DNA from: Candidatus Sungiibacteriota bacterium
Lineage (GTDB): Bacteria > Patescibacteriota > Minisyncoccia > Sungbacterales > HO2-52-23
Length of the DNA stretch: 50,472 bases
Direction: 5' to 3'
NCBI GenBank assembly: GCA_016186095.1
Contig: JACPMG010000019.1
Span: 1-50,472, forward strand
Shown here: positions 1 to 50,472 of the stretch, piece after piece
Numbering within the stretch: position 1 is the stretch's first letter
How the letters are laid out: every line of letters starts with the position of its first letter
The notes under the pieces: model-generated
What the model was told of the DNA's origin: nothing
What the model saw: only the letters and a program-made list of their open reading frames with translations
Databases searched by the model: none
Position numbers and translations under genes: made by a program

Positions 1-62
1 ACGAGAAAAGACCTCCTCGTGGAGGCACCGGAGAGCCATGCGCGTGGATCGCTAGGTCACCG

Positions 63-173
63 GCTTGCGCCCAGCCCATGGGCAAGCGGGCGGGCAGAGT
101 GCAAGTGGTCATGCCGACTGCGAAGTCGGCGGCGAGGAGCACCGTTGCTCCACCATTGCCTCTGTCCGTCCGC
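63..173 (+). ncRNA. Candidate structured RNA, 3' part, family not assigned
   Basis: Positions 86-99 pair with 160-173 (14 bp including two G-U pairs). The stem continues with GCAA/TTGC (101-104 with 156-159) and TGGT/ACCA (106-109 with 152-155), leaving two single-base bulges. Two hairpins close the junction: 113-130 (GCCGAC/GTCGGC) and 136-151 (GGAGCA/TGCTCC). A further hairpin lies at 63-83. The two wobble pairs would be A-C mismatches on the minus strand, so the plus strand is the likely RNA. A terminator follows at 182. The 5' end may lie outside the window. I looked for RNase P, tmRNA and SRP landmarks and did not find them. Confidence 0.4.
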
Positions 174-181
174 CGTAGTAA

Positions 182-215
182 AAGCCGAGCTTCACCGCTC
201 GGCTTCGTCATTTTT
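182..215. terminator. Intrinsic terminator, probably bidirectional
   Basis: Nine-base-pair stem AAGCCGAGC/GCTCGGCTT with loop TTCACC. Read on the minus strand it lies just after the ftsQ-like stop codon and is followed by TTTT. Read on the plus strand it follows the candidate RNA at 63-173 and is followed, after a short gap, by TTTTT. Confidence 0.65.
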
Positions 216-1023
216 ATTTCAATCTATAGAAAGCTTTGTTCCCAAATCGCACATCAATATACTCAAGTCGCGCGCGCTTCTCTTTGATTTCTTCATCCAA
301 AACAGTTTTCAGAACCCTAAACACATTTTGAAAATCATCATCGCGGTTAAAAAATATTTTAAATCCCTCGTCCGTCTCCACTCGTATCTCACGCGGGGCT
401 TGGGAAGATAATTCGTGCACTACTGACATTATGCCAAGCGAGCGCTTTATCTCCTCGCCTAAAAATATTAGGCGCTCCATAAGCGCCGGCTCAACCGCGT
501 TTTGCCCCACTGCGGGATCCGGGGCATCACTCTTTATTTTAGTAATCAGCGACCCGGAAAAATTGGGCGCCGATTCGTACGCAAATCCGGAAGCATCTAT
601 ATAGGCGCATGAGCTCTGCCCGCAAAATATGCCAAAAAGCTTGCGCTCTTTTGCCGAAATCTTGAGCTTATCCGGGAAATCTTTTTTAATTGAAATCTGC
701 TCGATCCTTGGAAACTCTTTCTGAAGGCTTTCGGCAAGAGAAGCGGTCTCGGCCAAGAAAAAAGAACTTCGGGGAATCAGTGCCGCAAACTCGCCCTGGA
801 GCTCATGTTTTATTTTTGACGCGATCTCCTCTTGGCTCAACACTTCCAAACCAGAAAAAGAAATTTCTCGAATTTGCCACCTCGGAAAACGTAAAACGTA
901 AACCATACCGGCTATGATAACACCCAATAGGGAAAAAGCCGCCAAAACCAAAAAAAACCTCCGCATATGAAAACGTCTGCGAGGCAACCTTTCTTCCCGC
1001 GGAGTATAGATAACACGACTCAT
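214..1023 (-). CDS. ftsQ: FtsQ-like cell division protein with POTRA domain
   Basis: 269 aa. A basic N-terminus is followed by one membrane segment (about residues 23-45). A POTRA-like segment follows (around IREISFSGLEVLSQEEI) and then a beta-rich extracytoplasmic part, the FtsQ/DivIB architecture. FtsQ links the divisome to septal wall synthesis from the outer face of the membrane. The start codon overlaps the alr stop as ATGA, implying translational coupling. In many bacteria ftsQ follows mur genes; here it follows alr, another wall gene. Family assignment rests on architecture and context, since FtsQ sequences are poorly conserved. Confidence 0.75.
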   Translation of the reverse strand: MSRVIYTPREERLPRRRFHMRRFFLVLAAFSLLGVIIAGMVYVLRFPRWQIREISFSGLEVLSQEEIASKIKHELQGEFAALIPRSSFFLAETASLAESLQKEFPRIEQISIKKDFPDKLKISAKERKLFGIFCGQSSCAYIDASGFAYESAPNFSGSLITKIKSDAPDPAVGQNAVEPALMERLIFLGEEIKRSLGIMSVVHELSSQAPREIRVETDEGFKIFFNRDDDFQNVFRVLKTVLDEEIKEKRARLEYIDVRFGNKAFYRLK

Positions 1024-2168
1024 AATACGAAACGCTTTATAAGAGGGTTAATCCTGGTCAAAAACTCATACTGACTAGTCCCGATTTTTAAAGCAGGCTC
1101 ATCCGCCCCTATAAATTCTCTGCCCTGCCGTCCTACTAGAACTACCTCATCGCCAACTTTCACTTTAGAAATATCACCGATATCAACCGTCATCATATCC
1201 ATAGAGACACGGCCAAGGATTTTTGCACGCCGGCCACAAATCAATACCTCGCCCACGCTAGATAATCCCCTATCGTAACCATGCCAGTAGCCCACGGGAA
1301 GTACCGCAATCTTAGTGTCTCTTTGCACTTGTTCCGTAAGGTCATACCCCACGTACGAGCCTTTAGGTATCATCTTTACTTCGCCAACAATAGTTTTCCA
1401 AGAAAGCACCGGTTTTAAAAAAAATCCTTTAGGATGCCTAACTTTGGCTGCCCAGGAAGGCCAGTAGCCATAAAGCCCCATGCCCACGCGCACCATGTCC
1501 AGATGCGCTTCGGGAAAAAGAAGCGTTGCATCGGAAGCCGCGGCATGACGGACTAAATTCCTAAATCCCGCGCGATCAAAAATTTTTATAATTTTTTTAA
1601 ATTCCGCAAGCTGGAGTTCCGTATAGGAAGGGTGGCCCCAATCCTTGGCGGCAAAATGAGTATATATTCCGGTTAATAAATTTCGGATTTCGGACTTCGG
1701 ACTTCGGACTTTCCGAATGACTTGTCCTATGTCATTCGGAAGGAATCCTTGCCTGTGCATGCCGGTATCAATTTTTAAATGAAATTGCGGGCGATTTTTT
1801 GCTTTAGCAAGCGTCAGGAGCGATTCAAAATTAGAAACGGTAAGAATTATATTACTTTCCACGGCTTCTTTAATCCGCGAGGGCAGAGTTGAACCCAAAA
1901 CCAGAATCGGGTTTTTAATGCCCTCACGTCGGAGACGCAGAGCTTCAACTATGGAATCTACGCCGAACCATAGATAATTACCAGTTACTGGTAACTGGTA
2001 ACTTGTAAGTTGCTTCGCAACTTGCACTAAGCCGTGGCCGTAGGCATTGGATTTTATCACGGCCATCAAACGGGTTTTCTTAGGTATTATATTCAAAAAT
2101 TGCTCCGTATTGTACCGGAGCGCTTTTTTATCTATTTCTATCCAGGTACGCAGGCCCGACTGGTCCAT
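1020..2168 (-). CDS. alr: Alanine racemase
   Basis: 382 aa. Interconverts L- and D-alanine with PLP, supplying D-Ala for peptidoglycan. The PLP-lysine motif (AVIKSNAYGHG) is near residue 38, and the C-terminal domain carries GYDLTEQ and GRVSMDMMTVD. Length matches the family. Two stretches look like in-frame insertions of repeated words: residues about 46-63 (DNA 1979-2025, CCAGTTAC/GTAACTGG words) and about 149-163 (DNA 1682-1710, four TTCGGA-type words). It is divergent from the plus-strand gene at 2225 and coupled to ftsQ downstream. Confidence 0.93.
   Translation of the reverse strand: MDQSGLRTWIEIDKKALRYNTEQFLNIIPKKTRLMAVIKSNAYGHGLVQVAKQLTSYQLPVTGNYLWFGVDSIVEALRLRREGIKNPILVLGSTLPSRIKEAVESNIILTVSNFESLLTLAKAKNRPQFHLKIDTGMHRQGFLPNDIGQVIRKVRSPKSEIRNLLTGIYTHFAAKDWGHPSYTELQLAEFKKIIKIFDRAGFRNLVRHAAASDATLLFPEAHLDMVRVGMGLYGYWPSWAAKVRHPKGFFLKPVLSWKTIVGEVKMIPKGSYVGYDLTEQVQRDTKIAVLPVGYWHGYDRGLSSVGEVLICGRRAKILGRVSMDMMTVDIGDISKVKVGDEVVLVGRQGREFIGADEPALKIGTSQYEFLTRINPLIKRFVL
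1682..1710. repeat. TTCGGAN word repeat inside alr
   Basis: Four near-identical units of the type TTCGGAT/TTCGGAC lie in tandem, followed by the complementary TTCCGAA. They encode a polar stretch (SPKSEIRN) between conserved parts of Alr. The reading frame stays open. Confidence 0.6.
1979..2025. repeat. CCAGTTAC-type inverted word repeat inside alr
   Basis: TTACCAGTTACTGGTAAC is self-complementary and is followed by a second hairpin (AAGTTGCTTCGCAACTT). The same words recur between genes at 21308-21334. In Alr they encode residues about 48-60 in an otherwise conserved N-terminal region. Confidence 0.6.
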
Positions 2169-2224
2169 TGACTTTTTATAATTAAGTGATGTATTATGAC
2201 AACAAAGTTGCCGGAGGAAACAGA

Positions 2225-2755
2225 ATGCACTTTTACAAAAAGTTCCTCCCGTTGTGGAAATTTCTCGGCATTACCGCGTTATCATTTTTTATATTACAGA
2301 TAGTCTCGCTGAAATCCCTGCAAGAGAACGAAAAAATCCAATTAGTAATCCCTCACTCTGCGAAGACGTTCGTGCGGACAGTCACTACTCCTCCGCCCTT
2401 GCCGAAATTCCGGGAATTCATCCGGGACAACTACACGACGGTGGGGTTCATTGGTACGATTTCCCTTGCCCTCGAAGAAACAATTCGTTTTCAGGGTTTT
2501 GTATGGCTGGGCATTTTCCTGCTCAAAAGATCAAGGATAACTCTCCGTATAAGAAAACTTCTTTTATTACTACTGCTCTGGTTGTCTATTATTCTTTTCG
2601 TTCTTGACCATGGCGTGTTGAGTATAGCGACAGTAACGGCGATGCTCGTTTTCAACCTGACTCTTTTTTACTACGGATCGCTCCTGCAGCCGTATTTGGT
2701 ACACGCCATCTGGAATCTTCTTCAGCCGATTCTTTATAACTTCTCTAAAATCTAG
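2225..2755 (+). CDS. CPBP-type (CAAX protease-like) integral membrane protein
   Basis: 176 aa from the ATG at 2225, chosen because a strong GGAGG lies 7 nt upstream; an in-frame ATG at 2186 lacks this. About four membrane segments. The motifs EETIRFQG, VLDHG and LVHAIWN resemble the EExxxR, H and HxxxN/B motifs of the CPBP (Abi) family of intramembrane proteases. Family members act in prenyl-protein processing, bacteriocin immunity or unknown roles; the substrate here cannot be inferred. It stands alone on the plus strand, divergent from alr, and ends in a terminator. Confidence 0.7.
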   Translation: MHFYKKFLPLWKFLGITALSFFILQIVSLKSLQENEKIQLVIPHSAKTFVRTVTTPPPLPKFREFIRDNYTTVGFIGTISLALEETIRFQGFVWLGIFLLKRSRITLRIRKLLLLLLLWLSIILFVLDHGVLSIATVTAMLVFNLTLFYYGSLLQPYLVHAIWNLLQPILYNFSKI

Positions 2756-2778
2756 CCGCCCCAAGGCGGACTTTTTTT
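2756..2778 (+). terminator. Intrinsic terminator of the CPBP gene
   Basis: Stem CCGCC/GGCGG with loop CCAA, followed by AC and seven T residues. It overlaps the end of serS on the other strand. Confidence 0.8.
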
Positions 2779-4093
2779 ATCGCTCGATCATTCCCAAGCC
2801 GCCCATATGGGGCCGCAATACTTCAGGGATTTTAACCGAGCCGTCTTTTTGCTGATAATTTTCCAGGATAGCGATAATGGCACGGGAAGTGGCGATGGCC
2901 GTGCCGTTTAGGGTGTGCGCGTATTCCGTTTTCCCGTCGTTACCTCGATATTTTATTCCCAGACGCCTGGTCTGATAATCCGTCGTATTAGATGTGGAGG
3001 TCACCTCCCCCCAATCGCCCTGTCCCGCTCCTTTGGAGCGAGGCTCGCTCAACGAAGTTGAGCGGCCGGGCATCCAGGCCTCCAGATCAAATTTTCTGGC
3101 GGCCTGCGCGCCCAAATCTCCGGTACACATCTCAACCACGCGGTAAGGAATTTTCAGGCCCCGCCACATTTCTTCCTCATGCTCCAAAAGCTCCTCGTGA
3201 ATTTTGGACGAATCTTCCGGCCGGCAGTATACAAACATCTCCACTTTGGTAAATTGATGCACCCGGTAGAGACCTTTGGAATACTTTCCGTAGCTTCCTG
3301 ATTCTTGCCGGAAGCAGTGCGAATAGCCGGCATATTTATAAGGCAATTTTACCCCATCCAAAATTTCATCCGCATGAATACCTGCGAGCGGAATCTCAGC
3401 AGTAGCAATAAGTCCAAGATCTGTATTTTCTATAATGTAAGTTTGCGCCTCTGACCCGCGCGGCATATATCCCGTGCCGAGATAAAACTTGCTTCGCGCC
3501 ATATCAGGGGTTATCATCGGCGTAAATCCTTTCTTCACCAAAAAATCAAGCGCGTAGCGGACGAGCGCCAACTCTAAAAGCACTCCCTCATTTTTCAAAT
3601 AATAAAAATCGGAGCCGGAAACTTTAGCCGCGGTCTCAAAATCTATAATGTCAAGTTTAGCCGCAAGCTCCAAATGATCTTTAGGTGTGAAAGAAAATTT
3701 TGGTTTCTTACCCACCTCCCGCAAGACCACGTTATCCAGCTCGCTCTTTCCTATGGGCACTTCATCCAACGGCAAGTTAGGTATTTTATATACTAATTCG
3801 TTGAATTCTTCCTCAAGCGCCTTCAACTCAAACTCCGCATCGCCCAGTTTTGCTTTTAGTCCCTTCGCCTCCCCCATCTCACGAGACCGGGTCTCGTGAG
3901 ACTCGTGGGATGCTTTTGCTATCTTGCTAGATAACTCATTTTGCCGCGCGCGCAAGTCATCCACCTCTTTAATTTTTGCTCGCCGTTTCTCGTCTAATCC
4001 GAGCAAATACTCCAAATCAAATTCTGCACCCCTATTTTTAAGGGCTTCTTTTAACTTCTCTGGATTCTCGCGGATGAATTTAATGTCTAACAT
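2777..4093 (-). CDS. serS: Seryl-tRNA synthetase
   Basis: 438 aa. Class II aminoacyl-tRNA synthetase charging tRNA-Ser. The N-terminal tRNA-binding coiled-coil arm (to about residue 110) is followed by the catalytic core. Visible motifs are TAEIPLAG, FRQESGSYGKYSKGLYRVHQF (motif 2 region) and TLNGTAIATSRAIIAILENYQ (motif 3). At residues about 343-358, just before the conserved GEVTSTSNTTDYQ segment, a polar stretch of about 16 residues interrupts the normally short PGR..YGEV link; it is encoded by two palindromes (3026-3064). It follows the nudix gene with one base between stop and start. Confidence 0.96.
   Translation of the reverse strand: MLDIKFIRENPEKLKEALKNRGAEFDLEYLLGLDEKRRAKIKEVDDLRARQNELSSKIAKASHESHETRSREMGEAKGLKAKLGDAEFELKALEEEFNELVYKIPNLPLDEVPIGKSELDNVVLREVGKKPKFSFTPKDHLELAAKLDIIDFETAAKVSGSDFYYLKNEGVLLELALVRYALDFLVKKGFTPMITPDMARSKFYLGTGYMPRGSEAQTYIIENTDLGLIATAEIPLAGIHADEILDGVKLPYKYAGYSHCFRQESGSYGKYSKGLYRVHQFTKVEMFVYCRPEDSSKIHEELLEHEEEMWRGLKIPYRVVEMCTGDLGAQAARKFDLEAWMPGRSTSLSEPRSKGAGQGDWGEVTSTSNTTDYQTRRLGIKYRGNDGKTEYAHTLNGTAIATSRAIIAILENYQQKDGSVKIPEVLRPHMGGLGMIER
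3026..3064. repeat. Paired palindromes inserted in serS
   Basis: CGCTCCTTTGGAGCG (3026-3040) and CGCTCAACGAAGTTGAGCG (3046-3064) are joined by AGGCT, so the junction is itself a palindrome (GAGCGAGGCTCGCTC). The same plan with different arms occurs in proS at 11175-11216. Confidence 0.75.
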
Positions 4094-4094
4094 A

Positions 4095-4517
4095 CTAAAA
4101 ATTGAAATATGCCTTAAATGCTTTATACTCCTCGTGGCTCATGAAGTCCTTTCTTTTAAATGGATGAGTTTTTGGATTAATCCATTCGTAACTTTCATGC
4201 TCGGATGATAACTTTACGCTTCCAGATATATATTTACTTTCATAAACGGTAAGAAAGTTCAAAACTCCACGCGAAGGAACAGGACGCCGGAATTGAAATA
4301 TAGGACGCCCGATTTTGTACTTAACAGAAGGACCCAGTTCTTCCTTTATTTCCCGTGCTAGAATCTTTATCAAAGGAATTTTGTTTTCCACGTTGTCAAT
4401 ACGTCCGCCGGGCAAATCCAAAAAGTTTCGTCTGGAAATACGCAAAAAAAGTACCCGCCCACCCTTCCGCAGTAGTAACTTCAACGCCACTTGGTACAAT
4501 GCGTAATCTCGTTTCAT
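4095..4517 (-). CDS. NUDIX hydrolase
   Basis: 140 aa. Carries a recognisable Nudix box (GGRID...ILAREIKEELG) with about three extra residues between the first Glu and the REUxEE part. NUDIX enzymes hydrolyse nucleoside diphosphates linked to another group; the substrate is not evident. Its ATG shares a base with the lysS stop (TAATG) and it is directly followed by serS, so it is co-transcribed with two synthetases. A housekeeping nucleotide-sanitation role is an inference. Confidence 0.85.
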   Translation of the reverse strand: MKRDYALYQVALKLLLRKGGRVLFLRISRRNFLDLPGGRIDNVENKIPLIKILAREIKEELGPSVKYKIGRPIFQFRRPVPSRGVLNFLTVYESKYISGSVKLSSEHESYEWINPKTHPFKRKDFMSHEEYKAFKAYFNF

Positions 4518-6046
4518 TACTTTGGTCTCATAGTCGGGAATAAAACCACCTCCCTAATATTTTTCGTATTTGTAAAAAGCATTATTAATCTATCTACGCC
4601 TATCCCAAGTCCTGCTGTAGGCGGCATGCCGTACTCCATCGCCTCCAAGTAATCCTCATCAATGCGGTGCGCTTCTTCTTCCCCGCCACCGCGCATTTTC
4701 TCCTGCTCCTCAAAACGGCTACGCTGATCAAGCGGGTCGTTTAATTCCGCAAACCCATTGGTAAGCTCTACCCCAGCAACAATAAGCTGAAAACGGCGCA
4801 CTTCAGCAGGATTTTCAGGGCGTCTTTTGGAAAGGGGCGAAATATCGATAGGGTGATTGACCACAAACGTGGGCTGAACGATATATGGCCGGCATACTTT
4901 TTTATATATTTCATCGGCAATTTTACCTTTGGATTCGTGCTTCCCAACCTCAATGCCAAGTTGCCGCGCCCGCGTGGCCAGAGAATCGCGCGTCTCACGC
5001 TCGTAATCGGTAATAAGGGCGTAGCGCGAGAGAAGGTCTTTGAAAGCAACCCGCGCAAAAGGTTTTTTGACGATAATTTTTTTACCTTCTCCGCCAGAGG
5101 CGGATCCCTGCCCGACCGGCAGGCGGGCACCTTGGGCGGAAAACTCAATTTCCTGCTTCCTGCCTGCCTGCGCAGGCAGGCCAAACATTTTGGCAAGCGA
5201 AATAAACATCTCCTCAACAAATTTCATCATATCATTTTCGTCCCAGTAGGCCGCGTAGCACTCAAGCATAGTAAACTCCGGATTATGCGTGACATCAATG
5301 CCCTCATTACGAAAGATCTTACCAATCTCATATATTTTTTCCAGTCCGCCGACCAAGAGCCGCTTCAAATAAAGTTCCGGCGCGATCCGCAAGTATAAAT
5401 CAACATCAAGGGCGTTGTGATGGGTTTGAAAGGGCTTGGCAAGAGCGCCTCCGGCAAGCGGATGCAGCATCGGAGTTTCCACCTCCAGAAATCCGTTTTT
5501 TTTAAAAAAATTCCGCAGAGTTTTAATAATCTCTGACCGCACCTCAAAACGTGTCCTTATTTCCGGGTTCATCAAAAGATCCAGGTATCTTTTACGGAAT
5601 CGCTCCTCCACGTCCTGCAATCCGTGCCATTTCTCCGGCAACGGCCGCAGGGATTTAGCCAGCATCTTCCACTCTCCTACCTCCAGCGTTTCCTCGCCTT
5701 TTTTGGTTTTAAAAAGTTTGCCCTCAACTTCAAGGAAATCGCCAATATCTATAACCTCGAGAGCAAGATCATAATTTCCCCCCAACACATCCTTTTTTAG
5801 AAAAAGCTGGATTTTGCCAGATGCGTCACGCACATCCAAAAACATAGAACCCCCATGCTCGCGCTTGGCCATAATGCGCCCCGCAATGACAACTTTCTTT
5901 TTTGATTTGGCAAAAGCAGAAAATTTCTTCAAAACCTCCGCAATGGCCAAATGCGCCCCGCTTTCAGCGGGATAGGGATCAAAGCCGCTTTTTTGCAGCT
6001 TTTCTAATTTCCTTATTCTCTCGTTGCGGATATCTTCTAAGGGCAT
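4517..6046 (-). CDS. lysS: Lysyl-tRNA synthetase, class II
   Basis: 509 aa. Charges tRNA-Lys. The N-terminal OB-fold anticodon-binding domain lies at about residues 50-150. The class II core shows motif 2 (FRNEGIDVTHNPEFTMLE) and motif 3 (GLGIGVDRLIMLF). Between the FVEEMFISLAKMFG helix and the KPFARVAFKDLL strand lie about 35 unusual residues containing GLPAQAGR and GARLPVGQGS, encoded by palindromes at 5088-5142 and 5162-5181. These look like insertions into the core. The gene heads the lysS-nudix-serS string. Confidence 0.96.
   Translation of the reverse strand: MPLEDIRNERIRKLEKLQKSGFDPYPAESGAHLAIAEVLKKFSAFAKSKKKVVIAGRIMAKREHGGSMFLDVRDASGKIQLFLKKDVLGGNYDLALEVIDIGDFLEVEGKLFKTKKGEETLEVGEWKMLAKSLRPLPEKWHGLQDVEERFRKRYLDLLMNPEIRTRFEVRSEIIKTLRNFFKKNGFLEVETPMLHPLAGGALAKPFQTHHNALDVDLYLRIAPELYLKRLLVGGLEKIYEIGKIFRNEGIDVTHNPEFTMLECYAAYWDENDMMKFVEEMFISLAKMFGLPAQAGRKQEIEFSAQGARLPVGQGSASGGEGKKIIVKKPFARVAFKDLLSRYALITDYERETRDSLATRARQLGIEVGKHESKGKIADEIYKKVCRPYIVQPTFVVNHPIDISPLSKRRPENPAEVRRFQLIVAGVELTNGFAELNDPLDQRSRFEEQEKMRGGGEEEAHRIDEDYLEAMEYGMPPTAGLGIGVDRLIMLFTNTKNIREVVLFPTMRPK
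5088..5142. repeat. 55-bp palindromic element in lysS, shared with the pilM-like gene
   Basis: 50 of 55 bases match positions 48517-48571, including a 28-base identical core around CCCTGCCCGACCGGCAGG. Contains the palindromes TCCGCCAGAGGCGGA and CCTGCCcgacCGGCAGG. It is read in the same frame in both genes, giving the shared peptide GARLPVGQGS. Confidence 0.85.
5162..5181. repeat. 20-bp perfect palindrome in lysS
   Basis: GCCTGCCTGCGCAGGCAGGC, encoding LPAQAG in LysS. A related palindrome (CCTGCCGCAGGCAGG) lies between lysS and greA at 6134-6148. Confidence 0.8.
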
Positions 6047-6158
6047 AGCTTTATCTTATTGCACGTGGACAAAAAAGAAAAGGCGCTCTAGGAAAGGAGC
6101 AGCCGTGCGTATTTTCGAGAAAAATTGTCGAGGCCTGCCGCAGGCAGGGAACCGCGCT

Positions 6159-6611
6159 TCACCGTATCTCCGCCACTTGATATGTAATAACTCCTCCGGG
6201 AGTTTTCACCTCTACTTCATCCCCCACTTTTTTGCCCAAAAACGCTTTGCCCATTGGCGACTCATTAGAAATTTTTCCTTCTGCCGGATTGGCTTCCTCC
6301 GAACCTACAATCATATACATTTCTTCGCCGCTCTGGGATCGTACACGTACGGTGGAGCCCACCGTTACCTGATCCGTACGGTGCCCCCTGATAAGCACGG
6401 CGTTCCGCACCGTCTCCTCCAATTCGGCAATCTGCAATTCCATGAGCGATTGTTCTTCTTTGGCCTCCTGATATTCGGCATTTTCTGATAAGTCGCCCAA
6501 TGTTTTGGCATGCTCAAGTCTCGCCGCAATATCCTGGCGCTTTACGGTCTTCAGCTCCTGAAGCTCCTTCTTTAATTTTTCGAGGCCTTCCTCGGAAAGA
6601 TACTCTGACAT
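6159..6611 (-). CDS. greA: Transcription elongation factor GreA
   Basis: 150 aa, normal length. Rescues backtracked RNA polymerase by stimulating transcript cleavage through the secondary channel. The N-terminal coiled coil carries the tip motif DLSENAEYQEAKE with its acidic residues. The C-terminal FKBP-like domain ends in SPMGKAFLGKKVGDEVEVKTPGG. A good promoter lies directly upstream. Confidence 0.96.
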   Translation of the reverse strand: MSEYLSEEGLEKLKKELQELKTVKRQDIAARLEHAKTLGDLSENAEYQEAKEEQSLMELQIAELEETVRNAVLIRGHRTDQVTVGSTVRVRSQSGEEMYMIVGSEEANPAEGKISNESPMGKAFLGKKVGDEVEVKTPGGVITYQVAEIR

Positions 6612-6622
6612 AGTAAAGATAA

Positions 6623-6651
6623 AGAGTAAATTAGTTCCTAAAAACTGTCAA
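6623..6651 (-). promoter_or_regulatory. Promoter of greA
   Basis: On the minus strand TTGACA (6646-6651) is followed after 17 bases by TACTCT (6623-6628), 11 bases before the greA start. Confidence 0.65.
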
Positions 6652-6672
6652 TATGCTTTATGCACATATGAA

Positions 6673-8592
6673 TTATTTTCTATGTTCGAAATACCATTTT
6701 AGAATTTCATTCGTAATCGGGACGGCGACCGTTGCCCCTTCACCGGCATGCTCGACCATCACGGTAATAGCGACTTCCGGATTATCCACCGGAGCAAAAG
6801 CCGTTACCCACGCATGGGGAAGTCCGGAACCCGCCTGCGCTGTGCCGGTTTTAGCCGCGGCAGAGACCGGAAGACCGGAGAGAAGTCTAGCCGTACCCGA
6901 AGTAACCGTCTTCTGCATACCCTTGATGACTTCTTTGACATTATCCTCGCTTACCATGCGCTCCCTAATAAGCTGCGGCTCCTTTTTGTCGCTCACCCCC
7001 CCATCCGCGGCCAGAACGGCATCAAGAATATAAGGCCTCCATAATTTTCCGCCGTTGGCAATAGCCGCAGTAAGAGCTGCCATCTGCAGAGGCGTCACCT
7101 TTACTCCTCCCTGTCCTATGGAAACATTATAGGTATCTCCAATACGCCAGACTGGATCCTGCGGCTCGGCTATTTTTTTTGACTCCGGGTCAGGGATAAA
7201 ACCAGCCTTCTCTCCCGGAAGATCAATGCCTAATTTTGCTCCCAAGCCGAAAGCGAGCGCGTATTTTTTAATCCGCTCAATCCCTAGGCCCTTTTGCTCC
7301 TTGAACCCGCCGCCTACCATGTAGAAATAAACATTGGCCGATTGCGCTATAGCATCATAGAAATCAACCCACCCGTGTTTCTTCCAATCAAGAAACACCG
7401 ATCTCTCGCCCGGCTTGTAAGGGTTGGGGATCTCAATGAATCCCTCATCATAAATTTTTTTTGCCGGGTCAATTATTTTTTCCTCAAGGGCCGCCGCCGC
7501 GACCAAAGGCTTGATGGTGGATCCGGAAGGGAACTCGCCGGAAATAGCCCTATTGAAAAGCGGGGCAAGAGAATTTTCCAGAACCGCCTCAAACTCTTTT
7601 CGCGAAAGAGAATTAGAAAAAATATTGCTGTCAAAACCCGGGAAACTTACCAATGTCCGTACCGATCCGTTACGCGGATCTAGTATCACCACACTTCCTC
7701 CTTTGCTCTTACCAACATAATTTTGTACCGTCTCATAGGTAACCCTCTCTAATTCGCCGTCCACGGTCAGCTTGATTTTAGAACCCTCTACGGTGTTCTG
7801 TGTAAACCGAAATCTGGTCTCTTTTCCCCGTGAGTCGATTTCAACAATTTTCTTCCCACCCACGCCTCGCAATAGGCCATCGTAAAATGCCTCGATACCG
7901 CTCTTGCCTATCGTCTCCTCAGAATTAAGATCCGGCTGCCGCTCTAAATCCTCCGGCGAAACTTTGCCTATGAATCCCAGGAGATGAGAATCAGCCAACG
8001 GTTCACGGTATATGCGCTTATAACTTTCAAAAACCTGTACTCCGGGAAAACGCTCCGGCTCAGATACTATAACCGCTACTGCGCCCCGCGGCATATCCTC
8101 CGCGAGCACGACATGTTTTGGCATTTTGCCAATATCGCCATCTACGGGGAATCCTAAATCATAAAAATACTCCCGGTCTTTACCGAGAAGCGCCCCCAAA
8201 GACGCAAGCAGTTCAGCAGGACCACCGCTTCCCTCTTTAAATTTTTCTCTGCTGAATGCCACGCCAAATGACGGCATATTTACGACCAGCGGAATATCAA
8301 AACGATCATACACCACTCCGCGCGGCGGAAAAACCGGCAATACAAAAAAACGGTTCTCTTGCGACTTTCCCAAAAAATAATCCCCCCTATGGAGCGTAAG
8401 ATCGGCCGCCGCCCAGGTGAGATACCCAACTCCGACGACAACAACCAGAAGGAAAACCGACGGGAAGAAGCGACCTATCGAACGCTCCATCTTCCCTTCA
8501 AGGTTCGAAGAAAAATGTAATTGGTCGGCCGAATCAGCAAGAATTTCATCGGGATCAAGCGGAACAACTGTTTTATTTTTGCCGAAAGCCAT
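6673..8592 (-). CDS. mrdA: Penicillin-binding protein 2 (transpeptidase)
   Basis: 639 aa. Cross-links peptidoglycan during rod elongation, outside the membrane. One membrane anchor at about residues 42-66, then the PBP dimerisation domain. The transpeptidase domain contains the active-site SxxK (STIK, about residue 356), SxN (SAN, about 417) and KTG (KTGTAQ, about 581). It is directly downstream of mreD (2-base gap), in the conserved mreB-mreC-mreD-mrdA order. Confidence 0.95.
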   Translation of the reverse strand: MAFGKNKTVVPLDPDEILADSADQLHFSSNLEGKMERSIGRFFPSVFLLVVVVGVGYLTWAAADLTLHRGDYFLGKSQENRFFVLPVFPPRGVVYDRFDIPLVVNMPSFGVAFSREKFKEGSGGPAELLASLGALLGKDREYFYDLGFPVDGDIGKMPKHVVLAEDMPRGAVAVIVSEPERFPGVQVFESYKRIYREPLADSHLLGFIGKVSPEDLERQPDLNSEETIGKSGIEAFYDGLLRGVGGKKIVEIDSRGKETRFRFTQNTVEGSKIKLTVDGELERVTYETVQNYVGKSKGGSVVILDPRNGSVRTLVSFPGFDSNIFSNSLSRKEFEAVLENSLAPLFNRAISGEFPSGSTIKPLVAAAALEEKIIDPAKKIYDEGFIEIPNPYKPGERSVFLDWKKHGWVDFYDAIAQSANVYFYMVGGGFKEQKGLGIERIKKYALAFGLGAKLGIDLPGEKAGFIPDPESKKIAEPQDPVWRIGDTYNVSIGQGGVKVTPLQMAALTAAIANGGKLWRPYILDAVLAADGGVSDKKEPQLIRERMVSEDNVKEVIKGMQKTVTSGTARLLSGLPVSAAAKTGTAQAGSGLPHAWVTAFAPVDNPEVAITVMVEHAGEGATVAVPITNEILKWYFEHRK

Positions 8593-8594
8593 GC

Positions 8595-9101
8595 TTATAC
8601 CCTCTTAAATAATAAACCAAGTGCTCCGGTCAGAAAGGTAATCAAAGTTGGCAGTAAAACAGCCCATACCAACGAAGCTAAAAATACGTGACCCCAAAAT
8701 TCCCAGTAAACTGGCACAGGCAAACCGTGAACATAATCTGCCGTCCAGCCAAAAAATAAAATCAGATTAACGAATAAAATAGTGCCCATAGCAGTGCCCA
8801 CACCGCGCGTCATAAAAGACTCCGCGTGCGAAAAAATGCCCCGCAGAATTTCGGTAAAAAACGCCAAAATTATGAAAATGGCGGTGTATGTCCCGAATAC
8901 GTATAAAGATACGCTGTCCATCAACACCCCAGCCAGAATTGCCCAAAACAGCCGCCGGGATAAACCTATATTCCAGAATAAAAAAATTAGTGTGGCGCCA
9001 AAAAGCGGCGGCCGGACTTCCCATAGCGCAATCCTGCTCCCCCACGCTATTTCAATAAAGAAGGCGCCGGCTAGAAAACAAATGGCTAAAACGTATTTCA
9101 T
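8595..9101 (-). CDS. mreD: Rod shape-determining protein MreD
   Basis: 168 aa with about five membrane segments and few other features. Identified by topology, length and position between mreC and mrdA. MreD is the membrane component of the elongasome. The start overlaps the mreC stop as ATGA. Confidence 0.85.
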   Translation of the reverse strand: MKYVLAICFLAGAFFIEIAWGSRIALWEVRPPLFGATLIFLFWNIGLSRRLFWAILAGVLMDSVSLYVFGTYTAIFIILAFFTEILRGIFSHAESFMTRGVGTAMGTILFVNLILFFGWTADYVHGLPVPVYWEFWGHVFLASLVWAVLLPTLITFLTGALGLLFKRV

Positions 9102-9874
9102 GGCGCCGGATGCATGACAAATACCTGATTCAAAAATTCAGGACGGGCAATATGTATCGCCCGTACTTCATAAAAGGCAGAGGCGGACGGCGGCTTCTCC
9201 TGTACAATCTCACCTATCACAAAAGGATATCTCCCCTTAGAGGATGCGAGAAGTACAGCATCTCCGCGTCTAATTATCTCGTCCGCCGGAATCAATTCCA
9301 GCAAAAACGCATGTGACCCCAGGCCTTTGGCTAAAACCCGCAATCTGGAAGGAAGCAACTCAACTTCAATACTTTCTCCGAAGCTGGAAGCAACCACTAC
9401 TTTAGCCGATATGTCTCCCGCTTCCCGCACCGTGCCTATAAAAACGCGGTTTTCATCAATCACTAAATCTCCCTGAGAGATGCCGTCATTTCTGCCGGCG
9501 TCGAGAAGCAAGAATTCCCGTCCTGCTTCACGACCGTGAAGAAGCACACGAGCCCCCTTAAGAGTCAGTCCGGAATCTTGACGAAAGGAGAAGACCTTTT
9601 TAAGCGCTTCATTCTCCGCTTGTAATTTTTTTACCTCTACATTTTCTGTCTTGAGACGCTGATTTTCGCGAATCAAGCTATCTGCCTCTGTGCCGGTAAG
9701 CGTCTCCCTGCTGGAAATCCTGCGGACCTGATTAATGATGCCGATCAGCGGTTTTATTGCCGCAAGCGACATCGTCTGCACCCTCCGTAAGATTGCCGAG
9801 TCATTAAAAAAAATCAGCAGCCCCAAAAGGAGCGCTATGACAAGAAATAAAGTTGACTTCCCTCTCCACGCCAT
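9098..9874 (-). CDS. mreC: Rod shape-determining protein MreC
   Basis: 258 aa. N-terminal membrane segment (about residues 8-23), then a coiled coil (about 65-95) and the beta-barrel domain with ARVLLHGREAGREFLLLDAGRNDGI and GTVREAG. MreC scaffolds PBP2 and MreB outside the membrane. It lies 14 bases after mreB and overlaps mreD. Confidence 0.93.
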   Translation of the reverse strand: MAWRGKSTLFLVIALLLGLLIFFNDSAILRRVQTMSLAAIKPLIGIINQVRRISSRETLTGTEADSLIRENQRLKTENVEVKKLQAENEALKKVFSFRQDSGLTLKGARVLLHGREAGREFLLLDAGRNDGISQGDLVIDENRVFIGTVREAGDISAKVVVASSFGESIEVELLPSRLRVLAKGLGSHAFLLELIPADEIIRRGDAVLLASSKGRYPFVIGEIVQEKPPSASAFYEVRAIHIARPEFLNQVFVMHPAP

Positions 9875-9888
9875 GAAAAAATCATAAT

Positions 9889-10941
9889 TTATGCAGGTGC
9901 TTTTTCGAAACTCGTGCTAACCAAAACTTCCCGCAACGAATCGATATCCTCCAGAATTATTCCCGTACCGCGCACTACTGCCGTCAAGGGATCTTCCGCA
10001 ACCTTGGCCGGAATTTTTGTCTCCTCGCTAATCAGATGGTCAAGTCCGCGCAGAAGCGACCCGCCGCCGACGAGCATTATGCCACGATGCATAATATCGG
10101 CGACCAGCTCCGGCGGAGTCTCCTCAACCGTAGCTTTTATCGCATTCACCAAGACATTAATCGAGTGACGAAGCGCGCGGCGGATATCAGCATCATCTAC
10201 CACAACTTCCTTAGGAAGTCCAGTCACTAAATCTCTTCCTCTCATAGTAGCCTCCATCAGATCCGGAAGCTCATAAGCCGACCCTATGGCGATTTTGATG
10301 TCCTCGGCGGTGCGCTCGCCGATCAAAAGCTTAAATTCATCACGCGCGAAGCGGATAATGTCATCATTGAATTTATCCCCCGCTACTTTAAGGGCGCGGG
10401 AGACCACTATACCGCCAAGAGAAATCACCGCAATATCCGTTGTGCCGCCGCCGATATCAACCACCATGGAGCCCACGGCCTCCTGCACGGGCAAACGTAT
10501 ACCAATAGCCGCGGCCATGGGCTGTTCCACCAGGTATACCTCCCGCGCTCCTGCGTTTTTGGCGGCATCCTCGACGGCGCGTTTCTCAACTTCCGTGACA
10601 CCCGACGGAATACCAATTACCACTCGCGGCCGCGCAAAAAGCGAAAAAGTTTCTTCGTGTACCTTTCTGATAAAGTATTTCAGCATCTCCTCGGTAACTT
10701 CAAAATCCGATACCACGCCGCCTACCAGCGGTCTTACGGCGGTAATATAAGCAGGGGTACGCCCGACCATTCTTTTAGCCTCCGCGCCTATGGCCACGAG
10801 CTGCCCGGTCTTTTGGTTTACCGCCACCACCGAAGGCTCATTAATCACAATGCCTCGTCCGCGCACATAGACGAGCGTGATGGCCGTCCCAAGATCAATC
10901 CCTACATCTTGAGAAAAATAAGCGAAGACTTTATTAAACAT
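9889..10941 (-). CDS. mreB: Rod shape-determining actin MreB (first copy)
   Basis: 350 aa. Actin-fold ATPase that guides the elongasome. Phosphate-1 motif VGIDLGTAITLVYV, phosphate-2 motif [14 protein letters not shown] and adenosine motif MLVGGGSLLRGLD are all visible. It starts the mreB-mreC-mreD-mrdA string, 3 bases after proS. A second MreB is encoded at 35714-36724. Confidence 0.95.
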   Translation of the reverse strand: MFNKVFAYFSQDVGIDLGTAITLVYVRGRGIVINEPSVVAVNQKTGQLVAIGAEAKRMVGRTPAYITAVRPLVGGVVSDFEVTEEMLKYFIRKVHEETFSLFARPRVVIGIPSGVTEVEKRAVEDAAKNAGAREVYLVEQPMAAAIGIRLPVQEAVGSMVVDIGGGTTDIAVISLGGIVVSRALKVAGDKFNDDIIRFARDEFKLLIGERTAEDIKIAIGSAYELPDLMEATMRGRDLVTGLPKEVVVDDADIRRALRHSINVLVNAIKATVEETPPELVADIMHRGIMLVGGGSLLRGLDHLISEETKIPAKVAEDPLTAVVRGTGIILEDIDSLREVLVSTSFEKAPA

Positions 10942-10944
10942 GGG

Positions 10945-12225
10945 CTATATTACTCGTTTCAACAGTTCTTTTTCGGATATTATCTTTCCCTCCTTTTCCG
11001 ATCTTTTTTTCACTTCAATTCCGCGCGCCGCTATGGTTTTCTCTGAAACCACCGCCCTCCAGGGGGCCCCTATTAAATCCGCATCGGCAAATTTCTCGCC
11101 CGCTGATTTGTCATCGCGATCATCGTACAGGACCTCCACCCCTTTGGCAAGAAGAATTTTATAGAACTTTTCCCCGCCCACAGCAGTGGGCGAGGCTCGC
11201 CCAGCTTTGCTGGGCGGCGCTTTCTTTCCGCCATCAAGGACAATCAAGTGAACCTTAAACGGCGCCGTTGATTCCGGCCACATAATTCCCAGGCCATTGC
11301 TGTGTATTTCCACAACTGTCGCCATCAGGCGGCCAAGGCCGATACCATAGCTTCCCATAACTACTGGCTTCTTTACGCCCTTCTCATCAGAGTACAGAAG
11401 TCCCATGGGAATCGAGTATTTCGTACCAAGTTTGAAAATGTTGCCCACCTCAATGCTTTTGGCCGACTTAACCATCTCTTTACATTTTGGGCACGCATCG
11501 CCCTCCTTCATTGATGAGATTTCCCTGTTTTGGGCGTAGCGGCATTTGGAACAGTAAAATATTATATCTTCTCCTGCTTCACTAAACACCTGATATTCAT
11601 GCGTAAATTCTTTGGTAAATGCGCCTCCAGATGCTTCGGCAACATAGGCGTCAAGATCACAACGTTTGAAAATTTTTTTATAGGCCCCGTCAACAATTCG
11701 GTAAAACCGATCCAGATCTTTTTCATCTCGGTGAAAACTGTACATATCCTTCATCAAAAACTCCCGACCGCGTATCAGGCCGGATTTGGCGCGCAACTCG
11801 TCCCGGAATTTATTTTGAAATTGATAGACGTATAAAGGCAAGTCTTTATAGGACTGAATTGATCGCAACGCAATTTCTGCAAGCGCTTCTTCGTGAGTCA
11901 TGGCAAGACCAACCTCCCGACCAGAATGATCCTTAAACTGATACATAGGCTCTCGGCCAAGCTCCTCCCACCGACCTGTTTTCTCCCAACGCTCTTTGGG
12001 CTGCAATGATGTGAGCAAAAGTTCCTGGCCACCGACACTATTCATTTCTTCCCGTACAATGGCGCGTATTTTCTCAAGCACCTTCAGCCCCAACGGCAAG
12101 TAATCGTAAACCCCGGCCATAGTTTTATAGATAAAACCACCTCGCTCCAGAAGCTTGGCATTTACGGCCACCTCGTCTTTGGGCGCCTCACGCAATGTTT
12201 TTCCAAAAAGTTGAGATTGACGCAT
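10945..12225 (-). CDS. proS: Prolyl-tRNA synthetase, short form without the editing insertion
   Basis: 426 aa. Class II synthetase for tRNA-Pro. Core motifs include TSLQPKERW, MTHEEAL and GLIRGREFLMKDMYSF. Between motifs 2 and 3, where many bacterial enzymes carry the roughly 180-residue INS editing domain, there is only a short Cys4 zinc-ribbon-like element (CSKC...CPKC, about residues 228-252). In the anticodon-binding domain, after HLIVLDGGKK, about 15 extra residues are encoded by paired palindromes at 11175-11216. It is upstream of mreB and has its own promoter and 5' leader. Confidence 0.94.
   Translation of the reverse strand: MRQSQLFGKTLREAPKDEVAVNAKLLERGGFIYKTMAGVYDYLPLGLKVLEKIRAIVREEMNSVGGQELLLTSLQPKERWEKTGRWEELGREPMYQFKDHSGREVGLAMTHEEALAEIALRSIQSYKDLPLYVYQFQNKFRDELRAKSGLIRGREFLMKDMYSFHRDEKDLDRFYRIVDGAYKKIFKRCDLDAYVAEASGGAFTKEFTHEYQVFSEAGEDIIFYCSKCRYAQNREISSMKEGDACPKCKEMVKSAKSIEVGNIFKLGTKYSIPMGLLYSDEKGVKKPVVMGSYGIGLGRLMATVVEIHSNGLGIMWPESTAPFKVHLIVLDGGKKAPPSKAGRASPTAVGGEKFYKILLAKGVEVLYDDRDDKSAGEKFADADLIGAPWRAVVSEKTIAARGIEVKKRSEKEGKIISEKELLKRVI
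11175..11216. repeat. Paired palindromes inserted in proS
   Basis: CGCCCACagcaGTGGGCG (11175-11192) and CGCCCAGCtttGCTGGGCG (11198-11216) are joined by AGGCT. This is the same layout as in serS (3026-3064), with a GCGAGGCTCGC centre and different arms. Confidence 0.75.
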
Positions 12226-12323
12226 AAGACAATTGTATAAGAAATGATTTAAGCTGTGTACTTGACTATATAAATATGCTATGATCTATTATGCTGAGCT
12301 ACCGAGGATACGGGTTTCCTGAG

Positions 12324-12332
12324 ATTATAGCA
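12324..12332 (-). promoter_or_regulatory. Extended -10 promoter of proS
   Basis: TGcTATAAT on the minus strand, with no clear -35. It implies a leader of about 90 nt before the proS start at 12225. I saw no T-box landmarks in that leader. Confidence 0.5.
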
Positions 12333-12334
12333 CA

Positions 12335-12356
12335 AAACGGCCACCATCAGCCGTTT
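12335..12356 (-). terminator. Terminator after the 78-aa coiled-coil gene
   Basis: Stem AAACGGC/GCCGTTT with an 8-base loop, followed by TTTTGTG on the minus strand. It abuts the proS promoter. Confidence 0.55.
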
Positions 12357-12386
12357 CTTTAATTTAACTCCGATTCAAATATGCCA

Positions 12387-12623
12387 CTATTTCATCGCAA
12401 ACAAGTCTTCCATGCGCTTCATTCGTTTCTTCAAATCTTGAATCTCAAAAGTGTGCTGCTTCAGAATTAATTTCTCAATATTATCTACTTTTTCCTCGAC
12501 TCTTCCTAACCGCTCTCCTATTCTTCCTAGTTGTTCATCAACGTCCTTCTTCTTGGCGGTCCCGTCAAACCCACTTTTTACCATAACCGCCAAGTCGTCA
12601 ATTGTAATATCTTTCCTTGCCAT
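12387..12623 (-). CDS. Small coiled-coil protein
   Basis: 78 aa. N-terminal KDITIDDLAVMVKSGFDG followed by continuous heptads (LGRIGERLGRVEEKVDNIEKLI...). No enzymatic motif or membrane segment. Proteins with this ITIDDLA..V..GF.. start are, from general knowledge, common in CPR genomes and have no known function. It lies 18 bases after gap and may be co-transcribed with it. Confidence 0.75.
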   Translation of the reverse strand: MARKDITIDDLAVMVKSGFDGTAKKKDVDEQLGRIGERLGRVEEKVDNIEKLILKQHTFEIQDLKKRMKRMEDLFAMK

Positions 12624-12641
12624 AGTTTGAACATATACCTC

Positions 12642-13652
12642 CTACAAGTTTCCCGCAATTCTCCTCACATGCTCCACCAATGTCGCCGTATATCCGGCCT
12701 CGTTATCGTACCAGGAATATACCGTGACCAAATCTCCGTCAACCACTTTGGTGAGAGATAGGTCCACAATGGCGCCGTAGGGTTCTCCCAAAATATCGGC
12801 AGATACAATCGGGTCTTCAGTTACTTTCAAAACCCTTGACCAGCGCGGCATCTGGCTTGCTTTGTGGAAAACATCGTTTACGGCCTCAGGGTTTGTCTTC
12901 TTCCCCGTAAGCACGGTATTTACGCTCAAAGAGCCGGAAATCGTCGGCACCCGCACGGACACGGCGTCAAAAAGGCCTTTGAGTTCCGGAATGGACTGGA
13001 TTACCGCTTCTGCCGCTCCCGTGGTGGATGGCACGATATTTACCGCCGCCGCGCGGCCCCTACGCGGGTCTTTCTCTTCCGGCCCGTCAACCAACTTTTG
13101 GGTCGCGGTATAACCATGCACCGTGACCATCTGCGCTTTTTTAACGCCAAAATTTTCGAGAAGCACGGCCATAACCGGCGCCACGGAATTGGTGGTACAG
13201 GAGGCATTGCAAGTGATAGGTCCTGCTTTTTCAAAACGATCGTCATTTACGCCGATAAGCGCGGTTGTAACGTCGCCTTTGGCAGGCGCAGTGATCACTA
13301 CCCTCTTCGCACCGGCATCCAGATGCGCCTTGGACTTATCATAAGAAGCAAACAGGCCGGTAGCTTCCACTACTAAATCTATACCTAGTTCTTTCCAGGG
13401 AAGTTTAGCCGGATCCTTCTCGGAAGAAACTTCGACTTTTTCGCCCTCGACTTTAAAATGTCCCTCCCCAGCTACGACTTCTTTTTTATACCGACCGTAT
13501 ACCGAATCGTATTTGAGGAGATATACGAGAGTTTTGACGTCGGCAAGATCATTCACGGCAACAATATCAAATCCTGGCATTCCGAATGCCCCTCGAAAGA
13601 AGGAACGTCCGATCCTGCCGAATCCATTAATTGCAATTTTTACAGATTTCAT
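12642..13652 (-). CDS. gap: Glyceraldehyde-3-phosphate dehydrogenase, type I
   Basis: 336 aa. Glycolytic oxidation of glyceraldehyde-3-phosphate to 1,3-bisphosphoglycerate with NAD. Rossmann start INGFGRIGRSFFRGA; catalytic Cys in NASCTTN (about residue 152); the PSTTGAAEAV and SWYDNEAGYTATLVEH motifs are present. Length is typical. A possible promoter (TTTACT, 18 bases, TATACT) lies in the short space shared with the divergent gene at 13692. Confidence 0.96.
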   Translation of the reverse strand: MKSVKIAINGFGRIGRSFFRGAFGMPGFDIVAVNDLADVKTLVYLLKYDSVYGRYKKEVVAGEGHFKVEGEKVEVSSEKDPAKLPWKELGIDLVVEATGLFASYDKSKAHLDAGAKRVVITAPAKGDVTTALIGVNDDRFEKAGPITCNASCTTNSVAPVMAVLLENFGVKKAQMVTVHGYTATQKLVDGPEEKDPRRGRAAAVNIVPSTTGAAEAVIQSIPELKGLFDAVSVRVPTISGSLSVNTVLTGKKTNPEAVNDVFHKASQMPRWSRVLKVTEDPIVSADILGEPYGAIVDLSLTKVVDGDLVTVYSWYDNEAGYTATLVEHVRRIAGNL

Positions 13653-13691
13653 ATACTCTTCAAGTATAACACCATTACAAGAGGCGAGTAA

Positions 13692-13901
13692 ATGCGCGCC
13701 CTACTACGGCTCCTGACGACTTCTCTTGTTATCAGCTCGGTTCTGGCGCTTCTTTTTACTTTCTCCGGAATGCCGGTCTTTTCGACACACGAATTAGCCA
13801 TCTGGCAAATCTTTTTATATCATTTCGGAAGTTTTATTTCCATATCCTTCCTTCTTGCTTCTTTATTTATGCTCAAGAAAAAATTTGAAAGGATGGGATA
13901 G
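13692..13901 (+). CDS. Small two-helix membrane protein, unknown function
   Basis: 69 aa, with two hydrophobic segments (about residues 7-27 and 38-60) and a basic tail KKKFERMG. A GAGGCGAG stretch precedes the ATG. Divergent from gap and followed by a terminator shared with gdhA. I do not recognise a family. Confidence 0.6.
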   Translation: MRALLRLLTTSLVISSVLALLFTFSGMPVFSTHELAIWQIFLYHFGSFISISFLLASLFMLKKKFERMG

Positions 13902-13912
13902 AAAGTTTAAAT

Positions 13913-13931
13913 ACCGCGATTACGCGGTTTT
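13913..13931. terminator. Terminator between the convergent small gene and gdhA
   Basis: Stem ACCGCG/CGCGGT with loop ATTA, then TTTTCTT on the plus strand. Its position between two convergent genes fits bidirectional use. Confidence 0.65.
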
Positions 13932-13932
13932 C

Positions 13933-15186
13933 TTATAATTTAGTGGCCGCTTTCGCCACTCTTTCCATCGCACGTACAAAAGAAGCTGTTCGCCAAGAGA
14001 TATTGTATTTGTTCTTAATCTCCAACACCGTCTGAAATGCTCTTACCAGCTGCTCATCAATTTTCTTTAATACATCTCCCTCGCCCCAATATTTCTGTTC
14101 CAAAGACTGCAGCCATTCAAAATACGATCCTACCACTCCTCCACCGTTCGCCAGAATATCGGGAATTATTTCCACGCCCCGCCCTACCAACATCTTCTCC
14201 GCCTCTGATACGGTGGGCCCGTTAGCCATTTCCAAAATCACTTTGGCCTTTATTCTTTCGGTATTAGCCTCGTTGATAACATTCTCCAGCGCTGCCGGGA
14301 TTAAAATATCGACTGACAGTTCCAATAACTCCTCATTGGTAAATTGTTTGCAGGTCTCTCCGTGAGAAGACACTGCATAACAACGAGGGCGCTCGATAAT
14401 GCCAGTTTTTTCTTTAACATCCAGAACTTTCGGTATATCAATTCCATCTTCCTCATACAGCGCGCCCTTGGAATCGGAGATAGCGACGACTCTAAACCCA
14501 TTGTCAAAAAGAAGTTTAGCTATATTTGAACCGACATTGCCAAAACCCTGTATCGCCACCTCTGGTGGCGAATTTCTAATTTCTAATTTCGAATTTCTAA
14601 ACTTAAGGAATTCACGAAGAATAACGAAACCGCCAAAACCCGTGGCGACTTCACGGCCGCGAGACCCGCCCTTCTCAACGGATTTCCCCGTGAATGCGGA
14701 CGGCTCCCAGTGACCAACAAGTTTTGAGTACTCATCTGTCATCCAATCCATTATCTGAGAATTAGTACCTACGTCCGGCGCCGGAACATCTTTTTGCGGG
14801 CCGATTTCCTGCCAAATCGCGCGAACATACCCTCGCGACAACTCTTCAAGCTCGCCTGCGCTCAACGCACGCGCATCAACTTTTACAGCACCCTTAGCAC
14901 CACCATAAGGCAACCCCATTAGTGATGTTTTCCAGGTCATTAAAGAGGCAAGCGCTTTTACTTCATCTAAGTTGGAGTCCGGGTGGAAACGAATACCGCC
15001 CTTGTAGAGCCCCAGTGCGTTATTGTGCTGAACACGCCAGGCCTGAAATTTTTTTGATCCTACCTGAATTTTAAATTCCAGAATTTTATCCGGTTTTTGC
15101 AGGCGCGCTAAAACATCACCTGGGACTTGAGCGATTCGCGCGGCCTCCTCAACTAGTTTTTGCGTATTTTCGAAAAAGGTTGACAT
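13933..15186 (-). CDS. gdhA: Glutamate dehydrogenase (Glu/Leu/Phe/Val family)
   Basis: 417 aa. Interconverts glutamate with 2-oxoglutarate and ammonia. The substrate-binding Lys region GGAKGAVKVD, PAPDVGTNSQIMDWM, the Rossmann motif VAIQGFGNVGSNIAKLL and ILANGGGVVGSYFEW are present. Immediately before the Rossmann strand, about 14 residues (KFRNSKLEIRNSPPE) are encoded by repeated GAATTTCTAATTT words and a GCCACC/GGTGGC palindrome (14555-14600), apparently an in-frame insertion. It could prefer another amino acid; the family name is safer than the substrate. Confidence 0.92.
   Translation of the reverse strand: MSTFFENTQKLVEEAARIAQVPGDVLARLQKPDKILEFKIQVGSKKFQAWRVQHNNALGLYKGGIRFHPDSNLDEVKALASLMTWKTSLMGLPYGGAKGAVKVDARALSAGELEELSRGYVRAIWQEIGPQKDVPAPDVGTNSQIMDWMTDEYSKLVGHWEPSAFTGKSVEKGGSRGREVATGFGGFVILREFLKFRNSKLEIRNSPPEVAIQGFGNVGSNIAKLLFDNGFRVVAISDSKGALYEEDGIDIPKVLDVKEKTGIIERPRCYAVSSHGETCKQFTNEELLELSVDILIPAALENVINEANTERIKAKVILEMANGPTVSEAEKMLVGRGVEIIPDILANGGGVVGSYFEWLQSLEQKYWGEGDVLKKIDEQLVRAFQTVLEIKNKYNISWRTASFVRAMERVAKAATKL
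14555..14600. repeat. Word repeat inserted in gdhA
   Basis: GCCACCTCTGGTGGC palindrome (14555-14569), then overlapping copies of GAATTTCTAATTT and TTTCGAATTTCTAA. Same style as the intergenic word hairpins listed elsewhere. Confidence 0.6.
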
Positions 15187-15239
15187 TTAACAGTTATAAA
15201 ATCATCATAATAGTTATAAAGGGCGGGGGGGAGACGACA

Positions 15240-15545
15240 ATGCTGGATTGGTTACTGAATTATACGGAGATTTTCTGGTGGAAGATACTAACATTACTAT
15301 TATACTTGCTTTTCACTGTCGCCTTCCTATACGGCCTGTGGGCCTTTAAAAAACAAGACGCGCGTTTATATCCCAAAGATGGAAAAAAGATCTCTAAGAA
15401 TAAAACCAGACGACTCCTCAAAACGGTGGGGATAAAAATGAGAGAATCGCCTAGACAACCCCACCCTGACGGGAAACTACTTTCCAGAGAAGAAAATAGA
15501 AAATTTCTCAAAAAAATAGGCTTACCGGGAAACGGCCAGAGATAA
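15240..15545 (+). CDS. Single-pass membrane protein with basic tail, unknown
   Basis: 101 aa from the ATG at 15240, chosen because a GGGGGGGAG purine run lies just upstream; an earlier in-frame start at 15180 would overlap the gdhA start. One membrane helix (about residues 17-37: ILTLLLYLLFTVAFLYGLW), then a basic soluble tail with two related SREENRKFLKKIG / SKNKTRRLLKTVG segments. Family not recognised. Confidence 0.6.
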   Translation: MLDWLLNYTEIFWWKILTLLLYLLFTVAFLYGLWAFKKQDARLYPKDGKKISKNKTRRLLKTVGIKMRESPRQPHPDGKLLSREENRKFLKKIGLPGNGQR

Positions 15546-15550
15546 ATTTG

Positions 15551-15582
15551 CCGCAAACTTTACGAAAAGGTTGCGGTTTTTA
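15551..15582 (+). terminator. Terminator of the 15240 gene, convergent with trxB
   Basis: CCGCAA/TTGCGG stem with an inner CTTT/AAAG pairing, followed by TTTTT. It overlaps the trxB stop codon. Confidence 0.65.
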
Positions 15583-16551
15583 CTTCTCCGTCGCGGGTGA
15601 TTGTTTTTCCCGTTTCAATAAATACGCATACGCCGCCAAGGCCGCTTTTACCGCGTCTCCGGCCGATACGTTGTTTTGCTTGTACGGATCATCAGTTATG
15701 TCCCCCGCGGCAAAAATACCCGGATGAGAGGTAGAGGCGTGCTTGGAATCAATCACCACCTGCCCCCATTTATCAAGATCCACCAAGCCCTTGACTATCT
15801 CGGAATTCGGCACCGACCCTATTTCTACAAAAACCCCGTCAAGACCCAATGTTTTTTCTTCGCCGGTTTTGATATTTTTATACTTCAAGCCTGTCACAAA
15901 TTTGTCGCCGAAAATCTCAAGAGTTTCGGAATTTAAAATAATTTCCTTAAGCTTAGGGTTCTTTTTTATCTCTTCCTGCTCTACCGGATCTCCTTTAAGA
16001 ACATCGCCCCGGTGAATTAAATATACCTCGCTCGCGTACGGAAAAAGGTCCTGTACTGCCTCAAGCCCAGCGTTTCCTCCTCCAACCACCGCAACTTTTT
16101 TTCCGGCAAAAAGCGGAGCATCGCAGGTTGAGCAATAGGCCACCCCCTTCCCGTTTAATTTATCTTCCCCCGAAACCCCCAACTTTCTCCGCCGCGCTCC
16201 TGCGGCAAGAATAATTGATTTCCCTTCGTAACTGTTCCCCTTATCGGTTTTTACTTCAAAGTCGCAAATTCTCGTACCCTGCTCGCATTTAATTGAGCGC
16301 GCTTCAACCGCTTTTTCTTCCTTTATATCCACCATCTCCGGATAGGAGCGCGCGTGCTCCTCAAATTTTTTAGCCAAATCAAAACCGGAGATATGCGGCT
16401 CCCCGATCCAATTTTGAATATCATCGGATACTATAGATTGCCCCCCGAACGATTCGGTGATAAGCAATGTTTTTAACTTTTTACGGGCGGTATAGACCGC
16501 GGCCGAAGCGCCAGCCGGTCCGCCGCCGATTATTATGACATCATATAGCAT
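15580..16551 (-). CDS. trxB: Thioredoxin reductase
   Basis: 323 aa from the ATG at 16551 (an in-frame ATG at 16572 would add seven residues from the upstream repeat). FAD-binding GGGPAGASAA at the N-terminus, the redox CxxC in CSTCDAP, the NAD(P)H motif VVGGGNAGLEA and the C-terminal FAD motif GIFAAGDITD. Transfers electrons from NAD(P)H to thioredoxin-like proteins, which could include the glutaredoxin at 27291. Upstream lies a long word hairpin. Confidence 0.93.
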   Translation of the reverse strand: MLYDVIIIGGGPAGASAAVYTARKKLKTLLITESFGGQSIVSDDIQNWIGEPHISGFDLAKKFEEHARSYPEMVDIKEEKAVEARSIKCEQGTRICDFEVKTDKGNSYEGKSIILAAGARRRKLGVSGEDKLNGKGVAYCSTCDAPLFAGKKVAVVGGGNAGLEAVQDLFPYASEVYLIHRGDVLKGDPVEQEEIKKNPKLKEIILNSETLEIFGDKFVTGLKYKNIKTGEEKTLGLDGVFVEIGSVPNSEIVKGLVDLDKWGQVVIDSKHASTSHPGIFAAGDITDDPYKQNNVSAGDAVKAALAAYAYLLKREKQSPATEK

Positions 16552-16559
16552 ATGCAACA

Positions 16560-16645
16560 CACGTATCCACAAATGATTACACTAATCCACCAATCACGAA
16601 TATACTATTCGTGGATTTGTGTGCAAATTCGTAGATTAGTGTACA
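16560..16645. repeat. Intergenic word hairpin before trxB
   Basis: Alternating copies of ACTAATCCAC, AATCACGAAT and their complements (ATTCGTGGATT, AGATTAGTGT). A 27-base stretch (16577-16603) differs by one base from 47373-47399. Confidence 0.7.
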
Positions 16646-16649
16646 TCAA

Positions 16650-17210
16650 TCAAGGCACAAACTCCGGTCCTTTATTTCTATAAGCCCTTATAAACTTGTC
16701 TACCCTCTCATCCGAGTACTCGGCTACGGAAAATTTATCCAAGCGATTCCAAGCAACAAGCGCAATATCCGCATCGTTTTTGGCCCGCGGCTCCACAATA
16801 ATTTTGCGTCCGTATTTGTCATAGAAGCTTTCCAGCTTTTTGCGAACTTCTTCCGAGATATCCGGTTTGTAAGAAATCCAGATCCCGCCATGCTCCAAAT
16901 TATGGATCAAGTTTTCATCATTAAGCTCTTCCTTATACACTCCCCACTCCGCGACCTGCGGACTATGCCATCCGGAAGTTGGAGGATTGGAATTATACGT
17001 ATGCGCATGCCCGGGGCCTACATGCTCCCTGCCCTGATCAGGAATTAACTGCCCCGGCAGATCTCTGTTGCGCCAACTGCTCCAGCTGATTAGGACGTAC
17101 GCCAAAACGGCAAGGAGTAATAAAACACCCACTGTCCAAAAAATAGTTTTTAATTTTCTCCTGCGGGCCGCTAAATCGCTACGCAGTTTTTTAAATTCGG
17201 CGTTAGCCAT
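16650..17210 (-). CDS. DUF3105 membrane-anchored protein
   Basis: 186 aa. Basic N-terminus, one membrane helix (about residues 22-43), then an outside domain with YNSNPPTSGWHSP, GVYKEEL and LIHNLEHGGIWISY, the hallmark motifs of DUF3105. Function is unknown. The conserved His and Glu residues could bind metal (inference). Lies between PGI/PMI and trxB. Confidence 0.85.
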   Translation of the reverse strand: MANAEFKKLRSDLAARRRKLKTIFWTVGVLLLLAVLAYVLISWSSWRNRDLPGQLIPDQGREHVGPGHAHTYNSNPPTSGWHSPQVAEWGVYKEELNDENLIHNLEHGGIWISYKPDISEEVRKKLESFYDKYGRKIIVEPRAKNDADIALVAWNRLDKFSVAEYSDERVDKFIRAYRNKGPEFVP

Positions 17211-17237
17211 TCGTTTAGTATATCATCTATCCCCGCT

Positions 17238-18197
17238 TCAGGCAATCAGTCGCTTTAACTCCTCCACCATCGGTACCTCCTCCGGATCCGTGCCGTAGTG
17301 CTTGGCGGTATAGTACGCCGCCCAATCGGCCAGAGAAATTGCGGAGAAAATTTTATGCAGGCGGCTTTCGCCTTCAAGCTCTATGACCTCAACCGGCAGA
17401 CCGCGATCTTGATAAAGTTTTCCGGTTATCTCCATTCTCTTCAAAATCCGCGGGTGATCCTCGCTATCTTTCAAAAAAATGAAATAAAATTTCTCGGAAA
17501 GCGGCCGGGTAGCATCAACCACGTCAAAACTGTTCATCTCATTATGGTTGAGCTCCGGAAAGATATTATAATACGCGGGTATTTTCCCTGTTTCGTGAAA
17601 TCGCACGCGCCAATTTTTGGCAATGGCTTCGTTCCTGATTGAGGAATAAATAATAGGCACGTGGTTTCTTATTTTTTCCGCAAGGCGACGGCCCTCATTT
17701 TCATAATCTGCTGATCGCAATTCTCCGGCAAGCTTACGCGATTCTGAAAGATCGTCTTCTCTTCCCATAAGCTTAAGCGGTGCCCGGAACATATACCCCA
17801 CTGCGGAGCGCGGCTGAATCCCGGTATTGGGAATCCGCACGAAAGGGATATTATCGTTTTTGGCCATATCAAGAAGCTTTCCGCCAACGGAGACTGCGGC
17901 CAGCGGGGCTTTTTTTTCTTTAGCGACCTGGTACGCGTCAATTACTTCTTCCGTATTTCCCGAGTAGGAACTGGCGATAACCAACCGGTCGTCCTGAACC
18001 GATGGCAGGCCGTAATCCTGATGAATTAATAAATCAAGATCCGGATTTACGGCTGTGATAATATCAGCTGCCAAATGCGAGCCGCCCATTCCCACCACCA
18101 CAAACTTTTCAAACTTTTTCAAGCGCTCCTGATTTTCCACTTTCGGCTCGTACTCAAACTGCTTATTTAAATTTTTTATGGCTTCGTACATGGACAT
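17238..18197 (-). CDS. Bifunctional phosphoglucose/phosphomannose isomerase
   Basis: 319 aa. SIS-domain sugar isomerase. VVVGMGGSHLAADI and ASSYSGNTEEVIDAY bind the sugar phosphate, and the C-terminal part contains the catalytic-type LNHNEMNSFD. Isomerises glucose-6-P or mannose-6-P to fructose-6-P, feeding glycolysis and sugar-nucleotide synthesis. This short form is common in archaea and CPR bacteria. Compared with gap nearby it covers an upper glycolytic step. Confidence 0.88.
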   Translation of the reverse strand: MSMYEAIKNLNKQFEYEPKVENQERLKKFEKFVVVGMGGSHLAADIITAVNPDLDLLIHQDYGLPSVQDDRLVIASSYSGNTEEVIDAYQVAKEKKAPLAAVSVGGKLLDMAKNDNIPFVRIPNTGIQPRSAVGYMFRAPLKLMGREDDLSESRKLAGELRSADYENEGRRLAEKIRNHVPIIYSSIRNEAIAKNWRVRFHETGKIPAYYNIFPELNHNEMNSFDVVDATRPLSEKFYFIFLKDSEDHPRILKRMEITGKLYQDRGLPVEVIELEGESRLHKIFSAISLADWAAYYTAKHYGTDPEEVPMVEELKRLIA

Positions 18198-18240
18198 GAT
18201 AATTTTTATATTTTTTTCCCGAACCGCAACACTATTTATA

Positions 18241-18567
18241 TCAGATCAAACTCCTTATTTCTCTCAAAACCTCGGGCGGGATCGGATCGCGCGCGGGACT
18301 TCTGCCGGGGTAGCGCCAGGCGGTGATTATTTTTAACTTTTTCTCCCCTTGAATTTTTGCGAGCATATAAAGCGCCCATATTTCCGAATAACTTTTGCCG
18401 CCTGAGGGCTGCATGCATGCCACCGCTCCTTTAAAAATACCCTCCTCGACCCTCGCGGGATGCCGAACAATTCTTCGCACTCTTGATTCCGTAAGCCGGT
18501 AATAACGCATCTTATCCCGAGAGTGATGAGTCCATAAATATTTTTCCCTCTTCGGCATCATTCTCAT
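18241..18567 (-). CDS. Small basic protein, DUF4258-like
   Basis: 108 aa. The segment HSRDKMRYYRLTESRVRRIVRHPARVEEG and the C-terminal KLKIITAWRYPG follow the pattern of DUF4258-type proteins (RelE-like fold), which include some toxins. No antitoxin partner is adjacent, so a toxin role is not supported. Small proteins of this type are frequent in Parcubacteria (general knowledge). Arg-rich, so nucleic-acid binding is possible. Confidence 0.55.
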   Translation of the reverse strand: MRMMPKREKYLWTHHSRDKMRYYRLTESRVRRIVRHPARVEEGIFKGAVACMQPSGGKSYSEIWALYMLAKIQGEKKLKIITAWRYPGRSPARDPIPPEVLREIRSLI

Positions 18568-18595
18568 ACTTCATATTACACGCTTCTACTTTCAG

Positions 18596-18633
18596 ATTCA
18601 AATCGGTCCGATGACCATCGGACCGATTTGAAT
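18596..18633. terminator. Perfect 18-bp hairpin between two minus-strand genes
   Basis: ATTCAAATCGGTCCGATG pairs perfectly with CATCGGACCGATTTGAAT across a 2-base spacer. It lies after the 18649 gene and before the 18567 start. There is no clear T-run, so it may be a transcript-end or processing hairpin rather than a classical terminator. Confidence 0.5.
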
Positions 18634-18648
18634 TGCTTTCCAAATGAA

Positions 18649-18906
18649 TTATTGTAATTCTTTCTCGATATCCCCTAATTCTACATCGAGCCCCTCGATA
18701 TCAATCGCCTGCAAATCTTGTTCAATCGCAGCCGTACTATCTAATCCCTCGGCTGTGTCTGAGGGCGCGGGCGTATAACCGTAGTAATAGTAGTAGACGG
18801 CAAAAAGCAGGGCTACTATAGCTACCACTGCTATTACTGCCCAAACCCAAGTTTTGCTCCTGGGCGCTGGAAGCATTTGAGGTTGATTGCCATTCATCCC
18901 ACACAT
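18649..18906 (-). CDS. Small membrane protein with acidic outside tail
   Basis: 85 aa, or 82 aa if translation begins at the second ATG (18897). One membrane helix (about residues 20-43, VWAVIAVVAIVALLFAVYYYYYGY), then an acidic tail (EGLDVELGDIEKELQ). Family not recognised. The start region ATGTGTGGGATGAA is part of a stem arm that also covers the start of the unrelated zinc-ribbon gene at 29505. Confidence 0.65.
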   Translation of the reverse strand: MCGMNGNQPQMLPAPRSKTWVWAVIAVVAIVALLFAVYYYYYGYTPAPSDTAEGLDSTAAIEQDLQAIDIEGLDVELGDIEKELQ

Positions 18907-19031
18907 AACTTGTACGGGGTATGTCGTTATGCTCTATTTTCACAGAACGACAGTTGCCGAACAAGTTAATTAAGTGAATTTATCTCCCACACAATTATAT
19001 TAGATTAGTACAAGTTATGTGCGGGATTCAT
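18893..19031 (-). promoter_or_regulatory. Long-stem leader of the 18649 gene (copy 1 of shared arms)
   Basis: 18896-18915 pairs with 19008-19027: on the minus strand ATCCCGCACATAACTTGTAC pairs with GTACAAGTTATGTGTGGGAT, with one G-U. An inner TGTGTGGGAG (about 18985-18996) could pair with the same 5' arm instead, so two folds exclude each other. The 3' arm holds the candidate start codons. Similar arms occur at 29776-29877. Confidence 0.6.
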
Positions 19032-19039
19032 ATACACAA

Positions 19040-19861
19040 TTATTGTGTTGCTGGCGTTGTGGTCGACACTCGCTCCCCTTCGCCCAGACCTTTGGTGGAA
19101 CTCGTTACATTCACAAGCGCTTGATGGGCTTCCTTGACCTTTTCTTTCACGCCATCCACAACCTCGCGCACTTTTTTGAAGGCCGCTTTAAAATCCGGGT
19201 CTCCTACCGCCTCGGCATATTTTGTTTTCGCATCCTCAAGCGAGCGTTCGGCAGCTGCTATTTTATCGTTGGCCTCGACAAGTTTTTGACGAAGCGCGGC
19301 CACATCACGGCCGTTTTCCTCCGCTTTGCTCAATCGTGAAGCTATCCTATCGGAAAGACTTTTTAGACGACTTAGTGCTGCCTCGAATTTTACAGCCATC
19401 TGATTAAAGAACCGCTCGATATTCTCTGCCCTCTTCTCGCCAAGCTTCTTTTTTAATTCCTCCTTTCTAGCTTGTGCCTCTTCCTTAAACTTCTCGCGCT
19501 TATCTTGCAGTTCTTGTTTTACCGCTTCCCGTTTTTGTTTTAACTCTTCACGGAAAGTTTCCTGTTTTTTCTTCAATTCTTCACGTACGGCCTGACTCCT
19601 ATTTTTCAACTCTTCGGCAGCGGCTTCTTTCTTTTCGCGCAACCCCTGTTTTAACGCATCGCCTTTTTGCTTAACTTCCTGCTTCAGCGTATCGCGTTTA
19701 TCTTTAACGTCCTGGCGCAGGGCCTCGCGCTTGTCTTGAACTTCCTGTTTAACCGCTTCTCTTTTTTCCTTTACTGCTTCGTGGAATGCGGCAAAAACTG
19801 CCAGCGGAGCCACTTGCAAAGCCAAGGATGAACCTATAATAATAGCTGTAATTTTTCTCAT
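19040..19861 (-). CDS. Exported helical protein with ten 11-residue repeats
   Basis: 273 aa. Signal peptide (about residues 1-25, ending VFAA), then ten consecutive 11-residue units from about residue 31 to 140, typified by KQKREAVKQEL, QDKREALRQDV and KKKQETFREEL. Hendecad periodicity of this kind gives long amphipathic helices, as in apolipoprotein- or LEA-like proteins (family knowledge; not proof of homology). A second helical part (about 145-250) and a Thr-rich end follow. Probably extracytoplasmic; function unknown. It has its own promoter. Confidence 0.75.
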   Translation of the reverse strand: MRKITAIIIGSSLALQVAPLAVFAAFHEAVKEKREAVKQEVQDKREALRQDVKDKRDTLKQEVKQKGDALKQGLREKKEAAAEELKNRSQAVREELKKKQETFREELKQKREAVKQELQDKREKFKEEAQARKEELKKKLGEKRAENIERFFNQMAVKFEAALSRLKSLSDRIASRLSKAEENGRDVAALRQKLVEANDKIAAAERSLEDAKTKYAEAVGDPDFKAAFKKVREVVDGVKEKVKEAHQALVNVTSSTKGLGEGERVSTTTPATQ

Positions 19862-19904
19862 ATAACTTAAATTTATTTAATAAGCAAGCCTCTAGAATAA
19901 TCCC

Positions 19905-19933
19905 ATTCTCGCATAGCCGAAGAGCCGTGTCAA
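19905..19933 (-). promoter_or_regulatory. Promoter of the hendecad-repeat gene
   Basis: TTGACA (19928-19933), 17-base spacer, GAGAAT (19905-19910) on the minus strand, about 45 bases before the start codon. Confidence 0.5.
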
Positions 19934-19964
19934 AAGCTTTTTCCCCAACCAGAGAGACAGTCTC

Positions 19965-21011
19965 TTAAAACGCCCCTATCTCTTCCCACGGCAGTCCTTT
20001 TTTTCCGAAATGCCCGTACACGGCGGTCTCTCTGTAAATCGGCCTGCGTAACCCGAGCCGCTCGATTATGGCTTCAGGCCGGAAATCAAACCTATCTGCC
20101 ACCAAACGGCTTAAATCCTTTCCTTCGCCGCTTTGGGCATAAATCATTAAAGGATCTGCCCGGCCGATGGCATAAGCGACGGAAATCAAGCACTCCTTGG
20201 CAAAACCGCCGGCCACAATATTTTTGGCGGCAAACCGCGCCATGTATGCGGCCGAGCGATCAACTTTAGTCGGGTCTTTGCCCGAAAAAGCGCCTCCGCC
20301 ATGCGGTATCAACCCTCCATAGGTATCCACCATGATCTTCCTGCCCGTGAGGCCGGTATCGGCAACAAACCCTCCAACCACGAATTTTCCGGTCGGGTTC
20401 ACCAAAATTTCTGTGTTACGCAAATCGCCAATCACAGGACCAATAAGTTTTTTTATAAGAAGTTCACGGATCTCCGTCTGATCAATGGAGTCGCTATGCT
20501 GACAAGAGACCAATACAGCTTTTATCTTTCCGCCCACAATAGTTATCTGCGCCTTACCGTCCGGGCCCAGCCAAGCGCATTCTGGATCTTTCTTGCGCAA
20601 ATGCTCAAGTCCCTGCGTTAGCTTGTGTACCAAAGCCACGGCTTTAGGCAAAAATTCAGGCGACTCGCCGGTAGCATACCCATACATAATGCCCTGATCC
20701 CCTGCTCCGCCAGCATCAACTCCCTGCGCTATATCGGGAGATTGCTGGATGATATTGGCAATAATTTTTATGTCATCGGTGTAGCCGATATCTCGATATA
20801 CGGATCGGGCGATGGCCTTAGCATCCACGCTCCCTCCAGACGTTACTTCTCCGCCGACGACCAGAAGATCGTGCGAGCCGAAGGTTTCCACGGCCACGCG
20901 TGAATATGGGTCCTTCGCAAGATAAGCGTCCAAAATCGCATCACTGATCTGATCGCATATCTTATCCGGATGCCCGGAGGTGACACTCTCTACCGTATAG
21001 GTTTGCTTCAT
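19965..21011 (-). CDS. metK: S-adenosylmethionine synthetase
   Basis: 348 aa from the ATG at 21011; an in-frame GTG at 21026 would add five residues. Makes S-adenosylmethionine from ATP and methionine. ESVTSGHPDKICDQISDAILDAY, GAGDQGIMYGYAT and GGGAFSGKDPTKVDRSAAYMAR are diagnostic. Somewhat shorter than the usual ~380 residues. A long structured leader ends 17-19 bases before the start codon. Confidence 0.96.
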   Translation of the reverse strand: MKQTYTVESVTSGHPDKICDQISDAILDAYLAKDPYSRVAVETFGSHDLLVVGGEVTSGGSVDAKAIARSVYRDIGYTDDIKIIANIIQQSPDIAQGVDAGGAGDQGIMYGYATGESPEFLPKAVALVHKLTQGLEHLRKKDPECAWLGPDGKAQITIVGGKIKAVLVSCQHSDSIDQTEIRELLIKKLIGPVIGDLRNTEILVNPTGKFVVGGFVADTGLTGRKIMVDTYGGLIPHGGGAFSGKDPTKVDRSAAYMARFAAKNIVAGGFAKECLISVAYAIGRADPLMIYAQSGEGKDLSRLVADRFDFRPEAIIERLGLRRPIYRETAVYGHFGKKGLPWEEIGAF

Positions 21012-21027
21012 AATAGTGGTATACACC

Positions 21028-21169
21028 CCGCACTAATTTTGCTCTCAAGCCCGATGCTTTAATTCATAAACTCTAATTGCCGTATCGGTGGCGGCGCGCT
21101 TCGCCCATATAGGGGTGGCCTATTCGGCCGCGCGCGCCGCAAGATTCTCAAGGGCAAAATTAGTGCTGG
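21028..21169 (-). promoter_or_regulatory. Structured metK leader RNA candidate
   Basis: Outer stem of 13 bp: GCACTAATTTTGC (21030-21042) with GCAAAATTAGTGC (21154-21166). Inner stem GCGGCGCGC/GCGCGCCGC (21091-21099 with 21132-21140) encloses, on the minus strand, the hairpins GGCCgaataGGCC and CCCctatatGGG. CCGAT/ATCGG pairs in the other arm. CTTGAGA occurs twice. Position directly before metK suggests control of metK; I could not match it to a SAM riboswitch class I know. Confidence 0.5.
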
Positions 21170-21490
21170 GTTAAATTTTTGTTACCGAATTTTTTTCGCC
21201 AATGGCTCGAAAATTTGGACAAAAAAATTAAAATTCCCTCGCAAGAAGGGCTGATAAATGTATTATCTTCCCCAACTGCTTGATGGGCTGGACTTGGCAC
21301 CGTGTCAAGCTACCAGTAACCAGTTACCAGTAACTAAATCGGTTGTCGGCGGATCACAGAGCCAGTGCTCTCCCCGCGCTCTTGATAAATACTTATGAAG
21401 TTGTTGATTCTAACTATATACTTTTTAACGCCCTGCGGTCAAGAGATGTAAATCCATACAACGCTACCCCGCTTACGGAAAACTGAACGT
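21170..21490. other. Gene-free stretch between metK leader and the large surface gene
   Basis: AT-rich DNA without a convincing gene. It holds a CCAGTTAC word repeat (21308-21334: CCAGTAACCAGTTACCAGTAAC), the same words found inside alr. A TTGACA on the minus strand near 21295 lacks a good -10 partner. The metK promoter must lie here or nearby but is not clear. Confidence 0.5.
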
Positions 21491-21526
21491 AAAAAGCAAA
21501 TGCCCCCCGATTGAAGTCAGGGGACA
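21491..21526 (-). terminator. Probable terminator of the large surface-protein gene
   Basis: On the minus strand GTGTCCCC pairs with GGGGGGCA across an 11-base loop, then CATTTGCTTTTT. It lies 20 bases after the stop codon. Confidence 0.5.
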
Positions 21527-21545
21527 CTTGTAAAAACTCCTGCTC

Positions 21546-24500
21546 TTACTGGACGTAGCAATAATTGCCCGTGCTATTCCATAGACATCCTGTATGCGAA
21601 GTACAATCGCTTTGACTTGGCCAAGAACCGCATCCTCCGCCAGTACCTCCGCTAGTATACGTAACACAGGCAGTTCCATTCCAATACTGACTAGACGAGC
21701 AGGTAGTGCTGGTAGTCGTGGTCGTATTCGCCACACAGGTACTACCATTCCAATATTGATCTGCGGAACACGCCGTACCTGTGCCTGATTGCGGATAACT
21801 CCAGCATCCACCGTTATACCAATACCATCCGGAAGAGGAACATGTGGCCGAATCATAACAACTGCTTGGAGCGCTACACGCAGAAGTGCTACCGCCTCCG
21901 CTGGTACTTGTTACGCAAGCAGTTCCGCTCCAGTATTGACCGGATGGACACGAGGTGCTTGTGCCTGATTGTGGAGAACTCCAGCACCCAGCGTTATACC
22001 AGAACCACCCGGAAGATGTGCATATTGCCGAATCATAACAGTTGCCGGGGGTGCTACATGCGGAGGTGGAGGTGGTGGGACAAGAAGAAGCGCTGGAATA
22101 ACAACTATTAACGTTAGAGCACCAATAGTACCCGGAAGAGGAGCAATCCGCGGAGTTGGTACAGCTTCCGGGAGAACTGCAAGCCGGAGCAGGTATGGCC
22201 GCGGCCGCGTAACTTACGGTAACGCTATTGGTATTGGTGCCTCCCGTACATGTCTCTCCGGCCGCGCATATCAAAAGCAGATAAGTTCCGCTTACTCCGC
22301 TCTTGAAGGGTTCGGTCGCGGAAGTATCTATGGAAGTGGTTATGCCGTCGTACGAACTAACATCAAGATTTTGTTTGACCGCGGTCTTGGCGGATGAAGT
22401 TTCGTTGGCGTAGAAATCCACGTAATAAGGATACGTGCTCACGTCGGCTCTTTTTATAGTGAGCGCTATCACCTCCCCCTTGGTGTAGCTTTGCTTATTG
22501 GGCGTCATGAAAAATCCAGGATATTTCGGAGTGGTGGTCGTAGTTGTAGTTGTGGTGGAAGTGGTGGTTGAGGAACGCATCGCTTTTACAGAGTTGGATG
22601 GCGCGGAGCAGTCGCCGGCATTACATGCCTTGACCACAAACTCCCACTCTCCGCTCGGAAGAGGATTATACGTTGTGTATGAGCCGCTTCCTCCGGAAAC
22701 TGTCGGCGTTGTGCCTTCTTGTATCCAATCGGTCGTTGCCGTTGACCTTCGCTCAATTTTATAGGATGTCTCGTTAGTGGAATTATCGGTCCAGCGCAAA
22801 GTCACATACCAGTCTGCTGAAATAGTATGACTAAGTCCCGTTGGCGCGGCCGGTACCCCCGTACCGCCTCCTGACGTGGTGCCCGACTGACAACCCGCGG
22901 TTGTCGTTGTATCCCCTTCTTTAGCGGATTTACTCATCGGACTGTCGCAATAAATACCCTTTCCGGATGAGTCGCTATACATCCAATGACAGCCAGTGCC
23001 CAGAAGCGCTATTAACGACTGACTGCAACTACCCGAAGCTGTTGTCGTTGTCGTCGACTGGCACCAACCGCCGCTTGCGGCAGTGCTCCAGGAACACCCA
23101 GAGACTGATGTACAACTTGTTTGCGATGAATAACTGCTGCAGGCAGTTCCTCCTCCGCCCCCCGTGCTGTCTGTGGCCGGACAGCTCTCCGTTTTGTAAT
23201 TCGCGCCGTTGGTAAGATAACTGGGGTAGTTGTAGTCGCATCTTCGCTCCGAATTCAACTGGCAGTATCTTTTGCCTGTTGAGTCCCAACGGCTATAAGC
23301 AAATCCGGGGCAGGAGTTGGCGTCTCCCTGATAAGTGGTTGAGGTACCGGGAGTTTCGTCGTTGTCTTCCGCGCCGTAACAGCCGGCGTCTTGCGGATAA
23401 TCAATCAGGCCATCACCGTCATTATCTTTGCCGTCAGAACACTGCGCAGTTGAAACCGTAGCCGTCCCGGAACAGTCAGGAATTCCGAAATTCTGCCAGT
23501 TTTCGGCCCGGTCGTCTCCGGCGCCTGATTTCCACGTAAATCTATTTTTAGATATAGTCTTACATTGCGCTTCAATTTTAGCGATATAATTCTGATACTC
23601 GGCATCGGTCCGGTTAAGGATGAAAGAAGTTTCTTGAAGACCATCGCTGAAATACCAAAGTTTTTTCACCCAGTTGCCCGTGGTCGGAGTTGGTACGGGA
23701 ACTGGGACGCCGTATACAATACCAAACTTCATTTCGCACTCCGTAGCAATGCCTCCGCCGCTTCCCGGAGGATTGGCCAAACACTGGGCCTTGGCACTTG
23801 AATAATCTTTGGCCACAAAACCGTTGGTAAAAGTGTACGGATAGATAATCCCGACGGGCGTTTTCTCCTGTTCACAAGCATAATAAGTCCCGCAATCCGG
23901 AGAACTATAGCTCACCACCTTTTTCTGCCCGGCCGGGCAGATGTCAATCGTGGAAAGAGCAGGACATATTTGCGGCCCGGTTTTTACGCCAATATTGTTG
24001 GCCTTCTCGCATTCGGGCATAGTGCTGAAAGTAAAAGGACTTGAGCATCCGGTGGCGCTTTCGGCCCGACATGTTTTTTTGGCAGAATCAAAGACAAAAC
24101 CGCGCCACTCGGCCTGACAGGTGTATTGCGTCTCCGGAACACACTTTCCAAAAAAGTCAATTGCGTAGTTCCCTCTGACATCAGGGTACTGACATCGGTA
24201 TCCGGACACACACTGATATTCAGACAAGCCCCCACAAACAGATTTGTCCGTAGGATGAATCTTTATTTGCTGTTGATCTTTGTACGGCTCACAGCGTGGA
24301 GTAAGATCGCACCCGCGCTTATCTTTTTCGTATACCACTTTCCCATTGGGACAGAAGTCGAACGAGGGAGCAAAAGTTGTCTGACACGCTGTCTGCCCCG
24401 GAGGCGTTGACACCGATTCAATTTTGCGCGGTACGAATTCCGAAGGAATCTCCAAAGGAAATGCCCTGCCTTCTATATTGAATACTCTGCCGTCTTGAAG

Positions 24501-26639
24501 CACACACGCTAAAGGCCCCTTCATGTATCCCTGGACAAAGAAACAATATTGGCTGAGCTCATACGGGCTATAAATCATAAAGCCGCCCTCCCGTTTTACT
24601 CCGGTCTGGACGCTTGGCTGTCCCTCAAAAAATGGAATAAAAGTGGTCGTCTGCGTCTCCGCCCTCTTTTTTCCGGATTTAAACTCTTGAGCAAACCTGA
24701 TAGCATCGCGCGCGATTTGCTCCGCGGCATTGGCCTCACCATAAGCACGGCCCACATCATTGTAGCCCAAGACCGTCTCGGCCGTATCAAGCTTTCGTTC
24801 GGCAAGCTGCAGCATCCTTTGTACCTCCTGCACCGTCGGATCAAACTTGCCGTCCTGATATGCCAAATCCAGCGGCAAGGAGTTGGCCAAATCCCTCAAA
24901 TCGTTGACGTATTTTCTCGCCTCATCAATTCTTTTACGAGCCTTGTCCGGCGACTCAAAAATCACTCTCCGGTCGTCAAAGAAATTATTTATGTTTCTTA
25001 CACTCTGGGAAGCTCCACGAAATATATTTTCCTGTTGTTTAAATTCCTCCTCAAATTTCAAAAGGCGATCCTTATCATTGATACTCTCCACCCGCGTCTG
25101 AATTCCTTTAAGCACCGCATCGCGCAATCCGTCAAAAACGCCCCGTAAAGACCTGTCCACCTCAGTCCTGAATCTTTCCATGGCCGCGGCCTCTTCCGGA
25201 TGATCTCCGGCAAGGGAGCTTAAAATTACTTCGCGCTGGTCTTTGTTTCGCGCCCGGTCAATATCGCGCTTTATCTCCTGGGCCGCCTTCTGTTTCAGCT
25301 CCTCAAAAACGCCTTTTTTGTCCTCCGGGATAAGATTTTTAATCTCATCAAGAATGGCGATGGATTTGGCATCATGGAAACGCTCCACGCCCTCTAAAAG
25401 CTTTTGTTTCTCCTCACCGGTAGTGCTCTCCAACTTTTTTACAAAATTTTGCGTAACCTCTTTTTTAACTTCGCTGACCTCGGCCAAGAATTCGGGGCGC
25501 ACGTTATTTTCCAATTCTTTAACCACGCGCACATCCTTGAGTTCCCCCTCCTTCAAGTGCTCAAAAAATTTGTCTTTCTCGGCAGCAGGAAGTTTAGACA
25601 ATCTATCTCCGGTTCTGGAAATAGTTCCTTCCTTGGCCTTGGCCACAGTCTCGCGCAATTCCTTGGACAGAGGGCGAGCCTCAAGCTCGTTTATAATTTC
25701 CAGATGCCGCAGTTCGCTTCCGCCGGTCTGACGCACGAAATCTTCAAAAAGAGCTCTCTGCCCGGGATCAAAACGCTCCAATCCATTTTGAAGCTTCAGG
25801 AACGAATTATCTTCGACAACTTTAATGGCGCCTTTGGCCTCTTTCGGCGCTTTATCTCGTACCTCTTTCAGAACTTCAAGGTTTTTGAATTGCTTAAACT
25901 CCGATCCTTTTTGTTTATCCAAGACTTCCACTAATTTTTCTGACGCCTTTTCCGGCTCAACCAAATTAAACACAGCCCCGAATGTTTCGGCATTCTTGTC
26001 TTTGGCATCTTTCACGTCCACAAAAATCTCAGACGGCAATTCCTTCTCAAGCTTCGTAATAGACTTGCCGTACTTAACCACCGAATCCATTACTTTTTGG
26101 GAAAGATCTTCCGCCTTCGCCCCTTCCACGCTCTCGGCAGCATTTTCCACTCTGGTTTTGACACGATCCAGCTCCTGCTCAAAATTATCCAAGGCATTCT
26201 TTATATCCTCCGTATCGGTACCTTCACTTTCCGCCAAAGCTTTCGCCTCCAGAAGTTTTTCTGCGGCAAACTGCATATTACGTTCCACTTTCCTAGCCGG
26301 ATCGAACGTAAAGAAGCTGGTTACGCCTCGGCGGGCGTTTTTCAAAAAATAAAAGGGGCTGGTAGGAAGCATGCCCACGCTCTGCAAGCCAAAATCTTCC
26401 GGCCTAAAATCCTCGTCGCTTTGTACTTTCTCATCAACATTGACGTCTTTTTTCGCCTCCTCCGCGGCAATAGCCGCCAAAGCCGCCGCGTAATTCCTGT
26501 CTCCCGGCCTAAATTGAGAGGTTTGGGCACGCGCGTCAGAAGCTATAAGCCCAGCTACCAACAAAAAAACCGCAGCTGCGGCCCAAATTAAAATTCGACC
26601 CCTAATAAAAGAAACCGGAAAACAAAAATTTCCACTCAT
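21546..26639 (-). CDS. Large modular cysteine-rich surface protein (DUF5667, FN3)
   Basis: 1697 aa. Signal anchor at about residues 10-38. DUF5667-like segment at about 88-160 (TSPFYFLKNARRGVTSFF...). A long, nearly Cys-free helical region runs to about 690. From about 698 the protein becomes cysteine-rich: a DNDGDGLIDYPQDAGC calcium-loop-like motif, an FN3 domain (about 1263-1350), a Thr-only linker, an Ig-like strand-rich part, and C-terminal repeats of the type CYDSATCSSSGWYWYNGGCW and QYWNGTACV (about 1500-1690). Likely displayed outside the cell; binding or adhesion is an inference. Redox folding genes lie directly upstream. Confidence 0.85.
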   Translation of the reverse strand: MSGNFCFPVSFIRGRILIWAAAAVFLLVAGLIASDARAQTSQFRPGDRNYAAALAAIAAEEAKKDVNVDEKVQSDEDFRPEDFGLQSVGMLPTSPFYFLKNARRGVTSFFTFDPARKVERNMQFAAEKLLEAKALAESEGTDTEDIKNALDNFEQELDRVKTRVENAAESVEGAKAEDLSQKVMDSVVKYGKSITKLEKELPSEIFVDVKDAKDKNAETFGAVFNLVEPEKASEKLVEVLDKQKGSEFKQFKNLEVLKEVRDKAPKEAKGAIKVVEDNSFLKLQNGLERFDPGQRALFEDFVRQTGGSELRHLEIINELEARPLSKELRETVAKAKEGTISRTGDRLSKLPAAEKDKFFEHLKEGELKDVRVVKELENNVRPEFLAEVSEVKKEVTQNFVKKLESTTGEEKQKLLEGVERFHDAKSIAILDEIKNLIPEDKKGVFEELKQKAAQEIKRDIDRARNKDQREVILSSLAGDHPEEAAAMERFRTEVDRSLRGVFDGLRDAVLKGIQTRVESINDKDRLLKFEEEFKQQENIFRGASQSVRNINNFFDDRRVIFESPDKARKRIDEARKYVNDLRDLANSLPLDLAYQDGKFDPTVQEVQRMLQLAERKLDTAETVLGYNDVGRAYGEANAAEQIARDAIRFAQEFKSGKKRAETQTTTFIPFFEGQPSVQTGVKREGGFMIYSPYELSQYCFFVQGYMKGPLACVLQDGRVFNIEGRAFPLEIPSEFVPRKIESVSTPPGQTACQTTFAPSFDFCPNGKVVYEKDKRGCDLTPRCEPYKDQQQIKIHPTDKSVCGGLSEYQCVSGYRCQYPDVRGNYAIDFFGKCVPETQYTCQAEWRGFVFDSAKKTCRAESATGCSSPFTFSTMPECEKANNIGVKTGPQICPALSTIDICPAGQKKVVSYSSPDCGTYYACEQEKTPVGIIYPYTFTNGFVAKDYSSAKAQCLANPPGSGGGIATECEMKFGIVYGVPVPVPTPTTGNWVKKLWYFSDGLQETSFILNRTDAEYQNYIAKIEAQCKTISKNRFTWKSGAGDDRAENWQNFGIPDCSGTATVSTAQCSDGKDNDGDGLIDYPQDAGCYGAEDNDETPGTSTTYQGDANSCPGFAYSRWDSTGKRYCQLNSERRCDYNYPSYLTNGANYKTESCPATDSTGGGGGTACSSYSSQTSCTSVSGCSWSTAASGGWCQSTTTTTASGSCSQSLIALLGTGCHWMYSDSSGKGIYCDSPMSKSAKEGDTTTTAGCQSGTTSGGGTGVPAAPTGLSHTISADWYVTLRWTDNSTNETSYKIERRSTATTDWIQEGTTPTVSGGSGSYTTYNPLPSGEWEFVVKACNAGDCSAPSNSVKAMRSSTTTSTTTTTTTTTPKYPGFFMTPNKQSYTKGEVIALTIKRADVSTYPYYVDFYANETSSAKTAVKQNLDVSSYDGITTSIDTSATEPFKSGVSGTYLLLICAAGETCTGGTNTNSVTVSYAAAAIPAPACSSPGSCTNSADCSSSGYYWCSNVNSCYSSASSCPTTSTSACSTPGNCYDSAICTSSGWFWYNAGCWSSPQSGTSTSCPSGQYWSGTACVTSTSGGGSTSACSAPSSCYDSATCSSSGWYWYNGGCWSYPQSGTGTACSADQYWNGSTCVANTTTTTSTTCSSSQYWNGTACVTYTSGGTGGGCGSWPSQSDCTSHTGCLWNSTGNYCYVQ

Positions 26640-26678
26640 ATTTCTTAAGGTTAACCGCTATTGACTCACTGTTGTTTA

Positions 26679-26720
26679 GAATAGGCCGCTAACGGAAAAA
26701 CGCAATAAAGGTTATCCACA
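26679..26720 (-). promoter_or_regulatory. Leader of the large surface gene with one DnaA-box-like site
   Basis: A possible promoter (TTGCGT, 15 bases, TATTCT; 26679-26705) lies about 40 bases before the start. TTATCCACA, a consensus DnaA box on the plus strand, is at 26712-26720. A single box does not make an origin. Confidence 0.3.
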
Positions 26721-26751
26721 GAGCGGTAAAATAGAACGGTCAGGCATGCTC

Positions 26752-27291
26752 TTAAAGGCCAAAAGCCTCCTGAACTCGACGCCTGACCTCATTCGCTCTC
26801 ATAGGACCGCGTTTGTGAAAAACTATCATGCCCTCCTTATCTACAAAGATAGTCTCGGGCATGGAGAAACCGCCGATTGATTGGTAGAAAACATCTGAAG
26901 GGTCGAGCAGAAAAATAAATTTGTCGGTGATGCCAAGCTGGTCGGAGTATTTCTTGGCAATCTCTAATGGCTCGGTGCGGTCAATCGCTGCGATAGTAAT
27001 TTTATCCCCGAATTCTTTCTGTACCTCGGCCAAAACAAGCAGCTCTTCTTTACAAAACGGGCACCACGAAGACCAGACATTTATCAAGACCGCTTTTCCG
27101 CGAAAATCAGAAAGTTTTACTTCGCGGCCGTTATAATCCTGCAGCGCAAATCCAGGCGCCTGACGATATAAAACCGCAGTATCCGCTTGTCTGTTCCACA
27201 GTCGCAGAAAAACAAAAATAAGAACCGCCGCGACAACGATTCCTATTATGCCGTATCCTCTGCCTGGATCAGTATTATCCGCGGGAGTCAT
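26752..27291 (-). CDS. TlpA/ResA-like membrane-anchored thioredoxin-fold protein
   Basis: 179 aa. Membrane helix at about residues 13-30, then an outside thioredoxin-like domain with redox motif WCPFC and cis-Pro region SMPETIFVD. Family members reduce or exchange disulfides outside the membrane. The start overlaps the glutaredoxin stop by one base (TAATG). It is immediately upstream of the cysteine-rich surface gene. Confidence 0.9.
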   Translation of the reverse strand: MTPADNTDPGRGYGIIGIVVAAVLIFVFLRLWNRQADTAVLYRQAPGFALQDYNGREVKLSDFRGKAVLINVWSSWCPFCKEELLVLAEVQKEFGDKITIAAIDRTEPLEIAKKYSDQLGITDKFIFLLDPSDVFYQSIGGFSMPETIFVDKEGMIVFHKRGPMRANEVRRRVQEAFGL

Positions 27292-27524
27292 TATAAGCCA
27301 AGAGTTTCTTTGAGCCGCGGCTGATCAAATCCGATGATAATTTTTCCATCGACATCAATTACGGGCACTCCCATCTGGCCGGATTTGGCGATCATTTCAT
27401 CGCGCGCTTGAGTGTCGGCAGCCACATTTTTTTCTTCGTACTCCACGCTGTTTTTGGCGAAAAACTCCTTGACCATCTTGCAATAGACGCAAGACGGAGT
27501 GGTGTATATTTTGACCTTGGGCAT
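27291..27524 (-). CDS. Glutaredoxin-like (NrdH-type) protein
   Basis: 77 aa. TTPSCVYCKMVKEFF active site (CxxC), TxxMGVPVIDVDG cis-Pro region and GFDQPRLKETLGL end. Small cytosolic dithiol electron carrier; with TrxB (15580) it could form a thiol-reduction chain. Eight bases after dsbA. Confidence 0.9.
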   Translation of the reverse strand: MPKVKIYTTPSCVYCKMVKEFFAKNSVEYEEKNVAADTQARDEMIAKSGQMGVPVIDVDGKIIIGFDQPRLKETLGL

Positions 27525-27532
27525 ATTTAAAT

Positions 27533-28249
27533 TTATTTATTTAGCTCCTCCTCAATTATTTTCTGAAACTGAGCAAAAGGCACCGCGCCCTGAATGAGAC
27601 GGCCGTTAACAAATGTCGCCGGGGTGCCGTTGACTCCGGCACTTCTGCCATCATCCGTATCGCGCCGCACCGCCTCAAGATACTTGTCGCTATCAAGGCA
27701 TGAACCAAACTGCGCTTCGGAAAGACCGATGGCGCGCGCAAATGCTTTTAGATTTTCTTTGGAAAAAGCCCCTTCGTTCTCCCCGCGCTGATTATTGTAA
27801 AGATAGTCGTGATACTGCCAGAATTTTCCTTGCTCGTTCGCGCACTCGGCAGCCATGGCAGCCCACTCCGACTCCGGGCCAAGAAACGCAAAATCCCGGT
27901 ACACGAATCGCGCCTTGCCCGTCTTTACGTATTGCTCAATAATTTGCGGTTCAGTCGTATGAAAGAAACGGCCGCAAAAAGGACATTGAAAATCACCGAA
28001 TTCAATAAGCGTGACCGGCGCATCCGGATTGCCAAGGTAAGGAGCACTACCCGCCAGATCAGCCGGAACTATATTTGGAGATGCGCCCACGGCCGCCGTT
28101 CCTTGGGGTACTGCCGATCGAGGTGAAGATGTGTACAAAACTGCCGCCCCTATAAGAGCTCCGGCGACAATAATGGCGCCCGGAATCAAATAGGGGTTTA
28201 CTCCTCCTCCGCGGGTCTCTATATTATTTTGCGGCTGGGTGTTTTCCAT
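27533..28249 (-). CDS. DsbA-family thiol oxidoreductase, membrane-anchored
   Basis: 238 aa. Membrane helix at about residues 20-42, then a DsbA/DsbG-type thioredoxin domain: GDFQCPFCGRFF active site, an inserted helical domain, and cis-Pro motif GVNGTPATFVNGRLI. Introduces or reshuffles disulfides in exported proteins. No DsbB or VKOR gene is seen in the window, so its electron acceptor is unknown. Confidence 0.92.
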   Translation of the reverse strand: MENTQPQNNIETRGGGVNPYLIPGAIIVAGALIGAAVLYTSSPRSAVPQGTAAVGASPNIVPADLAGSAPYLGNPDAPVTLIEFGDFQCPFCGRFFHTTEPQIIEQYVKTGKARFVYRDFAFLGPESEWAAMAAECANEQGKFWQYHDYLYNNQRGENEGAFSKENLKAFARAIGLSEAQFGSCLDSDKYLEAVRRDTDDGRSAGVNGTPATFVNGRLIQGAVPFAQFQKIIEEELNK

Positions 28250-28274
28250 AAATAAAAGGCTTCACATTATATTA

Positions 28275-29495
28275 TTAAGATATCGTATGGATGTCAAATG
28301 CCATGTCGTGGAGCGCTTCACGGTGTGGCTCGATGCTGATTCTCCCTTCAATCAATCGCGCCAAATGAGGTTTATCCTGAAAACGGTTGATGAGCACAGC
28401 GCCCTTAAGCGCCCCTTCCTTTATAAAGAGGCGTTCATACTGGTTTCTCGCCGCATCAACCCGAGCGATTGTTTCCAAACCGCCATCGCAATCTCCCAGG
28501 GCAGTAATCTGAAAGCCGAGACTGGTGATGGAATAGGTAGAAATATTTCTAAAGGGCTCCTTTTGACCCAGCATATTCAATGCGGCTCGTTTGCCCTGCA
28601 GAAACGCGCTCGTCCAATTTCCCAAAACCCTGTGCCGATCCGCGATTAGATCATAAAATTCAGCCGCGTCGCCTGCCGCAAACACTCCTTCCTGATCAGT
28701 CGCCAAAAATTCGTCAGTCCGCACGCCTTTTTCTCCAAGTGCGATCCCCGACTCTTTCAAAAATTCCATGTTGCGCTCAAGGCCGATGCCAACCGCAACG
28801 GCATCACACTTGATCTCATGCAGTGCTTTGGTCGAAATCTTTAATTTGCCGTCATCCCGCTCCGCATCCGCGACAGCATCTTCGGCTCTCACGATTATGC
28901 CGTGCCTTGCAAAATTGTCGTGTAAAATTTCGGCTCCATCCCCATCAAGCAATTTCCCAAAAAAATGCGCGTCGCGGAAAAGTAGCGTCGGCGCTGCGCC
29001 ATTGAGCACAAAGATTTCCAAAAACTCAAGACTTATAAAGGACCCGCCGATGACCAACGGCGATTTTATGTCGGTCAGAACACTTTGCAATCTATCCGCA
29101 TCGTCCAGCGTCTGCAGACGGTAAATAAATCCCCGGTCCTCTTCTTTCCCCCAAGGTTTTACCCGTCCTCCGCTGGCAATAAGCAGTTTCTCGTAACCGC
29201 TAACCGATCCTCCGGAAAACATAACCTCTTTTCTCCCGGAGTCAACAAAAGACACGCTTTCCCCAAGCAAAAGATCAATACGTTTTTTGACAAAATCATC
29301 GGCTTTACGCAAAAAAAGCTGCTCGCGGCGTATCCGTTTCTTTAAATAATGAGGAAGGAGTACGCGGGAATACAGCACGTGCGGCTCGTCAGAAATAATG
29401 CCAATGGCGGCATTCGTATCATGTTCGCGGATAGTTTCGGCCGCGGTCACCCCGGCAATCCCTCCGCCGATGATAAGGTAATCATATTTAGTCAT
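28275..29495 (-). CDS. FAD-dependent NAD(P)H oxidoreductase (rubredoxin/nitrite reductase-like)
   Basis: 406 aa. N-terminal FAD motif YLIIGGGIAGVTAAETIR, NAD(P) motif SPLVIGGSFISLEFLEIF, second FAD motif GVFAAGDAAEFYD. Matches the pyridine nucleotide-disulfide oxidoreductase class II group, which includes rubredoxin reductases, NADH oxidases and the FAD part of nitrite reductase. It lacks an obvious redox-active CxxC. Position in the DsbA-Grx-TlpA string suggests that it feeds electrons there, which is an inference. Confidence 0.82.
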   Translation of the reverse strand: MTKYDYLIIGGGIAGVTAAETIREHDTNAAIGIISDEPHVLYSRVLLPHYLKKRIRREQLFLRKADDFVKKRIDLLLGESVSFVDSGRKEVMFSGGSVSGYEKLLIASGGRVKPWGKEEDRGFIYRLQTLDDADRLQSVLTDIKSPLVIGGSFISLEFLEIFVLNGAAPTLLFRDAHFFGKLLDGDGAEILHDNFARHGIIVRAEDAVADAERDDGKLKISTKALHEIKCDAVAVGIGLERNMEFLKESGIALGEKGVRTDEFLATDQEGVFAAGDAAEFYDLIADRHRVLGNWTSAFLQGKRAALNMLGQKEPFRNISTYSITSLGFQITALGDCDGGLETIARVDAARNQYERLFIKEGALKGAVLINRFQDKPHLARLIEGRISIEPHREALHDMAFDIHTIS

Positions 29496-29504
29496 AGCCC
29501 AAAG

Positions 29505-29786
29505 TTATTTTCGCCAGCATGAACTGCAGATGCCATCTTTTTTCTCCTGCTCGCCGTAAAGCGTCCTCCCGCATTTGGTACAGCTGATGTTTCTCGCCTG
29601 ACAACGGCCGCAAATTTTCGTCTTTTTCTCAATTGTAAGAAAAAGCGGGGCCCCGCACTTTATACATTTGGCTCCCTCCCGCGAGCGCTGGCAATCCAGG
29701 CAAAGCCCCATTTTTTTATCATTGGGGGCATAAAGAGTGCGTCCGCACTTTTGGCAACTTCTGATTTCACTCTTCATCCCACACAT
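29505..29786 (-). CDS. Protein of three tandem zinc ribbons
   Basis: 93 aa, or 90 aa from the second ATG (29777). Three repeated double-CxxC units: SCQKCGRTLY...GLCLDC, KCIKCGAPLF...KICGRC and SCTKCGRTLY...GICSSC. It is essentially only zinc ribbons, so nucleic-acid or protein binding is likely. The start lies in a stem arm (ATGTGTGGGATGAA) identical to that of the 18649 gene. Nine bases upstream of the FAD oxidoreductase gene. Confidence 0.75.
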   Translation of the reverse strand: MCGMKSEIRSCQKCGRTLYAPNDKKMGLCLDCQRSREGAKCIKCGAPLFLTIEKKTKICGRCQARNISCTKCGRTLYGEQEKKDGICSSCWRK

Positions 29787-29877
29787 AACTTTGTGCTGGT
29801 TTTACCCGGCAGTAAAGTGGTTATAAATATTTGAGATGAAATCGGGCGCGTATCTTGCCCAAGGTTATGTGTGAGAT
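29776..29877 (-). promoter_or_regulatory. Long-stem leader of the zinc-ribbon gene (copy 2 of shared arms)
   Basis: On the minus strand ATCTCACACATAACCTTG (29860-29877) pairs with CAAAGTTATGTGTGGGAT (29776-29793), 17 of 18 including one U-G pair. The enclosed sequence differs from the copy at 18893-19031, but the arms and the relation to the start codon are the same. Confidence 0.6.
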
Positions 29878-29889
29878 TCATCATAGTTA

Positions 29890-29919
29890 AGTATACTATG
29901 GTACTTCCAGAAAAACCAA
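29890..29919 (-). promoter_or_regulatory. Promoter before the zinc-ribbon gene leader
   Basis: TATACT (29890-29895) with TTGGTT 18 bases upstream (29914-29919). Transcription would begin at about 29883, right at the 5' arm of the stem. Confidence 0.45.
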
Positions 29920-29948
29920 AATCCCCCGTATCGGGGGATTTTGGTTTT
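29912..29948 (-). terminator. Strong terminator after the 29958 zinc-ribbon gene
   Basis: A near-perfect stem of about 16 bp (CCAAAATCCCCC and its complement) with a GTAT-type loop, flanked by A and T runs on both strands. Confidence 0.85.
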
Positions 29949-29957
29949 ATGAAGAGA

Positions 29958-30164
29958 TTACCTTCGGAAACCTCCGCGTCCGCCGCGATCGTCGCGTCGG
30001 GGGGCGTTTTCGCGCCAGCAATTCTTGCAGAAGACATCGCGTCCGGCAGTGGGAGGAAAAGGAACAGTGTCCTGGGCCCCGCACTTGGAACAAGTGATGT
30101 CGTAGCGGGGACGGTCATCTTGCCATCCGCCAGCTCCTCCACCTCGTTGATCTTGAAAAGCCAC
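29958..30164 (-). CDS. Small zinc-ribbon protein
   Basis: 68 aa if the GTG at 30164 is the start (VAFQDQRGGGAGG...). This is preferred because upstream codons lie in a repeat hairpin. Core RYDITCSKCGAQDTVPFPPTAGRDVFCKNC is a CxxC/CxxC ribbon of the type often seen in CPR genomes next to Arg/Gly-rich tails. The tail here is RRDDRGGRGGFRR. Probably RNA- or DNA-binding. It has a long 5' leader with a structured element. Confidence 0.75.
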   Translation of the reverse strand: MAFQDQRGGGAGGWQDDRPRYDITCSKCGAQDTVPFPPTAGRDVFCKNCWRENAPRRDDRGGRGGFRR

Positions 30165-30169
30165 TTTAC

Positions 30170-30243
30170 TTCGCAAAACGTGTAACGCGTAGCATATAAC
30201 GCAAGTTCTTGCGATACACGATACACGATTTGCGCTACACAAT
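30170..30243. repeat. Word hairpin in the leader of the zinc-ribbon gene
   Basis: Overlapping words such as ACGCGTAGC, GATACACGATACACGATT and their complements form an imperfect hairpin centred on CGCAAGTTCTTGCG. Confidence 0.55.
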
Positions 30244-30276
30244 TATGAACGACCTTGCTCTTCTTAAAACTATTTA

Positions 30277-30391
30277 CCCTCCCAACTTTTTGCAGCGGAG
30301 TAACTTTTTGCCGTAGGATTTCGTATACCTTTAGCGTCTTACTCTCTATCCAAGCGTAAGCAGAAAACTCTGATGCAAAAAGTTGGGAAGG
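30277..30391 (-). promoter_or_regulatory. Structured leader element with two competing stems
   Basis: On the minus strand CCTTCCCAACTTTTTGCA (30374-30391) pairs fully with TGCAAAAAGTTGGGAGGG (30277-30294) if one U-G pair is allowed; on the plus strand that pair is a mismatch. A second GCAAAAAGTT at 30302-30311 could pair with the same 5' arm. Small hairpins (CAGAguuuUCUG, CUUAC/GUAAG) lie inside. It is downstream of a good promoter and upstream of the 29958 gene. Confidence 0.55.
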
Positions 30392-30468
30392 TTCATTGGC
30401 CTTTCAACATCCACGAGAAATCGTGATATATAAGACCTTATTATGTTTTAATACTGGGCTATTTATCA

Positions 30469-30497
30469 AGTATAGCATAGGGAAAAGAAAATTGCAA
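30469..30497 (-). promoter_or_regulatory. Promoter for the 29958 zinc-ribbon gene
   Basis: TTGCAA (30492-30497), 17-base spacer, extended TGcTATACT (-10 at 30469-30474) on the minus strand. The leader to the GTG start would be about 300 nt and contains the element at 30277-30391. Confidence 0.65.
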
Positions 30498-30508
30498 ATA
30501 TGCTCGTC

Positions 30509-30658
30509 GATGCGGTTTCCTCGCCAATATGCTTTTTCAACACGTCTTGGCCGCTCCCGCGGCGGCCTGCGCTAATAGTCGGATGCGGTTTCCGCCTTCG
30601 GCGGACCAAGCAAACCGCATCCTCCATTGTCTCAAAAGCATATTGGCTCGACCGCATC
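30509..30658 (-). repeat. Three-way-junction element, copy D (reverse orientation)
   Basis: Minus-strand reading: outer stem GATGCGGT and GCCAATATGCTTTT with their complements, then AATGG (pairs CTATT), GGATGCGGTTT/AAACCGCATCC with bulge GCTTGG, hairpin TCCGCC gaa GGCGGA, GACTATTAGCG, and side hairpin GGCCGC/GCGGCC. Same plan as copies at 36764, 42576 and 45335, but on the opposite strand. Lies between rseP and the zinc-ribbon promoter. Confidence 0.75.
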
Positions 30659-30731
30659 TTTACTCGCTAAGACATAACCAGCCAAGAACGCCGAAATATT
30701 TTCGTAGATCAAATGCTGTCTATAGTCAATC

Positions 30732-31112
30732 TTAAAAAATCCTCACGATATCCTTATACGTCACCAAAATCATAATAAGCACCAAAAACGCAAACCCGAG
30801 GGCGTGAGCGAAATTCTCCGCGGAAGGCGCAATTCTCCGTCCTCGCACCTTCTCAATCAAAAGAAAAAGAATCCGGCCTCCGTCAAGCGCGGGAATCGGC
30901 AAAAAATTTAAAATGGCCAAGTTCACCGATAACATCCCGATAAATTGTAAAACATAAGAGAAGCCAAGGGCCATGGTATCGCGGGCAAAGAAGAAAATCC
31001 CCACCGGGCCGGATACTGCCGCGGATACCTTCCTCTCAACAAAAATATCTTTGAGCAAAATCCCAAGACCCCGCACAGTTACCTCAACACTCCCCACAAG
31101 CGTTTTCAAACT
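30732..31112 (-). CDS. rseP: RseP site-2 protease, C-terminal part (other frame)
   Basis: About 126 residues continuing the RseP family sequence after a frame change at about 31113-31116. Contains SGPVGIFFFARDTMALGF, the second zinc-site motif NFLPIPALDGGRILFLLIE (NxxPxPxLDGG) and the last membrane helix. No proper start codon is needed if this is the second half of one gene. A TTG at 31109 could serve if it were separate. Confidence 0.8.
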   Translation of the reverse strand, partial: SLKTLVGSVEVTVRGLGILLKDIFVERKVSAAVSGPVGIFFFARDTMALGFSYVLQFIGMLSVNLAILNFLPIPALDGGRILFLLIEKVRGRRIAPSAENFAHALGFAFLVLIMILVTYKDIVRIF

Positions 31113-31797
31113 CCCAAGGCGCTAAGTAAAACGGAGCGCGTTTAACAGTCAACCGCGCAAGCGCAATGCCTAAAGGACCTTCACCCTCGGGGAAATTTGG
31201 CCTCGGCACCGCCTTTATCTCCTGAACCGCGTTTCCGCGCCGGATAAGAAGGGTAACCTCCTCCCCCCGATAGGCATCCACAAAATCCCGCACGTCTTTT
31301 TCCGACTCTATGCGAAGCGATGCTCCCTCGGCCCGCATCTCCAAAATCTTATCTCCAAATTTAAGTCCCGCCGTATCTGCCGGTGAACCGGCAAGAACGC
31401 CTATTATGGACACCGGCGCGCCGCTCCCCGCCTCGTCCTCCACCTGCGGAACTCCGATGCCCGCCCCGACGCTGAAAAAAACCCAAGCCAGCACCAGATT
31501 CATAAATACTCCCGCGGCCAAAATTATAAACCTCTGCCAAGCCGGCCGGGAAATAAAACTTTTGGGGTCCTGCTCCCCTTCCCCGTGCTCGCCGAAAATT
31601 TTCACAAAACCGCCAAAGGGGAGAAGATTGAAAGAGTAGCGGACGCCATTTTTTACTTTTGCATAAACTTTGGGAGGAAACCCAAACCCAAATTCCTCTA
31701 CTTTCACTCCCAGTTTTCGTGCCGAATAAAAATGCCCCCATTCATGTACGAGGATTAGTAAACTTATAACGATTAAAACAAGGATTAGCGTAGCCAT
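31084..31797 (-). CDS. rseP: RseP site-2 protease, N-terminal part, frame-shifted
   Basis: RIP metalloprotease that cuts membrane-bound substrates. Membrane helix with LLILVHEWGHFYSARKLGV (HExxH zinc site), RPAWQRFIILAAGVFMN and a PDZ domain (VSIIGVLAGSPADTAGLKFGDKIL). After LAPWE the family sequence continues in another frame; this frame ends soon after at ACGEC. Removing one G of the GGG at 31113-31115 restores a single protein. The start overlaps tlyA by 13 bases. Confidence 0.88.
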   Translation of the reverse strand: MATLILVLIVISLLILVHEWGHFYSARKLGVKVEEFGFGFPPKVYAKVKNGVRYSFNLLPFGGFVKIFGEHGEGEQDPKSFISRPAWQRFIILAAGVFMNLVLAWVFFSVGAGIGVPQVEDEAGSGAPVSIIGVLAGSPADTAGLKFGDKILEMRAEGASLRIESEKDVRDFVDAYRGEEVTLLIRRGNAVQEIKAVPRPNFPEGEGPLGIALARLTVKRAPFYLAPWEFENACGEC

Positions 31798-32519
31798 ATA
31801 AGATACTCCGCATTTCCGCTGCCGCCCCGTATCGGCGACTCCATCTGTCCCATTATTTTCCAGCCGTGCTCTTCAGCCCATTGCAGGAAATTTTCTAGAA
31901 GTCCTTCGCGCTCTTTGGTATCGCGTATAACGCCGTGTCTTAAGATTTTGGAGTCGCGCGTCTGATACTGCGGCTTAAATAGCGCGATTATATCTCCTCG
32001 GAGCTTCAAAAAATGCCTCATGTGAGGCAGGATATTTTCCAGCGGAATCAAAGATACATCCATGGTAGCAATTTCTATCGGATCAGGCAACGATTCAATA
32101 TCACGTACATCAACCCCCTCCATCACCGCGACCCGTGAGTCCTCACGAAGTTTGGGCGCCAATTTTCCGCGCGCGGTGTCAATCGCGTAAACTTTTCTGG
32201 CGCCATATTTCAGCAAAACCTCCGTGAATCCACCCGTGGCCGCGCCGATATCGGCGCAGATTTTACCGGAAACATCAATCTTAAATTTCTCCAGAGCCGC
32301 TTCGAGTTTATATGCCCCGCGGCCGACAAATTCTCTCGGGCCACGGACTTCAACCCTCGCGTCCGGATAAACCTGCTGCGCCGGAGAGGTAGCCTTCTGT
32401 CCCTCAACAAATACCCGCCCTTCGGTAACAATAATAAACGCTTCCTGCCTGTCTCTGGCCCATCCTTTTTCGATCAAAATTCCGTCCAGTCGTTTTTTTG
32501 CCTTTTTGGGATCGCCCAT
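31785..32519 (-). CDS. tlyA: TlyA-type rRNA 2'-O-methyltransferase
   Basis: 244 aa. N-terminal S4 RNA-binding domain (RLDGILIEKGWARDRQEAFIIV..GRV.V.G), then an FtsJ/RrmJ-like methyltransferase with the SAM motif ADIGAATGGFTEVLLKYGA and the catalytic-type residues in MDVSLIPLENI and ALFKPQY. TlyA enzymes methylate 16S and/or 23S rRNA; some are called hemolysins. Part of the frr-nudix-tlyA-rseP string. Confidence 0.9.
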   Translation of the reverse strand: MGDPKKAKKRLDGILIEKGWARDRQEAFIIVTEGRVFVEGQKATSPAQQVYPDARVEVRGPREFVGRGAYKLEAALEKFKIDVSGKICADIGAATGGFTEVLLKYGARKVYAIDTARGKLAPKLREDSRVAVMEGVDVRDIESLPDPIEIATMDVSLIPLENILPHMRHFLKLRGDIIALFKPQYQTRDSKILRHGVIRDTKEREGLLENFLQWAEEHGWKIMGQMESPIRGGSGNAEYLIWLR

Positions 32520-32530
32520 GAATACCAGTT

Positions 32531-33082
32531 CTACCCGCTTTCTCCGCCTTCGTCATGTTCTGGCGGCGATTCTTCATCATCATTATCGTCTGGCTTTTCT
32601 TCTCTTCCTTTTCTTTTCTCTTCTGCCAACTCCGGCAATCGCGAAAGTATAGCTTTGTTCGAATCCAAAAAATCCGGTCCGCGCAGCTCTTCGGCAGTCG
32701 CCCAACGAAGCTCGTCATGAACTACTAAAGGTGACTGCACCCACCCAATAATTCTACATATAAAACCATGCAGACGGAACGCATTCCCATCGGGAAGGTT
32801 GACATCCGTAACGGAAAGCGTGCGGACAATTTCAACGTCCATGCCTATTTCCTCCAAAACTTCCCGGCGTAAAGCCTCTTCAGGGGACTCCCCTGCCTCA
32901 ATTCTACCTCCGATGAATGCCCATTTACCGGCATATGGTTTGTCCGGCGCCCGCTTCCCTATCAAAAATTTTCCATCCTGTTCAATTATGGCAACAGCCA
33001 CATTAACATACTCGGGCGATTCTTTGCGCTTTGAGCCCTGCTCCGGTGATATTGATGAATCTTTAGGATTTTCTGTATTCAT
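32531..33082 (-). CDS. NUDIX hydrolase, MutT-like, with acidic tail
   Basis: 183 aa. Canonical Nudix box GGRIEAGESPEEALRREVLEEIG at about residues 58-80. The last 35 residues are charged and acidic (GREEKPDDNDDEESPPEHDE), an unusual extension. Substrate unknown; nucleotide pool cleaning is plausible. Two bases after frr. Confidence 0.88.
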   Translation of the reverse strand: MNTENPKDSSISPEQGSKRKESPEYVNVAVAIIEQDGKFLIGKRAPDKPYAGKWAFIGGRIEAGESPEEALRREVLEEIGMDVEIVRTLSVTDVNLPDGNAFRLHGFICRIIGWVQSPLVVHDELRWATAEELRGPDFLDSNKAILSRLPELAEEKRKGREEKPDDNDDEESPPEHDEGGESG

Positions 33083-33084
33083 AA

Positions 33085-33627
33085 TTATACCGTTATTAGT
33101 TCCTTCTCTTTTATCATCCCCATCTCCTCAATTTTTTTATTTATCTCGTCCACGATCTTCTGGATTTCGTGTTTCTCGCGGAATCTTTCATCCTCGCTGA
33201 TTTCTTTAGCTTTTTCTTTCCGGTCGGTTTCCCTAAGCATATCCTCCCGCTCCCTACGCACGTGAATCCGCGCATCTTCCAGATATCTGCCCAATAATTT
33301 GGCAAGTTCTTTTCTCCGCTCCTCGGTGAGCGGAGGGATGGAGAGCCGGATCATATCTCGATCCGTAACCGGATTTAAGCCGAGAGAAGAACTCTGGATC
33401 GCCTTCTCAATAGGCTGAATAGCATTTTTGTCCCACGGCTGAATTATTAAAGACCGCGGCTCGGGGCTGGAAATAGACGCAATAGCTTTCAGCTGGGTTT
33501 TGGAACCATAATAATCAATTTCTAAATCCTCCACGAGTGCCGGGGTGGCGCGGCCGGTACGCAAACCGGCAACTTCTTGTTTAAGATGCTCAATTATTTT
33601 TTCTAATTTTTGTTTAAATTCCTGCAT
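33085..33627 (-). CDS. frr: Ribosome recycling factor
   Basis: 180 aa, normal length. Splits post-termination ribosomes with EF-G. LRTGRATPALVEDLEIDYYGSKTQL and the C-terminal three-helix bundle (LTEERRKELAKLLGRYLEDARIHVRREREDML) are clear. Three bases after the BNR gene. Confidence 0.97.
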   Translation of the reverse strand: MQEFKQKLEKIIEHLKQEVAGLRTGRATPALVEDLEIDYYGSKTQLKAIASISSPEPRSLIIQPWDKNAIQPIEKAIQSSSLGLNPVTDRDMIRLSIPPLTEERRKELAKLLGRYLEDARIHVRREREDMLRETDRKEKAKEISEDERFREKHEIQKIVDEINKKIEEMGMIKEKELITV

Positions 33628-33630
33628 ATG

Positions 33631-34806
33631 CTATCTTCCCAAAACAATGAACATTGTATCCGTCTTTAGTGGATGAATCAAAATTCTATTGATTTTTCCT
33701 TTCGTATCAATAGTTTTAACGTTCCAGTTTATTCCTCCGTCGTCGCTCCGATGAATTTGATTTAAGGCCGTGGCAAAAATGGTGGCGGAATTGCGCGGAT
33801 GCACGGCCACTGATTTTACCGGCAGAGCTTCGGGCGGGATCAAAACATCCAGCCGCTCCCAAGAAAATCCGCCGTTGGTTGAACGCAAAAGCCCGTCCTG
33901 CGATCCAATATACAAAGTAGTAAAGATATTGGGGTCGGCAACGAGCGCTTCCAACGATTTACCAAAAGCGCCTCCGGCAAAAGGATTACTAAAGCTTGGC
34001 TGAATTGAAGGGCGCCCTTCCATTTCCGCGCGCGCGTTGGCCAATCTCTGCAATCCCTCATTCAAATCCGCCCAATTCTCCCCGCCGTCAAAAGTTTTGA
34101 AAAGATTTTTTCCCGAAGTCGTGACCAATATTTCTCCGGAGAATACCGGGTTCACCAGCATCCGTGTCAAAGCCTCGCTAAACCAGCGTCTCACCCTCCA
34201 AGTCCTGCCGCCATTTCTTGTTTCGAGCACCCCGCCCTGACCGGTGGCGATAACCACGTGATTCGAATCTTGCGGATCAACATATAGATCAAACACTCCG
34301 AAGCGATTGGCGGTAACGAAATAAACTTCCCGGAAGCTCTCGCCTCCATCTCCGCTTTTTAACACTCTGCCTCTGTTATTCTGAAAAACGGCCAAGTAAA
34401 TAATCTGGGGCTGGGAACGGCTCACCGCGACTTTATAGACATCAGCGCCCGGATCAAGAACGCGCGCCTTGTCGGACACCTTCTGCCATGAGCTCCCTCC
34501 ATCTTTGCTTCTCCACAGGCCGGATCCTTTGCTGCCTATGAATAATATGTCCGAGCTCGTGGCATGAAAAGCAAAATCCAGAATTTCTCTCGGAAACCTG
34601 ATACGCCCTTCGGTAGAGTTGGCCGCGCTCGTCCAAGTAGTACCGCCATCCTGCGAGCGCAGGAGCCCCTCGCCTGCCGCGACAGCTCCTCCGCTTATGG
34701 AACCAAACTGCAAGACATTAAAACCGGCAATACTTAAAACAAACGGCAGAACCACCACCAAACCGAGGATAACGATGAGTATGATAAGAATAACTTTGAA
34801 AATCAT
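33631..34806 (-). CDS. Membrane-anchored BNR/Asp-box beta-propeller protein
   Basis: 391 aa. N-terminal membrane helix (about residues 3-27), then seven Asp-box motifs: SQDGGTTW, SKDGGSSW, SGDGGESF, TRNGGRTW, TFDGGENW, STNGGFSW and SDDGGINW. This is the sortilin/Ycf48-like propeller pattern. Outside-facing; ligand unknown. The start overlaps holB as ATGA, so expression is tied to replication and translation genes. Confidence 0.85.
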   Translation of the reverse strand: MIFKVILIILIVILGLVVVLPFVLSIAGFNVLQFGSISGGAVAAGEGLLRSQDGGTTWTSAANSTEGRIRFPREILDFAFHATSSDILFIGSKGSGLWRSKDGGSSWQKVSDKARVLDPGADVYKVAVSRSQPQIIYLAVFQNNRGRVLKSGDGGESFREVYFVTANRFGVFDLYVDPQDSNHVVIATGQGGVLETRNGGRTWRVRRWFSEALTRMLVNPVFSGEILVTTSGKNLFKTFDGGENWADLNEGLQRLANARAEMEGRPSIQPSFSNPFAGGAFGKSLEALVADPNIFTTLYIGSQDGLLRSTNGGFSWERLDVLIPPEALPVKSVAVHPRNSATIFATALNQIHRSDDGGINWNVKTIDTKGKINRILIHPLKTDTMFIVLGR

Positions 34807-35687
34807 AATTTTACGGGATCGGCAGCTAAGGCCTCAAGAAAAATTGTATCCATAGCAAGACACGGATTAACATTAGTAGTATCAAGTACCTCGGCCATAC
34901 GAATGATGGCCCGGAGCGCCCGAAATCGCGGAGCGGTCCCAGCGGCACCCGCCTTCAGAAGACCCGCTCTTACCATCCGCACTACATATTCTATCACTTT
35001 TCTACGCTCTTCATCATCGGACGCTACTTTCTCCGCTAAACTAAACGCCTGCGGAAAATCCTTGTTACGCAAGATATCGTGCACGGATCGAAGCAGTTTT
35101 TTTTGCGCGTCAAGATAAGTTTTATCCTCAAGCATCCTAATCATCGCACCGGGCCTGCCTACGGCCAAATGTAAAATTTCTTTCTGATTCTCGCTCAAAA
35201 CGCCTCTTTGGACGAGATACCCGGAGAGAACGCTGTCCGGAACCAGCGAGAACCGAATCGGCTGGGCGCGGGATAAAATAGTCTGCCCAAGCAAGTCCGG
35301 CGCGGAAGTAACCAGCAAAAAAAGAGTTTTCTCGCCCGGCTCCTCAAGAAGTTTCAAAAAAGCATCCCCGGCCTCCGGGCTTAATTTCTCCGCTTCATTT
35401 ATAATAGCAATACGCCACTCCCCCTCCGGAGCGGCCAGAGCGAACATACGTTTGAGCTCGCGAATATCCTCAATGGGTATGTCCTTGCGCTTATCTTTTT
35501 TAGAAACAAGAGTATTCTCCAGATCAAGAATAATCGGGTACGGGCATGGGAGTTTTTCCGCAATACTTTTGGCCACGCTAAGTTTTCCCACGCTCTCCGG
35601 CCCGTGAAAAAGATAGGCATGGCTAATACGCCCGTTTTTCAAAACTTTCTCCAGATATTCAATTTGCCGCTCGTGTCCGAGGATCAT
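34803..35687 (-). CDS. holB: DNA polymerase III delta' subunit
   Basis: 294 aa. Clamp-loader AAA+ protein. YLFHGPESVGKLSVAKSIA takes the Walker A place, with LLEEPGEKTLFLLVTSAPDLLGQTILSRAQPIRF containing sensor 1 and an SRxQ in place of SRC. The zinc module cysteines of related gamma/tau proteins are absent. It could also be read as a DnaX-like ATPase, but the length favours delta'. Confidence 0.85.
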   Translation of the reverse strand: MILGHERQIEYLEKVLKNGRISHAYLFHGPESVGKLSVAKSIAEKLPCPYPIILDLENTLVSKKDKRKDIPIEDIRELKRMFALAAPEGEWRIAIINEAEKLSPEAGDAFLKLLEEPGEKTLFLLVTSAPDLLGQTILSRAQPIRFSLVPDSVLSGYLVQRGVLSENQKEILHLAVGRPGAMIRMLEDKTYLDAQKKLLRSVHDILRNKDFPQAFSLAEKVASDDEERRKVIEYVVRMVRAGLLKAGAAGTAPRFRALRAIIRMAEVLDTTNVNPCLAMDTIFLEALAADPVKL

Positions 35688-35713
35688 AGATCAATGCGTG
35701 GATAAATAGAGTC

Positions 35714-36724
35714 CTATCGTTTTGACATTATGCTCCTCTTGTAAACATCAAGATGTTCCAAAGCAATCCCCGTGCCTTTGGCCACGCATAAAAGCGAATT
35801 CTCGGCAATATGCGCGGGCACGCCGGTTTCCTGAAAGACTAGCTCATCAATATTTCTCAATAAAGAACCCCCGCCGGTCATCACAATTCCTTTATCCATA
35901 ATATCCGCGGCCAGTTCCGGAGGCGTGTCGTGCAAAACTGATTTTATAGCACGCACTATTTCATCAAGCTCATCGGCGATCGCATCCGTCACTTCAGGAG
36001 AATTAATTTCAACGGTCTTGGGAAGCCCAGACATCAAGTCGCGGCCCTTAATCTCCATTTTTAATTTTTCATCGTCCACCGGCACCGCGGATCCGATCTT
36101 AATTTTAATATCCTCGGCGGTCCGGTCTCCGATGGCTAAATTATAATTTTTTTTGATGTAATCAGAAATCGCCTGGTCTAGTTTATTTCCAGCAACTTTA
36201 ACCGAGGTGGAAGCGACAATCCCGCCCAAAGAAATCACCGCCACATCCGTAGTTCCTCCTCCAATATCCACCACCATATGGCCGGAAGGTTCATTTATGG
36301 GGATACCCGCGCCGATGGCTGCGAGCACCGGCTCTTTTACCACATAGGCGGCCTTAGCTCCGGCCTGCACAGTAGCCTCAATGACCGCGCGCCTTTCGGT
36401 GGAAGTCACACCCGCGGGAACGGATACCATCACTTCCGGGCGAAACAACCTGAATTTTCCTCCGGCTTTGTTGATAAAATAACGGAGCATGGCTTCGGTA
36501 ACGCGGTAGTCGGCAATAACGCCGTCTTTCAACGGCCTGTAAGCCACAATAGTCTCCGGAGTCCTGCCGATCATCTCACGCGCCTCGTTACCCACGGCGA
36601 GCACCGTATTTTCATCGCGCGATACCGCCACCACTGACGGCTCATTAATAACCACACCCCTTTTCGGAACAAAAACAAGGGTGTTGGCGGTGCCGAGATC
36701 AATGCCTATTTTCCTTATGAACAT
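35714..36724 (-). CDS. mreB: MreB/Mbl-like actin homologue (second copy)
   Basis: 336 aa from the ATG at 36724 ([15 protein letters not shown] follows at once; an in-frame ATG at 36748 would add eight Gly/Trp-rich residues). Phosphate motifs [14 protein letters not shown] and adenosine motif [13 protein letters not shown] present. Paralogue of the copy at 9889, here between murA and holB. Possibly specialised, as Mbl/MreBH are in Bacillus. Confidence 0.93.
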
Positions 36725-36763
36725 GTCCGTCCACCACCCACCAAGCAAGGCTTGAGTTTAACT

Positions 36764-36917
36764 TGTAGGCGGTCGAGACAATATGGTTTCGAGACAATGG
36801 GAGGAGCGATTTGCTTGGTTCCGCCAAAGGCGGAAAATCGCGACGACCATTAGCGAGCTCGCCGCTGGAGCGAGCGAGTCGTGTCTCGAAACCATATTGT
36901 CAAGGAAACCGCCTACA
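36764..36917 (+). repeat. Three-way-junction element, copy C
   Basis: Plus-strand reading: outer stem TGTAGGCGGT and GACAATATGGTTTCGAGACA with complements. AATGG pairs with CCATT (Watson-Crick here, G-U in the other copies). GCGATTT/AAATCGC with bulge GCTTGG; hairpin TTCCGCC aaa GGCGGAA; side hairpin GCTCGC/GCGAGC with loop CGCTGGA. The 3' arm contains the murA stop codon. Confidence 0.78.
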
Positions 36918-38211
36918 CTCTTTTTATATCCGCTCCCAATTCCCTCAATCTCTCATCAATCTTCTCATACCCTCTATCCACATGCTCCACTCCGGAAATC
37001 ACCGACTCTCCCTCTGCTACGAGCGCGGCGATCATATGCGCCATGCCTGCTCGTATGTCGGTCATAACAATTTCTGTTCCTTGAAGCTTTGCGGGACCGG
37101 CGATCACTGCGGTATGGCCTGAGCCCTGCCCGTGGAAACGGCACACAAATCCGCTGGGACAATCCGTCAAAACACTGATTTTAGCACCCATGCGGTTTAA
37201 GTCCCTGGTATAGCCGAAGCGATCCTCATAAATGGTCTCATGTATTATTGATTCACCACGGCCTCTGGTCAAGAGAACGGAAAATGGCTGCTGCCAATCG
37301 GTCATAAAGCCGGGGTGTGGAGACGTTTCTAAATTTAGAGCACGATACGACCCACTTCCTGAAAACCTTATACCATCGGCTTGAACCTCGTATAATCCGC
37401 CCGCCTCCTTTATTTTTTCTAAAAAAGAAATAAGATCCTGCTCCCGCGCCCCGTGGACAAAAACATCCCCGCCAGTTGCGAGAGCCGCGACGGCAAACGA
37501 TACCGCCTCATTGCGGTCCGGCATAACGCGCGCTTCAACGCCGTGAAGCTTTTCCACGCCATTGATTTCAATCAGACGTCGCTTCTCATCATGCTCTATG
37601 TCGGCACCCATCGACTTCAACATGCCGGCAAGACCAAAGATCTCAGGTTCAATCGCGGCATTGCGTATTACGGTTTTACCATGCGCAAGAACCGCAGCCA
37701 ACATCACATTCTCCGTAGCCCCTACCGACGGAAAAGGGAAATCAATATCCGCGCCGTGAATTTCTTTTGCCTGGACAAAATAAGACTCGGGCCGCCTCTC
37801 AACTTGGGCCCCCATTGATTTTAAGGCCTCCACATGAAAATTAATCGGCCGGTGGCCTATGGGACAACCTCCGGGAACAGGAACTTCGGCATACCCTTGA
37901 CGATGCAGAAGCGGCCCTAGGGCTAAAATGGGTATCCTGTTTTTGCGCGTAAGTTCCGTGAGACGCGTATTTCTAATGCTTGGCGTCACCAGTCTGCAGA
38001 TGCGCTCCTTGCCAACCGCGACCCTGCTCCCAATATGTTCACACAATTCCCGGGTAATATCGGTCTCCGCGGACAATGGGATATTCTCAATAACACACGG
38101 CTCATCGGTAAGCAAAGACGCGATCATCATCTTGGATGCCATATTTTTGGAGCCGCGTACCTCTGCCTCTCCTTTTAGCGGGCGTCCGCCCCTTATGCGA
38201 AGCTTTTCCAT
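36913..38211 (-). CDS. murA: UDP-N-acetylglucosamine 1-carboxyvinyltransferase
   Basis: 432 aa. First committed step of peptidoglycan precursor synthesis. EVRGSKNMASKMM contains the conserved Lys-Asn pair. The active-site Cys (fosfomycin target) is in VPGGCPIGHRP at about residue 116. The C-terminal TDIRAGMAHMIAALVAEGES is typical. Expressed from a promoter that overlaps the divergent one for the PEGA gene; followed by element C. Confidence 0.94.
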   Translation of the reverse strand: MEKLRIRGGRPLKGEAEVRGSKNMASKMMIASLLTDEPCVIENIPLSAETDITRELCEHIGSRVAVGKERICRLVTPSIRNTRLTELTRKNRIPILALGPLLHRQGYAEVPVPGGCPIGHRPINFHVEALKSMGAQVERRPESYFVQAKEIHGADIDFPFPSVGATENVMLAAVLAHGKTVIRNAAIEPEIFGLAGMLKSMGADIEHDEKRRLIEINGVEKLHGVEARVMPDRNEAVSFAVAALATGGDVFVHGAREQDLISFLEKIKEAGGLYEVQADGIRFSGSGSYRALNLETSPHPGFMTDWQQPFSVLLTRGRGESIIHETIYEDRFGYTRDLNRMGAKISVLTDCPSGFVCRFHGQGSGHTAVIAGPAKLQGTEIVMTDIRAGMAHMIAALVAEGESVISGVEHVDRGYEKIDERLRELGADIKRV

Positions 38212-38218
38212 GCGATCA

Positions 38219-38268
38219 ATAGTACCTAAATACTCGTACTTTTCAAGACGGAAAATTTCTGATACTAT
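38219..38268. promoter_or_regulatory. Overlapping divergent promoters sharing one -35 box
   Basis: Hexamer 38241-38246 reads TTGAAA on the minus strand and TTTCAA on the plus strand. Sixteen bases away on each side is TACTAT (38219-38224 on minus, 38263-38268 on plus). Both start codons (murA 38211, PEGA 38278) are only about 8-10 bases beyond the -10, so both messages would be nearly leaderless. Confidence 0.55.
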
Positions 38269-38277
38269 TGGACATTG

Positions 38278-39369
38278 ATGACCAAATATAAACGCCGAAA
38301 AATTTTCTACCTTCTTGTGGCTGCTTTTCTTCTGGTATCGCCCCTACTTGTCGGCTATTCTTTAGGCTACACATTGGATTTCGTCCAGGGGGATATTAAA
38401 AAAACAGGCGGTATTTTTATTAAATCAAAAACTCCGCGCCTCTCGATTTTTTTGAACGGGGAGTTTGCCCGAGAAACCTCGTTGATCTCCGGCGGCGCTC
38501 TACTTACCGACGTCGCGCCCGCAACGTATCTTTTGCGCATAGAGAAGACGGATCATAACCCATGGTCCAAAACCGTTTCCGTGGTACCGGAGATAGTTAC
38601 GGAACTGCGAGATATCCTGCTTGTGCCCAGGGACATTAAGCCGGCGACCACCACACCCAAAGCGCTAGCGCCCATGCTTGCGACCACCACTTCCATAGCT
38701 TCCGAATTTAAAATTGATAAAAAAGATAATTTAACCCGCAAGGTAGGCAAAAATACTAAAGTGGTTTCGGCGGGAGTTAATTCTTTCGCGGCGCTGAATA
38801 GCGCGCTTTTCTTCGTTGACAAAAACGGGTTTCTGGCTAAATTCTCGCCCGATGAGGAGACCCTGGAGACCATTGGCAGGCCGGGATTTTATCTGACCGA
38901 CGCACCTTTGCGTTTTTTCCAGTCCCCGTCAGGAGACATCGTGATTCTTGACTCCGGCGGAGGGGTTTTTCTGCTGGATACGGAAGGCAAAATAACTACG
39001 GCCGGAGGCGACGCAACAAATATCTACTTTGATAGCGACGGGGACAAGATGCTTATACAGAAAAGGCAAAGTATTGAGGTACGGCGGTTCGCTGACAATA
39101 CCTATCAACCTTTTCAGAAAAGAGGCGCGGAGGAAACCATACTACGTCTTGACTCTCCTATTCGTGATGCGCGCTGGTTTTACCAAGATGACGCGCATAT
39201 TGTCATCCGCACCGATGACGGAATTTTTCTTACCGAACTTGACGGCCGCGGCGGCAGAAATACGGCAGAGCTGGTTTCCGGAAAAACTGACGAACTCCTC
39301 ACCGGGCCGGAGATCCCTGACACAATTTTTTTCCGCAAAGGAAAAACATGGTCTAAAATTGAATTATGA
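38278..39369 (+). CDS. PEGA-domain protein with beta-propeller-like region
   Basis: 363 aa from the ATG at 38278. Membrane helix at about residues 9-30, then a PEGA-like domain (about 45-115: GGIFIKSKTPRLSIFLNGEF...YLLRIEKTDHNPWSKTV). A Thr/Pro linker (ATTTPKALAP) and a WD40/YVTN-like part full of short beta strands follow. PEGA domains occur on surface proteins. It overlaps the ABC exporter start by 4 bases. Confidence 0.75.
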   Translation: MTKYKRRKIFYLLVAAFLLVSPLLVGYSLGYTLDFVQGDIKKTGGIFIKSKTPRLSIFLNGEFARETSLISGGALLTDVAPATYLLRIEKTDHNPWSKTVSVVPEIVTELRDILLVPRDIKPATTTPKALAPMLATTTSIASEFKIDKKDNLTRKVGKNTKVVSAGVNSFAALNSALFFVDKNGFLAKFSPDEETLETIGRPGFYLTDAPLRFFQSPSGDIVILDSGGGVFLLDTEGKITTAGGDATNIYFDSDGDKMLIQKRQSIEVRRFADNTYQPFQKRGAEETILRLDSPIRDARWFYQDDAHIVIRTDDGIFLTELDGRGGRNTAELVSGKTDELLTGPEIPDTIFFRKGKTWSKIEL

Positions 39370-41168
39370 TGACTAACGTTGCCCAAAGAAAAAAACCGGA
39401 TGTAAACCGCCAGAACATAACGGCCATCACGAAAGTCTATTGGAGTCACGTCAGGCGCTATCCGAAACTGACTTCGGTCGTATTTTTATTTACGGTCGCT
39501 GTACACATAGTTAGTGTTATAACACCCTTGTATTTCAAAAAGCTTTTTGATGCCATCACGTTTCCCGGAGCAAACGTTAGCGAAACCTATCCCCTTCTTA
39601 TTAACATCTTCGCTATCATCGCTCTTCTATACTCCCTGGCCTGGATCTTCCGCAGAATATCCGAGTTTGCCTTCCTCCATTTTGATGCTTTTATATTATC
39701 CGATCTATTGAATACCGCTTTTGAAAATTTACTCGGTCATTCTTATAAATTTTTTACCGACAATTTTACCGGATCGCTGGTTAGACGGGTGAACCGATTA
39801 AGCAAATCGTTTGAGGACATCGCCGATAGAATACAGGGCCAGTTGTTGCCCTTGGTTATCGTCACCACGGGTATCCTTATAGTACTTTTCAACAGGAATA
39901 CTTTATTGGGCATAATTCTTTTATCCTGGATTGTGCTTTTCGTTTTCGTATTCTATCGGGTAGCTTTATGGAAAACCAAATACGACCGCGCCAAGGCCGA
40001 AAAAGACTCGGAGGCAACCGGCGTCATATCGGACGCGCTTGCCAACGCCGTAACCATAAAGCTTTTCTCCAGACACGCGTATGAACAATCTCTTTATCAA
40101 AAAATCACCGACGCCTTGCGAGAAGCGCGGCTTATTTCCTGGAAGATAGGGGCGAGCATAGACGCCGTTCAGGGTATTTTTATGTTGCTGGCAGAATTGG
40201 CGCTATTATATATCGCCCTTAGACTGTGGAAACAAGGCGTCCTTACCGTCGGGGATTTGGTGCTTTTGCAGTTGTACGTGATCAACTTATTTGACCGCAT
40301 GTGGGAATTTGGGCGGGTGATCCGCCGTATGTATGAAAGTTGCGCCGATGCGGCGGAAATGGTGGAGATAATGAATACGCCCTATGAAATAAAAGATGCG
40401 CCTGCGGCAAAGCCCATTAAAGTAGAGCTAGGGAGTATTGAATTTCGCGATATAGAGTTTCGCTTCCACGGCACGAGAAAAGTTCTTGACAAATTCAACC
40501 TAAAAATACCGGCTGGAGAAAAAGTTGCTTTGGTGGGACCGTCGGGCGCGGGCAAAACAACCGTGGTAACTCTGTTACTGCGTTTTCACGAAGTTTATGA
40601 CGGGCAAATACTTATTGACGGGCAAAATATAGCCCGCGTGACGCAGGAGAGTCTGCGTAAGAATGTTTCTTTGGTGCCGCAGGAGCCGATTCTTTTCCAC
40701 CGCACGCTTAAAGAAAATATCCGCTATGGTAAACTCGACGCTACCGACGAGGAGGTGATGGAGGCGGCCAAACAAGCGCATTGTCACGAATTTATTATGC
40801 AGCTGCCCTACGGTTACGAGACCTACGTGGGAGAGCGCGGGATAAAACTCTCCGGCGGAGAACGCCAGCGCGTGGCCATTGCGCGGGCCATTTTGAAAAA
40901 CGCGCCCATACTGATACTTGATGAGGCGACTTCAAGTCTTGATTCCGAGTCCGAGGCGCTGATTCAGGAGGCCTTGAAAAATCTTATGCGCGGGAAAACT
41001 ACTCTAGTGATAGCGCACCGCCTCTCCACGATCATGCAGATGGATCGCATCATTGTGATCCAAAATGGCCGCATAACCGAAACCGGCACGCATCAAGAAC
41101 TCCTTCAGAAGCACGGAACTTACCAAAAACTCTGGAAGATACAGGCCGGAGGATTTGCCGCGACATAA
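39366..41168 (+). CDS. ABC exporter, fused membrane and ATPase domains
   Basis: 600 aa. Six-helix transmembrane domain (about residues 30-330), then an ATPase with Walker A GPSGAGKTT, Q-loop LVPQEPILF, signature LSGGERQRVAIARAI, Walker B ILILDEATSS and the H-loop VIAHRLST. MsbA/HlyB-like half transporter that would work as a homodimer. The cargo is unknown; the PEGA surface protein upstream may be related to it. Confidence 0.93.
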   Translation: MMTNVAQRKKPDVNRQNITAITKVYWSHVRRYPKLTSVVFLFTVAVHIVSVITPLYFKKLFDAITFPGANVSETYPLLINIFAIIALLYSLAWIFRRISEFAFLHFDAFILSDLLNTAFENLLGHSYKFFTDNFTGSLVRRVNRLSKSFEDIADRIQGQLLPLVIVTTGILIVLFNRNTLLGIILLSWIVLFVFVFYRVALWKTKYDRAKAEKDSEATGVISDALANAVTIKLFSRHAYEQSLYQKITDALREARLISWKIGASIDAVQGIFMLLAELALLYIALRLWKQGVLTVGDLVLLQLYVINLFDRMWEFGRVIRRMYESCADAAEMVEIMNTPYEIKDAPAAKPIKVELGSIEFRDIEFRFHGTRKVLDKFNLKIPAGEKVALVGPSGAGKTTVVTLLLRFHEVYDGQILIDGQNIARVTQESLRKNVSLVPQEPILFHRTLKENIRYGKLDATDEEVMEAAKQAHCHEFIMQLPYGYETYVGERGIKLSGGERQRVAIARAILKNAPILILDEATSSLDSESEALIQEALKNLMRGKTTLVIAHRLSTIMQMDRIIVIQNGRITETGTHQELLQKHGTYQKLWKIQAGGFAAT

Positions 41169-41172
41169 ATAA

Positions 41173-41200
41173 AATAACGGGGTTTGAGCCCCGCTATTTT
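41173..41200. terminator. Bidirectional terminator between the ABC exporter and rpsI
   Basis: AATAACGGGG and CCCCGCTATT with loop TTTGAG, flanked by A and T runs. One position pairs only as G-U on the minus strand, slightly favouring the rpsI direction. Confidence 0.75.
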
Positions 41201-41212
41201 ATTTACTTACAT

Positions 41213-41776
41213 TTAACGCTTCGCCCATTGCGGAGCCTTGCGCGCTTTTTTAAGACCGAACTTCTTGCGCTCTTTCATGCGAGGGTCGCGGCGCATGAAT
41301 CCGGCCCGCTTAAGGCGCTTGCGAAAATCGGCGTTGAATTTAACCAGGCATCTAGCCAGGCCGTGCCTAACCGCTTCGGCCTGGCTGTGGATTCCACCAC
41401 CGGAGACTTTCACTGATACGCGGAAACGGCCAAAAAGCTTCATTTTCTGCAAAGCATCCTCGGCTATTTTCTGAAGATCAAGAGTCGGGAAATATGTGCC
41501 GTAGGGTTTATTATTGACCATAAAATCGCCCGCCTTGGTAAAAAGACGTACGCGGGCCACAGAAGTTTTTCTCCTACCGACCGCCTCAAAATAGCGATCC
41601 GGTTTCAGAGATTTGTCCTCCTCAACATTCACAGGCAAACTCTCAGCCTCGACAGGCTCTATGATTTTCTTTGCTCTGGGCTTTTTTACCTCCTCTCCTG
41701 CCGCAGCTACTTTTACTTTTTTCTTTACCCCGCTCTTTTTCAAAAGGGCGGGGTTTACGACTTCTTTCTTGGCCAT
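41213..41776 (-). CDS. rpsI: Ribosomal protein uS9 with long N-terminal extension
   Basis: 187 aa against about 130 usual. Canonical S9 starts near residue 60 (YFEAVGRRKTSVARVRLF) and ends with LKKARKAPQWAKR, whose last residues reach the P-site tRNA. The preceding ~57 residues are a Lys/Ala-rich then acidic tail (KKKVKVAAAGEEVKKPRAKK). One base after rplM. Confidence 0.95.
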   Translation of the reverse strand: MAKKEVVNPALLKKSGVKKKVKVAAAGEEVKKPRAKKIIEPVEAESLPVNVEEDKSLKPDRYFEAVGRRKTSVARVRLFTKAGDFMVNNKPYGTYFPTLDLQKIAEDALQKMKLFGRFRVSVKVSGGGIHSQAEAVRHGLARCLVKFNADFRKRLKRAGFMRRDPRMKERKKFGLKKARKAPQWAKR

Positions 41777-41777
41777 A

Positions 41778-42128
41778 TTACCTTTCAGCTCTCAAAAGAA
41801 TAAGATTTTTTATATAACGCGCGCGGAGCTTGTTCTTCGGCAACATGCCCATAACCGCTTTACGCAAAACCTCGCACGAATCGCGCGCGAGGAGTTCCCG
41901 CAGTTTTTCTTCTCTAAGTCCTCCGTGGAATCCGGAGTGGCGCCGATAAAGTTTTTGCGTAAGCTTCTTTCCGCTTACCCGTATTTTATCCGTATTAGAA
42001 ATGATCACCCGGTTCGCGGTGAATTTTGCAGGATCAAAACCGGGATTGTTTTTCCCGCGCAAAAGTATTGACACTTCAGTGGCAAGCCGTCCTAGAATTT
42101 TATCGGTTGCATCAATTTTATATTCCAC
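41778..42128 (-). CDS. rplM: Ribosomal protein uL13
   Basis: 116 aa, GTG start. ILGRLATEVSILLRGK, RHSGFHGGLREEKL and LRKAVMGMLPKNKLRARYIKNL identify L13. It is about 25 residues shorter than the E. coli protein, mainly at the ends. No Shine-Dalgarno is seen; a word repeat lies directly upstream. Confidence 0.95.
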   Translation of the reverse strand: MEYKIDATDKILGRLATEVSILLRGKNNPGFDPAKFTANRVIISNTDKIRVSGKKLTQKLYRRHSGFHGGLREEKLRELLARDSCEVLRKAVMGMLPKNKLRARYIKNLILLRAER

Positions 42129-42192
42129 GAGCTTTTAGCTTTTAGCTTTTAGCTTTTAGGTCCGCTCCTAGAAGCTATAAGCTGGAAGCTAT
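42129..42192. repeat. AGCTTTT word hairpin between rplQ and rplM
   Basis: Four tandem GCTTTTA units (42131-42158) face the complementary words TAGAAGCTATAAGCTGGAAGCTA, making an imperfect hairpin in the ribosomal operon. Confidence 0.65.
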
Positions 42193-42536
42193 TTAACCAA
42201 TTCAATTATGGCCATTTTCGCTCCATCACTAATCCTTACGCCCAATTTTACAATCCTCGTATATCCGCCGGCTCGTCCGGAAAACGTCCGCCCAAGCTCC
42301 ATGATTTTTTTTACCACAGCGGGCGCAAAAAGTTTTCGAAACAATCTCCCGTTGGCAGGCGCGGGGTTCTTGGCCCGCGTAATAAACTTTTCCACGAATG
42401 GGCGCAATTCCTTGGCCTTAGCCTCCGTGGTCTTAATCCGCCCCAGCATAAAAAATGAAGAGGCCAGACTCTTCATAAGCGCGCGCCTTTGATTTCTCTC
42501 TCTTCCAAATTTTCTACCTTTCTTAAGGTGTCGCAT
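42189..42536 (-). CDS. rplQ: Ribosomal protein bL17
   Basis: 115 aa from the ATG at 42536 (MRHLKKGRKFGRERNQRRAL is the conserved start; the frame stays open to 42608 but that part overlaps element B). The family core TEAKAKELRPFVEKFITRAK and GGYTRIVKLGVRISDGAKMAIIEL is present. Normal length. Confidence 0.95.
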   Translation of the reverse strand: MRHLKKGRKFGRERNQRRALMKSLASSFFMLGRIKTTEAKAKELRPFVEKFITRAKNPAPANGRLFRKLFAPAVVKKIMELGRTFSGRAGGYTRIVKLGVRISDGAKMAIIELVK

Positions 42537-42575
42537 ATTTATCTCCCACACTTCTAGCTTGGGAAGTTTTTTAAT

Positions 42576-42729
42576 GAGGCGGGTGGCGGCTATTTCGTCT
42601 GCAAACAATGGAGGATGAGATTTGCTAGGTTCTGCGCAAGCGCAGAAAATCTCATCCGACTATTAGCGAGGTTTACCGCTGGAGTAAACCAAGCGTGTTT
42701 GCAAACGAAATAGCCGCTGTAACCCGCTC
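42576..42729 (+). repeat. Three-way-junction element, copy B
   Basis: Plus-strand reading: outer stem GGCGGGT and CGGCTATTTCGTCTGCAAACA with complements. This arm differs from the other copies yet stays paired. AATGG/CTATT; GGATGAGATTT/AAATCTCATCC with bulge GCTAGG; hairpin TTCTGCG/CGCAGAA; GACTATTAGCG; side hairpin GGTTTAC/GTAAACC with loop CGCTGGA. The 3' arm reaches the rpoA stop codon. Confidence 0.78.
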
Positions 42730-43691
42730 TATTGTTTCAAAGTAATCCCAAAATTTCCCAACGCTTTTTTCACTTCCTGAATCCCTTTATCCCCCATCCC
42801 TTCAATACCGCGCAAGGTTGACTCTTTTTTACGAGAAAGTCCGCCCACGGTCTTGATACCCGCCTCTCGCAGCGCATTCAAAGTACGGCTGGAAAACTTA
42901 AGCTCATCAAGCTTAACCTTAAACGCCGACTCGTCAAGAATACCTTCTTTGTTTTCGTCCGCCGCCTTTTCTGTAATCCCCGCCGTATCGCGGAGTTTTA
43001 CCGCTGCTTCTGCAAACCCTTCGCCCAAAGCGCCAAATTGCTCGACAAGAATCTGCGCCGCTTTGGTAAATGCTTCACGCGGAGCGAGCGACCCATCCGT
43101 CTCGATGTCAAAACGTACAAGATTGTAATCTATCCTATCCCCCACGCGCATATTTTCCACCGCATAATTCACATGCCGCACCGGGGAAAACGCGGCGTCC
43201 AAGGCAATAGTCCCCACTTCTACTTTTTCTTTGGTACGGGCCTCGGCCGGAACGTAGCCGAATCCGGACTCCACAATCGCCTCCGCCTCAAACTTCGCTT
43301 TCTTTGAGGTAAGCGTTGCTATGTGAATATTAGGAGTCACCAACTCGACTTGAGATGGAATTTTAAAATCTTTGCCCTTTACTTCTTTCTCGCCGCTTGC
43401 CGAAATCGTTATGGTGAAAGGACCTTCCTCGTACAGGCGGAAACGCATCTGCTTTAAATTTAAAATCAAATCCACCATATCCTCCTTAATTCCCTCCATT
43501 GTTGAAAATTCGTGCCCCACGCCGACGATTTTTACCGCCGTCAAAGCAGCGCCCTTTATGGAGGAAAGGAGAACCCGGCGAAGACTATTGCCGATGGTCT
43601 GGCCGTAACCCGGATACAATCCTTCAATTTCAAAAACCGCGCGATTTCCTTCTTCAGATACTACCTTTGGCTTAGATGGAAGTGAGATCAT
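42729..43691 (-). CDS. rpoA: RNA polymerase alpha subunit
   Basis: 320 aa from the ATG at 43691 (a TTG three codons upstream is possible). N-terminal assembly domain with YPGYGQTIGNSLRRVLLSSIKGAA and the DYNLVRFDIETDGSLAPREA segment. A linker is followed by the C-terminal domain (LDELKFSSRTLNALREAGIKTVGGL...IEGMGDKGIQEVKKAL). Between rpsD and rplQ as usual. Confidence 0.97.
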   Translation of the reverse strand: MISLPSKPKVVSEEGNRAVFEIEGLYPGYGQTIGNSLRRVLLSSIKGAALTAVKIVGVGHEFSTMEGIKEDMVDLILNLKQMRFRLYEEGPFTITISASGEKEVKGKDFKIPSQVELVTPNIHIATLTSKKAKFEAEAIVESGFGYVPAEARTKEKVEVGTIALDAAFSPVRHVNYAVENMRVGDRIDYNLVRFDIETDGSLAPREAFTKAAQILVEQFGALGEGFAEAAVKLRDTAGITEKAADENKEGILDESAFKVKLDELKFSSRTLNALREAGIKTVGGLSRKKESTLRGIEGMGDKGIQEVKKALGNFGITLKQ

Positions 43692-43694
43692 ACC

Positions 43695-43768
43695 ACGCAA
43701 GACATAAAATATAAGTTTTAAGATATAAGTTCAAACTGACAACTTATAACTTAAACCTTATACCTATT
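43695..43768. repeat. TATAAGTT word hairpin between rpsD and rpoA
   Basis: TATAAGTTTTAAGATATAAGTT faces AACTTATAACTTAAACCTTATA across a 9-base loop, an imperfect hairpin of repeated words. Confidence 0.65.
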
Positions 43769-44389
43769 TTATCTTGAATAAAACTCTTTTATCTTTGTCA
43801 CATCGGCCGTAAGTTCGACCCCTTCCGGAAGGGGGTTGGAAACGACTGTGCCTTCCTTGCGTGAACTGTCAAGCGCAAGCCAGGCAGGTGCTTGATATTT
43901 TTTAAGCCGCTGCTCAAGTTCGCCCAAAAATCCTTTTCGGAGCGATCTTTCTTTAAACGCTATTATCTCTCCTTTTCTCACACGATAAGAAGGAATAGTA
44001 ACCGTCTTTCCGTTCACTGTTATATGACCGTAGCTCACGAGGTGTCTTGCCGATCTTCGCGATTCAGCAAACCCCAAACGAAACACTGCATTATCCAGCC
44101 GGCGCTCTAAAAACTCCAGGAAATAGGAACTAAAAACGCCCGGACGTCTGGCGGCCTCTTCAGTATAGCGCTTTACGTCTTTATCGTCAAGGCCGTATAA
44201 AAATCTGACTTTCTGCTTCTCCCGTAGAAGTCCCGCAAATTCGGAGGCTCCGCGTCTTCTTGCCTTGCCATGGACTCCGGGAGGAAAACCGCGGCGTATC
44301 AAGGCGCATTTGGGACCAGAACAACGCTCCGCTTTTAGGCCGAGTTTTTCTCCGAGACGCCGTTCTACTTTTTCTAATATTTTAGGCAT
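43769..44389 (-). CDS. rpsD: Ribosomal protein uS4
   Basis: 206 aa from the ATG at 44389; an in-frame ATG at 44407 overlaps the rpsK stop (TGATG) and could be used, adding six residues. GEKLGLKAERCSGPKCALIRRGFPPG leads to the S4 RNA-binding domain (RRLDNAVFRLGFAESRRSARHLVSYGHITVNG). The usual first CxxC of zinc-type S4 is replaced by non-Cys residues (LEKVERR) while the second pair remains. Confidence 0.94.
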   Translation of the reverse strand: MPKILEKVERRLGEKLGLKAERCSGPKCALIRRGFPPGVHGKARRRGASEFAGLLREKQKVRFLYGLDDKDVKRYTEEAARRPGVFSSYFLEFLERRLDNAVFRLGFAESRRSARHLVSYGHITVNGKTVTIPSYRVRKGEIIAFKERSLRKGFLGELEQRLKKYQAPAWLALDSSRKEGTVVSNPLPEGVELTADVTKIKEFYSR

Positions 44390-44406
44390 AAGATAATGCA
44401 ACGTCA

Positions 44407-44847
44407 TCAGACGCGCCTCACTTTCTTCGGCCGCGGACCATTATGCGGCAGAGGAGTTATATCTTTTATGGAAGTCGTGTTGAGTCCCTGGTTGGCAAGA
44501 GCGCGAATCGCCGAATCCCTTCCCGAGCCAACCCCACTTACTAAAACAGAGACCTCTTCAAGCCCGTATTTTCTGGCTTTTTCCACAACTGTTTCAGCAA
44601 CACGGGCAGCGGCAAAAGGCGTTGCTTTCTTGGCTCCCGAAAACCCAAGCGAGCCGGCCGATGACCAAGCCACTGCATCGCCCTTCTCATCGCTAATAGT
44701 GATAATCGTATTATTATACGTCGCCTGAATATGGGCTATACCGCGCGCAATACGTTTACGTGCCTTAACTTGACGCGGCTTTACCGCGATACCTTCTTTG
44801 GCCTCACCAGCCACTTCACTTTTTTGTATGACGCGTTTTTTACCCAT
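44407..44847 (-). CDS. rpsK: Ribosomal protein uS11
   Basis: 146 aa with a ~25-residue N-terminal extension. [41 protein letters not shown] and [18 protein letters not shown] are diagnostic. Lines the platform near the mRNA exit. Confidence 0.96.
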
Positions 44848-44849
44848 GA

Positions 44850-44915
44850 TTTTTACTACGAATTACGAATTGTACGAAAGTACGAATTCGTATATTCGTA
44901 AGATTCGTTATTCGT
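44850..44915. repeat. ACGAATT word hairpin between rpsM and rpsK
   Basis: ACTACGAATTACGAATTGTACG faces CGTAAGATTCGTTATTCGTAGT, with overlapping TACGAATT/ATTCGTA words in the loop. Confidence 0.7.
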
Positions 44916-44918
44916 AGT

Positions 44919-45305
44919 CTACGTAGGGCTTGCCGCCGGTTTTCTCCCCGACCCCATGGTCTTTCTCACATTTCCCCTGCGCGTACGCGAATTGGTTTTA
45001 GTCCTTTGCCCCCGTACCGGAAGCCCGCGGATATGCCTTGACCCGCGATAAGTTGAAAGTTCACGCAGACGCTTAATATTCGTCATGATCTCACGGCGCA
45101 AATCCCCTTCTATTTTATGACTCTTTTCAATAATCTCACGAAGGCGATTAACCTCCTGAGCGGTCAGGTCTTTGGCGCGTTTTCCGGAATCGACTTGGGC
45201 CTGTTTTACAATTTTTCTCGAAGATGACAATCCGATCCCGTAAATATACGGAAGCGCATACTCAATTTTTTTGTTATCGGGAATGTTTATACCTGCGATA
45301 CGCAT
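44919..45305 (-). CDS. rpsM: Ribosomal protein uS13
   Basis: 128 aa. [25 protein letters not shown] start, helix-two-turn-helix and [18 protein letters not shown]. Contacts the P-site tRNA. Separated from rpmJ by element A, which fills the whole gap. Confidence 0.96.
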
Positions 45306-45334
45306 ACTTTTATTTTCCTTTTCCTATATTGCAA

Positions 45335-45493
45335 GCCGTTAGGTCGAACCGATATGTTTTCGAGACAATGGAGGATGCGGTTAGCATGGTTCCCGCTATA
45401 AGCGGGATAACCGCATCCGACTATTAGCGAAGTTTTGTCGCTGGACAAAACAAGCGTGTCGAGAAAACATATCGGCGAGGACACCTTAACGGC
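45335..45493 (+). repeat. Three-way-junction element, copy A
   Basis: Plus-strand reading: outer stem GCCGTTAGGT and CGATATGTTTTC with complements, and an asymmetric internal loop between them. AATGG/CTATT; GGATGCGGTTA/TAACCGCATCC with bulge GCATGGT; hairpin TCCCGC tataa GCGGGA; GACTATTAGCG; side hairpin GTTTTGTC/GACAAAAC with loop GCTG. It occupies almost the entire rpmJ-rpsM gap, antisense to the operon in this reading. Confidence 0.8.
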
Positions 45494-45499
45494 GAGCAA

Positions 45500-45613
45500 T
45501 TACCCCTGCCTTTGTTTATGCTTCGGATTCGTACAAATAATAAATAATCGGCGTTTGCGCCGGACCAATTTACACTTTGCGCACATAGGTTTTACGGATG
45601 CTCGTACCTTCAT
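45500..45613 (-). CDS. rpmJ: Ribosomal protein bL36
   Basis: 37 aa: [20 protein letters not shown]...[11 protein letters not shown], with the CxxC...C....H zinc site. GAGGAG lies 10-12 bases before the ATG. Position between infA and rpsM is the conserved one. Confidence 0.95.
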
Positions 45614-45639
45614 CGTCGCTTTGCTCCTCATATGATGCA

Positions 45640-45735
45640 AATCTACAAATTTTATGCCAATCTACCAATCACTAATAACTGGCATAAACCGATTCGCGAT
45701 TAGCAAAATTGGCATTAAATTCGCATCGGATTGGC
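45640..45735. repeat. Word hairpin between infA and rpmJ
   Basis: ATGCCAATCTACCAATCACTAAT and complements (GGATTGGCAT, TTGGCATTAAATTCGC) form overlapping inverted repeats. Related in style to the repeats at 16560 and 47345. Confidence 0.6.
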
Positions 45736-45736
45736 A

Positions 45737-45952
45737 TCATTTAAGTCGATGCACTATCCTTCCTTTGGTCTCATCATACGGCGTCATCTCCACGCGCACT
45801 CGATCTCCGGGAAGCACCTTAATATGATGCAGGCGCATTTTCCCGGAAAGATGGGCAAGAATCTCTCTCCCATCGTCCAGCTTGGCCTTAAAAAGGGTGC
45901 CCGGAAGATTTTCGAGCACGATCCCCTCCTGGAATATGTTATTTTTCTTCAT
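45737..45952 (-). CDS. infA: Translation initiation factor IF-1
   Basis: 71 aa. Single OB fold: GIVLENLPGTLFKAKLDDGREILAHLSGKMR...LPGDRVRVEMTPYDETKGRIVHR. Binds the ribosomal A site during initiation. First gene of the infA-rpmJ-rpsM-rpsK-rpsD-rpoA-rplQ string. Confidence 0.97.
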   Translation of the reverse strand: MKKNNIFQEGIVLENLPGTLFKAKLDDGREILAHLSGKMRLHHIKVLPGDRVRVEMTPYDETKGRIVHRLK

Positions 45953-46004
45953 ATAAATCGCCTGAAAGACAGTTTACTATATCCGTATTTAAGAGTCAAT
46001 AGGG

Positions 46005-47348
46005 TCATTCCTTTCTTATAAAATGGATTTTGGCAGAGTCGCTTGGCGCGTTAAAAAGCCAAGGCGGGAAAAAGGCGACATTGAAACTCGCCAGCTCCGC
46101 CCTGCTTTTAAGAACTTCTATCATCGACCCCTCTTTCTTGCCAACCAGAAGCAGGGAAAGTTCCTCCTCCGGCACAACCGACTCTACTTTTACATCGCCC
46201 CGTATCACCATGGTGGCCCGTTTTTTGCCGTATTCGACACTTCGCGACTGATACTCCACGCGAAACGAATCTTCGATCACTTTTCTCTTCATCTCTCCTT
46301 TAAGCACAACTTCCTTGAGAAAAGTCCGCATATCTTGTTCGCGGAACATAATCGCTCTCCCGCTCGCTTCCGCTTCCACCGAAAAACTGTCTCCCCGCGT
46401 ACCGGCCCGCGGAGAAGTCACTTTGACAATTTGAATCTCGCGCAACGCGTCAATCAACAGCAATCCCGAAGGAACTTTACGCGACATCTCTTCTTTTAAT
46501 TCATCAAATGCCTGCTTGGTTACCTGCTCTTCCGCTTTTTTAATATCATCTTGGGAAACAACGCGCGCCTCACCTCTAAACCCGCCGGCAAACCCGGATT
46601 TGACGATCGCATAAAAACTGTCATATTTGGCCGTACCTTTAAAACCAGGAATGGTTAATTTAAGCTCTCCGGATAAATTGGAGTCCTCTCCGGATTTGTC
46701 GGCCATCAGTTCCGCCTCAATCGAATTGGGCACAATCTTTCCTTCTTCTATTTTCGCGCCAGGGATCAATATATTTTTGGAAAGCCGAAAAAGCATTCCT
46801 GATTCGGTCAAAAAGCGCGTCCCCTCAACAAGTGTTTGCGGAGAAGAGCTGAATTTGTTGTAAATTTCAACTTTCCCGCGGGCCTTTTCCTCTATAAATT
46901 TCTTGCCACTTGATTCAAACTCCGCCCGCGCTTTCTTGGAAAACTCAAAAGCCTCCGCCGGGATAACCTGCTGGGCAATAAGCGGACGGGAAACCGATGC
47001 GTCAAGCGCAACCGATAGGTCCTGGAACGACACGCTCTCCACGCGCGGCCTAATCACCACGGTGAGACGCGCAAATACGGTTGAGAGAAGAATCGCGATT
47101 ACCAGAACAATGACACCGCCGCTGGCCATACCCCAAAAAAGAAGCGGTCTTCGAGCTGGACGAATCTCCTCTTTAATATCGGGCGCCAGTACATCTTCTT
47201 TGCCCGACTCCCTATGAGCGGCTGCCTCCTCATCGCGAAAACGGGAGAGCCATTCTTCTCCTTTCATTCTTCCCTCCTCCGCGGCCTTGTTTGACCGCTT
47301 GGTAGGAGAGCTTCCTTTTTTTCTTATGCCGTCGGTTATTTTACTCAC
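46005..47348 (-). CDS. Baseplate J-like membrane protein
   Basis: 447 aa. Charged cytosolic N-terminus (about residues 1-68), one membrane helix (about 69-94), then an outside beta-rich domain with ARGKVEIYNKFSSSPQTLVEGTRFLTESGMLFRL, the segment that makes such CPR proteins match the baseplate-J family. Not evidence for phage: the neighbour is a PilM/FtsA-like ATPase and it probably belongs to the envelope. Confidence 0.7.
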   Translation of the reverse strand: MSKITDGIRKKGSSPTKRSNKAAEEGRMKGEEWLSRFRDEEAAAHRESGKEDVLAPDIKEEIRPARRPLLFWGMASGGVIVLVIAILLSTVFARLTVVIRPRVESVSFQDLSVALDASVSRPLIAQQVIPAEAFEFSKKARAEFESSGKKFIEEKARGKVEIYNKFSSSPQTLVEGTRFLTESGMLFRLSKNILIPGAKIEEGKIVPNSIEAELMADKSGEDSNLSGELKLTIPGFKGTAKYDSFYAIVKSGFAGGFRGEARVVSQDDIKKAEEQVTKQAFDELKEEMSRKVPSGLLLIDALREIQIVKVTSPRAGTRGDSFSVEAEASGRAIMFREQDMRTFLKEVVLKGEMKRKVIEDSFRVEYQSRSVEYGKKRATMVIRGDVKVESVVPEEELSLLLVGKKEGSMIEVLKSRAELASFNVAFFPPWLFNAPSDSAKIHFIRKE

Positions 47349-47445
47349 GAAAACACACTAATCCACTTATTTTTACACTAATCCACGAATCACGAATATG
47401 TATTGGTGGATTGGTATGAGTCATTGGTGGATTTGTGTACAGATT
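47345..47445. repeat. Word hairpin between the pilM-like gene and the baseplate-J-like gene
   Basis: Copies of ACTAATCCAC and AATCACGAAT face GGTGGATTGGT and GGTGGATTTGTGT. Positions 47373-47399 match 16577-16603 with one difference. Confidence 0.7.
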
Positions 47446-48659
47446 TACCCGAATAAAGGCGCGTGATCTCTGGAATACACGATGAGTGATGCAAGCCCCG
47501 CGTCCTCCGGTCCGGTTAAAAATCCTCCTAGCGTCTCCCCTCCAAAGAAATTCTCCGCGCGCAGTATCTGTACCTCCGGCGATGACACGTATGAAAAGCC
47601 GCCTATCCAGTCCGGCTTACGCACGGCATCCGCAATCTCCGCTAAATATGCGCCCCCGCCAAAAAGCAGTACTCGCGCGGGCAAAGGCCCTGTCGCATAG
47701 AAAGAATCGAGACTGGAAAGAAACATTTTTTTCCAATGCTCCGCCTCCTCTTTTAAAAATAAGCCCAATTCGCTCTTCTTGACAACGCCTACTCCTCCTG
47801 CCGCGTACTGGCGTTTCAAGTCGTCGGCCTCGTCAAAAGAAATTGAAAGCGTTTTGGCCGTACCGCGTACGAAGTGGTGCGCCCCAAAAGGAAACGATGC
47901 GACTTGCGCTATGGCTCCGTCTTTTAAAAGAGCCAGCGCCGTTTCCTCCCCGCCAATGTCTATCAAAAAAGCATCCGCTATCCCTAGGCCTTTTGGTATG
48001 CTCTCCTGATATGTGGCGGCAAGGGGCATAAATTCTATAGGCAGTCCTCCTAGACTTTGTTTGGCAGAGGCCAAAGCCGTTCCTATTTCCCCCTGGAAAT
48101 AAAGAAGCATCGTCTGAAAACCAACCGCACCTTTAACCGGTATCTTCTCCTGCGCGCTCCGGGGAATGATACGGTATTCATTCATCAACACGCCCAATGG
48201 ATACGCAACCAGCGCGCGCCCGGAGTCATGCTTCTGCTCAAAAAGGTTTTGAAAATATATGCCGAGCTCGCGGCGCGAAACAGAATTTTTTTTAGGAAGG
48301 TTTCCGCCGACAGTCCAGGTAGCGAGCGATGTATCCGCCAAATAAGCGCCCAGGGCGATGGTGATAACGGAAGGAACCCGGCCAAGTTCTTTTAAAGTCG
48401 AAAATAAAATCTCCCGCAGTTGTGTCACCACCCGCGCGGGATCCGGCGCGGAGGAGAATTTAAAAGCCGTCTTTTTGATAATCTTGGGCTTGGGCACCGC
48501 AATGTTACCGGACATTTCTCCGCCAAAGACGGATCCCTGCCCGACCGGCAGGCGGGCGCCTCCGGCGGAAAAAACAACGGTTTTTATGGAATGCGAACCC
48601 ACATCAATAACCGCCCGGAGATTTGGACTTTCACGCCTAAATAAATCATACCAAGCCAT
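47445..48659 (-). CDS. PilM/FtsA-like actin-fold ATPase
   Basis: 404 aa. Phosphate motif AVIDVGSHSIKTVVF, second phosphate motif AFLIDIGGEETALALL and adenosine motif VLLFGGGAYLAEIA place it in the FtsA/PilM group. PilM anchors type IV pilus machinery from the cytosol; FtsA anchors FtsZ. No other pil gene is visible, so the partner is unclear. The N-terminal GGARLPVGQGSVFGG segment comes from a palindromic insertion (48517-48571) also present in lysS. Confidence 0.75.
   Translation of the reverse strand: MAWYDLFRRESPNLRAVIDVGSHSIKTVVFSAGGARLPVGQGSVFGGEMSGNIAVPKPKIIKKTAFKFSSAPDPARVVTQLREILFSTLKELGRVPSVITIALGAYLADTSLATWTVGGNLPKKNSVSRRELGIYFQNLFEQKHDSGRALVAYPLGVLMNEYRIIPRSAQEKIPVKGAVGFQTMLLYFQGEIGTALASAKQSLGGLPIEFMPLAATYQESIPKGLGIADAFLIDIGGEETALALLKDGAIAQVASFPFGAHHFVRGTAKTLSISFDEADDLKRQYAAGGVGVVKKSELGLFLKEEAEHWKKMFLSSLDSFYATGPLPARVLLFGGGAYLAEIADAVRKPDWIGGFSYVSSPEVQILRAENFFGGETLGGFLTGPEDAGLASLIVYSRDHAPLFG
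48517..48571. repeat. 55-bp palindromic element in the pilM-like gene, shared with lysS
   Basis: 50 of 55 bases match 5088-5142, same orientation and same reading frame. It sits between the first beta strands of the actin fold, at about residues 30-48. Confidence 0.85.
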
Positions 48660-48691
48660 ATATAAAGTATATCATCTAATCAGCAGTCGCT

Positions 48692-50472
48692 CTACTCCGG
48701 TGTGCTTGTCGCGATTTCCGCAGTCGTAGCCGCCCCAAAGATTTCTTTAAACCGTTCCCTAGTCACGCATACGTCATCAACGCATAATTCTTTGGTGGTA
48801 ATTTTCTCCGTCTCAATTTCTTTGACGACGAGTTTTCCGGTTTCATCTATAGACCATTTCCCGTCCATTCCTAAAATTTTGGAGACGTTCAAAATGGAGT
48901 TTCCGTTGAGGTTGAGGTCGCCGAAGAAGGTTACATTCACTTTGCCGGATTGCTGGTCAATGCTCCACGCATTCGTGGGCGGGAAAACATCGGGTGTTGA
49001 CGGAGAAACACCCGATGTTGAGGAGTCCACGCTCAAGGTACTGGAGGCGTACTTGTTCTCCAACTCCTTAATCCTCTTCTCATGGTCAAAGAGATAAAGC
49101 TGTTGCTGTTCTTGTCCTTGCCAAATTTGGGTGACAAGATTCCCAAGAGACCTTTTGGCTTCAAAGTCAGAACGGCTGATCATCCAGGGAAGGTGGCGCT
49201 CGGTTTTGGCGAATTCCTCAACTTCAGAAAGAGAGTAGAGGGATTGGCCCTTATAATATGGGTCGTCTGGTTTGGGCTGACCATCGTAGTAGATATCAAA
49301 TACCCAGTCGGCGAGAAGAGTGCCGTCGTCGTAGACGGCAACGGCATTGAGGGTGCCTGCGCCTTTGTCACCGTCAGTGGGCGAGCCAACCTGAACACCA
49401 GGGCCAATAATTACTGTGTTTGTCCACGTGATCAAACTGCCAGCAGTACTAGCGGAAGAGCGAGAGAAATAGATATATCCCTGGTTACCACTGTATGTGA
49501 AGAGCATTCTGGTTGGCTCGGTGGTTCCATCGATGCGCCTGTCATCACCGTCATTATAGACGTTGCGGCCTAAAACCATCTCGGAGCCACCAAGATACGA
49601 ATAAAGCGATCCCCTGGCACCAAGTTGGATGGCCTCTTGCGTCCATCCCGGATCCGTCGCTACATTAAGGAAGATTTGGCTATCCGCATCATCTCCCACA
49701 GAAAGTTTGGCAGCCGGCGTCGTATCATCGATGCCGACGTTGCCCGCGCTTGTAATTCGCATCCGTTCGCTAAAAGCGCCAGAAGATGCCAGCCTGAAGA
49801 CTAGGTCACCAGTAGTATCTGCTCCTGCTCTTACTGCACCGATATCTACGATAGGATTAATTACTCCTGCGTCGTCTTGGATATTGAACCCGAGTAAAGG
49901 ACCGAATCCGTCTCCCATATCAGTCGTTTTTGTGCTAAGCAGTCTTGCTGCTCTTAAGCCACCGTCCGATGTCTGCTGAGAACGCTCAAATAGCGCTACG
50001 GTGTTTACGTCAGCGTGAACCGCGTGCAATACCCCCGAGGGATTAGCCGTCCCCACCCCCACATTCCCTGAATTGCTATTGATACTCAAGAAAGGAGTGA
50101 TGGTGGTTGATGTAGAAACACTCCAGGCATTAACTAGTCCCGTAGGTATCGTCGTAGTGGAAGAACTCGCATACACCATATTAATCCCCGACAACAGGAA
50201 GTCAGCGTTGGTGTTGGTGGTTAAGGAAGCCAGGGAGAAGAGAGCTCCGGGGGTGGAGGTGCCAAGGCCTACTCTGGTATTTACGTCATCAAATACGAAG
50301 TTGGTAGCTCCTCCAAAAGCTGTTCCTCCGTTGTTGTATTGTATCTGGGCGTCTGATCCTCCGGGAGTACCTCCCACACAGTTGCCTGTGGCATCTACAA
50401 TACAGCCTGTGGTCAGGGTAATTCCATTGGCAAAGGTGGAGGTTCCTGTTCCCCAGACGTTTAAAATATCCT
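48692..50472 (-). CDS. Fibre-like surface protein, N-terminus outside the window
   Basis: At least 593 residues; the frame is open to the window edge. Repeats such as TRVGLGTSTPGALFSL, GNVGVGTANPSGVLHAV and GNVGIDDTTPAAKLSVG are typical of tail-fibre-like and S74-type surface proteins. A coiled coil (QQQLYLFDHEKRIKELENKY) and a Ser/Thr/Pro linker precede repeated WSIDxxxGKxxV segments. Likely extracellular and trimeric (inference). No phage genes surround it. Confidence 0.75.
   Translation of the reverse strand, partial: DILNVWGTGTSTFANGITLTTGCIVDATGNCVGGTPGGSDAQIQYNNGGTAFGGATNFVFDDVNTRVGLGTSTPGALFSLASLTTNTNADFLLSGINMVYASSSTTTIPTGLVNAWSVSTSTTITPFLSINSNSGNVGVGTANPSGVLHAVHADVNTVALFERSQQTSDGGLRAARLLSTKTTDMGDGFGPLLGFNIQDDAGVINPIVDIGAVRAGADTTGDLVFRLASSGAFSERMRITSAGNVGIDDTTPAAKLSVGDDADSQIFLNVATDPGWTQEAIQLGARGSLYSYLGGSEMVLGRNVYNDGDDRRIDGTTEPTRMLFTYSGNQGYIYFSRSSASTAGSLITWTNTVIIGPGVQVGSPTDGDKGAGTLNAVAVYDDGTLLADWVFDIYYDGQPKPDDPYYKGQSLYSLSEVEEFAKTERHLPWMISRSDFEAKRSLGNLVTQIWQGQEQQQLYLFDHEKRIKELENKYASSTLSVDSSTSGVSPSTPDVFPPTNAWSIDQQSGKVNVTFFGDLNLNGNSILNVSKILGMDGKWSIDETGKLVVKEIETEKITTKELCVDDVCVTRERFKEIFGAATTAEIATSTPE

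Follow-up and report, generated by a model that had tools for sequence, protein, structure and literature searches.

A dispersed three-way-junction element of Patescibacteria that mostly adjoins stop codons

REP, REPIN and BIME sequences, which go with RAYT (TnpA-REP) transposases, are palindromic, extragenic and present in many copies, and they often lie directly behind stop codons. They expand in a genome-specific manner, have a conserved bulge and are recognized on one strand as a single strand. ERIC/RU-1 and other MITE-like elements are intergenic, about 127 bp long and without an ORF, with no known autonomous partner. The attC sites of integrons are folded single strands recognized by structure, with variable stems and a position directly behind a stop codon. 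The structured RNAs of Rfam include three-way junctions with covariation and conserved loops. The element described here resembles each of these groups in the traits named. It was found in Patescibacteria, which are reduced, mostly uncultured and, to our knowledge, poor in described mobile elements.

The starting point was a contig of Candidatus Sungiibacteriota (GenBank assembly GCA_016186095.1, contig JACPMG010000019.1, positions 1 to 50,472). This whole stretch of 50,472 nucleotides is called the window below.

Anatomy and distribution of the element

A first-pass annotation of the window had described four copies of a three-way-junction element. Their places were correct and all are intergenic (covariance-model R2 cores, 132-143 bits; Table 1), and each copy adopts the described three-way structure alone, with an MFE of -80 to -91 kcal/mol when the flanking stem is included. 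The number four was too low, as the genome of origin (G000, 680 kb) holds eight, with four more full copies outside the window.

About 145 nt long, the element folds as a single strand into three arms of fixed architecture. Read inwards, a variable stem (P0) is followed by a CGAG/CGAG internal loop, a P2 helix of about 20 bp and a three-way junction. At this junction comes first the P3 arm, which has a bulge and ends in a hairpin, then the linker GACYATTAGCG and finally a side hairpin. The internal loop, more generally YGAR, is a conserved tandem-GA motif with an extra 2-3 nt that interrupts the outer stem. The linker is exact in 4/4 window copies, as had been noted. The bulge, earlier given as 6-7 bases of type GCWWGG, is of that kind and measures 7 nt, WGCWWGG in the window copies; GCNNGG is found in 136 of 145 copies. 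The side-hairpin loop, first read as "CGCTGGA or similar", is refined to CGCNGG(A/G/U) (127/145 copies), and the ending AAGCGTG holds for two of the four copies, the other two having GAGTCGTG and AAGACGTG. A pseudoknot between AGCG and the CGCT of the loop is compatible by eye; it is not claimed here because the AGCG columns change on one side only. In the G006 copy L044:1501-1637 the upper part of the side hairpin is apparently inverted, reading GTCCAGCGAC where other copies have GTCGCTGGAC, and the AGCG that normally precedes it is gone.

Table 1. Features of the four window copies and their neighbours
Feature	Position	Strand	Basis or remark
Copy 1 three-way-junction core (GGTCGAA...GACACC), upstream of rpsM	45342-45485	+	R2 136.8 bits; gene by Pfam
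Copy 1 P0 outer stem, 5' arm (GCCGTTA)	45335-45341	+	sequence
Copy 1 P0 outer stem, 3' arm (TTAACGGC), continues into second CGAG	45486-45493	+	sequence
Copy 1 P3 arm: stem GGATGCGGTT/AACCGCATCC, terminal GC-rich hairpin	45373-45418	+	fold, alignment
Copy 1 P3 bulge, 7 nt, AGCATGG	45383-45389	+	fold, alignment
Copy 1 AGCG / side hairpin GTTTTG-TCGCTGGA-CAAAAC / CGT	45426-45457	+	fold, alignment
Copy 2 core, between rpoA and rplQ	42582-42724	+	R2 131.6 bits; Pfam
rpoA beside copy 2	42729-43700	-	stop codon 4 nt from core
rplQ beside copy 2	42189-42608	-	Pfam
Copy 3 core, between EPSP-synthase-family gene (murA-like) and mreB	36771-36910	+	R2 143.1 bits; Pfam
EPSP-synthase-family (murA-like) gene beside copy 3	36913-38211	-	stop codon 2 nt from core
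mreB beside copy 3	35714-36748	-	Pfam
Copy 4 core, intergenic, adjoins peptidase M50 gene(s)	30514-30653	-	R2 140.1 bits; Pfam

Larger variants were seen in genome G009. Five copies (L119:1148-1423, L094:13566-13845, L120:11916-12191, L124:13094-13380 and L133:4801-5071) have a second long hairpin (CCCCGCACC...GACGGGG) in the bulge; in the three that were fully read, a repeated CTTG flanks this nested hairpin and the outer stems differ. Copies of about 215 nt (L137:8153-8370, L078:18229-18446, L135:7234-7448 and others) have a conserved insert CCGAGCACTCAA...TTGAGTGCTCGG in the P3 loop, which holds an inner GGTAGTCCCTCGA..GGGAACTATT hairpin, and some shorter copies retain its base stem only. 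The same genome has another dispersed palindromic repeat, of about 115 nt and made of ATTTGTAGATTWGCAT units, in several copies; it flanks C8:202386, C8:74392 and C1:120741.

With model R1 the element was present in 18/55 genomes, the own genome included. In the same family-level group (Ca. Sungbacteria) it was found in 10/13 genomes when the own genome and the single-copy G010 are counted, or 9/13 by a cautious count that leaves out G010; G002, G005 and G011 of this group gave no copy by model R1. Carriers such as G000 and G009 hold from 8 to about 57 copies per genome. The 57 copies of G009 were found by model R2 in the 1.02 Mb examined and are a lower bound, since a stretch of its contig C4 (about 60001-120000, L140-L142), where three 20-kb bins have a GC skew of zero and contain no genes, is apparently N-masked. 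Across the phylum Patescibacteria, model R2 identified clear members in at least 22 of the 380 genomes sampled, again a lower bound owing to a strict first filter, and most of the phylum copies examined by single folding retain the bulge, loop and junction. Matching public records are MAGs of Ca. Sungbacteria/Sungiibacteriota and other Parcubacteria. Viral contigs had no match to one exact pattern, and three alphaproteobacterial matches to a pattern, which the covariance model did not match, are due to chance.

Relation to described repeats, RNAs and enzymes

The family had not been recognized at first, and this stands: a search of Rfam 15 (4227 families, curated and permissive) gave no match for the element above any gathering cut-off, and searches of open-access literature for palindromic repeats or structured RNAs of CPR bacteria yielded nothing on it. 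Elsewhere in the window a SAM riboswitch (RF00162, 57.2 bits) was seen at 21260-21391 on the minus strand.

Like REPs, the element is extragenic, of high copy number and adjoins stop codons. Unlike them, it is a three-way junction of about 145 nt, where a REP is a hairpin of 20-50 nt, and its stem sequences are not conserved. The GTAG/CGTC foot that marks REPs is absent from the invariant columns, the conserved foot of the element being TTAGCGAG/YGAR. The richest genome, G009, gave no match to a Y1 transposase (RAYT), and RAYT loci are not flanked by the element; of ten Y1 loci, one held a copy, about 1.3 kb distant. Y1 genes themselves were found in 34 of 55 Patescibacteria searched, many as frames of about 220-240 aa (RAYT-like), with no element flanking. 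One class of REPs has no dedicated transposase (PMC3733652). In contrast to IS200/IS605, the lagging-strand template does not carry the strand that folds; the opposite was seen, a result confounded with gene direction. As regards attC sites, R''/R' boxes (RYYYAAC / GTTRRRY) are approached at 45335 only (GTTAGGT/ACCTTAAC-like), none of the remaining three copies of the window having them, and neither consistent R-box ends nor a cassette array was seen. Nor was an integron integrase, as judged by tyrosine-recombinase matches, which were mostly single: just one was found in 11 of 13 genomes examined, and no match reached the threshold in the own genome. Reverse transcriptase was also absent from the own genome, and the Y1, reverse transcriptase and tyrosine recombinase searches revealed no candidate enzyme common to the carriers. 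A derivative of REP/RAYT or IS200/IS605, or an attC site, would explain the hairpins, the single-strand folding and the adjacency to stop codons; given the missing GTAG tag, the RAYT-free G009, the unflanked RAYT loci, the R-boxes in one of four copies and the integrase result, we attach almost no weight to such an origin. Identity with RAYT-REP, with integron attC or with a known RNA family is not supported.

ERIC copies share sequence, whereas the stems of the element share structure only. DDE-derived MITEs have conserved terminal inverted repeats and a target duplication; the ends of the element are inverted and not conserved in sequence, and the sister-species sites described below gave no clean empty site. 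The element matches no known family tested here; its behaviour is REP/ERIC-like, and it does not qualify as a REP.

Covariation and the folded strand

The proposal that stems differ among copies and stay paired was borne out. In a plain MAFFT alignment of the eight own-genome copies, made with no structural fitting, 28 of 52 pairs had two-sided changes and 95.1% of cells were paired. The controls were shuffling and sliding: none of 500 shuffles reached the covariation score, and pairing fell to about 40% when the partner was slid by one base. Covariation was also strong among 67 copies, with two-sided changes at 49 of 52 pairs, 94.1% of cells paired and 0/500 shuffles as high. The 67-copy alignment was fitted to the covariance model, and the eight-copy MAFFT alignment is therefore the unbiased one. 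Covariation beyond chance is expected of a functional RNA; pairing at the level of DNA would yield the same signal.

The helices were 91-93% Watson-Crick, with G-U in only about 3% of cells; RNA helices usually have about 10% G-U. Between close pairs of copies, there were 44 two-sided Watson-Crick changes as against 19 to G-U, 7 to A-C and 11 one-sided changes to other mismatches, and this excess is the reverse of what would be expected for RNA. The fold is strand-specific, opposite-strand matches reaching 15-29 bits as against 52-143 on the given strand. The given strand was also favoured by G-U over A-C (186 vs 108) and had the lower MFE in 116/130, and a G-U pair at the foot of the side hairpin is nearly invariant.

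RNA function is the main rival to a mobile element. A structured noncoding RNA, with its own plus-strand promoter (antisense to the abutting gene) and multiplied by duplication, would bind protein or RNA through its bulge and loop. In favour of this reading, the architecture and unpaired motifs are conserved phylum-wide, the plus strand is favoured down to the G-U pair just mentioned, and a TACAATAAG box stands ahead of some G009 copies. We nevertheless consider it rather unlikely, in view of the scarcity of G-U, the lack of a promoter-like site at the single window copy scanned and the gain, loss and exchange of copies described below. A small hairpin of variable stem followed by TACAWTAAG does recur 20-60 nt upstream of cores in G009 (e.g., C7:36912, 103931), but with a strict match at only 10 copies, and it is also found without the element, so that it was rejected as a promoter.

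Both arms of the P0 stem are entirely different between the copy at 45335 and that at C18:22141 (96% identical), yet it pairs in each; likewise it is wholly different and still paired between C15:907 and a G003 copy, with cores about 90-96% identical. Whole stems that differ and still pair, and two-sided changes that outnumber one-sided ones even in close pairs, might come from ordinary palindromic repeats in decay, in which template switching during replication keeps the arms complementary and no function is selected. Such correction would erase the bulge, the tandem-GA loop and the junction, which persist phylum-wide, and the strand asymmetry also speaks against it; we regard this origin as very improbable.

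Placement at stop codons, exchange and possible mechanism

In G009, 40/57 copies have a gene boundary no more than 16 nt from their 3' end, where random placement in the same gaps would give 10.7 (maximum of 100,000 simulations, 22), and only 5 copies have one that near to the 5' end. The boundary at the 3' end is mostly the stop codon of an antisense gene. Genes were delimited by simply taking the longest ORF, and an individual distance may for this reason be wrong by a start codon; stop positions are exact. For 14 of 33 such genes from the five other genera compared, the orthologous stop codon in G009 also has the element; among background genes the share is 6-10% (P at most about 2e-6), and a Fisher test with the remaining genes of these loci as reference gives 1.6e-5. 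The element is retained beside stop codons at conserved operon positions, and the sites occupied across genera include rpoA/rplQ, murA/mreB and ftsZ. Among the window copies, the sites upstream of rpsM and at rpoA/rplQ are also occupied in G009, and the murA-like/mreB site in G003, G009 and G012. Copies are dispersed among syntenic core genes; no recurrent neighbour that could be an autonomous partner was found, the neighbours being housekeeping genes.

This placement would suit a cis-acting mRNA element, whose reverse complement behind the stop codon would form an intercistronic or 3'-UTR structure setting mRNA ends, stability or translation. The flush position of the 40 copies, the sites shared between genera and the copy between rpoA and rplQ agree with it, and ribosomes are reported to stall at REPs that lie no more than 15 nt from a stop codon (PMC12306157). 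The signs of selection are on the other strand, however, the abutting genes vary, the element is missing from over half of the G009 orthologues, and a T-run terminator is not consistently seen; we judge this explanation improbable. The idea that P0 is in general the intrinsic terminator of the abutting gene was dropped because C15:907 alone has a clear T-rich tract.

Elements are gained and lost at sites. Between the sister species G009 and G012, which show synteny and a nucleotide identity of about 78%, sites such as G012C9:3332, 4666 and C4:17417 have the element in one species only, and distinct AT-rich repeats are found there in the species that lacks it. No precise empty site with a target duplication for the element itself was seen in this comparison. 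Several pairs from a shared site are orthologous, with 0.83-0.97 identity over the paired positions, and others are random-like although the flanking protein is >90% identical (e.g., L104/L127 at mreB; L116/L121). Overall, same-site cores across genomes are no closer than random pairs (mean percentile 0.55, 35 pairs), and one orthologous site has matching flanks and a core of another subfamily. In G000 and G001 copies are most alike within the genome, and in G001 the nearest relative of 22/24 copies lies in the same genome. From the mismatch of same-site cores, the conserved flanks and the similarity within genomes, it follows that the sites endure and that their cores turn over by copying and exchange. 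The element has been dispersed, expanded genome by genome, gained and lost.

To fit the data, the element must undergo copying or exchange and must have one strand on which its fold is favoured. Both halves of the original proposal, a structured RNA or a folded-DNA mobile element, survive the Rfam and covariation tests, and the evidence leans to the second (dispersed copies, occupied and unoccupied sites, few G-U pairs, core exchange). The low G-U, the two-sided changes and the core exchange together favour folded single-stranded DNA. We give about even chances to protein-less miniature interspersed elements of Patescibacteria, REP/ERIC-like in lifestyle and not in sequence, that a host enzyme moves or exchanges as folded single-stranded DNA. 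A host nucleic-acid enzyme would read the structure together with the conserved bulge and loop, and may copy or exchange the element in this form. Repair of the arms against each other would account for the excess of two-sided over one-sided changes. Once inserted behind a stop codon, the hairpin may act on the mRNA 3' end or on intercistronic expression, as REPs do; the abutting position suggests such a REP-like effect on mRNA ends. Against mobility, positions conserved across genera could reflect a host function instead. More tentatively, and a little short of even chances, the elements may form a previously undescribed, phylum-wide mobile class of folded three-way junctions, served by a structure-recognizing Patescibacterial enzyme and re-occupying fixed operon boundaries, also inside the ribosomal alpha operon.

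This is possibly a new mobile-DNA mechanism. A high-copy element found across the phylum behind the stops of essential genes (e.g., rpoA, ftsZ) would mean either that or a missing regulatory layer, and both readings can be tested directly with the covariance model, the lists of copies and the shared sites.
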